DNA of 36,557 nucleotides from a virus, in IMG/VR virus record IMGVR_UViG_3300017598_001498, positions 1 through 36,557 of that record. One strand, 5' to 3'. Each line of letters begins with the position of its first letter. Position 1 is the first letter of the stretch. Made by a program: the position numbers and the translations under genes. The notes under the pieces were generated by a model. That model saw only the letters and a list, made by a program, of their open reading frames with translations, made no database searches and was not told the DNA's origin. Shown in pieces: positions 1 through 36,557 of this stretch.

Positions 1-704
1 ACAACTGGTGTTCCATCACTTTGTTTTTTTCCAGTATCTTTTATAACAGAAAATTTCTTCCCTTTTTCCGTTGGGTTCCATTTTTTTCTGTTTTTGTGAT
101 CCCTGTATTCAAATTGGAAACCTTGATCCTGTAAAGTTTTGTTAACTTTTTGGCCTGACATATTTAATAGCTTTCCTATGTCCGATGGGGTATATTCAAT
201 TTCTTGCTTTTCTGAAATCAAGGATTTTGCATCAAACATTTCAAGGCAATCGACTCCTGTTATTTTCTTTGTTGCTGCATTAGCTGAAAATATCGCCTGG
301 TTGCCTTTGAAAATAGTTTTAGCTATTGATAGAGCGGCTTTGTATTGTTTGGAAATTGGTATTAGGTCTGGGATTTTGTTGTTAATTGAATATGAACCTG
401 TTTTTCTTATTTGGGGGAGGACTTTATGTCTTATCCAACGGCTAAAATTTTTGGCTTCAGTTTTTTTTGATTTTATAATTAAAGCATAAAGGCCTGGTTC
501 ACTTATAATATTTCTTTCTGGACCACCCTCAGTAATTCTTAGGGTGCTTTTTTCATCTTGATCTAAATTCTTTATCGCTTCAGATGGATTTGATAATTCC
601 AAAACATCGCATACATCTGTTACTACAAACCATGGATCTTCATTTTTACCAACAATAGTTCTAATTTCTTTTTTTCCGTAATTAAAAGGAATGATTTGAT
701 GCAT
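1..704 (-). CDS. Phage antirepressor, BRO-N family (partial, runs off left edge)
   Basis: The minus-strand frame is open from ATG at 704 to the window edge (234 codons, no stop), with an AGGAGG ribosome site about 6 bases upstream. The first ~105 residues read as a BRO-N domain: WFVVTDVCDVLEL near residues 25-37, GLYALIIKSKK near 71-81 and the hallmark FSRWIRHKVLPQIRKTGSY near 87-105. After a linker, residues ~165-215 (TPSDIGKLLNMSGQKVN) look like a small winged-helix DNA-binding segment. Family knowledge: BRO-N proteins are phage antirepressors or DNA-binding regulators that counter a lysogeny repressor. It lies downstream of an RHH gene on the same strand, which fits an immunity module. The C-terminus is outside the window. 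Confidence 0.85.
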   Translation of the reverse strand, partial: MHQIIPFNYGKKEIRTIVGKNEDPWFVVTDVCDVLELSNPSEAIKNLDQDEKSTLRITEGGPERNIISEPGLYALIIKSKKTEAKNFSRWIRHKVLPQIRKTGSYSINNKIPDLIPISKQYKAALSIAKTIFKGNQAIFSANAATKKITGVDCLEMFDAKSLISEKQEIEYTPSDIGKLLNMSGQKVNKTLQDQGFQFEYRDHKNRKKWNPTEKGKKFSVIKDTGKKQSDGTPV

Positions 705-792
705 AAATACCTCCTCTGCATTTAAAGTATGTGGAGGCTTCCAAAAACTTGACAGGATGTAAAAAATGATGGTATAAATATCCTATCAATTT

Positions 793-806
793 CTGGAAAA
801 CTCCAG
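793..806. other. Small hairpin in RHH-antirepressor spacer
   Basis: Arms CTGGA and TCCAG with a 4-base AAAC loop. It sits 8 bases left of the larger inverted repeat, inside the untranslated spacer between the RHH gene (911-1105) and the antirepressor (704). Together the two hairpins make this leader strongly structured. Function is inferred only: attenuation, or control of antirepressor translation. Confidence 0.35.
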
Positions 807-813
807 TGTTGAT

Positions 814-861
814 TATCCCTGTTTAGCGTGTGCCCGTCAAAGCTTTGGCTAAACAGGGATA
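814..861. repeat. Perfect 14-bp inverted repeat upstream of the antirepressor
   Basis: The arms TATCCCTGTTTAGC (814-827) and GCTAAACAGGGATA (848-861) are perfectly complementary. The 20-base loop itself ends in the palindrome CAAAGCTTTG (838-847). It lies in the 206-base spacer between the minus-strand RHH gene and the antirepressor. There is no T-run directly after it on the minus strand, so it is not a plain terminator. An operator, an RNA structure or an antisense-RNA locus (as sar does in P22 between arc and ant) are possible; which one is inference. Confidence 0.6.
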
Positions 862-910
862 CTTATTTATAGCTTTCTAATTTTATTAAATTTCATTATT
901 CCTCATTTTT

Positions 911-1105
911 TTATTTCTTATCAAAATATCTTGTTTGACTTAAATGATTTTCAAATTTATATATTTGTGGTAATATTGTGTTAAGATAATGCCTCAAACT
1001 TTCAGTTATTAATTGAGTCATTGTTATATTTAAAAAAGATGCTGCTTCTTTGACTTGTTTTTTAAAAATTGGGGTAGCTCTGAATCTTATATTATTATCT
1101 TTCAT
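911..1105 (-). CDS. Ribbon-helix-helix DNA-binding protein (Arc-like)
   Basis: A 64-residue protein. The start is supported by an AAAGG ribosome site about 8 bases before ATG. The N-terminal IRFRATPIFKKQVKEAASFL can form the beta strand and first helix of an RHH fold, and NITMTQLITESLRHYL the second helix, as in Arc/MetJ/CopG-type repressors or antitoxins. It shares the pattern IRFRxTP...K with the divergent RHH gene at 1161, so the two look paralogous. It is followed on the same strand by the BRO-N antirepressor, which fits a lysogeny-control operon. No toxin gene is adjacent, so a toxin-antitoxin role is less likely. Confidence 0.65.
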   Translation of the reverse strand: MKDNNIRFRATPIFKKQVKEAASFLNITMTQLITESLRHYLNTILPQIYKFENHLSQTRYFDKK

Positions 1106-1160
1106 TTTTGTACCTTTTATATAGATTAATGGTAGGAATATTGTTACTACAATAAATATT
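1106..1160. promoter_or_regulatory. Divergent RHH promoter/operator region
   Basis: A 55-base, very A+T-rich region between two divergent RHH genes. It contains a short inverted repeat, TATTG (1139-1143) and CAATA (1150-1154), separated by 6 bases. RHH repressors bind short inverted or direct repeats, so this is a natural operator candidate for one or both proteins. I cannot assign -35/-10 boxes with certainty. The plus-strand gene has no good ribosome site, which would fit a leaderless or short-leader transcript. Confidence 0.4.
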
Positions 1161-1355
1161 ATGCGTCAAGAAAAAAAACAGCAAGGGCGGCCAAAAATAA
1201 AAAATCCAAAAAACGATGTAATTCGTTTTAGAATCACACCAGATGACAAGCAAGAACTGCAACAAATTGCAGAATCTAAAGGGATTTCAATGTCTTCATT
1301 AATTGTAATGTGGGTAAAAGAAAAAATTTCAGAAGAAAGATCAAAACCACTCTAA
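1161..1355 (+). CDS. Ribbon-helix-helix DNA-binding protein (Arc/Mnt-like)
   Basis: A 64-residue basic protein. After a Lys/Arg-rich N-terminus with a GRPK motif (AT-hook-like), residues ~20-55 read VIRFRITPDDKQELQQIAES then KGISMSSLIVMWVKEKI, a clear RHH pattern (beta strand, helix, turn, helix). It is divergent from the second RHH gene across 55 bases and shares the IRFRxTP core with it. No Shine-Dalgarno sequence is visible within 15 bases of the ATG. Two divergent RHH regulators beside an antirepressor resemble the arc/mnt pair of P22; that parallel is inference from layout. Confidence 0.65.
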   Translation: MRQEKKQQGRPKIKNPKNDVIRFRITPDDKQELQQIAESKGISMSSLIVMWVKEKISEERSKPL

Positions 1356-1537
1356 GAATTAGATTAATAACCCAACTTAAAACCAATCAAAAAAACCAAA
1401 TTGTCAAAGAACGATTAAAATTTATATTAAATTATCTTGTATAGTTATACTAATTTTTTAAGTACAATTATACAATATATAGAAAAGTTCTTGACAAGAC
1501 GTAAATGTAGTGTTAGATATTTTTTTAAAACTAAGCA

Positions 1538-1668
1538 TAAAAAAACTCCTTTTAATATTAAATAGTTATTAAAAGGAGTTCGCTCCAAAAAAAATCTTGG
1601 GAACGAACTTCCCTCTAATGAGCCTGTGTAATGAGATCCTGGAAGATATGCATTGCACAGGTTTTTTA
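1538..1668 (-). ncRNA. Candidate structured small RNA with rho-independent terminator
   Basis: In the long gap after the RHH genes a ~130-base segment is packed with hairpins. On the minus strand, arms CCTGTG/CACAGG (1661-1656 with 1628-1623) are followed by GGGAA/TTCCC (1613-1599). Last comes a perfect 13-bp stem AACTCCTTTTAAT/ATTAAAAGGAGTT (1580-1544, 11-base loop) running into seven Ts, a textbook terminator. On the plus strand the CCTGTG/CACAGG hairpin is itself followed by TTTTTT (1662-1667), so the block has terminators in both directions. A short overlapping minus-strand reading frame exists but looks like chance. The RNA call is inference from structure. Confidence 0.35.
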
Positions 1669-1681
1669 TCTTTAAAAACAA

Positions 1682-2094
1682 AATGTTATAATATTTATAA
1701 TTTTTTAATTATTTGTGAAATATGATCATTCCCCCTTCATCTCAATATTAAATCATCTTTTTGTGAAAAAACAAATTGTTATATAAAGAGCAAATATTTG
1801 TCAAGAGATTTTTGGCATTTTGTTATAATTTTTTTAGTACAACTTTTCTTAAATCTTCTATTTACTAAGATAATAACTTGATTTTTTTGACAAATGGTAA
1901 TACTTTTACAAAACAATTTGATCTATTTATTTACTTAAATATTTTTTTTGCGATAGCGACATTAATTTGATATGGTTACTACTGATTGAACATATGTACC
2001 ATAATCTTTTGAATTTATAAGGTAAATACTTTGGCAAGCAAGCAACACCAAAACATAAATGGTTTCACATAAATATTCTTTAGATGGAAGAAAA
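1682..2094. other. A+T-rich intergenic region, nothing recognised
   Basis: About 410 bases of very A+T-rich DNA between the hairpin block and the first solute-binding protein gene. I see no supported reading frame, tRNA or strong inverted repeat. It probably holds the promoter of the downstream gene, but I cannot pick convincing -35/-10 boxes. Confidence 0.5.
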
Positions 2095-2829
2095 ATGAAA
2101 CACACAACACTTTTTATGATAATGATCCCTTTTTTTGTGTTAGGAAATGTAAGTTCATTTGCCGAAGAAATCGAACTACCCTTGGCGACGGGAGAATGGC
2201 CACCTTATACTTCTAAAAAAATAGAGGGTTATGGATTCTGTACGGAAATCGTATCAGCAATTGTTCACGAAATGGATATGAAACCTAAATATTACTTTTA
2301 TCCCTGGAAACGAGCAGAAAATGTGACCCGAGAAGGGAGAGTATTAGGGGCATTTCCCTATGCTGTGACAGAGGAAAGAAAAAAGGAATTTGATTATTCT
2401 GATCTCATCATGGAAAACAAGACAGTGTTTTTTTATAATAAAAAGCACTTAAATCAGAAACCAGTTTGGATAACATTAAAAGATTTAAAACCATTTCGGA
2501 TAGGAGGGGTGATAGGATATAGTTATACTTCAACGTTTACAAAGGCTGGACTGAAAGTTCAGTATGTTCCCTTAGATGAGAACAATGTGGGAAAACTCTA
2601 CTTAAATAGAATTGATCTCGCCGTGATGGATCTGCTTGTTGGATGGAACTTGATTAGAGAACTATATCCCAATGAGATAGATATATTTGGGACATTAGAT
2701 AAACCTTTAGATACAGGCAACTCACACCTCATGATATCAAGGAAATATCCAAATGCTAAGCAGTTACGTGACAGGTTCAATCAAGCATTGAAACGGATAA
2801 AAGAAAGGAATCTATCACAAGATTTTTAA
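2095..2829 (+). CDS. Periplasmic solute-binding protein, SBP_bac_3 family
   Basis: A 244-residue protein taken from the ATG at 2095, which has GGAAG 4 bases upstream and begins directly with a signal peptide (MKHTTLFMIMIPFFVLGNVSSFA). The in-frame ATG at 2059 would add 12 residues that spoil it. The mature part has the type-II periplasmic-binding-protein pattern of amino-acid-binding proteins: PLATGEWPPYTSKK at the start, GYGFCTEIVSAI, FYPWKRAE, then the hinge half with FRIGGVIGYSYT and DLAVMD. No ABC permease or ATPase is nearby, so it is an orphan. Such orphans in this bacterial group may feed sensors or distant transporters. The ligand is unknown. A second family member is at 7357. Confidence 0.8.
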   Translation: MKHTTLFMIMIPFFVLGNVSSFAEEIELPLATGEWPPYTSKKIEGYGFCTEIVSAIVHEMDMKPKYYFYPWKRAENVTREGRVLGAFPYAVTEERKKEFDYSDLIMENKTVFFYNKKHLNQKPVWITLKDLKPFRIGGVIGYSYTSTFTKAGLKVQYVPLDENNVGKLYLNRIDLAVMDLLVGWNLIRELYPNEIDIFGTLDKPLDTGNSHLMISRKYPNAKQLRDRFNQALKRIKERNLSQDF

Positions 2830-2850
2830 AAAATACGGTATTTAAAAAGG

Positions 2851-2867
2851 ACAACTTCTGCTATATA
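2851..2867 (+). repeat. 17-bp direct repeat, copy 1
   Basis: ACAACTTCTGCTATATA occurs here, 22 bases after a solute-binding protein stop, and again exactly at 31166-31182, downstream of the methyltransferase insert. A related GCTGCTATATAAC lies at 8158-8169 after the second solute-binding protein gene. All three positions follow the 3' end of an accessory gene. Confidence 0.5.
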
Positions 2868-3046
2868 ACCTAACTCAACATCTTGAAATTTAAGTCAATA
2901 TACAATTGACCTATCAACACTATTGCAAAAAATAATTAATTTCAGGACATAAACTTATTATATTTTTTATTCCAACAACATATTGCATTCAATAGATTTT
3001 TTTGTTATTAAAGATTATTATTTAATTTCATAAAAAATGGGGGATC

Positions 3047-3868
3047 ATGAAAAAACTAACCTTACTCATATTATTATTTCCATCAATCATATTTTCTGCA
3101 GAATTAAAAATAATGTCCTGGAATCTTCAGGATATGGATATTTTCGATGGAAACGGAACGAAAAGGTTACCGCTTCAGTATAAAAAAGAACTTGCCATTG
3201 CATCAACAATTAAAAACGTTAATCCTGATGTTTTATTGATCCAAGAAGCCCCTAACTTTATCGAAATAAGCTATTTTGTTAAGACAAATAGATTAAATTA
3301 TGAGTTTGCTCATGTTAGGCAGCAAAAGAATAAAAGATTTGCAGATGGTATGGCGGTTTTAATTAGAAAAGGACTGCCATTTGATGAGATCAGATTGGAA
3401 ACACCAAAAATTCCCGGCAGTCATAGACCAGAAAAAGCGCGGTATATGGATTGGAGCTATAGAGGTCTTCTTGTTACAAAGGTTAAAAGAGCAAACATAA
3501 TTGGCGTTCATTTAAAAAGTCCAGGTGGAAATAAAAGAAAACACAAAGAAGCTATCATCAAAAGGTTATCCCAGGCCAAAGGTTTGTTCATGTATGCTAA
3601 TTCTTTAGCTGGAACTACTATTATCGCGGGGGATTTCAATGATGCACAAGGCATTGGGGAATTGGAAAGAAAATATAAGCAAAAGGATACCATGAGTGTT
3701 TTTAAACGTGTATTTAAAATAGCTAAAGGGCGTGAATATACACAGAAACAAGGTTTTAATATAGATCATATATTAGTTAAGGATGGGACTGTTTCTGATA
3801 GGAATGTTGTGATTACACCTTGGACTATCAGTGATCATCGGGCTGTTTGGGCTGATGTGAGGTATTAA
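3047..3868 (+). CDS. Secreted endonuclease/exonuclease/phosphatase-family protein
   Basis: A 273-residue protein with GGGGGA just before the ATG and a short signal peptide (MKKLTLLILLFPSIIFSA). The DNase I/EEP fold residues are all present: WN at 25-26, metal-ligand E67 in LIQE, H155 in GVHLKS, D196/N198 in GDFND, D240-H241, and the catalytic SDH at 262-264. Metal-dependent phosphodiester hydrolysis is therefore expected, with DNA, RNA or phospholipid as possible substrates; the family alone does not settle which. Export suggests a periplasmic or extracellular role. The next gene starts 3 bases after its stop, with GAGG inside the 3' end of this gene, so they are probably co-translated. Confidence 0.8.
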   Translation: MKKLTLLILLFPSIIFSAELKIMSWNLQDMDIFDGNGTKRLPLQYKKELAIASTIKNVNPDVLLIQEAPNFIEISYFVKTNRLNYEFAHVRQQKNKRFADGMAVLIRKGLPFDEIRLETPKIPGSHRPEKARYMDWSYRGLLVTKVKRANIIGVHLKSPGGNKRKHKEAIIKRLSQAKGLFMYANSLAGTTIIAGDFNDAQGIGELERKYKQKDTMSVFKRVFKIAKGREYTQKQGFNIDHILVKDGTVSDRNVVITPWTISDHRAVWADVRY

Positions 3869-3871
3869 GTG

Positions 3872-4105
3872 ATGATTATTATAAAAGAAAGCAACCTAAA
3901 AACCAAATTCTACAAAGGCATAGGCTACATGGAAAAAGCCTTAGCCAAACTTGATGTGATACCTGAAAAATTCAAGGCTGATTTCAAAAGAAGAAATGAG
4001 AATATTCTTAATGATCGTAGGCTTTGCATTCAGTGCAATGGTACTGGGGCTTTTTTTGATGGGGAGCTCAAAGATTGTTATAAGTGTGATGGGAAAGGAT
4101 ATTGA
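3872..4105 (+). CDS. Small protein with DnaJ-type CxxCxGxG zinc motifs
   Basis: A 77-residue protein using ATG at 3872 (a GTG at 3869 abuts it; GAGG lies about 8 bases upstream). The N-terminal half is basic and helical. The C-terminal ~30 residues carry two DnaJ-like cysteine repeats, CIQCNGTG and CYKCDGKGY, which would bind one zinc. Family knowledge: such isolated cysteine-rich repeats occur in DnaJ zinc domains and small phage or bacterial zinc proteins. No J domain is present, so it is not a DnaJ chaperone. It is tightly linked to the upstream nuclease gene and to the small membrane protein that starts 10 bases after its stop. Confidence 0.65.
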   Translation: MIIIKESNLKTKFYKGIGYMEKALAKLDVIPEKFKADFKRRNENILNDRRLCIQCNGTGAFFDGELKDCYKCDGKGY

Positions 4106-4115
4106 AAGAGACTAT

Positions 4116-4352
4116 ATGAAACAGAAGAAATATATATTTTATTTTGGGTGTATTTTTGTTATTATTGTATTCTTGATTTTATTTTTTAATACAAGGTCAT
4201 ATGTTGCGATGATTGATGACCTTAATCAGCAAAAACTTGAACTGGTGAAAAAAAATTATATACTAAAAGCAGAAAAAGACATTAAAATTCTTGAGATAAA
4301 AAAAATAAAAGAAAATTTAAATGATTGTATGAGTCAACAAAAAAAGGGGTAA
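4116..4352 (+). CDS. Small single-pass membrane protein with coiled coil
   Basis: A 78-residue protein. I use ATG at 4116: the longer open frame begins inside the preceding zinc-protein gene, and GAAAGAG lies just upstream of 4116. Residues ~6-26 are one hydrophobic segment (FYFGCIFVIIVFLILFF). Residues ~33-75 are charged and heptad-like (DDLNQQKLELVKKNYILKAE...), as in a short coiled coil. This topology is common in phage spanins and small membrane adaptors, but no family is recognised. It is the third gene of a compact plus-strand run starting at 3047. Confidence 0.5.
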   Translation: MKQKKYIFYFGCIFVIIVFLILFFNTRSYVAMIDDLNQQKLELVKKNYILKAEKDIKILEIKKIKENLNDCMSQQKKG

Positions 4353-4358
4353 TTATTC

Positions 4359-4494
4359 ATGACCAAAGCTGAATTAATATAAAAAATGCTTTGATTTATT
4401 ATCAGATTTTGATAAGAATCGCATCAAAAAGGGAAAGAGTTCTGATATGGCTTTGAGAGCTACTTTTGATAAGATTTATGATGAGAAAACATGA
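4359..4494 (+). pseudogene. Small gene broken by a +1 frameshift
   Basis: ATG at 4359, 6 bases after the previous stop and with GGGG upstream, starts MTKAELI and then hits TAA. Skipping one base after the ATA codon (the T at 4380) restores a clean frame reading KKCFDLLSDFDKNRI and on to ...RATFDKIYDEKT, ending in TGA at 4492-4494. The total length is 45 codons plus one base. It looks like a real ~44-residue gene with one inserted base next to an A6 run, or a sequencing error. No function is recognised. A recoding event is unlikely because the zero-frame stop precedes the A-run. Confidence 0.45.
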
Positions 4495-4501
4495 AACGTA
4501 A

Positions 4502-6124
4502 ATGAAAAGATTTTTTAGACTAAATATTATGAAAAATAAATTATTTTTATCAGCAATATTGTTTATATTTCTTTTTATCAATTCATCTTTTGCTGCAATA
4601 TATGATGACTTTGAAGATGCGGTTGAAGATTTATCTTTAAAAATTGCTAAAAGAGCTGAAAAAAAGGCTAAAAAAGGTTCAAAGGTAGCAATTGTTGGTG
4701 TTGTTGAAAATAGATCAAAACAAAAGTGGGAATTAAGTGGTCAAATAGAATCTTCTATTATCGATACATTAAGTAATTCCGATCATTTTCAGGTGTTAGA
4801 ACGTGACCGAATCGATGCTATTGAAGAAGAATTATATAAACAACATGCAAATGTTTTGTTTGATAATAAGACAGCTAAAAAAATTGGTTCATTAGCTGGT
4901 GCTGATATTGTTGTAACAGGTTCGTTTGAAGAATGGGGTAATAATCTTCTTAAAATCCGATTAAGAATCATAAACATTAAAACTGGAATTGTTTTAGGTT
5001 CTGGTAATGTCAAGGTAACAACTGACAGAATAAAGCCCTTTTTGAAACCTATTACAGGTCAAAAAATAGTAAAAACAGAACCAGTTCCTGAAAAAGAAGA
5101 ACCATTACCTGAACCAGAGATAAAAGAAGAACCTAAGCCAGAAGTTAAGCTAAAAGGAAAATTTTTCATAGAAGTTGAACCACAAAATGCAAATATAAGA
5201 ATACTGAATATAGGGCCAACATTTCATCAAGGAATTGAGCTTGATGAAGGAAAGTATCATGTGGAAGTTTCTGCATCAGGATATAAGACTAAAAGGAAAT
5301 GGATTGCTCTTAATCCTGGTGAATCAAAGAGTTTGATATTTAGTTTAAATAAAAAGCCTATTCAAAAAATTGTTAAATCTGCCTCCAGAAAAGGTAATAC
5401 CTGGATTGATCCTATATTGAGCGCTAAGTTTGTTTATATAAAACCTGGAAGTTTTATGATGGGAAGTCCTTCAAGTGAATCAAAAAGAGAGGATGATGAA
5501 ACTCGACATAGAGTTACTTTAACAAAAGGGTTTTATATGCAGACAACTGAAGTAACCCAGGGTCAGTGGAAAAAAATTATGGGGAGTAATCCATCTGACT
5601 TTAAAAGCTGCGGTGATAACTGTCCAGTAGAAGATGTATCCTGGTATGATTCCAAGGATTTTATTCAGAAATTAAATCAAAGAAGTCGGGGGAATAAATA
5701 TCGCTTGCCAACTGAAGCTGAATGGGAATATTCTGCAAGGGCAGGAACAACAACACCATTTAATACAGGAAAATGTTTGTCAACAAGTCAGGCAAATTAT
5801 GATGGTAATTATCCTTATACTGGATGTTCAAAAGGTGAATATAGAAAAACAACTGTTTCGGTTGCAAGCTTTTCACCAAATGCTTGGGGTTTGTATGATA
5901 TGCATGGAAATGTTTGGGAATGGTGTCAGGATTGGTATGGAGAATATCCAACTTCATCAGTTACTGATCCAACTGGTCCTATATCTGGTTCGTTCCGAGT
6001 TCTTCGGGGCGGGAGTTGGCACGACTACGCTCGGGGCTGTCGGTCGGCCAATCGGTACGGCAGCTACCCGGATTTCGCCGACTACCGCATAGGCTTTCGG
6101 CTCGCTGTTTCCCCAGGTCAATGA
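4502..6124 (+). CDS. Exported CsgG-like/PEGA/FGE-fold protein, putative DGR target
   Basis: A 540-residue protein. An N-terminal hydrophobic segment ends near SSFAA (residue 31). Residues ~60-175 are CsgG/FlgO-like (VAIVGVVEN, FQVLERDRID, ADIVVTGSFEEW). Then come a Pro/Glu linker (~192-216), a PEGA domain (~218-285) and a formylglycine-generating-enzyme (C-type-lectin) fold (~302-540) with MVGS-like FMMGSPSSE, TEVTQGQW, YRLPTEAEWEYSARAG, GLYDMHGNVWEWCQDWY and RVLRGGSW. In true FGE a cysteine pair follows RGGSW; here the first is absent (HDYARGC), so catalysis is unlikely and ligand display is more likely. The last ~40 codons are G+C-rich and NNC-patterned (see the variable region). The ribosome site is weak; ATG at 4529 is an alternative start giving a tighter signal peptide. 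Confidence 0.85.
   Translation: MKRFFRLNIMKNKLFLSAILFIFLFINSSFAAIYDDFEDAVEDLSLKIAKRAEKKAKKGSKVAIVGVVENRSKQKWELSGQIESSIIDTLSNSDHFQVLERDRIDAIEEELYKQHANVLFDNKTAKKIGSLAGADIVVTGSFEEWGNNLLKIRLRIINIKTGIVLGSGNVKVTTDRIKPFLKPITGQKIVKTEPVPEKEEPLPEPEIKEEPKPEVKLKGKFFIEVEPQNANIRILNIGPTFHQGIELDEGKYHVEVSASGYKTKRKWIALNPGESKSLIFSLNKKPIQKIVKSASRKGNTWIDPILSAKFVYIKPGSFMMGSPSSESKREDDETRHRVTLTKGFYMQTTEVTQGQWKKIMGSNPSDFKSCGDNCPVEDVSWYDSKDFIQKLNQRSRGNKYRLPTEAEWEYSARAGTTTPFNTGKCLSTSQANYDGNYPYTGCSKGEYRKTTVSVASFSPNAWGLYDMHGNVWEWCQDWYGEYPTSSVTDPTGPISGSFRVLRGGSWHDYARGCRSANRYGSYPDFADYRIGFRLAVSPGQ
6006..6108 (+). other. DGR-type variable region (VR) in the C-lectin fold
   Basis: Within codons 502-535 the variable surface positions H507, D508, Y509, G512, Y519, G520, S521, Y522, F525, A526, D527 and Y528 are all NNC codons. 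That is the result expected if a template rich in AAC codons had been copied with adenine mutagenesis. The framework codons (RGGSW, CRSANR, GFRLA) are conserved. G+C is about 64% over 6001-6120 against about 42% over 5881-6000 by direct count, and Tyr is TAC here but mostly TAT elsewhere in the gene. Known DGR targets end in exactly this fold. The reverse transcriptase and template are not in the window. Confidence 0.75.
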
Positions 6125-6150
6125 GCTCAAGTAAAGCAAGCAAATAAAAA

Positions 6151-6240
6151 CGGAGTGCGGAATCGAACGATTCAGACGAGTGGAGGCGGAGGGACGGAGC
6201 CGGAACTGGCTGGATCGCTTCGATGGAGCACGGAGTGTCC
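6151..6240 (+). other. G+C-rich hairpin-bearing segment downstream of the VR
   Basis: After a short A+T-rich gap the composition rises again to about 63% G+C (57 of 90). The segment contains GAATCG-AA-CGATTC (6160-6173), ATCG-CTT-CGAT (6214-6224) and a repeated CGGAGTG at 6151 and 6231. DGR targets commonly carry a cruciform just after the IMH at the VR end; 6160-6173 lies about 36 bases after the stop codon. Co-transfer with the VR cassette would explain the shared composition. This assignment is inference. The segment does not fold as a tRNA. Confidence 0.35.
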
Positions 6241-6290
6241 AGAAACGTAGCGTATATTTTTATATAAAAATTAATGACATAGGAGGGAAG

Positions 6291-6572
6291 ATGACAAAAA
6301 CAGAATTAATCGCAAAAATGGCAGAAGATGCCGAGATTACTAAAACAGCAGCAAACAAAGCGTTAAACTCATTCATGGACGGAGTAACAAAATCTTTGAA
6401 GAAAAAGAACGGGAAAACCACTCTTGTTGGATTCGGAACTTTTGTTAAGAAAAGAAGAAAAGCACGTAAAGGCATGCACCCACAAACTGGAGAAGAAATT
6501 AAAATTCCAGCAAAGAATGTTTGTAAGTTTAGGCCAGGAAAGGCATTGAAAGAGGCTATGGGAAAAAGATAA
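6291..6572 (+). CDS. HU family DNA-binding protein
   Basis: A 93-residue protein with a strong AGGAGGGAAG site before ATG 6291; the frame is open further upstream through the G+C-rich segment, but no start there is plausible. It reads MTKTELIAKMAED, the dimerising helices, GFGTFVKKRRKARKG, the DNA-binding arm with PQTGEEIKIPA, and KFRPGKALKEAM. That is a complete HU/IHF (Bac_DNA_binding) domain with the intercalating proline region. HU-type proteins bend and compact DNA and assist recombination. It is followed by a long inverted repeat with a T-run, a likely terminator. A second paralogue is at 6895. Confidence 0.9.
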   Translation: MTKTELIAKMAEDAEITKTAANKALNSFMDGVTKSLKKKNGKTTLVGFGTFVKKRRKARKGMHPQTGEEIKIPAKNVCKFRPGKALKEAMGKR

Positions 6573-6578
6573 TACAGT

Positions 6579-6658
6579 TTAGGATTCCAATCATCCACGA
6601 AAAGCAGGCACCCTCCCCCCGTTTGTTTTTTGAGATTGGAATCCTAATAATTTTTTTT
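6579..6658 (+). terminator. Long-loop inverted repeat with T8 tail after the HU gene
   Basis: Perfect 14-bp arms TTAGGATTCCAATC (6579-6592) and GATTGGAATCCTAA (6634-6647), followed by eight Ts at 6651-6658. The 41-base loop is unusually long and contains a C6 run. It starts 6 bases after the HU stop, so a terminator is the simplest reading. The long loop and perfect arms could also mark a small palindromic element. Confidence 0.5.
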
Positions 6659-6677
6659 GGAGAAATTGAAAATTTAA

Positions 6678-6887
6678 ATGAGAAAAAAATATTCAATAAA
6701 ATTCTTAGAGAAAAGTTTATTAAGAATAGCAATTGATATTCCACATATTGATAAAAAATATGTTGCCTTTGAAAGAGCTGAGATTTTAACCAACGTGATC
6801 AGAGAATATGGCCAATACATGCCTGAAAATGAATTTGAAGAATATTGCAAGTATTATAAACGCAAATTAAAAAGCCAAATGAATTGA
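6678..6887 (+). CDS. Small protein of unknown function
   Basis: A 69-residue charged, mostly helical protein (MRKKYSIKFLEKSLLRIAIDIPHIDKK at the start; NEFEEYCKYYKRKLKSQMN at the end). GGAG lies 15 bases upstream, a weak placement. It ends 7 bases before the second HU/IHF gene and likely shares its transcript. I do not recognise a family. Composition and codon use match its neighbours. Confidence 0.5.
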   Translation: MRKKYSIKFLEKSLLRIAIDIPHIDKKYVAFERAEILTNVIREYGQYMPENEFEEYCKYYKRKLKSQMN

Positions 6888-6894
6888 AAATATT

Positions 6895-7176
6895 ATGACT
6901 AAATTACAACTTATAGAGCGTTTAAAGCAAGAAGGCGATATCACCAAAGAAGAAGCTGTAACTATTCTGGAAATCTTTTTTGATTCCATGGCAGAAAGTT
7001 TAATCAGAGGTGAGCGTGTAGAGATTCGTGGTTTGTGTTCTTTCTTTATTAAAGAGTATGACGGCTATACTGGAAGAAATCCTAAAACTGGTGAGCATGT
7101 TAAAGTTAAGGGTAAGAAATTGCCATTTTTTAAGTGTGGTAAAGAATTAAAAGAAAGAGTAGATAATAAATCGTAA
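6895..7176 (+). CDS. HU/IHF family DNA-binding protein, second copy
   Basis: A 93-residue protein with full-length Bac_DNA_binding architecture: MTKLQLIERLKQEGDITKEEA, VEIRGLCSFFIKEYDGYTGRNPKTGE (arm with the conserved RNPxTG) and LPFFKCGKELKERV. The RNPKTGE arm and long C-terminal helix make it closer to IHF than the first copy. It follows the small gene at 6678 by 7 bases. The last 46 bases of this gene are duplicated with five mismatches at 30012-30057, inside the insert that splits the prophage tail operon. Confidence 0.88.
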   Translation: MTKLQLIERLKQEGDITKEEAVTILEIFFDSMAESLIRGERVEIRGLCSFFIKEYDGYTGRNPKTGEHVKVKGKKLPFFKCGKELKERVDNKS

Positions 7177-7356
7177 GTAACTTATATTTTAACAGTTGAC
7201 ATAACTAAAATTAGAGGGATGGATTGTTCATTAAATCAACACTGAATTTTGAAGCAAAGAAAGTCCAGATAGTGGCAAGGATGTTAGTCTTTATTTCTGA
7301 CTTATTTTAGAATCCAGCAAAATCAAAATCATGAATTAAAAAAATGGTGAACAATT

Positions 7357-8139
7357 ATGAAAAATTGTATAATTTTATTGTCATTGCTCGTTATCTACAG
7401 TTTCCCATATGCCGCCAAAGCAAATGAAGCGATTTCCCATGATGTGATAAATGTTGCGGTTACACATTTACCGCCTTACAGGATTGTTAATGGTGATCAT
7501 GTTGAGGGCATTTTTATCGAAATCCTGGAAGCCATCTTTCACCCTATAAATTTGAAGCTAAAGTACACTATTGCACCATTCAAGCGGTGTTTACATGAAT
7601 TGAAATATGGTAATGTTGATATGTATATAGGGTTGTTCAAGCGACCTGAACGTGAGGAGTTTGTTTACTTTATTGAACCGCCTTTTCAGAATAAAACTGT
7701 AAAATCCTTTTATCTTAGAAAAGGTGAAGGTGACAGAATTAAGCGGTACGAAGATCTATATAACTTAAAATTAGGGGTTGGAGTTCGATTGAAGTTTAAA
7801 ACGTTTCCGAGGTTTGATGAAGATAATAAAATTATAAAACAAGAGGTTCGGACGGACGAAATGAATCTTAAAAAACTTGAAGCAGGTCATATTGATGCAT
7901 TTGTTCAAACCGAGGAAGTGGCTGAATATTTAATTACCACTCTGGGATTTACGGGGAAATTTGAAAAATCTGTTTACACGTACGACAAGCCCAATCCTGC
8001 CTATATTGCGGTTTCAAAAAAATCGCTCTTCATGAACAGAATAGAAGAGATAGAAACGGCCGTTAAACAATTTGTGAAATCTGGAAATGTGGATAAGATC
8101 AAACAGAGATACTTTAAAAAATTGAAGGATAACAATTAG
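7357..8139 (+). CDS. Periplasmic solute-binding protein, SBP_bac_3 family
   Basis: A 260-residue protein with GGTGA 6-7 bases before ATG. The signal peptide is MKNCIILLSLLVIYSFPYAAKA. The mature chain shows the family pattern: INVAVTHLPPYRIVNG, VEGIFIEILEAIF, APFKRCLHELKYGNVDMYIGLFKRPERE, KLGVGV in the second lobe and IDAFVQTEEVAEYLI. It is distantly related to the protein at 2095 and likewise has no transporter genes beside it. The ligand is unknown. The gene stands alone between long spacers. Its upstream spacer contains a 'KVQIVAR'-coding remnant also found at 30141-30160. Confidence 0.8.
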   Translation: MKNCIILLSLLVIYSFPYAAKANEAISHDVINVAVTHLPPYRIVNGDHVEGIFIEILEAIFHPINLKLKYTIAPFKRCLHELKYGNVDMYIGLFKRPEREEFVYFIEPPFQNKTVKSFYLRKGEGDRIKRYEDLYNLKLGVGVRLKFKTFPRFDEDNKIIKQEVRTDEMNLKKLEAGHIDAFVQTEEVAEYLITTLGFTGKFEKSVYTYDKPNPAYIAVSKKSLFMNRIEEIETAVKQFVKSGNVDKIKQRYFKKLKDNN

Positions 8140-8152
8140 AAATGAAAAGGCG

Positions 8153-8165
8153 TATAGCTGCTATA
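8153..8165. repeat. 13-base palindrome TATAGC-T-GCTATA
   Basis: A perfect palindrome around a central T, 14 bases after the solute-binding protein stop and within GGCGTATAGCTGCTATATAAC. It resembles the 17-bp repeat at 2851 and 31166 (GCTATATA core). The 8140-8324 spacer otherwise holds only imperfect stems (GATAG/CTATC near 8195-8230) and the ribosome site of the next gene. Confidence 0.35.
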
Positions 8166-8324
8166 TAACTTCTTAATATTATTTATAAAATAGTGATAGC
8201 TGAGGTGACCAACCTTCACTTTCTATCAGCGGACCAAAAAATATCCGGATTGCTTCACCGTGTTGTGATTCCGCTTAGCGTATAAAATTGTTCCGTTACT
8301 ATCCCGACCCAAGGAGGTAAAAAA

Positions 8325-9203
8325 TTGAAAAGTCGAAAAGAAATTATTGGAATCACAATTATATATTTTATATTAAACGTTATTGGATGTACGAACAGCG
8401 ATGAAAATAGTTCCGCAAAAAAATATGTAGGCTATTGGGAAGGATTAGAAAATAACATATTGGGTGAACCCTCGGCTTATCAGGTGAGTATTTTTGAAAA
8501 TGGCACGGTTCATGTAAATAGAAGGCGGGTTTCGGGTGGCTGCGGTGGTGGATATAGTGGCCTTGGAAAATGGACAGAAAATACTTATTATGACGCCCCA
8601 TCAGATTCAATGAATTTAACAATAGGAATTGAATTTTTAACAGAAAATACGGCGAAATTTAATTTACAACATGACCAAGCCTGCAAAAGAATTGAAAATG
8701 GAAATCTAAATAAGGTGCATTCGACACCCTTAGAAGCTGATAAGATGAGTTTTATATATTCACAAAACATTAACAATTCCGATTACATCGCTACTGAAAT
8801 ATGGTTATCTATCGCAGATGATAAAAAAGGAGATGGTATATGGATACTTAAAAAAGATGCAGATGATAATATCAAAATTGATGGAAAATGGTATTATGAT
8901 TATCAGGAATGGGAAATCAGATGTCCGTTTACAAATGCATGGTTAACAATATCGGAAACAGCCATTTCTTTCTCTGCTACAGGTACTGCGTCGGCAAACG
9001 ATGCACCTTCAGGGTATGATACATCACCATTTACGTTGAATGTGTTCGGTACAGTAGAAAATGAGGAAGCCTATGGAAATTACTCTTTTACATTTTCAAC
9101 ATATGGATGGCCTTCAACATATTCTGGTTCATGGACTGCTACAAAATTAGAAGGTAATGGTATTACATTCGGATTTGGGATTGAACCAAGCAAATCATTT
9201 TAA
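8325..9203 (+). CDS. Putative lipoprotein of unknown function
   Basis: A 292-residue protein starting at TTG 8325, chosen because a full AAGGAGGT lies 6 bases upstream. The N-terminus MKSRKEIIGITIIYFILNVIGC ends in a lipobox-like LNVIGC, so Cys22 is probably lipidated. The mature part is beta-rich and aromatic (YVGYWEGLENN, GKWTENTYY, GIEFLTENTAKFNL, GNYSFTFSTYGWPSTYSGSWTA), like small lipocalin/META-type beta domains repeated twice. No family is recognised. It is monocistronic; the next gene is on the other strand. Confidence 0.65.
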   Translation: MKSRKEIIGITIIYFILNVIGCTNSDENSSAKKYVGYWEGLENNILGEPSAYQVSIFENGTVHVNRRRVSGGCGGGYSGLGKWTENTYYDAPSDSMNLTIGIEFLTENTAKFNLQHDQACKRIENGNLNKVHSTPLEADKMSFIYSQNINNSDYIATEIWLSIADDKKGDGIWILKKDADDNIKIDGKWYYDYQEWEIRCPFTNAWLTISETAISFSATGTASANDAPSGYDTSPFTLNVFGTVENEEAYGNYSFTFSTYGWPSTYSGSWTATKLEGNGITFGFGIEPSKSF

Positions 9204-9436
9204 GCAACTGATTATAAAATAAATTTACAGTAAAAACGATAGTAACATGGTCAAGGCCCTGTTTAAAATCATTGTCAAGACATTTTTTCAAACAATGCAA
9301 AAATTACTTCGACAATGGAATTTCATTTTTTTTGTATCCCATTTCTGTTAAAACGTTTATACGATAGTTGTTATAGGCTTCTACGGTGTCACTCCTAAAA
9401 ATTAGATACTATCTGTAATCATTGACAAATTTATCA

Positions 9437-9613
9437 TTATCGATCTTTATAATCATTAATACCTATGATTAAAGCTTTATAATCACCAATCTTACCGCTC
9501 TTATGGCTTAAATTCTCTATTCTTTTAAGTTTTAAACCCCGCTCTGCATAAACATATGAAATAAGAATAAAAGGAATTAACAAAAATGAAATAAATATTA
9601 ATTTTAATTTCAT
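9437..9613 (-). pseudogene. Caspase-like (peptidase C14) N-terminal fragment
   Basis: ATG at 9613 (GGGGCGG upstream) begins a signal peptide (MKLKLIFISFLLIPFILISYVYA) and then reads ERGLKLKRIENLSHKSG and DYKALIIGINDYKDR before TAA. YKALIIGINDYKD is the first strand and loop of secreted caspase-like domains. The catalytic His and Cys segments should follow over ~200 residues, but only noncoding sequence follows. So this is a truncated gene, about 58 codons of an expected several hundred. An in-frame ATG at 9673 gives a poorer start. Confidence 0.55.
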
Positions 9614-9806
9614 AACAACCGCCCCATTTTTTTTGTTGATGGATGGACTTAAATATAAATTAAAAGTATCCAAAAAGCAATTTTAGAATTTTTATACTCC
9701 ATGGAACGATAGGGTATAACAGTAAAAGTCGAATTGATAAGGGTTTAATAAAAACAGAAGTTAAATTTATTGGATTTGAAATCGTTGATCTTAAAGTGAG
9801 GAAAAG
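9614..9806. other. Junction between accessory block and prophage late region
   Basis: About 190 bases between the caspase-like fragment and the holin gene. The plus-strand frame is open from about 9665 into the holin gene and reads ...GYNSKSRIDKGLIKTEVKFI and FEIVDLKVRKSYSLY, which looks coding-like and vaguely transposase-like. It lacks a start and is cut at the phage gene. I read it as a possible remnant at the left boundary of the prophage cluster. No att repeat could be identified, since the other prophage end is outside the window. Confidence 0.25.
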
Positions 9807-10343
9807 TTATTCCTTGTATTTACGCACACTAGAAGGACGACTTCCGAACCACCATGCAGTAGCCAATGACGTCAAAGCTATCATTTGAAAAATTATATAT
9901 TTTAAAATTTCCAACAATTCAGCTTTCGGCAAATCCTCAACACCATCAACCAATTCCCAAAAATAGTATGTCAATAATGATGTTATCGTAAGCAAATATA
10001 CTGTAATAATCGGCCTCATAGCCCCTTTTAAACCATCAATAACCTTAACACCTGTCTTAACCCTTTGAGATTTTAAACTTTCTGTAAACGCGCTTAATTC
10101 CGCCTCTTCAACCCTAATTTCTCCCTCAATTTGGGCTTTTTGCATTTTTTTATCTGCAACCGCAAGTTGGTGTGAGTTTTCAATTTCCAGTTCTTTGAGA
10201 CGAAAATCCATCATTTTAAGTTCGCGTTTATACTTTAATTCCTCAACCTTGCGCTCATTCCATTTTGTTAAAAATGAACCTACCATTCCAATGATTGAGC
10301 CTACGCCTGAAGATGAAAATATGCCTAAAATTATATCTAACAT
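9807..10343 (-). CDS. Phage holin, 3TM (GTA_holin_3TM-like)
   Basis: A 178-residue protein. The N-terminal hydrophobic glycine-rich segment (LDIILGIFSSSGVGSIIGMVGSFL) is followed by a long charged coiled coil (~28-95). Then come two membrane helices, ITVYLLTITSLLTYYFW and IIFQMIALTSLATAWWFG, and the terminal motif GSRPSSVRK. This is the layout of the GTA_holin_3TM family, which permeabilises the inner membrane at lysis. It is the last gene of the late cluster, just after DUF5675. No canonical endolysin is seen nearby; DUF5675 or a gene elsewhere may fill that role. Confidence 0.75.
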   Translation of the reverse strand: MLDIILGIFSSSGVGSIIGMVGSFLTKWNERKVEELKYKRELKMMDFRLKELEIENSHQLAVADKKMQKAQIEGEIRVEEAELSAFTESLKSQRVKTGVKVIDGLKGAMRPIITVYLLTITSLLTYYFWELVDGVEDLPKAELLEILKYIIFQMIALTSLATAWWFGSRPSSVRKYKE

Positions 10344-10355
10344 CTCAAAATCCCT

Positions 10356-10751
10356 TCAAATAATGATTAAAGAAAAAGGTTGTCTTTCCAATATTTCGAC
10401 AAACTCGAACAAAGCCGTTTTAGAGTTTAAAACAGCTGGCTGGTCAATCAGATAGCCTTTTCTCTTGCCAATCAAAATACAGCCGTTTGTATGATCAACA
10501 ACATTTCCATTATGTATTAAAATTCCACCCCTGCCTGGAACATCCTTAATCCAATAAATATCTTTATATTTCCCACTTGCTGATTCTTTTAAATATTCAG
10601 CTTGATATACGCCTTTAGGAATACAACTTATATTTCTTCGATTATCCCTCCATGGATTTTCTAAAGTATAAAAAGAAACACTCTCAACATACATAACCCC
10701 AATTATGCAGCTTTTATAATAGTATTTTCTTTTTAAGATTAGTTCATTCAT
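10356..10751 (-). CDS. DUF5675 family protein (lysis-region)
   Basis: A 131-residue protein whose start overlaps the previous stop (ATGA). The family hallmarks are present: FYTLENPWRDNRRNISCIPKGVYQAE, then WIKDVPGRGGILIHNGNVVDHTNGCILIGK. The conserved His in ILIHxGN and Cys in GCIL have the look of a catalytic pair, similar in spacing to L,D-transpeptidase-like folds. Family knowledge: DUF5675 proteins occur in phage lysis regions and mobile elements, and their biochemical function is not established. Here it lies between a membrane STAS-like gene and the holin, so cell-wall processing at lysis is a reasonable inference. Confidence 0.75.
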   Translation of the reverse strand: MNELILKRKYYYKSCIIGVMYVESVSFYTLENPWRDNRRNISCIPKGVYQAEYLKESASGKYKDIYWIKDVPGRGGILIHNGNVVDHTNGCILIGKRKGYLIDQPAVLNSKTALFEFVEILERQPFSLIII

Positions 10752-11302
10752 GATTCTTTTCGTCTTTCGCCTTTTCTTATTATTACAGACGATTTTTTGC
10801 TTGCCTCTATTATATTTTTTAGATTGATGTAGAGTTGTTCTAATCTTTCCGGCGCAAAAGGAGGGAACACTATTTGTACAACAATCTTATTTTTTGCAAG
10901 TGACTCAAGTACAGCTTTTCTAAATGCATCACAAAAACTATCATTCAGCCTATTGATATCCATAAAATTAAAAGTCACTGTGTGACAATTATTCTTCCTT
11001 TGATTTTCAATTGCTTCTAAAATTTGAGAACAAAACCAGTTTTCATCAGTGATAAACCATATGCCTTCTAAGTTATGCGACATGGTGGAATTCCAATGAA
11101 CTTTTTCCGCAAATATATTATCCAGATCAGTTTCGGGAATTTTTGTGAAATATTTATCTTTGATATATTTAGGTAAAACCTTAATGCCGAAATTAACTAA
11201 ATTGATTCCAATAAACATAGCAAAAACAAATAAAATAGAACCAAAATCTTTTCCTGAATATATCTTTAGTAAATTTATTATATGTTTTACTTCAAATTCC
11301 AT
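10748..11302 (-). CDS. Membrane-anchored STAS-like protein
   Basis: A 184-residue protein whose start overlaps the previous gene's end by 16 bases. One transmembrane helix lies near residues 22-40 (ILFVFAMFIGINLVNFG). The C-terminal ~110 residues follow the STAS-type order: a strand ending in CHTVTFNFMDINRLNDSF (the position of the anti-sigma-factor-antagonist Asp/Ser loop), a helix, strand IVVQIVFPP, helix. The Ser equivalent may be S142 in LNDSF (approximate count). The STAS call is by pattern and moderately secure. Coupled to a Cache-like sensor, it could pass an extracytoplasmic signal to a cytosolic partner. This is unusual for a prophage late operon. Confidence 0.4.
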   Translation of the reverse strand: MEFEVKHIINLLKIYSGKDFGSILFVFAMFIGINLVNFGIKVLPKYIKDKYFTKIPETDLDNIFAEKVHWNSTMSHNLEGIWFITDENWFCSQILEAIENQRKNNCHTVTFNFMDINRLNDSFCDAFRKAVLESLAKNKIVVQIVFPPFAPERLEQLYINLKNIIEASKKSSVIIRKGERRKES

Positions 11303-12093
11303 AATGCTTTTAAATTAGAAAGCCCTCTAAAAAATTGTTTCCAGTGCGAATACACGATTGCTATTATTGCCATCAGGATGGAAAGTTTTATGATTATGAT
11401 AATAGTAAAATTAATATTTTCAGCGTAAAACTGATGCATATCAGCCCCATCATAGAGAATAACAATATCTCCCCATTTTTTTTTATTTAGACTTACCTGG
11501 GCACTAGCTATGTAATACTTTTTGTCCGTGATAGGATCGCAGTATGTCCTTCTATTAAGATCAATAGATTTTCTCAGTTTTGGCCAAAAAGCACATCTTC
11601 TTGATAACTTTAAATCTTTCGCAATTGGCACATGAATCAAGCCATTATTTAGCGTTCCTATCCATGGGACATATCCTTTTGAATCAATTGCTAAACATAT
11701 GGCTATCGAGGAGTCGCGCGCCCCTATTTCCATCAAACGTTGACCAATTTTATTTGAAAATATATTTTCTGTATATTTTGTTTTGTAACGATCTATTATT
11801 GTATGTTTTCTGTCGAATTTGCCTATTACTAACTTTTTATACGAGCCCTCAAATTCATAAGGTTTGATAGGTAAATAAACCTGATCAAATATAATTCGAT
11901 GGTTCTTAATCAATACCCATTCTTTTAGGTGAATCGCCTCAGATTCAGCGTTTGATTTTTTTAATTCATGATAAAGCTTTTCAGTCTGCCCTTTAAACAA
12001 ATTAAGGAGCGGTAAAGTTACAATCAAGGCAAACACCAGAAATTTTAATGGTAATTGGTTGACTTGGTATATATCTTTAAATATTTTTATCAT
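11287..12093 (-). CDS. Two-TM extracytoplasmic sensor (Cache/MCP-like ligand domain)
   Basis: A 268-residue protein. TM1 is near residues 15-33 (LPLKFLVFALIVTLPLLNLF) and TM2 near 229-248 (FTIIIIIKLSILMAIIAIVY). The ~195-residue loop between them has the pattern seen in chemoreceptor sensory domains: CLAIDSKGYVPWIGTL, NRRTYCDPITDKKYYIASAQ and KKWGDIVILYDG (compare GYxPxHN...NR...W G). There is no HAMP, kinase or methyl-accepting domain; the chain ends 20 residues after TM2. The next gene overlaps it and brings a TM-STAS-like module, so the two may form a split sensor. No phage structural role is evident. Confidence 0.5.
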   Translation of the reverse strand: MIKIFKDIYQVNQLPLKFLVFALIVTLPLLNLFKGQTEKLYHELKKSNAESEAIHLKEWVLIKNHRIIFDQVYLPIKPYEFEGSYKKLVIGKFDRKHTIIDRYKTKYTENIFSNKIGQRLMEIGARDSSIAICLAIDSKGYVPWIGTLNNGLIHVPIAKDLKLSRRCAFWPKLRKSIDLNRRTYCDPITDKKYYIASAQVSLNKKKWGDIVILYDGADMHQFYAENINFTIIIIIKLSILMAIIAIVYSHWKQFFRGLSNLKALWNLK

Positions 12094-12096
12094 TTT

Positions 12097-13071
12097 TTAA
12101 ATTTTAGAAAGTTTATCAAAAAATGAATCTCCAACTAACTGATTATAAAAGGGCTTTGGCTGATCTTTAATCTTATCAATCATATGATAAGGAGACTCTG
12201 GCGATAATGCGGTCTGGGAATACAGCCACCAACCGTCAAAGTGTCTATCAAGAATTTTTAAATACTTGAAAAAGTCATCTTCTGTAAACCTCTCCAACCA
12301 AGCGCCTGCAATATAATTGGCTTTCCTTTTAAGTATGTATTTATTAAACCAAACCCATTTTTTAATCTCCCATCGTTTCATCCATAGAGAAAACCAGCTA
12401 TATTCGGCCATCGGGTACGTTTTTTCTATGAAAACATTACACGTTGAAGGAAACTTATCAAACGTCCATCCTGAAGTGCTTATTAATTGACCGTTTATCT
12501 GATCTTTTGATAGGTGTTTTTTAAATTGATTATGAAATATTTCCCATTGATTTTTTTTAGATCTTTTCTTGCACCTTTCGCATTTACATTTATATTTTGG
12601 TTTCAGTTTCGATGCGTTAAGATTTAACGCGTGATTTTTTAAGCTGACTTTTTCGCTATCTACATATTCAAATTCATAATTGGCATAGTTCTCCATATCA
12701 AAAATGAGATCAGCTCCGTATTCCTTTGCAATTTCACTCCCTCTTTTTATTCTACTTTCATAATCCTTTGAGTTGTAAAGACATGGAGTTCTTTTTTTAT
12801 ATTCCTTTCCATCGAAAAACTGTTGATCTTTAGGCAAATCAACCCAGTATTTATGGGGGATTATACACAATAACAACTTTACGTCTTTGTCTTTGTAATA
12901 TTCCAATAGTTCTATTGTTTCTCGATATGTCCCGTACTCACGGTAGCTTGTCTGGTCTTCTTCAAAAGATAGATTCTGATTCGGAATGATTAAAGTATTT
13001 ATTCCAGCTTCAATACATCGATCAATGTAATGATAGTTTGGCCACAATATGTATAACCCTTTAATTTTCAT
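12097..13071 (-). CDS. Putative TIM-barrel (glycosidase-like) protein
   Basis: A 324-residue protein from ATG 13071 (AGGA 8 bases upstream); an in-frame ATG at 13128 lies inside the fibre gene. Alternating strand and helix segments suit a beta/alpha barrel: IKGLYILWPNYHYIDRCIEAG, INTLIIPNQNL, VKLLLCIIPHKYW, GADLIFDMENYANYEF (a strand-end Asp/Glu pair such as glycosidases use) and HFDGWWLYSQTALSP. A CKCERCKKR motif near residue 160 may bind metal. It follows the main fibre gene, so a virion depolymerase or a host surface-modifying enzyme is possible. No specific family is recognised. Confidence 0.45.
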   Translation of the reverse strand: MKIKGLYILWPNYHYIDRCIEAGINTLIIPNQNLSFEEDQTSYREYGTYRETIELLEYYKDKDVKLLLCIIPHKYWVDLPKDQQFFDGKEYKKRTPCLYNSKDYESRIKRGSEIAKEYGADLIFDMENYANYEFEYVDSEKVSLKNHALNLNASKLKPKYKCKCERCKKRSKKNQWEIFHNQFKKHLSKDQINGQLISTSGWTFDKFPSTCNVFIEKTYPMAEYSWFSLWMKRWEIKKWVWFNKYILKRKANYIAGAWLERFTEDDFFKYLKILDRHFDGWWLYSQTALSPESPYHMIDKIKDQPKPFYNQLVGDSFFDKLSKI

Positions 13072-13099
13072 TTTTTTATCCTTTTTTTGCCTTATGTTT

Positions 13100-16000
13100 T
13101 TACCTTTGTGGGCCGTTATATATTTCATCCGGAGGAGTAAAGCCTCGACAATACAGTATAATATTGCCGTTATTAGTGTTATCCCACCTTAACTGAATTG
13201 TTCCTGTGCTGTCTGATGGTACTGTAGTCATTACGTCACATCTGACATAGTTTGATCGTACCACACCAAACGATACTCCATTTTCAGCCGATCCTTTGAC
13301 CCTATAATAGCCTGTGGTGGAACTATTTCCATAATAACCGTAGAATCTAACACAACATAATGCATCAAACAGAGGCACACTTAAAGTGTAATCCGTCCAT
13401 GTGTTACCAGGCGCGGCAGATATATTAGCTACATCTTTTTCGAATTTAACTTCTCGTGTACTATTGTAAAACTTTAAAATATTGCTGCCATTGTCTGTAA
13501 AAATCGCCCCTATACATCGCCAATCTGTATTAGTACCATGATAATAACCAACCTTATCTATATCTCGAGCTGGCGCATCTGTTGAATACTCAATTTCAGT
13601 AGCTGTTATTGTATACCCAGAAGCAGGGGGTTTAATATAAATATAATACCAAGAATCTGCCGTTAAATCCGTTAATTGCTTTGCTATTTGAGATTGGATC
13701 GTATAATATTCTTCAGATGTATCTCCTTTAATATGTGCAGAACCCGGATTTATATAGATCTCGTCAGCATCTTTATACTCAACCTTTATAGATTGAGCAC
13801 CCCGATTAAAAACCTCTTTTGCTTTTATTTGTGTAAATCCGGTATAAAATTTTTCATTCAATACAAACCCATGCGCATATACCCAGATAGAATCGGTCGA
13901 ACTTTCGCTATATTTTACTTGAATATAGCCAGAGCTATCGCAAACGAATTTCGTAGTCGTTTGGGTACCGGCCGGATTACTACCTTGATATCCTAAAAAA
14001 ATCCCGCTGCTATCTGTGCCTTTTTTTCGCCAATACGCAGTATTATTTGAACTGCTATACCGATGTGTCCACGTGGTAGCAATGCATATAGGACTTACGG
14101 GAGGGACTACGAGTTGATAATCTGTCCATGTTGTTGATGGCTTGCAATTTACACCACCAATTGATATATTCCACAGGATTTCATTAACAGAATAATCATA
14201 TTCTATTATTTCGCCCGAGTCGTTAGTTCTTATTATCCCTATACATCTCCAGTCTGTATTAGTATCATGATAATATCCATAATCATACTCGATTGGCGGT
14301 GTTGTCGAATACTCAATATCAACAGCTTGTATGTGCCCTTCGGATGGTACCTTAGCGTAAATATAATACCAGGCGTCCGAATTTGGGTTGCTTAGAGCTT
14401 TATTGAACTCTGATCTCACTTGATATATATCATCATAACTACCAGATTTAATATGAACGACGCCTTGGTTAACCTTGATAGTACTTGCATCTACATATTC
14501 AACTTTTATAGACTGAATACCAACTGCCTCTGTGCCCCGTGGTTCGGGAAGATCTACTTTTTTTAAAGCATAAACTTTTACGTATCCAGAAATGTCACCC
14601 GATCCCGTGAGCGTTATATTCATTTTAGTTACCGCATCAGTTGCATTCCAGCTACTTATATACTTATACCACGCTGTTGAGAAATCAGAAGCAATTCTAG
14701 AAGATTCGCAAACCACTATTCTTTTCAAATCTTTTTTTAGTTGCAATCTAGATTGAGAAAAATTATGGGTTGAATTTGGGGCTGCTGCGCCAAGGGAAGC
14801 TGCACCCCCTGTTGCTGTATCCGTACCGTCTCCATAATATTTATATTTATAATTATTAGCAGTATCTCCATTAAAATTTAATGCTAAGCCTCTCCAATTG
14901 CTGGTAGGATTATCGTACGCTGCTTCTATAATTATATCAGGATAGGCTTCCCCATCTATCTCTATTGTTTGATCAAACCCGTCCGTTAATTCATATTCAC
15001 CTACTACTTCGTAAGCTTTAAAATTAGATGGTATAGCAGTAGACACAGGGAGATTTACTTTTTTGAATTTGTATACTCTGATAGTTCCTGTAATAGCGAC
15101 ATCTGTGAATATCCTCATCTTAGTAACTTCATCAGTCGTATTTTTCCATGCTGTTCTATAACTCAAGTGGTGATAATTTGAATTTATATCGTCAACAGCT
15201 ACTGTGTTGGAAAGACACAATCTACGCTGACCTGATTTTAAGTATACTTTTGAATTCCCTGCGATATGCTGATTTGCATTGCTCCAGTTTACATACATAC
15301 AATTTATGTCTGATTCTCCATGCTGAGCGTTTGCAGAATCATTATATTCGCCTAAATAACCTGAACGATAATTAGCATTGCTGTCATCATTAAATTGTAT
15401 TGCAAAAGTCGTGTCTGCTATTCCTGAGATGTACGAATACTCTATAAATAATATCTCGTCGACGTTTTCTCCATGCAGATTTGTTAACGTTTCATCCAAT
15501 ATTTTATTATTTAATTCATATTCTCCTACAATTTCATAAGCTTTAAAATTTGTTGAAACACCGCTGTCACCACCGCCCCCTGATCCCTCAGGAATCGCCC
15601 AATTTCCTTCACCGTTTAGGAACTCGGCAGGTAAGCTAGATAATTTGGGCAATAGTCCATGCGCCGATTGCGAAGCGTCTAAATCAGTATTATCATCAGG
15701 AGCGTCTAAATCGTCTAATTTGATTGCGTCAGAGCCTCCAGAATGATGATTTGACCCATGGGTTATACCTGAGTATAGGGTATTATGATTATGTCCAATA
15801 ACGGCCAAATTATCCAGTAATGAATTAATTTCTGATTCTAAATAGTACCTGTCATCATGATTGTGACCAGTATCTTCTTTATTAGACATCTGAGTGTCTA
15901 TTTCTGTTTCTGTGTAATATCTATCGTCATGCGAATGAGGATCATCAGATTTTTCGGCTAATAAATCGTCAATTTCAGTCTCTGTATAATATAGATCATT

Positions 16001-16297
16001 ATGATCATGCGAACTAATCGGGTTCGACCAATTGCCCAAGCCATTTAAAAATTCATCTCCGTTCCCGGACAGTTTAGATAGTAAGCCGTGTCCTGAAACA
16101 GAAGCGTTTAGATCGGTGTTGTCATCAGGAGCTAAACAGTCATCAAGCTTTGGTATTCCACCACCGCCTCCGCCCTGTTCTAAATCATCAACGCGGGTTT
16201 CAAGATCCAAGGTTGTTGTACGTAAGACTTCTAACGCTTCCCTTGCAAGTTTTTCAAATCTATCTGTGTCGGGTATTGGAAATACTGGGATAGTCAT
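13100..16297 (-). CDS. Large phage tail fibre protein with duplicated modules
   Basis: A 1065-residue protein; ATG overlaps the previous stop (TAATG). HxH motifs occur at residues 97, 121, 145 and 169, an exact 24-residue period, within the repeat 'HxHDDRYYTETEID'. HxH repeats of this sort bind metal along trimeric fibre shafts. Flanking them are two copies of a module (LDAPDDNTDLxAS...GLLxKLS...EFLNGxGNW, ~49-92 and ~194-234). The distal half holds two further tandem duplications: FKAYEIVGEYEL at ~251 and ~427, and QSIKVEYxDA at ~595 and ~835, the latter ending in WTDYxLxVP and Y/W-rich beta domains. The likely role is receptor binding. The C-terminus shows no self-cleaving chaperone. Confidence 0.8.
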   Translation of the reverse strand: MTIPVFPIPDTDRFEKLAREALEVLRTTTLDLETRVDDLEQGGGGGGIPKLDDCLAPDDNTDLNASVSGHGLLSKLSGNGDEFLNGLGNWSNPISSHDHNDLYYTETEIDDLLAEKSDDPHSHDDRYYTETEIDTQMSNKEDTGHNHDDRYYLESEINSLLDNLAVIGHNHNTLYSGITHGSNHHSGGSDAIKLDDLDAPDDNTDLDASQSAHGLLPKLSSLPAEFLNGEGNWAIPEGSGGGGDSGVSTNFKAYEIVGEYELNNKILDETLTNLHGENVDEILFIEYSYISGIADTTFAIQFNDDSNANYRSGYLGEYNDSANAQHGESDINCMYVNWSNANQHIAGNSKVYLKSGQRRLCLSNTVAVDDINSNYHHLSYRTAWKNTTDEVTKMRIFTDVAITGTIRVYKFKKVNLPVSTAIPSNFKAYEVVGEYELTDGFDQTIEIDGEAYPDIIIEAAYDNPTSNWRGLALNFNGDTANNYKYKYYGDGTDTATGGAASLGAAAPNSTHNFSQSRLQLKKDLKRIVVCESSRIASDFSTAWYKYISSWNATDAVTKMNITLTGSGDISGYVKVYALKKVDLPEPRGTEAVGIQSIKVEYVDASTIKVNQGVVHIKSGSYDDIYQVRSEFNKALSNPNSDAWYYIYAKVPSEGHIQAVDIEYSTTPPIEYDYGYYHDTNTDWRCIGIIRTNDSGEIIEYDYSVNEILWNISIGGVNCKPSTTWTDYQLVVPPVSPICIATTWTHRYSSSNNTAYWRKKGTDSSGIFLGYQGSNPAGTQTTTKFVCDSSGYIQVKYSESSTDSIWVYAHGFVLNEKFYTGFTQIKAKEVFNRGAQSIKVEYKDADEIYINPGSAHIKGDTSEEYYTIQSQIAKQLTDLTADSWYYIYIKPPASGYTITATEIEYSTDAPARDIDKVGYYHGTNTDWRCIGAIFTDNGSNILKFYNSTREVKFEKDVANISAAPGNTWTDYTLSVPLFDALCCVRFYGYYGNSSTTGYYRVKGSAENGVSFGVVRSNYVRCDVMTTVPSDSTGTIQLRWDNTNNGNIILYCRGFTPPDEIYNGPQR

Positions 16298-16857
16298 TAT
16301 TTGAGTTTCCTATATACAAAAAATGTATTATTTCCTATTATTTCAAATCTATAATTTTTAATTTCGTCAAATTCCAAAAGATCGGATTCAAAAAATCTGT
16401 AACGTCCGGGTTTAAGGTTAGGTACAGTTTTATATTGAATTGTTGCGACGCCTTTTACAAAGGATATTTCAATTAAATCTTCTATTTTGTTAGACGATTG
16501 GTTTATTATAGGGACTAATTTTGAGAAATTTGCTTTAAGTGTTTTTGAATCATATTTTTTCTTTTTCTGTAAAAAAATATTAATGATTATTGTGTCTTCA
16601 CCGTCATTTTTGATTTTATTATTTTCCAGGTTGATATTTGCGGTACCTATATTTTTAGCATAACAATCAAAGTCACTATTTAGAAAATTATTAATATCAG
16701 CTTCAGTTCTTACCTGAACCCAGGGCGCTCCGTCTAAAACCCCACATTCAATATTATTGCTAAGAGTTCTTAATTTTTTTCGCGTTTCAAAAGGCTGATT
16801 AATTACCCAATTTTCATTTTCTAAATTGAAATCTTCATTGAAAAATATTTTTTTCAT
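16297..16857 (-). CDS. Phage tail/baseplate-associated protein, unknown
   Basis: A 186-residue protein from ATG 16857, chosen for AGGAAAAG just upstream; an in-frame ATG at 16902 lies inside the previous gene. It is mixed alpha/beta with no signal peptide. MKKIFFNEDFNLENENWVIN and PWVQVRTEADINNFLNSDFD are recognisable only as a phage accessory style. The C-terminal half (NLKPGRYRFFESDLLEFDEIKNYRFEIIG) resembles a beta-sandwich. It lies between two virion adhesin genes, so a small fibre partner or assembly factor is likely. Confidence 0.5.
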   Translation of the reverse strand: MKKIFFNEDFNLENENWVINQPFETRKKLRTLSNNIECGVLDGAPWVQVRTEADINNFLNSDFDCYAKNIGTANINLENNKIKNDGEDTIIINIFLQKKKKYDSKTLKANFSKLVPIINQSSNKIEDLIEISFVKGVATIQYKTVPNLKPGRYRFFESDLLEFDEIKNYRFEIIGNNTFFVYRKLK

Positions 16858-16865
16858 ATCTTTTC

Positions 16866-18383
16866 CTAAGTTTCTTTTGTAAAGGTTTTCCAGGGAGTCC
16901 AAAGACCAGTGTATGTTGTGTCAGAATCTTTCATTGATCTAACCCTATATCTATATAAGCTTCCAGCTGATAAACCGGCAGGGGGAGTATAGGTAATAGT
17001 TCCAGTGCCTTCGGTATAAGGAGCTGAACCCGAGAAATAAGCGGCATCATCATTTGAATTATGATCAAAAAGGGTTAAAGTGTAAACGTCATTAAGCTGC
17101 TGTTCTACTTGTATTTGAAAATCCAAATCGCTTGAATTAACATCTACTGGCACATTGAAAATTAACGTATCTGTTGATGCTTCATCCGCCGTAACCATAG
17201 TGACCTGTTTGGGAAAGTGTGATAACAAGGCTCCTGCTGCAACTGTTATAGTTCCTGCTGAACCTGTTGAACCGTCAGAACCACCATTAGCTTCACTACC
17301 ACCAGCCCCGCCGCTGCTACTTTCAATTCCTGTATTTGCAGTATGATTGATAGCTCCACCATTTCCACCATTTCCACCAGTTTGCGGGCCACTTGCACCA
17401 CCTGATGCATCACCACCAGCACCACCATAAGTGTAAATATCAACTGCTCCAATTATTGAGCCAGTAATATGAATGTCCATTTGGCCGCCGCTACTACCAC
17501 CTTTTCCAGGAGTATTTGCTAAACTTCTATTTCCACCTTTACCACCGGTAGAATAGAAAACCAAAGTGCCAGTGCAATCTCCACCAACGAAAAAATAATG
17601 CGATCCACCAGAGGGTGGAGAATAATCCTGTGACCCTTGTGGGCTTCTTGAGTCGATTCTTCCACTACCAGTAAAATTACCCACAACAGAAATATTTAAT
17701 CCGGCTGAAGATGATTGCAAAGTTGAAGAAGAAACATCGTATATATAATCAGCGTTAATCGTATTTGGTATGTTTATATTCCCATCAACTAATATATTGC
17801 TTTCAACACCTGAACTTGTATTCTCAGTACCTAATAAAGAATTACTTGAACCGTCATCATTATGAGAGAAATTGCCACCAACCCAAGTCCTTAAAACACC
17901 TATTGAAGTACAATTTTCAAAAGTAAGATTACCTCCTACTTTCATCCAAGCATTGCTATCAGTTGTAAAAGTTGCACAGCCTTCAAAAGAAGCATCTCCG
18001 TGGCAATCAACACTATCAGAATGAAAATCACATTGATAACCAGCATCGCCAGCTTTGTTTTCAACCTTGATATCTCCGTAAACTTCTAAATTTCCACAAT
18101 TTGACAGCTGAGATGATAGAATTACCAAATCACCTTTAACCAAAATATTATTACCGCCCGCATCGAGATTAGCACCCTCAAGGATTGTAAGATTATTATA
18201 TACTGTATTCCCCGTCAAACTTGTGTTTGATGTAATAAGTTTGTCTACAATCATGGAATTATTTAGCTCACCCAATGCCATGCTTATTTTATAAAGATTA
18301 TGTGATAATTCGTTATACTTACCGGTGCCACCGTCTTTTATTTCATCAAAATTTACACCCGGTTGAAAACCTGGTAATCCCAT
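16866..18383 (-). CDS. Virion adhesin with glycine-rich (polyglycine-II-like) domain
   Basis: A 505-residue protein. Residues ~40-275 show short repeating strands (NLTILEGANLDAGG, NLEVYGDIKVEN, NILVDGNINIPN) typical of a right-handed beta-helix. Residues ~279-375 are glycine-rich in GGxGG runs (STGGKGGN, GGAGGDASGGASG, TGGNGGNGGAI, SSSGGAGGSEANGG). Such runs occur in polyglycine-II sandwiches of phage tip adhesins such as S16 gp38. Residues ~395-503 look like a fibronectin-III-type sandwich ending in YRYRVRSMKDSDTTYTGLW. The role is inferred: receptor recognition at the tail tip. Confidence 0.65.
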   Translation of the reverse strand: MGLPGFQPGVNFDEIKDGGTGKYNELSHNLYKISMALGELNNSMIVDKLITSNTSLTGNTVYNNLTILEGANLDAGGNNILVKGDLVILSSQLSNCGNLEVYGDIKVENKAGDAGYQCDFHSDSVDCHGDASFEGCATFTTDSNAWMKVGGNLTFENCTSIGVLRTWVGGNFSHNDDGSSNSLLGTENTSSGVESNILVDGNINIPNTINADYIYDVSSSTLQSSSAGLNISVVGNFTGSGRIDSRSPQGSQDYSPPSGGSHYFFVGGDCTGTLVFYSTGGKGGNRSLANTPGKGGSSGGQMDIHITGSIIGAVDIYTYGGAGGDASGGASGPQTGGNGGNGGAINHTANTGIESSSGGAGGSEANGGSDGSTGSAGTITVAAGALLSHFPKQVTMVTADEASTDTLIFNVPVDVNSSDLDFQIQVEQQLNDVYTLTLFDHNSNDDAAYFSGSAPYTEGTGTITYTPPAGLSAGSLYRYRVRSMKDSDTTYTGLWTPWKTFTKET

Positions 18384-18392
18384 AACTTTCTC

Positions 18393-18716
18393 CTAAGTTT
18401 TTTCTACTCCATCAAGAATAAAGCTTATTTTATCAGCTATAGAAGCCTGTACCCTTATTGTTTCACCGACTGACATTGTTATTCCAGTTATTTGCATTGT
18501 AAAATTAGGGGCTATGATTTTATCATATGCTTTCCAATCTTCTCCCGAAGCTTCGCCCGCCGAGTCTGTATGCGCTATCCTAAAAGTTCTTTCTGAAGAA
18601 TCTTGATTACAAATTGTTAGAACACCAACAAATTCAGTTGACTCCGGGCAAGCATATAATTGCTGTTCAAGTGCATCAGCTGGTCTAAGAGCTGCTTTTC
18701 TCCCATAATTATTCAA
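18393..18716 (-). CDS. Small virion beta-sandwich protein
   Basis: A 107-residue protein with good coding composition and a short gap to the adhesin gene. The pattern STEFVGVLTICNQDSSERTFRIAH, APNFTMQITGITMSVGETIRVQASIADKISFILDGVE fits a small single beta-sandwich (jelly-roll-like) domain found in phage tail or decoration proteins. It lies among tail-fibre genes, so it is probably a structural accessory. No exact family is recognised. Confidence 0.55.
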   Translation of the reverse strand: MNNYGRKAALRPADALEQQLYACPESTEFVGVLTICNQDSSERTFRIAHTDSAGEASGEDWKAYDKIIAPNFTMQITGITMSVGETIRVQASIADKISFILDGVEKT

Positions 18717-18757
18717 AGATTACCTTCCTTTCTGCAGTCCTCGCCATAAAATTAAAC

Positions 18758-19009
18758 CTATAAATAATTGAAAAATGTAAATAATGTTTCAAAATTATCA
18801 ACTAATCCCTGAGTTTCCGAAGTTTCATGTGAATGATTTAAATTAGCTTTTGAATCTAATTTTTCTTTAATTGAACTTTTACCACCTCTGGCTTCTATAA
18901 TTTTATGATCTAACAATTCCATCTTAGACCTAAAATCTTCTAAATCATCTCTGGCTTCGTCCTCAAAATCCTCTATGCCAGAAATGGGGTAAGTTATATT
19001 CCAGCCCAT
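18758..19009 (-). CDS. Small fibre-like protein with HxH motif (paralogue A)
   Basis: An 83-residue protein. It starts MGWNITYPISGIEDFEDEARDDLEDFRSK, then has KLDSKANLNHSHET. Start, length and the (D)AK/SK..NHxH motif match the adjacent gene at 19014, so the two are tandem paralogues. The NHSH motif is like the HxH repeats in the fibre at 13100. It is probably a trimerising fibre-base or adaptor protein; no family name is certain. Confidence 0.55.
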   Translation of the reverse strand: MGWNITYPISGIEDFEDEARDDLEDFRSKMELLDHKIIEARGGKSSIKEKLDSKANLNHSHETSETQGLVDNFETLFTFFNYL

Positions 19010-19013
19010 ATTA

Positions 19014-19280
19014 TTATAATTCCATTATACTGAGAAAAAAATTATATACTTCAATATCATCCACATTTACAGCTTCTCCAGATGGAGTGTGAATATGATT
19101 ATTATCTGATTTAGCATCTATCGCATCTTTTAATGTATCCATTCCAGGATGAGCTTCAGCTAACTCATCAGCCATCAAAGAACCGTTATTAGCCCAAGTG
19201 TCCAAAATATTTCTTGAGACTTCCTCAAATAAATCAGTCCCTGTTAAGGGAAATATGTTCCACTCATATGAACCAGCCAT
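19014..19280 (-). CDS. Small fibre-like protein with HxH motif (paralogue B)
   Basis: An 88-residue protein; ATG overlaps the previous stop (TAATG), so it is translationally coupled to the tail protein upstream. It begins MAGSYEWNIFPLTGTDLFEEVSRNILDTW and carries DAIDAKSDNNHIHTPSGEAV. The NHIH motif and the overall pattern match the neighbouring paralogue (18758). Its N-terminus (xFPxTGTDxFEExxRxxL) is also echoed at the start of the large fibre (FPIPDTDRFEKLAREAL), suggesting a shared attachment domain. Confidence 0.55.
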   Translation of the reverse strand: MAGSYEWNIFPLTGTDLFEEVSRNILDTWANNGSLMADELAEAHPGMDTLKDAIDAKSDNNHIHTPSGEAVNVDDIEVYNFFLSIMEL

Positions 19281-20254
19281 TAAATAGCCTCTTTAAGGTT
19301 AAACGTAACATTATAATGACCTAAAGATGATCTTGTAGCATCAGGTAAATTAATTGCCCTTGCAAAAGTAGCCCACATGAAATTATTTTCGTCAACTATT
19401 AGATAAGCCATTGGTCGAATTCCCCTGTCTTGGTGTATTTTATGCAAGAAATTATGAATATCACCACCAGCATCTATTGTTAAAGAACCTTTAAACTTTC
19501 TTATTACGTCACGATGTCTTATATAATCAGCCCCATTTGATAATTCTCTGATAATTGATTTATCTTCTAAACTCATACTTAAACCATATTTTGGATTTCG
19601 AAATATATTTGCTAAACCTGCCTTTATAACTCCAACTTTAATATAAGGATCAGAAGAACCTATAAACTCTAACTCTATTTTATGAATGTCGGATTGATAA
19701 GCGTATTCTGCCCAAATTTGAGTCCATTTTCGCCCGCCATCTGTTATTAGTTCATAATAAGTTGTGCATTGTCTAAGATTATAGTCATATGGACCGTCTA
19801 AAATAACTCCTTCGGTATCCTTGATGGTTATTTTAATTTTATTTGCATTCGTGTTAAATATGGCAATGGCGTTTGATGACCCACCAACTGTTAAGGTCAT
19901 AGTTGGATTAGTTGTCGCTGATCTCCAGGTTTGCTTTAAATGATCATCTAATATATTATCATCAACAAATTCTTTATTTTCTTCATATACAGAAGCCACG
20001 CCTACTCCTCCAGTTCCAGCGTGGTTTGCAGTTAAAATCAAATTATCATCGTCTATAATGGATGCTATTTCGGACAAAATAAGATCACCACCATATAATT
20101 TTATTCTATCACCCACTTCAAGTTCAGTTGTAAAAGCCCCACCTGTAGCTGTTACATTTGGATTTCCGTTTATGAATGTAACGCCTCCTGTAATGTTTGT
20201 GGTGTTAACCTCAACAGCGGTTGTTTTTTCAGGGTATATTATTTTTAATCCCAA
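19280..20254 (-). CDS. Tail-tip/baseplate protein
   Basis: A 324-residue protein starting at TTG 20254, supported by GGGAG 7 bases upstream and by the previous stop 2 bases before it. The N-terminal half has GGVTFINGNPNVTATGGAFTTELEVGDRIKLYGG, a short domain seen in tail proteins. The C-terminal half (RHRDVIRKFKGSLTIDAGGDIHNFLHKI) suggests a distal-tail or tail-tip beta domain. It lies between a 514-residue tip protein and the HxH genes, downstream of the tape measure, which fits tip assembly. Confidence 0.55.
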   Translation of the reverse strand: MGLKIIYPEKTTAVEVNTTNITGGVTFINGNPNVTATGGAFTTELEVGDRIKLYGGDLILSEIASIIDDDNLILTANHAGTGGVGVASVYEENKEFVDDNILDDHLKQTWRSATTNPTMTLTVGGSSNAIAIFNTNANKIKITIKDTEGVILDGPYDYNLRQCTTYYELITDGGRKWTQIWAEYAYQSDIHKIELEFIGSSDPYIKVGVIKAGLANIFRNPKYGLSMSLEDKSIIRELSNGADYIRHRDVIRKFKGSLTIDAGGDIHNFLHKIHQDRGIRPMAYLIVDENNFMWATFARAINLPDATRSSLGHYNVTFNLKEAI

Positions 20255-20256
20255 TT

Positions 20257-21801
20257 CTAACTCCCTTGATAGGGGTACATAACACCTTCACCAATGATTT
20301 CTACTTCATTATTGTCAAAATTATAGGTTTTATCCCTAACCCTAAACCATGTTAAACTTTTATTTCCTAATGATTCATCAATAGCTGAGATTTTTTCTCC
20401 GAATTTTGGGGCTTCCCACTCCAAAGGAATGCTGATATTTACAACAACTCGATGTGAAATCGTTAAAATATTTTCAAAAGCTTCACGAATATTTTCCCTA
20501 GTATCATGAAACGCCTTAATTTCCTTTTCTTCTCCATATTCATTAAAATATCCTATCTTATAGTTTTCTCCAGATTCGAAAATATCACTATCTAAAGTAA
20601 TTTCAGTTTCGGAATCTATCGAAATTATGCCAGCCTCAGTGTTATCTGTAATATTTCTTACAAACATTACAGGTTCGTACTGTTCAGTTGTGATATTATA
20701 ATTTGCGTCTTTTATTTGATCAGAAATAAAAGATGCATTGGAATCTATAAGCGTTATCGTGCCTGTACTTGTTGCAGTTCCTTCAATTAATCTTATAAAA
20801 TTTTCTTGAATTACTATCTCGCTCTCTTTGATGTAGTTTTTTGCAGGAATGGCTTCTCTTTTAATAATTGTTGATTTTATAAATTTTATAGGATCAAGAT
20901 GCTCATAAATTGCTGGAAAAAAATTAAACTCAGTCTTTTTTGATGTTCCTCTATCAAGAAACATATCAATAAGATATAGTGTATTTGTGAAAGTATCAAT
21001 TTCAAAAAAATGTGTAAAAAAAGCTGATACTTCTGAAAGAAAATCAACTAATAATATTTGATCTTCTTGGCAATAATTTACAGTAGGTGATGGTAATCTT
21101 ACATACGTATTATCATAAGTAAGATTAAGCCTTGCAGATTCACAAGCCCAATCAAAAATCCCATCTAAATTTATATCTATGCCAACTCCAGAAAGAGACA
21201 CTTCACCAACTGGATTAGCTGATAATGAAAATGTTCCATCACCATTATCTGTAACATTTCCATCAATGGTTTCATCATCATCATATACATGCCAGTTTGT
21301 ACTAACAACACCTGAAATATATGCTTTATGATAAGTTGGCTTGCCTGATCTATCTTGAAGCCGAACAGGAATAATATGGGTAATTATACCAAAACCTCGC
21401 TTTAGTGGAACTACATCACCGTCATAGTTTGTTACAGTTTCAAGTAAATTTTTATTTGTTTTCAGATTATATAAATTATAAGTAATTTCTTCTCTTCCAT
21501 TTTCTTTCAAATGTCCCGTGGCTGAAAATAAATTTACGGCATTATCTTCATCACTATTTGTATTTTTTACGTGAATCGGATACATTTGAATTGATGGAGG
21601 ATTGTCATCTTTAAAAAATTCAGGTACGATCCCAAATGAACCCATGCCTAAACGAATAAATCCACCATAATCATAATCCATCTCATATGAAATCGAATCA
21701 AAACTAAGGATGTGACATTTCCAATTATGTTTTAACATATCAATATCTTCATTACTTATTTTATATATTTTCCCATTATGTGTTGCCTCTACAAGGAGCA
21801 T
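20257..21801 (-). CDS. Tail-tip protein downstream of the tape measure
   Basis: A 514-residue protein. The ATG abuts the tape-measure stop. It is beta-rich; the last ~80 residues (VVVNISIPLEWEAPKFGEKISAIDE, then WFRVRDKTYNFDNNEVEIIGEG) resemble the hub-like domain of tail-tip proteins that define a phage baseplate surface. An internal GTATSTGTITLIDSNASFISDQI repeats the 'TATGT.LID..A.F' type seen in the next gene. Position directly after the tape measure supports a tail-hub or distal-tail role. The exact family is uncertain. Confidence 0.6.
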   Translation of the reverse strand: MLLVEATHNGKIYKISNEDIDMLKHNWKCHILSFDSISYEMDYDYGGFIRLGMGSFGIVPEFFKDDNPPSIQMYPIHVKNTNSDEDNAVNLFSATGHLKENGREEITYNLYNLKTNKNLLETVTNYDGDVVPLKRGFGIITHIIPVRLQDRSGKPTYHKAYISGVVSTNWHVYDDDETIDGNVTDNGDGTFSLSANPVGEVSLSGVGIDINLDGIFDWACESARLNLTYDNTYVRLPSPTVNYCQEDQILLVDFLSEVSAFFTHFFEIDTFTNTLYLIDMFLDRGTSKKTEFNFFPAIYEHLDPIKFIKSTIIKREAIPAKNYIKESEIVIQENFIRLIEGTATSTGTITLIDSNASFISDQIKDANYNITTEQYEPVMFVRNITDNTEAGIISIDSETEITLDSDIFESGENYKIGYFNEYGEEKEIKAFHDTRENIREAFENILTISHRVVVNISIPLEWEAPKFGEKISAIDESLGNKSLTWFRVRDKTYNFDNNEVEIIGEGVMYPYQGS

Positions 21802-24800
21802 TTAAACCGACCTCCTTGGAGTTACATATCTGTTTGATCTATTACTAGGCCGATCTGCTTTAATTTTCATTTTTTGAGCGATCATTGCAATTTCTTCTTT
21901 GGATACTTCTTGACCATTTTGTTCAAAAATTAATGTCAAATTAGTTGGTTGAGATTTGTTTTGAGAAGCTACCAATCTTTCCAAAAGCCTTAAAATGTCC
22001 GAGTTATCTTGAACCGGCGGAGTGAAATATTTTGGTAAATCACTTAAAGGGGCTACAACTTCAGTTCCTTTTTCGCCTATTATCGCCCTTGTTTCTTTGA
22101 AAGCTATTCCTCCCTCTCCTAAATAGCCGCCCCAGTAGCCGCCGCCTGGGGCACTTGGATTATCTATCCATTCCCTTTCTTTTTCATAGCCATAGGACGC
22201 CATTATTTTATCAGCATCCAACTGTAATTGAGCTTGGCCAATTCCATGTTGTGCTGATAAAGATTCAAGACCTTGACCGCCTGTTGAATGAGGGTTCCAT
22301 TCCTCAGCAAGCCATTTTGCCATGGCTGCATCTGCATTAACATCAATCCCATATTTAGTTGATAAATCGCTGCTTAAGGCTGCGTTTGATTGTGGTTTAT
22401 TACTGCCCCCACCTCCTCCTAAACCTCCGTTAAATTGCATCCATTCAACGGATTCTTTTAAAGAATCCCACATACCGCCTAATAAAGTTTTAACTTCATC
22501 TAAACTCATATTAGAGTTTTGAAGCTCTCTTACTGCATTTTCGGCGGCTCTTAATTGCTGTTTGTCTACAAGCATTTCAGGCTGAATACCAGCTTTGACA
22601 GCGTCCATATCGGCCAAAACTTTTTTGTAAATATCTTGGTATTTTTGATCTGATTTATGATTTTCTTGAGCTATTGATAAATAATCAGATGCAAAACTCA
22701 TATACTCTTGAATAGCTTCTTGATTTCCTGAATTTGCAGCTTGTAGCAATTCTTCATAGTCTTGTTTGGCTGATTCTTCTTTTTCCTTAAATAGACCCAC
22801 ATTAAGATCTGAATATTTTATATTTCTCTGTGCTGATTCTATGGATCTAATTAGATCTTCTGCTTTCTCTCCAGCGTCTTCCCATAATTTAGCTACTTCA
22901 TTTTGGCTATCAATCGCATCATCCCAACTACTGGCAGCATCATTGTAAATATCAGCCATCATTTGAGATACTTGTCCCGCTTCCTCCGTAGTTAAATCAC
23001 CTGCATTTAAAAGAGAATTTGCTTGAGCTATTGACCAATCTAAAGAATTCATTCCAGACTGTTTAAAAGCCATATCTTGTTGAATTCCCAACAATGGATT
23101 CATTATTGCGTCTTGTTGAGCTTTTTTCGTTTGTTGAATGGTCTTGTTCCAGGCTTGCTGGATTTGATTTAGTTCTTCGATAGATGCGCTTGCTAATTGA
23201 GCGGACTCCATCCAATCTGAAAATTTATTATTAACTTGATTCAAATTCTGTTCGTATTCGGTCAGATCCCCATTTATAAGCTTAACTTCATCCATTATTT
23301 TACCGAGTTCAATCGATTTGACCGCTTCCAAAGCTTCTTTTTGCTTGTCTGCCAAAACATCGGTTTCATATCCAAGCTCGACTGCTTGATCAGTAAAATT
23401 TGCAAAGGTATTATTAACATCGTCTATGGCTGCCTGCATGGAGTTGAGTTCTTCACCAGCGATACCAGCCATGTAAGCATTTACATTATCAGCGAGATTT
23501 ATTTCTGATTGTTTTTTTTGAGCTTTTAAAGTGTCCATTTGCAGGCCGTGGACGTCTTTTGCTAAATCCCAGGTTGCTTGCCAGTCCAGCTCCGGCACTT
23601 GCTCCGCCCATTGTTGAATTTGCAATCCTTGCGCTTGAAGTTGTTCTTGATATTGTAAGGCTTGATAGTCCGTTGAGGACATGGTTAATTGATTATGCTG
23701 ATCTTGGAGTCCTGTTTCTATACCTAGTTGTGCTGTTATTGCAGCTTGAGCTTGAGCTTGTTTTTTATATTCTTCAGTTAAAGCCGCGATCTCATCAGCC
23801 GTTAATTCTGATTCAAGACCAGCATCAATTAATTTGCTAATAAAAGAATCAACTTGCGCATTGACCGCTTCAATTGTATTTTTTGCTTCATTTTGGAAAG
23901 GTCCAAGACTATCAATATATTTTTGTAAATTTACAGAAAGTTCATCTCTTACTTCTGCAAAATGTTGTTTTAATTCTTGTAAAGCTCCATTTAATTCATT
24001 AATTTCATCAACAGCGAGTTGTGTTTCTTCGCTTAACCCTTCTATATTATCTAGATTACTTACTACTTCTCCAAGCGATGTTAAAGCTGTCGGATCAAAA
24101 TTAATATCTGGAATTTGCAAATTTCCTGTTGCATCAGTAATTTGATCTTTTAATTCTTTTATAATATTCCCTGGAAGATCACTACTGTGTAATTGATTAA
24201 GGAGCCCTTCATAAGCTGAATCAACTTCACCTATTAAAGATTCATACTGCCCTTTAGGATTAATGATTGAATCTATCATTGATTGAAAATGTTGAGATAT
24301 TGAATATGCAACTGCCTTAGCTTTTTCTTCAAGATTTTCTAGAATAAGGCCAAGCGCCTCTTGAACCTGAGCTAATTGTTGTTCATCTAATGCCTGTACC
24401 GCAGTCCCAGATGCTGGACCTAAACCAAAAGACCCCATTCCAGCATTTTGTATTAAAGAAGCAACCCAGTCTGGGCCATACATTTGTAAAGTACTTGCCA
24501 TGTCTATTCCGGTTAGCTTGTCAATTTCTTTGACAAGTGGTTGCATAGAATCATAAAAATATGATGACATATCTTTTACTTCACTTGACCACGGATTTTC
24601 ATTTTCTAAAGCGGCGGTATTTCTTTGAATTTCAACTTTGTTTTCTTCAAGTTGATCAATTAGTTTATCCATCGCTTTTACATAAAGATCATTTTTAGAT
24701 GGACCTGAGGATTTTTTACCAAAAAGTTTATTTGTTACAGCTCCAATTCCAACGGAAGCCAGCCCACCCGCAAGACCTCCAGCTATACCGCCCAAAGCCC

Positions 24801-27261
24801 CGCTTATACCAGAGCCGAATGCATCGCCTAAAGATGATGAAATGAAACTTGATAGTTCTTGTATTTGATCAGTTATTGCTGTATCTAAGACTGGTTTTAT
24901 GATGGCTGATTCCACAACTTTCTTAAAAGCGTCGGTCAAATGGTCTTCTATAACTTCAGATGCTTTTTTACTGCTTTCTGTGGCTTCCCAAAATGCATCT
25001 ATAAAAGTATTATTAATTTCCTCTTTCTGCCGTTTCATTATTCTTACAGCTTCCTGCATAGCCTGGATATCAGCTTGCATCCTTTCATTCGCATTTTTAA
25101 CAGCATTTTTCATTAACTCATCATCTAAAGCTTTCATGGCTTTAAATGATTTTCTTTTTTCGTCTAACTCTTTATTGTTCATTGCCGTACGCCACTTAGC
25201 CCATTTTTCTTTTGTAGCGTTATGACTTGATTCTAAACTCCATAAATCTTTTTGTCTTTCTATTTGTTGATCTATTGATTCATCTTCATCTATAAGTTTA
25301 GGATCTTCCATTCTGGCTATAAATTTTTTGGCTTCTAAGGCATAAGCTAAAACTTCATCATATTTTTTCATTTCTTTTGTGATATAAGAACTAACAGCGT
25401 TCTTATGCATTTTTTTGTCGTACTCTTGCAAATCCTTAAATTTTTCTTTTGCCTCTTCTGTAAATTGTTTAACCGCCTCTATTCGACCAAGCATTGGATT
25501 ATCCTTAATTACCTCTTTTGCTCGGTCGTTCATTTCCATATATGCTTTTTCAGCAGTTTTAAGTTCACGAGTATAATCAGAAAGATCTTCAGTTTGATTT
25601 TTAATGCTGTTATCTAAGGCCGATACTTGTCCTTGTTTTTGCCATGTTTTTTTTGTTTCTTCTTGAACTTCTTTTAATTTCGTTTTATATTTTTCAAGAT
25701 CATTAAATAATGTTGCTAAATCAAGCCTGTCTTGACCCGTTCTTTTTTTCTTTCCTTGTAGTTTTTCTATTTCTTTTTCAGTTTCTTGAATTTTTACATT
25801 AAGTGTATCTATTTGCTTTATGAATGCATCAGTGCCAGTATTTTTTAAACTCTGATTTGCAAGATCATTGATAGCTTCTTTAAAAGAAACTCCTTTTTCA
25901 GATGCAATTCCTAAAATCTGAGCAGTTGTTTTAATGCCACCTATAAAAGTACCCATTAAATCAACAGCTCCGCCTAAAACTTTGAACAATCCAACAAAAC
26001 CCTGAACAGTAACAGAAAGTGCATCTCCTAATGCTTTTAATTCTTCTTTGTTTTCCCTAATCCATTCAGTCGCGTCTTTTATCGCTTCGGTAACTTCTTG
26101 TTGGTGATCAGCAAATATATCTAACTTGATAGATTCGAGAGTTGAGCTTAATTCTTTCATAGCTCCGGCGGTGGTGTTTCTCATGGTGTCGGCAAGTTCT
26201 TTGCTTTCACCTTTGGCGTTTCTAACTGCTTTTTCTAATTCTTCATATTTATCAATGTTTGCTCTTAATGCTAAAACTCCTTTAGCTGCATACATGCCAA
26301 ACATGTCTGTGACTTCATTAACACTTAATTGCTGCTTATTAATTTCTTTTAATACATCAATTAAATTCGAACCTTCATCCATGCCAAGCTTTTTAGCGGC
26401 TTTTCCCGTTCGCATAAGCGCTTGTGTCAAGCTTGTGCCGGCCATACTGCTTTTGATACCCGCTGTTCCAAGTATACCAATCATTGCGCTGGCTTTTTCT
26501 ATGTCATAGCCCATCTGAGAAGCAACAGGCGCGACATACTTCATGGATTCACCCATCATTTCAATATTGGTATTTGATCTTGTAATAGTAGCTGCAAAAA
26601 CATCATTAACTCTACCTAAATCATTAACTTGCATTCCCATAGCGGTCAATGTGTCAGTTGCTATATCGGCAGCTCTTCCAAGATCAATGCCGCCTGCTGT
26701 AGCTAAATCCAGAGTTCCAGATAATGCTTGAGTAGCTTCAGAAGCTGATAATCCAGCCATTCCAAGATATTGAAGTGCTTGTGCTGATTGACTCGCGCTC
26801 CATTCCGTAGTTTCTCCCATTTTACGAGCTTCAGCCTGAAGCATTGCAAATTCTTGTGCGGATGCTCTTGTAACTCCTTTTACGGTAGCCATTTGCTGTT
26901 CAAAAGCTGCGCCCACACCAACAATATCTTCGGTCATTCTTTTTAAAGCGTAGATAGTGCCAAGACTCACTAATGCACCACCCAATAATTTCACACTCTG
27001 GGACATACCTTTAAATGATTTATCAACTTGGCTTTGAGCTTTTTTAGCTTCATTTGCGGTCTTTTTTAAAGATTTGGAAAAATCATTAACTATCTTGGAA
27101 GCATTTTTTGTTCCAAACCCTTTACCTAATAGCTTTTCAAGGTCTTTGATTTCCTTTTCAGTCATTTGAGAAGCGTCACCGACTACTCTAAAACCTTTTT
27201 TAAGCTTTAAAGCGTTTGAATAAGCTTGACTTGTATCAAGGTTAATTCTTATTCCCGGCAT
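21802..27261 (-). CDS. Phage tail tape measure protein (TP901 family)
   Basis: A 1819-residue protein, the longest in the window. Residues ~85-350 match the PhageMin_Tail/TP901 core: AAFEQQMATVKGVTRASAQEF, MGETTEWSASQSAQALQYLGMAG, SATQALSGTLDLATAGGIDLGRAADIA, and MGILGTAGIKSS-like turns. Then comes long coiled coil, with a hydrophobic Gly/Ala segment near 840-875. The C-terminal ~90 residues (GEGGIAFKETRAIIGEKGTEVVAPL) form the usual tail end. By the rule of about 1.5 A per residue a tail of roughly 270 nm is expected. The start overlaps the chaperone-T frame by 20 bases. No peptidase motif is evident. Confidence 0.92.
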   Translation of the reverse strand: MPGIRINLDTSQAYSNALKLKKGFRVVGDASQMTEKEIKDLEKLLGKGFGTKNASKIVNDFSKSLKKTANEAKKAQSQVDKSFKGMSQSVKLLGGALVSLGTIYALKRMTEDIVGVGAAFEQQMATVKGVTRASAQEFAMLQAEARKMGETTEWSASQSAQALQYLGMAGLSASEATQALSGTLDLATAGGIDLGRAADIATDTLTAMGMQVNDLGRVNDVFAATITRSNTNIEMMGESMKYVAPVASQMGYDIEKASAMIGILGTAGIKSSMAGTSLTQALMRTGKAAKKLGMDEGSNLIDVLKEINKQQLSVNEVTDMFGMYAAKGVLALRANIDKYEELEKAVRNAKGESKELADTMRNTTAGAMKELSSTLESIKLDIFADHQQEVTEAIKDATEWIRENKEELKALGDALSVTVQGFVGLFKVLGGAVDLMGTFIGGIKTTAQILGIASEKGVSFKEAINDLANQSLKNTGTDAFIKQIDTLNVKIQETEKEIEKLQGKKKRTGQDRLDLATLFNDLEKYKTKLKEVQEETKKTWQKQGQVSALDNSIKNQTEDLSDYTRELKTAEKAYMEMNDRAKEVIKDNPMLGRIEAVKQFTEEAKEKFKDLQEYDKKMHKNAVSSYITKEMKKYDEVLAYALEAKKFIARMEDPKLIDEDESIDQQIERQKDLWSLESSHNATKEKWAKWRTAMNNKELDEKRKSFKAMKALDDELMKNAVKNANERMQADIQAMQEAVRIMKRQKEEINNTFIDAFWEATESSKKASEVIEDHLTDAFKKVVESAIIKPVLDTAITDQIQELSSFISSSLGDAFGSGISGALGGIAGGLAGGLASVGIGAVTNKLFGKKSSGPSKNDLYVKAMDKLIDQLEENKVEIQRNTAALENENPWSSEVKDMSSYFYDSMQPLVKEIDKLTGIDMASTLQMYGPDWVASLIQNAGMGSFGLGPASGTAVQALDEQQLAQVQEALGLILENLEEKAKAVAYSISQHFQSMIDSIINPKGQYESLIGEVDSAYEGLLNQLHSSDLPGNIIKELKDQITDATGNLQIPDINFDPTALTSLGEVVSNLDNIEGLSEETQLAVDEINELNGALQELKQHFAEVRDELSVNLQKYIDSLGPFQNEAKNTIEAVNAQVDSFISKLIDAGLESELTADEIAALTEEYKKQAQAQAAITAQLGIETGLQDQHNQLTMSSTDYQALQYQEQLQAQGLQIQQWAEQVPELDWQATWDLAKDVHGLQMDTLKAQKKQSEINLADNVNAYMAGIAGEELNSMQAAIDDVNNTFANFTDQAVELGYETDVLADKQKEALEAVKSIELGKIMDEVKLINGDLTEYEQNLNQVNNKFSDWMESAQLASASIEELNQIQQAWNKTIQQTKKAQQDAIMNPLLGIQQDMAFKQSGMNSLDWSIAQANSLLNAGDLTTEEAGQVSQMMADIYNDAASSWDDAIDSQNEVAKLWEDAGEKAEDLIRSIESAQRNIKYSDLNVGLFKEKEESAKQDYEELLQAANSGNQEAIQEYMSFASDYLSIAQENHKSDQKYQDIYKKVLADMDAVKAGIQPEMLVDKQQLRAAENAVRELQNSNMSLDEVKTLLGGMWDSLKESVEWMQFNGGLGGGGGSNKPQSNAALSSDLSTKYGIDVNADAAMAKWLAEEWNPHSTGGQGLESLSAQHGIGQAQLQLDADKIMASYGYEKEREWIDNPSAPGGGYWGGYLGEGGIAFKETRAIIGEKGTEVVAPLSDLPKYFTPPVQDNSDILRLLERLVASQNKSQPTNLTLIFEQNGQEVSKEEIAMIAQKMKIKADRPSNRSNRYVTPRRSV

Positions 27262-27990
27262 TTTTAGACTTTCTTTTTAGCTCGTCCTGTTCTTGTTTTA
27301 TTTTAGCGTCTCCGCGCCATTTTTCTAAAGTAAGCTTTTCAATTAAAATAATCTTCTCGTAAGTTTCGAAATCAGCATTATAATCTTTACAAAAATTTGA
27401 AATTGCCATTGTCGGTATTCCAGCAATTCCAAATCCAATTGGTCTATCTAAATCATTTAGTGTAGTCCAATATTTCCATGCAGTGACGTTTCCGTGCATT
27501 AACACAGGTTGGTCATCTGAGTGCTCGTTTTCACATCCTTTACATGGTGTTTTACCTTTACCGTGCAGCCGTCTACATTTTTTACATTTGTTCGGGTTAA
27601 ATGAAAATAAGACGACTTTCCTTAGTTTCCCAGTTCAGCTTCCTTGTTTTTTTCCCTCTCATCTATACGTTTATGTAACTCAGTAAATGCAAAATCAACT
27701 ATGTCAGGTCTTTCTTCGTAAAGAGCGATCTTATTTCTTTTGTTACAAGGCACAGAATTACCGTCCTCATCTTCAATCCCTTCCCATTCTTTAATAACCG
27801 CATCAATTTTGTCTACTTCAAGACCATCAAAATTTATTCCTGTTTTGCCTTCGTTAATTTCTAAATTCCTATTAGTAATACGTTTGTTTTTACCTTTTGG
27901 AATTTCTTGGCAAAAAAACTTAATCTTTGCTTCACCTTCTTCGTAAATAATGCAATGTTCGACATTTTTTTTCTTTAAAACAAAAGCCAT
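27242..27990 (-). CDS. Tail assembly chaperone GT, -1 frameshift product
   Basis: If ribosomes slip -1 at 27631-27625, the G frame continues past the stop into an open frame of 127 codons ending at 27242. This gives a 249-residue GT protein, the analogue of lambda gpG-T. The T part begins KLRKVVLFSFNPNKC and carries CKKC...CKGC, a likely zinc site. The frame has no good start of its own (the ATG at 27505 would lose the cysteines), which favours synthesis only by frameshift. Family knowledge: G and GT bind the tape measure and the tube in a fixed ratio during tail assembly. Confidence 0.75.
27622..27990 (-). CDS. Tail assembly chaperone G
   Basis: A 122-residue acidic, mostly helical protein between the tail tube and tape-measure genes, the standard place for the chaperone. 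It begins MAFVLKKKNVEHCIIYEEGEAKI and ends ELGN*, with the stop TAA directly after the slippery heptamer. The C-terminal half (YEERPDIVDFAFTELHKRIDERE) is the amphipathic region. Sequence identity to known chaperones cannot be judged here; the assignment rests on position, size and the frameshift site. Confidence 0.7.
   Translation of the reverse strand: MAFVLKKKNVEHCIIYEEGEAKIKFFCQEIPKGKNKRITNRNLEINEGKTGINFDGLEVDKIDAVIKEWEGIEDEDGNSVPCNKRNKIALYEERPDIVDFAFTELHKRIDEREKNKEAELGN
27625..27631 (-). other. Programmed -1 ribosomal frameshift site (G_GGA_AAC)
   Basis: On the minus strand the zero-frame codons CTG GGA AAC TAA contain the X_XXY_YYZ heptamer G GGA AAC, right before the stop. The -1 frame reads GGG AAA CTA AGG and is then open to 27242. 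Lambda uses the near-identical GGGAAAG for G/GT. A possible stimulatory stem lies downstream: GTCGTCT (27616-27610) with AGACGGC (27574-27568), beginning 9 bases after the heptamer. Confidence 0.75.
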
Positions 27991-28061
27991 TAATTCTTCC
28001 TCCGTTAATTAATTTAATTTTCCTCCGTAATAAAGAAGCGGGATGCACACGGAGGGATGCA

Positions 28062-28262
28062 TTAAGATTTTTTTCGAGTTTTCCTCGATTTTTTTTCTTT
28101 TCCCGCTTCTAAATCTACCTTACCAGCTATAACTTTGCCTATTTCTAACCCCGATTTTATATCTTCAACAAAAAGTGCTTTGCCTGTCCTTACAAGCTTG
28201 TTGGCAGCTTCATCGTTGCACGACACCACGTTGTCAGTATCTTTATATTTAATTGTTTTCAT
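28062..28262 (-). CDS. Small basic phage protein
   Basis: A 66-residue protein. It begins MKTIKYKDTDNVVSCNDEAANKLVRTGKALFVEDI and ends in a Lys/Arg tail (KSRKTRKKS). Codon use matches neighbours; it sits between the tail tube and chaperone G. Small Lys-rich proteins of this kind are common next to tail tube genes. The N-terminal ~40 residues may form a small ribbon domain related in style to the protein at 34432. No function is assigned. Confidence 0.6.
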   Translation of the reverse strand: MKTIKYKDTDNVVSCNDEAANKLVRTGKALFVEDIKSGLEIGKVIAGKVDLEAGKEKKSRKTRKKS

Positions 28263-28271
28263 GTTTCCCCT

Positions 28272-29693
28272 TTAACAGCTACAAAGCTCTATTGAATTTT
28301 CCCCAACCTCATTGGTGGTGTTATCAAGAATTCCCGAAATTGATAAATCAGCGCTAATACTACGCATTGGTTCTTCAACTCCTAACTGGATATTACTCAT
28401 TGTTACTTTTCTAAGCGTAATGGCTAATCTTTGACCTTCAGCATTTCCTAAAAGAATATGATATTTCATTATTGTTTGATCTTGATTCTCTGAAAAGAAT
28501 TTTGCATCTTGTTTTTTAAAATAGCCGTTGTAAGAAGAAGATATCTCCCTCTTGCCTTCAGCGTAAAATGTAGGATACTTGTCACCAATTTGATCATTAG
28601 GATAAGTTTTTGGACAGTTAATTGTTAAATCGGTTGTTCTAGTTACTGTTTGAACGTCATCAACCCATAATAATGTATCTACAGATTCGAGAACATTTGG
28701 AATACTTGTTATTGTTGATGGAACAAAACCAACTATTTCATCATTTTGTGCCCAACCACCAACAGGAATATTAGTTCCTAAAGTTATTTTATTAGTTGTT
28801 TTATTTATCGCTGTAATTAAAAATCCAGCACCACCATTATCACCATCATTTGAAGTATCAATATTCTTAATGTACGCTCCTTCTGAATATTGTCTTGCAT
28901 CATTCACATCAATATCTGCTTGTCCTGCGCTAGCTAATGCGGTTAAGGCATCTGTACCAGCCCAAAAAAGCCTCATTCCTTGACCTTCAACATTAAAAGT
29001 GCACCCACCTTCATTGTTTAAGCCTAATGCTTTACTGCCCGTTGTACATCCAGCTATTTGATAAGTAAAATGATCTAATTGTGCAAATATGCTAAAAGAA
29101 GGGGAGGTTATATTCTGTTTGAAGAATCTACTTTTTAGAGAAGCTGCTACATCATCCGCATGAGTTGCGGCAGTTGTGCTGTTGTATCCACGTTCACAAT
29201 TATGTAGTGTCCCTTCCGTGTCACTCGTCCAGGTAATTCCTCTATAAAATATCTGTTCAGTTTCACAGATAATTGTACCCATATCCGGCAACCAACCGTC
29301 AGCGAGAGAGTCAAAAACAAGATCAGTGTCAGAATCGCCCCAACCACCTCCGTTATTAACCGCTAAGGTAACAGCTCCCGTTGCAATAACACTACCAAGA
29401 AGGCTCTTAAATAGGATATCCCCCTGTATGGGATCGCCTAAATTAGCCGAATCAGGTAATCTTAAATACATTGGAAATGAAAATTTTGCAGGTTCGGCTG
29501 CGTTTTTAAATCGCTCTAAAACATCAAGAGTTTGTAAAATTTCTTCAGAATCTGAAACTGGAAAAATTTGATCCCCAGAAAACTCACCGGCTGCAATAAT
29601 TGCATCTACAGCATCAGGGACTTTTAAAATTCCTGGTGTATCCTCTTCAATTGCAAATATCGATTGAATGTTACTTCTACCTACATCAGACAT
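28272..29693 (-). CDS. Major tail tube protein
   Basis: A 473-residue protein with AAGGAGGT before ATG. It begins with MSDVGRSNIQSIFAIEEDTPGIL, a common start of tail tube proteins ('...EETTPGVTP'). An inserted central region (~90-340) carries Gly/Asp-rich turns, and the end (MSNIQLGVEEPMRSISADLSISGILDNTT) is the typical tube-fold C-terminus. Its place between tail terminator and chaperone/tape measure supports the call. At 473 residues it is longer than many tube proteins, so extra surface (Ig-like) domains are likely. Its own promoter-plus-terminator lies upstream at 29731-29848. Confidence 0.75.
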   Translation of the reverse strand: MSDVGRSNIQSIFAIEEDTPGILKVPDAVDAIIAAGEFSGDQIFPVSDSEEILQTLDVLERFKNAAEPAKFSFPMYLRLPDSANLGDPIQGDILFKSLLGSVIATGAVTLAVNNGGGWGDSDTDLVFDSLADGWLPDMGTIICETEQIFYRGITWTSDTEGTLHNCERGYNSTTAATHADDVAASLKSRFFKQNITSPSFSIFAQLDHFTYQIAGCTTGSKALGLNNEGGCTFNVEGQGMRLFWAGTDALTALASAGQADIDVNDARQYSEGAYIKNIDTSNDGDNGGAGFLITAINKTTNKITLGTNIPVGGWAQNDEIVGFVPSTITSIPNVLESVDTLLWVDDVQTVTRTTDLTINCPKTYPNDQIGDKYPTFYAEGKREISSSYNGYFKKQDAKFFSENQDQTIMKYHILLGNAEGQRLAITLRKVTMSNIQLGVEEPMRSISADLSISGILDNTTNEVGENSIELCSC

Positions 29694-29730
29694 TTCAAAC
29701 CTCCTTTTTTATAGCCCACAAACAAAAAAA

Positions 29731-29768
29731 GCCCGATCAAGCACCTATTTAAAGGCTTTTGATCGGGC
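29731..29768 (-). terminator. Strong rho-independent terminator / leader attenuator
   Basis: A 10-bp G+C-rich stem, GCCCGATCAA (29768-29759 read on the minus strand) with TTGATCGGGC (29740-29731), with further inner pairing, followed on the minus strand by seven Ts (29730-29724). It lies about 38 bases upstream of the tail-tube start and about 45 bases downstream of a probable start point. It can therefore end transcripts from the upstream late genes, or act as an attenuator or small-RNA end. Confidence 0.75.
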
Positions 29769-29820
29769 GTTCGTTTTTGCGAAGTGTCCCTATTTTTAAT
29801 TTTTTAAAATCTAAGTATAC

Positions 29821-29848
29821 ACTATACCAATTATATCCTATATGTCAA
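29821..29848 (-). promoter_or_regulatory. Sigma-70-type promoter upstream of the tail tube gene
   Basis: Minus strand: TTGACA (29848-29843), 16-base spacer, TATAGT (29826-29821). Transcription would start near 29813 and meet the terminator at 29768-29731 after about 80 bases. The product could be an ~85-base small RNA, or a leader needing antitermination to reach the tail genes. Confidence 0.55.
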
Positions 29849-30011
29849 CATATAAAATTGAGCAAACTTTATTATCTGAATTTAAACAAGTTCAATATGT
29901 TTAAAAATTAAATTCGCAAAGATGATACCAAATCCAAAAAATTTATTGCCAAAAAACTTTTTATTGAAAAATTAATAAAATCCATATATTTTAAAACCAT
30001 GCATAAATTAA

Positions 30012-30057
30012 AAATGCGGTAAAGAATTAAATGAAAGAGTAGATAGTAAATCATAAG
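30012..30057 (+). pseudogene. HU/IHF gene 3'-end remnant
   Basis: The bases encode KCGKELNERVDSKS and a stop, matching the end of the IHF-like protein at 6895-7176 (FKCGKELKERVDNKS). Nucleotides match 7132-7177 at 41 of 46 positions. An upstream in-frame stop and loss of the rest show it is a fragment. A further ~20-base match follows at 30141-30160 (7260-7279 in the intact copy), at nearly the same distance from the stop (91 and 90 bases). Confidence 0.7.
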
Positions 30058-30282
30058 AATTTAATATTATTAAGAGTATCAGGCGTTGGTGCGCAAAATT
30101 AAAAAAATGAAACATCGAGGTACATATGTGCCCAAATAACAAAGTACAGATAGTGGCAAGAAGCTTTCCTGATAACCAAATTTTTTTACGACACAATATG
30201 CCCAAAAACATGGGAAGTACGAGGCCGAGCAGCATCTGGTTTTTCGGCACATATATCCACAACCGTAAGGAGATTTTTCACA

Positions 30283-31029
30283 ATGGACATCCCAAGAATA
30301 TTCAACATCACCGAAAGTGCTCACCGCATCCATAACCCGTTCACACCCGAAAAGTTCGCCACTCTCGGCGCAGCGCTGCGTATGGAATCAGGGACCCGAG
30401 TGCTTGACCTCGGCAGCGGTTCGGGGGAGATGCTATGCACCTGGGCACGCGATCACGGTGTCATCGGCACCGGCATCGATATGAGCCAATTGTTCACAGA
30501 GCAGGCAAAAAAACGTGCTGAAGAACTCGGCGTCGCCGATCAAGTCAAATTCATCCATGGCGATGCTGCTGGCTACGTCTCTGAGGTGAAAATTGATGTA
30601 GCAGCCTGTGTCGGTGCCACTTGGATCGCCGGCGGAGTTGCCGGCACTATCGAGCTTCTGGTGCGGAGCCTGCGCACCGGAGGGATCATCCTCATCGGCG
30701 AGTCCTACTGGCGGCAGTTACCGCCGACGGAAGATGTTGCCAAGGGGTGTCTTGCCAACTCGATCTCCGACTTTCTCATGCTTCCAGAACTTCTCGCGTC
30801 TTTCGACCATCTTGGCTACGATGTCGTTGAAATGGTTCTGGCTGACCAAGACGGCTGGGACAGATACGAGGCGGTCAAATGGCTCACCATGCGCCGATGG
30901 CTTGAGGCCAATCCCGATGACGAGTTCGCGAAAGATGTTCGAGCCAAACTGACCTCGGAACCCAAGCGCTACGCCGCTTACACGCGTGAATACTTAGGTT
31001 GGGGCGTGTTCGCACTAATGGCGAGATGA
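30283..31029 (+). CDS. Class I SAM-dependent methyltransferase (inserted moron)
   Basis: A 248-residue protein with AAGGAG 10 bases before ATG. Rossmann-type SAM motifs: VLDLGSGSGE (40-49, motif I), GIDMS (64-68, acidic loop) and FIHGDA (90-95). The N-terminus (IPRIFNITESAHRIHNPFTPEK) and C-terminus (YTREYLGWGVFALMAR) are typical of a widespread small-molecule methyltransferase group; the substrate is unknown. It lies on the plus strand inside a minus-strand late operon. By count, two sampled 60-base rows have 62-67% G+C against a clearly A+T-rich surrounding, so recent acquisition is likely. There is no phage function. Confidence 0.85.
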   Translation: MDIPRIFNITESAHRIHNPFTPEKFATLGAALRMESGTRVLDLGSGSGEMLCTWARDHGVIGTGIDMSQLFTEQAKKRAEELGVADQVKFIHGDAAGYVSEVKIDVAACVGATWIAGGVAGTIELLVRSLRTGGIILIGESYWRQLPPTEDVAKGCLANSISDFLMLPELLASFDHLGYDVVEMVLADQDGWDRYEAVKWLTMRRWLEANPDDEFAKDVRAKLTSEPKRYAAYTREYLGWGVFALMAR

Positions 31030-31076
31030 TGAGGGGATTACCGGGGCTACACAGAAAGTGGGAAAAATCCAATCAT

Positions 31077-31108
31077 GCCTAACAAGACAAATGGACTCGG
31101 CGTTAAAA
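31077..31108 (+). other. attC-like (integron cassette end) remnant
   Basis: 48 bases after the methyltransferase stop lies GCCTAAC (31077-31083, fits RYYYAAC), then AAGACAAATGGACTCGGC, then GTTAAAA (31102-31108, six of seven for GTTRRRY). A full attC is at least ~57 bases with paired inner boxes; this is 32 bases, as if the centre were deleted. The location right after a foreign single gene is where a cassette attC should be. Low-to-moderate confidence. Confidence 0.3.
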
Positions 31109-31165
31109 AATATACGATTTGAAGCCAGCACAATATCTTGTGGCTATATTATCTGCCTCAAAATC

Positions 31166-31182
31166 ACAACTTCTGCTATATA
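31166..31182 (+). repeat. 17-bp direct repeat, copy 2
   Basis: ACAACTTCTGCTATATA, identical to 2851-2867. It lies between the methyltransferase and the resumption of the late operon (tail terminator stop at 31318), near the right-hand limit of the insert. Confidence 0.5.
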
Positions 31183-31317
31183 TACGCCTTATATCATTGC
31201 ATAAAATGGTCAAGATTGGCAGGACAAACCTACACTCTTGAATCAAAATGGATCGTTTTAAGGAGCTTGTCTAAAATTTGGATAACACGTCGAAATGACT
31301 CTGCTTTTTATCAAAAA

Positions 31318-31734
31318 TTATATTGTATTAACAATATTCCCCTTAATTTCAACCTTGCAAACGTGCATATAATATCGCTTATCATCTGGATCAATCTTAT
31401 TGCTTGTAATATCTACTTTTCCAGTATGAACCCCATTAATATTTTTTCTTCTAAATAATGTTCTTATGTCTTCAGCAAGAATTTCGCCCTTAGTAATTCC
31501 ACTATTTTGAACAGATGTAAAAACATGAATATATAATATTCCAGATTCCCAATCTATAGCTTCAGGTGTTTGACCAATTTCACCCACCACAGAGTCACCC
31601 ATTAAAATAAATGGTCTAATATAAGGATTTGTTCCATCGGGTTCATAATCCATCTCTTCCCACGCAATAGCTGTTTTGGTCCAGTTATTATTGAGATATG
31701 TATATAGTTTTTGTCTTAATTCAGTTCTCTTCAT
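31318..31734 (-). CDS. Tail terminator-like protein
   Basis: A 138-residue protein from ATG 31734 (GAGG 9 bases upstream), overlapping the preceding gene by 14 bases. The pattern MKRTELRQKLYTYL, then ILYIHVFTSVQNSGITKGEILAEDIRTLFRR and HVCKVEIKG fits the small alpha/beta tail-terminator/tail-completion proteins (minor tail protein U type). These have a helix, a central strand with 'vyv', and a helix before the late strands. Its place between the HK97-gp10-like gene and the tail tube supports this. The methyltransferase insert lies directly after it. Confidence 0.6.
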   Translation of the reverse strand: MKRTELRQKLYTYLNNNWTKTAIAWEEMDYEPDGTNPYIRPFILMGDSVVGEIGQTPEAIDWESGILYIHVFTSVQNSGITKGEILAEDIRTLFRRKNINGVHTGKVDITSNKIDPDDKRYYMHVCKVEIKGNIVNTI

Positions 31735-31948
31735 CAGCAAAATCCTCATCTAAAGGTATATAATTTCCATCAGCAGGAAAATAGTCAATGTTTGCTCTCC
31801 ACTTTGAAACTCCGCCTTTATAGCATTTTATTATTATTTCTCCAGTTAGTTTATTATTCAAAAAATCATCAAGAAAGCGAAGAACCTCATTCCTTCCCTT
31901 CCCTATATTAGAAGATTTTTCAATGACTCTCATTCTTTCTATTTTCAT
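31721..31948 (-). CDS. Small phage connector-region protein
   Basis: A 75-residue protein between the gp10-like and terminator-like genes. MKIERMRVIEKSSNIGKGRNEVLRFLDDFLNNKLTGEIIIKCYKGGVSKWRANID gives one helix and a short beta-sheet. No strong ribosome site is seen; it starts 5 bases after the previous stop and is probably coupled. No family is recognised; the place in the operon fits a head-tail joining accessory. Confidence 0.5.
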   Translation of the reverse strand: MKIERMRVIEKSSNIGKGRNEVLRFLDDFLNNKLTGEIIIKCYKGGVSKWRANIDYFPADGNYIPLDEDFADEEN

Positions 31949-31953
31949 TTTTT

Positions 31954-32412
31954 TTAAAATGGAATAAAACCCGGATTTGTTTTAATATATTTATTAAAAA
32001 TATGAGTAAACTCTTGCAAGGTCACAGCAAACATACCGTTTGATCTTTGTTGACTGCTCCCATCTTCTAAGTTTTCTATATATTCAAGATTATTATACAC
32101 CCAAATTTCCTTATCGCGTATTTCAAAACTCCAGTTACCACTTTCTTTTCTTGCATAATCCAAAGCAGCTTGAGCAGATCCGAAATCCTCACCAGTGTAA
32201 ATACCATCATCATCTGAAGGTTCCGTTATACTTACATGAGTTGAGGCTTTTGCCCTGCCTGTATCAAAAGGAGTTCTTTCAACTATTTTAGTCAAAACAT
32301 CAAAAACTGTCTTTGTAACCGCATCTTCAAAATCGACCTCTGTTGAGCTTGCAATTACCATTAGCGCTTTACTGAATGCTTTTGCATTATCAAATATTTG
32401 ATCTACTGGCAT
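31954..32412 (-). CDS. HK97 gp10-like tail/head-closure protein
   Basis: A 152-residue protein. The helical N-terminus is followed by IVERTPFDTGRAKASTHV, the characteristic 'TPvDTGrak' segment of HK97-gp10-like and related neck proteins. Then comes WVYNNLEYIENLEDGSSQQRSNGMFAVTLQEF, matching the 'Y...lE.GsS.Qap.GmvR.t' motif. The gene lies after the connector genes and before the tail terminator, exactly where this family is found. AAAGGG stands upstream of the ATG. Confidence 0.78.
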   Translation of the reverse strand: MPVDQIFDNAKAFSKALMVIASSTEVDFEDAVTKTVFDVLTKIVERTPFDTGRAKASTHVSITEPSDDDGIYTGEDFGSAQAALDYARKESGNWSFEIRDKEIWVYNNLEYIENLEDGSSQQRSNGMFAVTLQEFTHIFNKYIKTNPGFIPF

Positions 32413-32415
32413 TTA

Positions 32416-32748
32416 TTATTTAAACCCTTTAATTTCTCGTAAAGCCTCTTCCCCACTACCAAGTTTAACTAAAACTGAACCCACATCACCTGTGAAATGA
32501 TTTCCTGATACATATGTAAGCGCAATTAATGATAACATTTTGATAATACCAGATTGTGTTTTTACACATTTCATGGTAGTTTGCAGCATTTTTCTTAAGT
32601 TTTCTTCTGAAGGATTGTTAATTACTGAATCACAAACTTTATCTAAACCGGTTTCCATTTTTTCAGTTTGATCTAACGCGCCCAGCAAAGATTTAAGTAT
32701 ACCTTCTTTGTTTTTTAGCATTCGCATAAATAAATTAGCGTCAACCAT
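32416..32748 (-). CDS. Phage structural-region protein, unknown
   Basis: A 110-residue, mostly helical protein whose ATG begins 1 base after the previous stop. It reads MVDANLFMRMLKNKEGILKSLLGALDQ, with a hydrophobic stretch IIKMLSLIALTYVSG that may be a buried helix. It lies between head-tail connector and gp10-like genes. No family is recognised. Confidence 0.5.
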   Translation of the reverse strand: MVDANLFMRMLKNKEGILKSLLGALDQTEKMETGLDKVCDSVINNPSEENLRKMLQTTMKCVKTQSGIIKMLSLIALTYVSGNHFTGDVGSVLVKLGSGEEALREIKGFK

Positions 32749-32749
32749 T

Positions 32750-33331
32750 TCAAACGCCCCTAACCTGAACTTTATGCAGTATGCCTATTGCATCAGGCTT
32801 TACAGTTTCAACATTTTCAATCAGCCAATTATTTGAGTCAATAGTTATAATATCTCCAGATTCAGGATAAATTGCCAAATTATAAGCCGGAATTATAAGC
32901 CTCTTATCACCTTGCTTAATTAAAGTTCCGTCAATATGCTTTAAAAGGTAATTTGTTATCAAAGCGTATGTTGGGTACTCAGCATCCTGAGAAACCAGAT
33001 AAATAGATACGTTATCATTATGGGTAGCTTTGTTTGTCCCTCCATTGCCTCGGACTAAACTGTTTAAAATATTTCCTGTTATGGAATCATATGCAATCTC
33101 TTCATTATCAATCCAAATAACACCGCTATCATAAAAAGCTTGAGATGGATCTTTAATATTTAATGAGGTTACTAAATCATCTATTGATCCATCTAATTGA
33201 GCCTCAGCATAAACTTCGACACCTATAATAGGATTATGGGCTCTTGATCGCTTCCTTTTAATCGCTATTTCAACACCATTTTCTTTAATATCTTCATATA
33301 CGTCAATAGCCTCTTGCGTAAAATCGCCCAT
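32750..33331 (-). CDS. Head-tail connector/completion protein
   Basis: A 193-residue protein from ATG 33331 (GAGG 8 bases upstream, 1 base after the previous stop); the longer frame from 33379 runs inside the previous gene. It begins GDFTQEAIDVYEDIKENGVEIAIKRKR and ends IITIDSNNWLIENVETVKPDAIGILHKVQVRGV, the typical C-terminal half of phage head-completion proteins. The centre has an inserted domain of ~90 residues (SIDDLVTSLNIKDPSQAFYD...NDNVSIYLVSQ), also seen in style in the tail-tip gene. Confidence 0.55.
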   Translation of the reverse strand: MGDFTQEAIDVYEDIKENGVEIAIKRKRSRAHNPIIGVEVYAEAQLDGSIDDLVTSLNIKDPSQAFYDSGVIWIDNEEIAYDSITGNILNSLVRGNGGTNKATHNDNVSIYLVSQDAEYPTYALITNYLLKHIDGTLIKQGDKRLIIPAYNLAIYPESGDIITIDSNNWLIENVETVKPDAIGILHKVQVRGV

Positions 33332-33332
33332 G

Positions 33333-33833
33333 TTAGCCTCTACCCAACTCGACGATGTTTCTTGGATAAACCAAACCAATAAGTAGGCTGTTTATCGACC
33401 TGTAAGAATCTAAAACAGGAACCTTGTCAAAGTATTCAGTCTCCAAAACATCTATTTTTTTTCTTTTCACATATCTTTTTTTATTTACATCCGGTAATAA
33501 TGACCAAGGATTAATTAATTCTCTATAAGTAGCTTCATTCTGCGCTTTCTTTAGATTAATAGGTATTTTATCGTGACCAATTGCGTATCCATCACGGTCA
33601 GTCATGTTTATACGTGGAAACTGCGTAGCCTGATCTTCGCTTGCCCTTTTTCCGTAAAAATTCCTCGATTCAATATAAATCATGCCTCTATGTTTAGCTT
33701 CTTCAATCTTTGTATTATCCGTATAAGCTGAAATATCATGCCCGTAGAAAGCACAATGATCCTTGAAATCTTGAACAGAATTATAGGAATTTGCATTTTC
33801 GATTATTTGACCCGTTTCTACTATGATTGCCAT
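33333..33833 (-). CDS. DnaT-like head-tail connector protein
   Basis: A 166-residue protein with AGGTG before ATG. The pattern MAIIVETGQIIENANSYNSVQDFKDHCAF, then AKHRGMIYIESRNFYGKRASEDQATQFPRINMTDRDGYAI and ELINPWSLLPDVNKKRYVKRKKID, ...DSYRSINSLLIGL matches the phage family labelled 'DnaT-like ssDNA binding protein' in databases. By genome position these act as head-tail adaptors (gp6-like). The 'ssDNA binding' name is by annotation, not proof. It precedes the completion protein at 32750. Confidence 0.7.
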   Translation of the reverse strand: MAIIVETGQIIENANSYNSVQDFKDHCAFYGHDISAYTDNTKIEEAKHRGMIYIESRNFYGKRASEDQATQFPRINMTDRDGYAIGHDKIPINLKKAQNEATYRELINPWSLLPDVNKKRYVKRKKIDVLETEYFDKVPVLDSYRSINSLLIGLVYPRNIVELGRG

Positions 33834-33858
33834 TGTTCACCTAATATCTAATTTTGTA

Positions 33859-34137
33859 TTATTTTTCCTTTTTAGCGACATCGAACTTTTTGAAATCTTC
33901 TTTTGTAGCTTCTTCTAAAGATTTCAGCATTTCAGCCATATCTTGTTTTGTGAATTTTATTTTCTTAGCTCCGCAATGGCATAATCCGCCACCGCCATTC
34001 TTAGGATTATTTGGGCAGCTCAGACAAGGTGGAGTAGTCATCCAATTAGGATAAAACTGTTTGATGTTTTTACATTCGCAGTATTCGTTAAAAGGTGAAT
34101 TGATTTTCCCGCATTTAGGACATTCCCAACCTTGCAT
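33859..34137 (-). CDS. Cysteine-rich zinc-ribbon phage protein
   Basis: A 92-residue protein (AAGGGAT before ATG). It has MQGWECPKCGKINSPFNEYCECKN, a zinc-ribbon half, and then CLSCPNNPKNGGGGLCHCGAKK. In all there are nine Cys in ~57 residues, enough for two zinc sites. The C-terminal half is charged and helical. Such small Cys-rich proteins lie near capsid genes in several phages. Function is unknown. Confidence 0.6.
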   Translation of the reverse strand: MQGWECPKCGKINSPFNEYCECKNIKQFYPNWMTTPPCLSCPNNPKNGGGGLCHCGAKKIKFTKQDMAEMLKSLEEATKEDFKKFDVAKKEK

Positions 34138-34201
34138 TGTTTCTATCCCTTCTAACAGATAAACTCGTTAAAGCTATCAAACCGGCTATCTTTGACCCCA
34201 T

Positions 34202-34365
34202 TTAAAAATTAGCCGCTCTAAATCTGTTTCCGACAACATTGATTTCGTAATAAGACGTGCTAACAAACACATTCTCCAGTATAATAATTTTGTTTGTATC
34301 TTTAAAACAACAGTTTCCGCTACCGCTATTACCAACCTACCACCGGCTACTATAAAATTTCCCAT
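34202..34365 (-). pseudogene. Small frame-disrupted phage gene
   Basis: ATG 34365 (AAGGA upstream) reads MGNFIVAGGRLV; in another frame the sequence becomes natural: GSGNCCFKDTNKIIILENVF and VSTSYYEINVVGNRFRAANF, ending in TAA 34204-34202. The total is 164 bases, one short of a multiple of three, so one missing base would restore a ~54-residue protein. It looks like a real gene with a frameshift or a sequence error; the zero frame alone (59 codons, stop further on) has poor codon use. No function is known. Confidence 0.4.
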
Positions 34366-34394
34366 TATTTTCCTTAAGTAAGTCCAATGAAGGG

Positions 34395-34422
34395 AGGAAC
34401 AACCGTTGTTACGGTCGTTCCT
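34395..34422 (-). other. Strong intercistronic hairpin
   Basis: AGGAAC-a-ACCGT-tgtt-ACGGT-c-GTTCCT: an 11-bp stem with one internal mismatch, 10 bases after the stop of the gene at 34432. There is no T-run on the minus strand, so it is more likely an mRNA-processing or stability element than a terminator. Confidence 0.5.
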
Positions 34423-34431
34423 ATAAAACCC

Positions 34432-34656
34432 TTATATTTTTTCCTTGAAATATTTTTTTGGAATATACTCATCATGCTCAAAAATTACGATATCACCCCG
34501 TTTGCATTTTAAAGCTCTTGAAGATAAAAAACATTCAGATTTACAAATCATTGTTATTTGTTTTGTTTCCGCTTCTTCAACAACTGGTTCTTCTTTAACT
34601 TCAGGCTCTTTGGCTTCTTCTTTAGCCTTCTTATTAGTTTTCTTCTTTCCCGTCAT
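34432..34656 (-). CDS. Small acidic/basic phage protein
   Basis: A 74-residue protein with GGAGGTG before ATG. It has an N-terminal low-complexity stretch of Lys/Glu (KKKTNKKAKEEAKEPEVKEE...). Then QITMICKSECFLSSRALKCKRGD and DEYIPKKYFKEK form a compact ~40-residue conserved-looking domain with two cysteines. It lies between the decoration protein and the Cys-rich genes. It probably belongs to the capsid region; the family is not recognised. Confidence 0.6.
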   Translation of the reverse strand: MTGKKKTNKKAKEEAKEPEVKEEPVVEEAETKQITMICKSECFLSSRALKCKRGDIVIFEHDEYIPKKYFKEKI

Positions 34657-34680
34657 GACGCACCTCCCTTAATTGACTAA

Positions 34681-35082
34681 TTAACTATCTTGAGCGATAT
34701 CTAGCCAACTATCAATAGAGCCTGCGGTCATAGCTCCGGTTACAATAGAATAAACCATTTTTAAAAATTGTTTAAGATTATTTCCAGGAAGAGACATATT
34801 AAATAAGTCCTTTCCCGGTACTAAATCAGCCGCGGGGAAAACACCTGATTTAATAACATCTTCCCAGGGACCTGTATTGGAATCGCCATGTTGAAGTGTT
34901 GCCTGTAATGTTCCTCCCGCGCCAGTTGCAAACTGAGTTCCAACTTTCGCATGAACATTAACAGGGTTGCCTTTGCCTAAATCCTCAGTTCCTAAATCAA
35001 GAATATTTGCACTATCATGATCGCCAATAGCAGTTTCTTCCTGATTGTCTGAAAATTCGAGTTCTGCATCTAAAATAGACAT
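34681..35082 (-). CDS. Bbp16-like capsid decoration/cement protein
   Basis: A 133-residue protein with GGAGG before ATG. It has MSILDAELEFSDNQEETAIGDHDSANILDLG, then KGNPVNVHAKVGTQFATGAGGTLQATLQHGD and GPWEDVIKSG...PGKDLFNMSLPGNNLKQFLKMVYSI. This matches the small beta-barrel 'Bbp16' family named after Bordetella phage BPP-1. Family members stabilise or decorate capsids. Position directly after the major capsid gene supports it. Confidence 0.7.
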   Translation of the reverse strand: MSILDAELEFSDNQEETAIGDHDSANILDLGTEDLGKGNPVNVHAKVGTQFATGAGGTLQATLQHGDSNTGPWEDVIKSGVFPAADLVPGKDLFNMSLPGNNLKQFLKMVYSIVTGAMTAGSIDSWLDIAQDS

Positions 35083-35164
35083 ATTAAGCCTCCATATATT
35101 TTTTTATCATTTTTTTCATGTATCCTGTGGTGGTTAATGTTTTAAATCTTTTTTTTAATCTAAA

Positions 35165-36115
35165 TTACGCTACAACAGCAGTTTCACTATCTAAAATCGA
35201 ATCCACTTGACGAGTTGCAATACCTCTAAAATCCATCTGAGGTCGGCCAAATGGGTTATCTGCATTGTAATTTACATTAGTTTTATCCATGGCGTTTATA
35301 TCCATCTGTGCGAGTATAGTTTTATTTGCATATATAACCGCGCCTGATCCGCCCATAGGCATTTCTCTTAAAGCTTTAACCAATACCTGTGGATCAAAGA
35401 TATTACTTGAACCTGCGGTTTCAATATTGCAAATTCTTTGTATACATCGGTCGTCCCTAATTACTAATCCTGGTTTTACTTTAAAATGTGATTGAAATAC
35501 TTTATACGGATTTTTATCTTCATCATAAACAGTTATTAAACCATCGTCTGTGTGAGTTATACCGATTGTTTCACTGTTTTTTGGATAGACCATATGAACT
35601 TTATCCTCTCCCCATTGAACAACCCAGATTGAAGTTAAATCATTGCCGCTACCTCCAGCATTAAGAACATTAGCTAAATCAATAGAATTATACCTGGTCG
35701 CAAGACCATTAATTTCTTCGGGGTTGCCTTTTCTATTCCCATAAATAAGCGTACTAGCTAATGTTTGACCTAAACCTTCAATGAATGCCAAATCTTCACT
35801 TAATCTAAAAGCTGGTTTATCGGGAGCTAAATCAACTACAGCTTCATCAACTTGTGAAAATGCCTCTAACATCCCGATCCCTTCAGTCAATTGACCAGTA
35901 TCGGATTTTTCTCTTTTAACTCCCTTGTTGACTTTTCTCCATGACCCGGTAGGTAGATTTTTTCTTTTAGTGGTTATATGCGAAGTCGGACCATTCGCTC
36001 GTACCCAAATTGCATCATCAAGTATTGCATTATCTTTATTTAAAACTTCGGCAATTTTCGCAATTGCTCCGTTTTCAGTTCTTTTTGCCAGAGATAATAA
36101 AGTCATACTCTCCAT
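35165..36115 (-). CDS. Major capsid protein (HK97 fold, GP7-like)
   Basis: A 316-residue protein, AAGGAGAT 7 bases before ATG. It has MTLLSLAKRTENGAIAKIAEVL, the LPTGSWRKVNKGV segment, SDTGQLTEGIGMLEAFSQVDEAVVDLA, LAFIEGLGQTLASTLIYGN, and the C-terminal FRGIATRQVDSILDSETAV ('i.....d.l..sE..v'). This arrangement fits the short HK97-fold capsids of the epsilon15 gp7 type. Its neighbours (scaffold-like gene before, Bbp16-like gene after) support it. Confidence 0.82.
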   Translation of the reverse strand: MESMTLLSLAKRTENGAIAKIAEVLNKDNAILDDAIWVRANGPTSHITTKRKNLPTGSWRKVNKGVKREKSDTGQLTEGIGMLEAFSQVDEAVVDLAPDKPAFRLSEDLAFIEGLGQTLASTLIYGNRKGNPEEINGLATRYNSIDLANVLNAGGSGNDLTSIWVVQWGEDKVHMVYPKNSETIGITHTDDGLITVYDEDKNPYKVFQSHFKVKPGLVIRDDRCIQRICNIETAGSSNIFDPQVLVKALREMPMGGSGAVIYANKTILAQMDINAMDKTNVNYNADNPFGRPQMDFRGIATRQVDSILDSETAVVA

Positions 36116-36142
36116 TTTTTAATCTCCTTTTTATTAAAAATT

Positions 36143-36557
36143 TTATCCCCCATCCATCGATGGGTACATAGTTTTTGTTACACTTTCTTTTGGAGCATTA
36201 GGATTTGAAGGGAAATCGCCCGAACCTGGTACGGCTGAGTTTTTCAATAGCTGGTCTTTATCTGAATCATAATTCACAAGAATTCCTAAAGCTTCTTCGA
36301 GATCAGCTTCTTCTCCCACACGCAATTTTGACATTACTTTTTCACCATGTTTGGGTCCGCCTAAATAAAAAGACGTAACCAACCAATTCCCGCTATCATC
36401 TTTTTCCAATTTAATGTTATCGGAAAAATATTTATAAGCCGCTTTTGAGGTCATGTTTAACTTATCTTTGACGAAATTAGATGAGCCAAATTTTTCTCGT
36501 ACCATAAAATCATAAATTTTATCTTCGAGAGATTTGATTGACTTATCATCTTCGTCT
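36143..36557 (-). CDS. Putative scaffold/head assembly protein (partial)
   Basis: The minus-strand frame is open from the window edge, past an internal ATG at 36505, to a stop at 36143. Visible residues include DEDDKSIKSLEDKIYDFMVREKF, TSKAAYKYFSDNIKL and YPSMDGG at the C-terminus. It is acidic, helical, and directly precedes the capsid gene by 27 bases, the normal position of a scaffolding protein. Most of the N-terminus is probably outside the window, so family identity cannot be set. Confidence 0.5.
   Translation of the reverse strand, partial: DEDDKSIKSLEDKIYDFMVREKFGSSNFVKDKLNMTSKAAYKYFSDNIKLEKDDSGNWLVTSFYLGGPKHGEKVMSKLRVGEEADLEEALGILVNYDSDKDQLLKNSAVPGSGDFPSNPNAPKESVTKTMYPSMDGG

Follow-up and report, generated by a model that had tools for sequence, protein, structure and literature searches.

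Overlapping genes for a remote chemoreceptor-type sensor and a putative STAS-like membrane protein in the late operon of a phage

Phages can borrow quorum-sensing receptors, as is known for soluble ones. In phage T4 periplasmic sensing by the RI protein sets the time of lysis (PMC8385771, PMC11413866). Among bacteria, the membrane sensor phosphatase SiaA acts on SiaC (PMC7647112, PMC8457831), and a membrane sensor paired with a SiaC-like protein can therefore transmit a signal. The locus described here encodes a membrane sensor-like protein next to a candidate STAS-like protein.

The window, i.e. the whole 36.6-kb virus record that was analysed, carries bacterial genes left of approximately 9.4 kb. 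According to Pfam these encode two SBP_bac_3 proteins, an endonuclease/phosphatase-family protein and a CsgG/LpoB plus FGE-sulfatase protein. The host probably belongs to the class Desulfobacteria, because the best relatives of the latter protein are mostly found there (Desulfococcaceae, Desulfobacteraceae). Phage genes extend from 9.8 kb to the end of the window, nearly all on the minus strand, and include a GP7-type major capsid protein, head-tail connectors, a tail terminator and a tape measure protein of 1819 aa. Near the host/prophage boundary lies a minus-strand fragment (9437-9673) whose start resembles a signal peptide and which contains a caspase/C14-like ALIIGINDYKDR motif. It is cut short and may mark the integration point. 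A methyltransferase gene on the plus strand (30283-31029, 56% GC) lies inside the minus-strand tail/connector region (36% GC) and is preceded by an AT-rich stretch with 24% GC at 29800-30199; it is likely a recent foreign insertion (moron). The number of promoter-like sites equals the shuffled expectation, and neither tRNAs nor Rfam families were found. The late operon contains the following genes, in order of transcription:

13100-16297, minus strand: fibre-like protein, 1065 aa
12097-13128, minus strand: protein of 343 aa, family unassigned
11287-12093, minus strand: P0001, sensor-like protein with two TM helices, 268 aa
10748-11302, minus strand: P0002, candidate STAS-like protein with one TM helix, 184 aa
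10356-10751, minus strand: DUF5675 protein, 131 aa (Pfam, E 1.4e-27)
9807-10343, minus strand: multi-TM protein of phrog_6637, 178 aa (E 4e-17)

P0001 starts 3 nt past the stop of the 343-aa gene, P0001 and P0002 overlap by 16 nt, and P0002 overlaps the DUF5675 gene by 4 nt. Codon statistics drawn from the phage structural genes give the P0001 frame a score of 0.02 (other five frames: -0.33 or lower) and the P0002 frame a score of 0.14 (other five frames: -0.18 or lower). The two overlapping reading frames reported in the initial annotation are thus present at this place on the minus strand, each as the best frame of six. The libraries searched gave no usable family match for the 343-aa protein between the fibre and sensor genes; by eye it is possibly a TIM-barrel hydrolase. 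We interpret the pair as a small cargo for signalling that a temperate siphophage of a Desulfobacteria-like host carries in its late operon. It would act as outlined below, and we give this reading, mechanism included, a probability of about 0.35.

The TM helices of P0001 lie at residues 14-32 and 222-245, approximately, with hydropathy peaks at 14-32 and 222-240, which agrees with the two-TM receptor annotated before. The charge around the helices suggests that the middle part is periplasmic. About 20 cytoplasmic residues remain after the second helix (TM2), where the protein stops. HAMP has no Pfam match here and no output domain is present, as had been annotated. Single-sequence comparison with 389 Desulfobacteria genomes yields matches with E-values of 4.3e-5, 1.2e-3 and 1.6e-3. 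These are proteins of about 300 aa with the architecture TM-sensor-TM-HAMP and without output domain, and the alignment covers residues 102-247 including TM2. Against a profile built from 48 Desulfobacteria proteins P0001 obtains 21.9 bits, versus 8.8 bits for the best of 5000 domain shuffles, and an earlier profile of 10 proteins had the same outcome. When the profile is run on the window and 86 viral loci, about ten thousand ORFs in all, P0001 is its sole significant match (E 5e-5). Comparison with the sensor family by hhalign results in E-values of 2.2e-5 to 1.5e-6 and probabilities of 76-90. Because of the distance between 21.9 and 8.8 bits, and because no ORF of the 86 viral loci is significant, the homology to the Desulfobacteria sensor family is, as judged from sequence, real but remote (about 25% identity).

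The sensor family is recognised by the blocks FDxxYxPIP, K[YF]HT[KQ]YD, D.NGY[LV]PTHN, NRTKR, DTGE and HWG.xR[IV]G. P0001 carries the pattern GYVP...NRR...KKWG above chance and retains the blocks FDxxYLPI, RYKTKY, DSKGYVP, an RR and KKWG. The THN and NRTKR motifs are replaced; the respective sequences read GYVPWIG and SRRCAF, with GYxP, R and WG kept. We therefore class P0001 as a divergent relative rather than a typical member. The earlier assignment to chemoreceptor sensory domains, based on a GYxP...NR...WG pattern, holds at the level of this family, by a remote but statistically separated homology. The "Cache-like" part of that assignment stands for the sensor family and not for an established Cache fold, since Pfam gives no Cache match and the single-sequence model has pLDDT values below 50 over residues 43-226. 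In this weak model a long helix spans residues 13-50 near the N-terminus, and three strands come late, ahead of TM2; its agreement with the Cache layout as described (PMC4822843) is confined to the long helix after TM1 and the three strands.

Profile matches to the sensor family occur in 90 of the 389 Desulfobacteria genomes, with many of the weak ones spanning only the TM2/HAMP part. The strong ones form a recurrent cassette, in which a secreted copy of the sensor domain lies beside a TM-sensor-TM-HAMP gene. Examples of TM-GYxPTHN-TM-HAMP receptors are encoded at 1317-2243 of locus L199 and at 5282-6184 of L203, and the HAMP domain of the L175 receptor is matched by Pfam with an E-value of 1.5e-8. 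Cassettes (loci L199, L200, L201, L202, L203 and L225-L247) sometimes include "VMGPMA" proteins of 130-170 aa. A Roadblock/LC7-like gene is found in 8 of 27 host receptor loci, the Pfam match being weak except in one locus. The copy of Pfam searched has no model for the GYxPTHN sensor domain. In an MCP of locus L248 (1489-3063) a domain of the GYxPTHN type is located at the C-terminus, after the signalling domain; the domain is thus not always periplasmic and can be cytoplasmic. To be output-less is the normal state of the family's membrane form, and P0001 shares this lack with the host receptors. The phage copy stands out by the absence of HAMP, by its partner gene and by occurring in a virus at all. 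The earlier view that no such layout had been described is to be divided accordingly: output-less receptors recur in Desulfobacteria, whereas it is unusual for one to be paired with a TM-STAS-like gene and to be located in a phage.

These host receptors bear on another explanation, according to which the HAMP-less P0001 pairs or competes with TM-sensor-TM-HAMP receptors of the host as a decoy or dominant-negative copy. Their pathway would thereby be shut down, either in the lysogen or at a late stage of infection, and P0002 would be a separate membrane protein. P0001 retains TM1, sensor domain and TM2 and stops about 20 residues later, and its closest relatives are output-less host receptors, often next to a secreted copy; 8 of the 27 loci also have a Roadblock/LC7-like gene. 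However, a sequence of about 25% identity with replaced THN and NRTKR motifs argues against a dimerising copy, and the tight overlap of P0001 and P0002 suggests joint action. We regard this explanation as unlikely.

P0002 has one TM helix at residues 22-40 by hydropathy, and the charge around it suggests a cytoplasmic C-terminal domain. A single-sequence model of low confidence (mean pLDDT 56) contains a beta-alpha domain at about 75-179, with the order b-a-b-a-b-a-b over residues 80-177. In Foldseek this model reaches no significant E-value; the best-covered targets of the weak model include RsbS, TM1081 and the STAS domain of a Vibrio permease, and a viral DUF4325 protein is among the rows with a TMt of 0.59. 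VIA-align places STAS-fold chains at ranks 1, 2, 4, 5, 6, 7 and 10 with Z of 6.9-7.8, where all matches stay below 8, a range in which, as the tool warns, a common arrangement may be reflected. STAS proteins fill most of the top rows, and the chains in the list that we take to be such proteins include RsbS (7.8), RsfB (7.6), SULTR4;1 (7.2), SiaC (7.1), TM1081 (6.9) and SpoIIAA (6.0-6.2). Pfam gives no match to STAS (PF01740/PF13466). With a STAS profile built from Desulfobacteria genomes P0002 ranks 74th among the query and 5000 shuffles and is not separable from them. With the profile of the STAS-like DUF4325 (PF14213) it ranks first of 5001 by a margin of just 0.4 bits, and a VTFNF...SF block is aligned. 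Sequence support for STAS is at most marginal. Since Z values are below 8, the mean pLDDT is 56 and the sequence scores are marginal or inseparable from shuffles, a STAS-like fold of P0002 is suggested by the model and no more than plausible. Of the "TM-STAS-like" product in the initial annotation the single TM helix is retained, and STAS is retained by fold comparison of a weak model and not by sequence. Matches of P0002 to i-spanin (E 0.059) and, over a helical stretch, to Csn2 (PADLOC, E 0.0012) were put aside as probable chance.

DUF5675 proteins share an ILIHxGN...GCI motif, which resembles the H...GC active-site pattern of L,D-transpeptidases, and the DUF5675 protein is a probable cell-wall enzyme of this kind. 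Position and TM pattern let the phrog_6637 protein appear holin-like. Neither Pfam nor PHROGs holds a curated function for DUF5675 or phrog_6637. In 30 out of 83 loci the gene for the TM protein lies behind that for DUF5675 at a distance of at most 400 nt (23 distinct DUF5675 sequences). The same order has been annotated in Vibrio phages without function (PMC9229204). The two genes probably, not provably, form a lysis module. The pair had been described as lying directly before DUF5675 and the holin, of which the position is correct and the identity as holin and lysis genes lacks a curated basis. P0001 and P0002 are absent from all of these loci. The pair is thus accessory and inserted between the DUF5675/TM module and the fibre region.

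Location next to this module would also fit an accessory lysis or antiholin role, in which both proteins are membrane-tethered regulators of the holin-like neighbour and the sensor fold is reused for binding instead of ligand sensing. The pair shares its strand with the DUF5675/TM genes, directly precedes them and has overlapping starts, and the periplasmic domain of T4 RI can hold a holin (PMC8385771, PMC11413866). On the other hand, the module occurs in 30 other viral loci without P0001 and P0002 and so does not need them, and the lysis function of the neighbours is itself deduced. This role appears doubtful to us.

Searches for relatives of the pair covered several collections. In IMG/VR exact peptide patterns reveal no protein close to P0001, P0002, the 343-aa protein or the TM protein, and in genome contigs none close to P0001. 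GenBank phages and plasmids yield only chance matches to P0001 and P0002 in tblastn; the same is true for P0002 in the 389 Desulfobacteria genomes as well as next to the host receptors. Sequence searches of Pfam, NCBIfam, PHROGs, PADLOC and PDB provide no usable assignment for either protein, and a second search with P0001 across the order found no closer relative. No encoded member of the sensor family was confirmed when 2.9 million IMG/VR contigs were scanned twice under guidance of alignments; as these scans rely on short exact motifs, they could miss viral members as divergent as P0001. The family phrog_6697 (E 0.0018 to P0001) is not useful, because it matches 9 of 14 control genomes; it has one doubtful match in 49 viral records. 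The initial annotation had proposed looking for the pair in other prophages, and no other phage with it was found. P0001/P0002 therefore remains a single instance in IMG/VR, GenBank phages and plasmids, and conserved linkage or selection of the pair is unsupported.

A single instance is also expected of passenger genes, i.e. host DNA acquired by imprecise excision or recombination, with no role in the phage and no selection. The codon-usage fit of 0.02 and 0.14, versus about 0.2-0.5 in most structural genes, points in the same direction. Against this stand intact frames that tightly overlap flanking phage genes on the same strand, and a P0001 that has diverged much from the host copies with its frame retained; we consider an origin without function quite improbable. 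Superinfection exclusion, with inner-membrane proteins expressed late or in the lysogen blocking DNA entry of related phages, is very unlikely. It would suit the small size of the two membrane proteins and their position close to the prophage end, with host genes to the left of approximately 9.4 kb, but they bear no likeness to known defence proteins (PADLOC: the weak Csn2 match, E 0.0012) and a homologous sensor domain would be unnecessary.

In the signalling reading, which we prefer, P0001 would be an output-less periplasmic receptor related to those of the host, presumably co-expressed late with P0002, which would hold a STAS-like domain at the cytoplasmic side of the inner membrane. The periplasmic domain may read a small molecule or the state of the envelope, and TM2 with the short tail would act on the membrane-anchored P0002. 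Through protein-protein contact P0002 would then influence one of two targets: the holin-like neighbour, whereby lysis time would be set, or a host pathway of the SiaC/RsbS kind, be it a partner switch (anti-sigma/phosphatase) or a c-di-GMP pathway. The likeliest role of the pair, at low confidence, is to control lysis or a partner switch of the host. The tight overlapping gene order with DUF5675 and a TM protein, a pair conserved elsewhere, was counted in favour of this reading, and the lack of HAMP or another known transmission element in P0001 was counted against it. Its boldest version, a split transmembrane system of the phage in which a captured HAMP-less receptor signals via a separate membrane-anchored STAS-like protein and sets lysis time by the surroundings, is a long shot.

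If true, a virus would read its surroundings in an unusual manner, by means of a periplasmic chemoreceptor-type sensor encoded beside probable lysis genes: through P0001 the phage may sense the surroundings of the cell. A recurrent host receptor family also emerges. The Pfam copy searched contains no model for it, and its membrane form is output-less in host and phage. How output-less receptors pass on their signal is a testable question.

The Desulfobacteria receptors resemble P0001 in the two TM helices around the sensor domain, in the blocks FDxxYxPI, KYxTKY, D.xGYxP and WG, and in having no kinase, MCP or cyclase output. Unlike them, P0001 has neither HAMP nor a secreted sensor partner, and its neighbour is a TM-STAS-like gene, where Roadblock-like genes accompany the receptors. 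In SiaABCD of Pseudomonas aeruginosa a membrane sensor is co-encoded with SiaC, itself a fold match of P0002 (Z 7.1). SiaA possesses a PP2C phosphatase, and SiaC is soluble, switched by phosphorylation and accompanied by the kinase SiaB and the cyclase SiaD; in contrast, no PP2C phosphatase, kinase or cyclase was found in P0001, P0002 or the other Pfam-scanned proteins of the window. The T4 antiholin RI is likewise a phage protein whose periplasmic domain reads the environment, which for the present pair is a proposal. RI differs in its cleavable signal peptide, no sequence or domain similarity to P0001 has been shown, and it is not known to contain a chemoreceptor-like domain. The phage quorum-sensing receptors (VqmA of VP882, phage LuxR) are phage copies of a host sensor family, as is P0001. 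They are cytoplasmic, DNA-binding and govern the choice between lysis and lysogeny, whereas P0001 and P0002 are membrane proteins encoded in a late operon.
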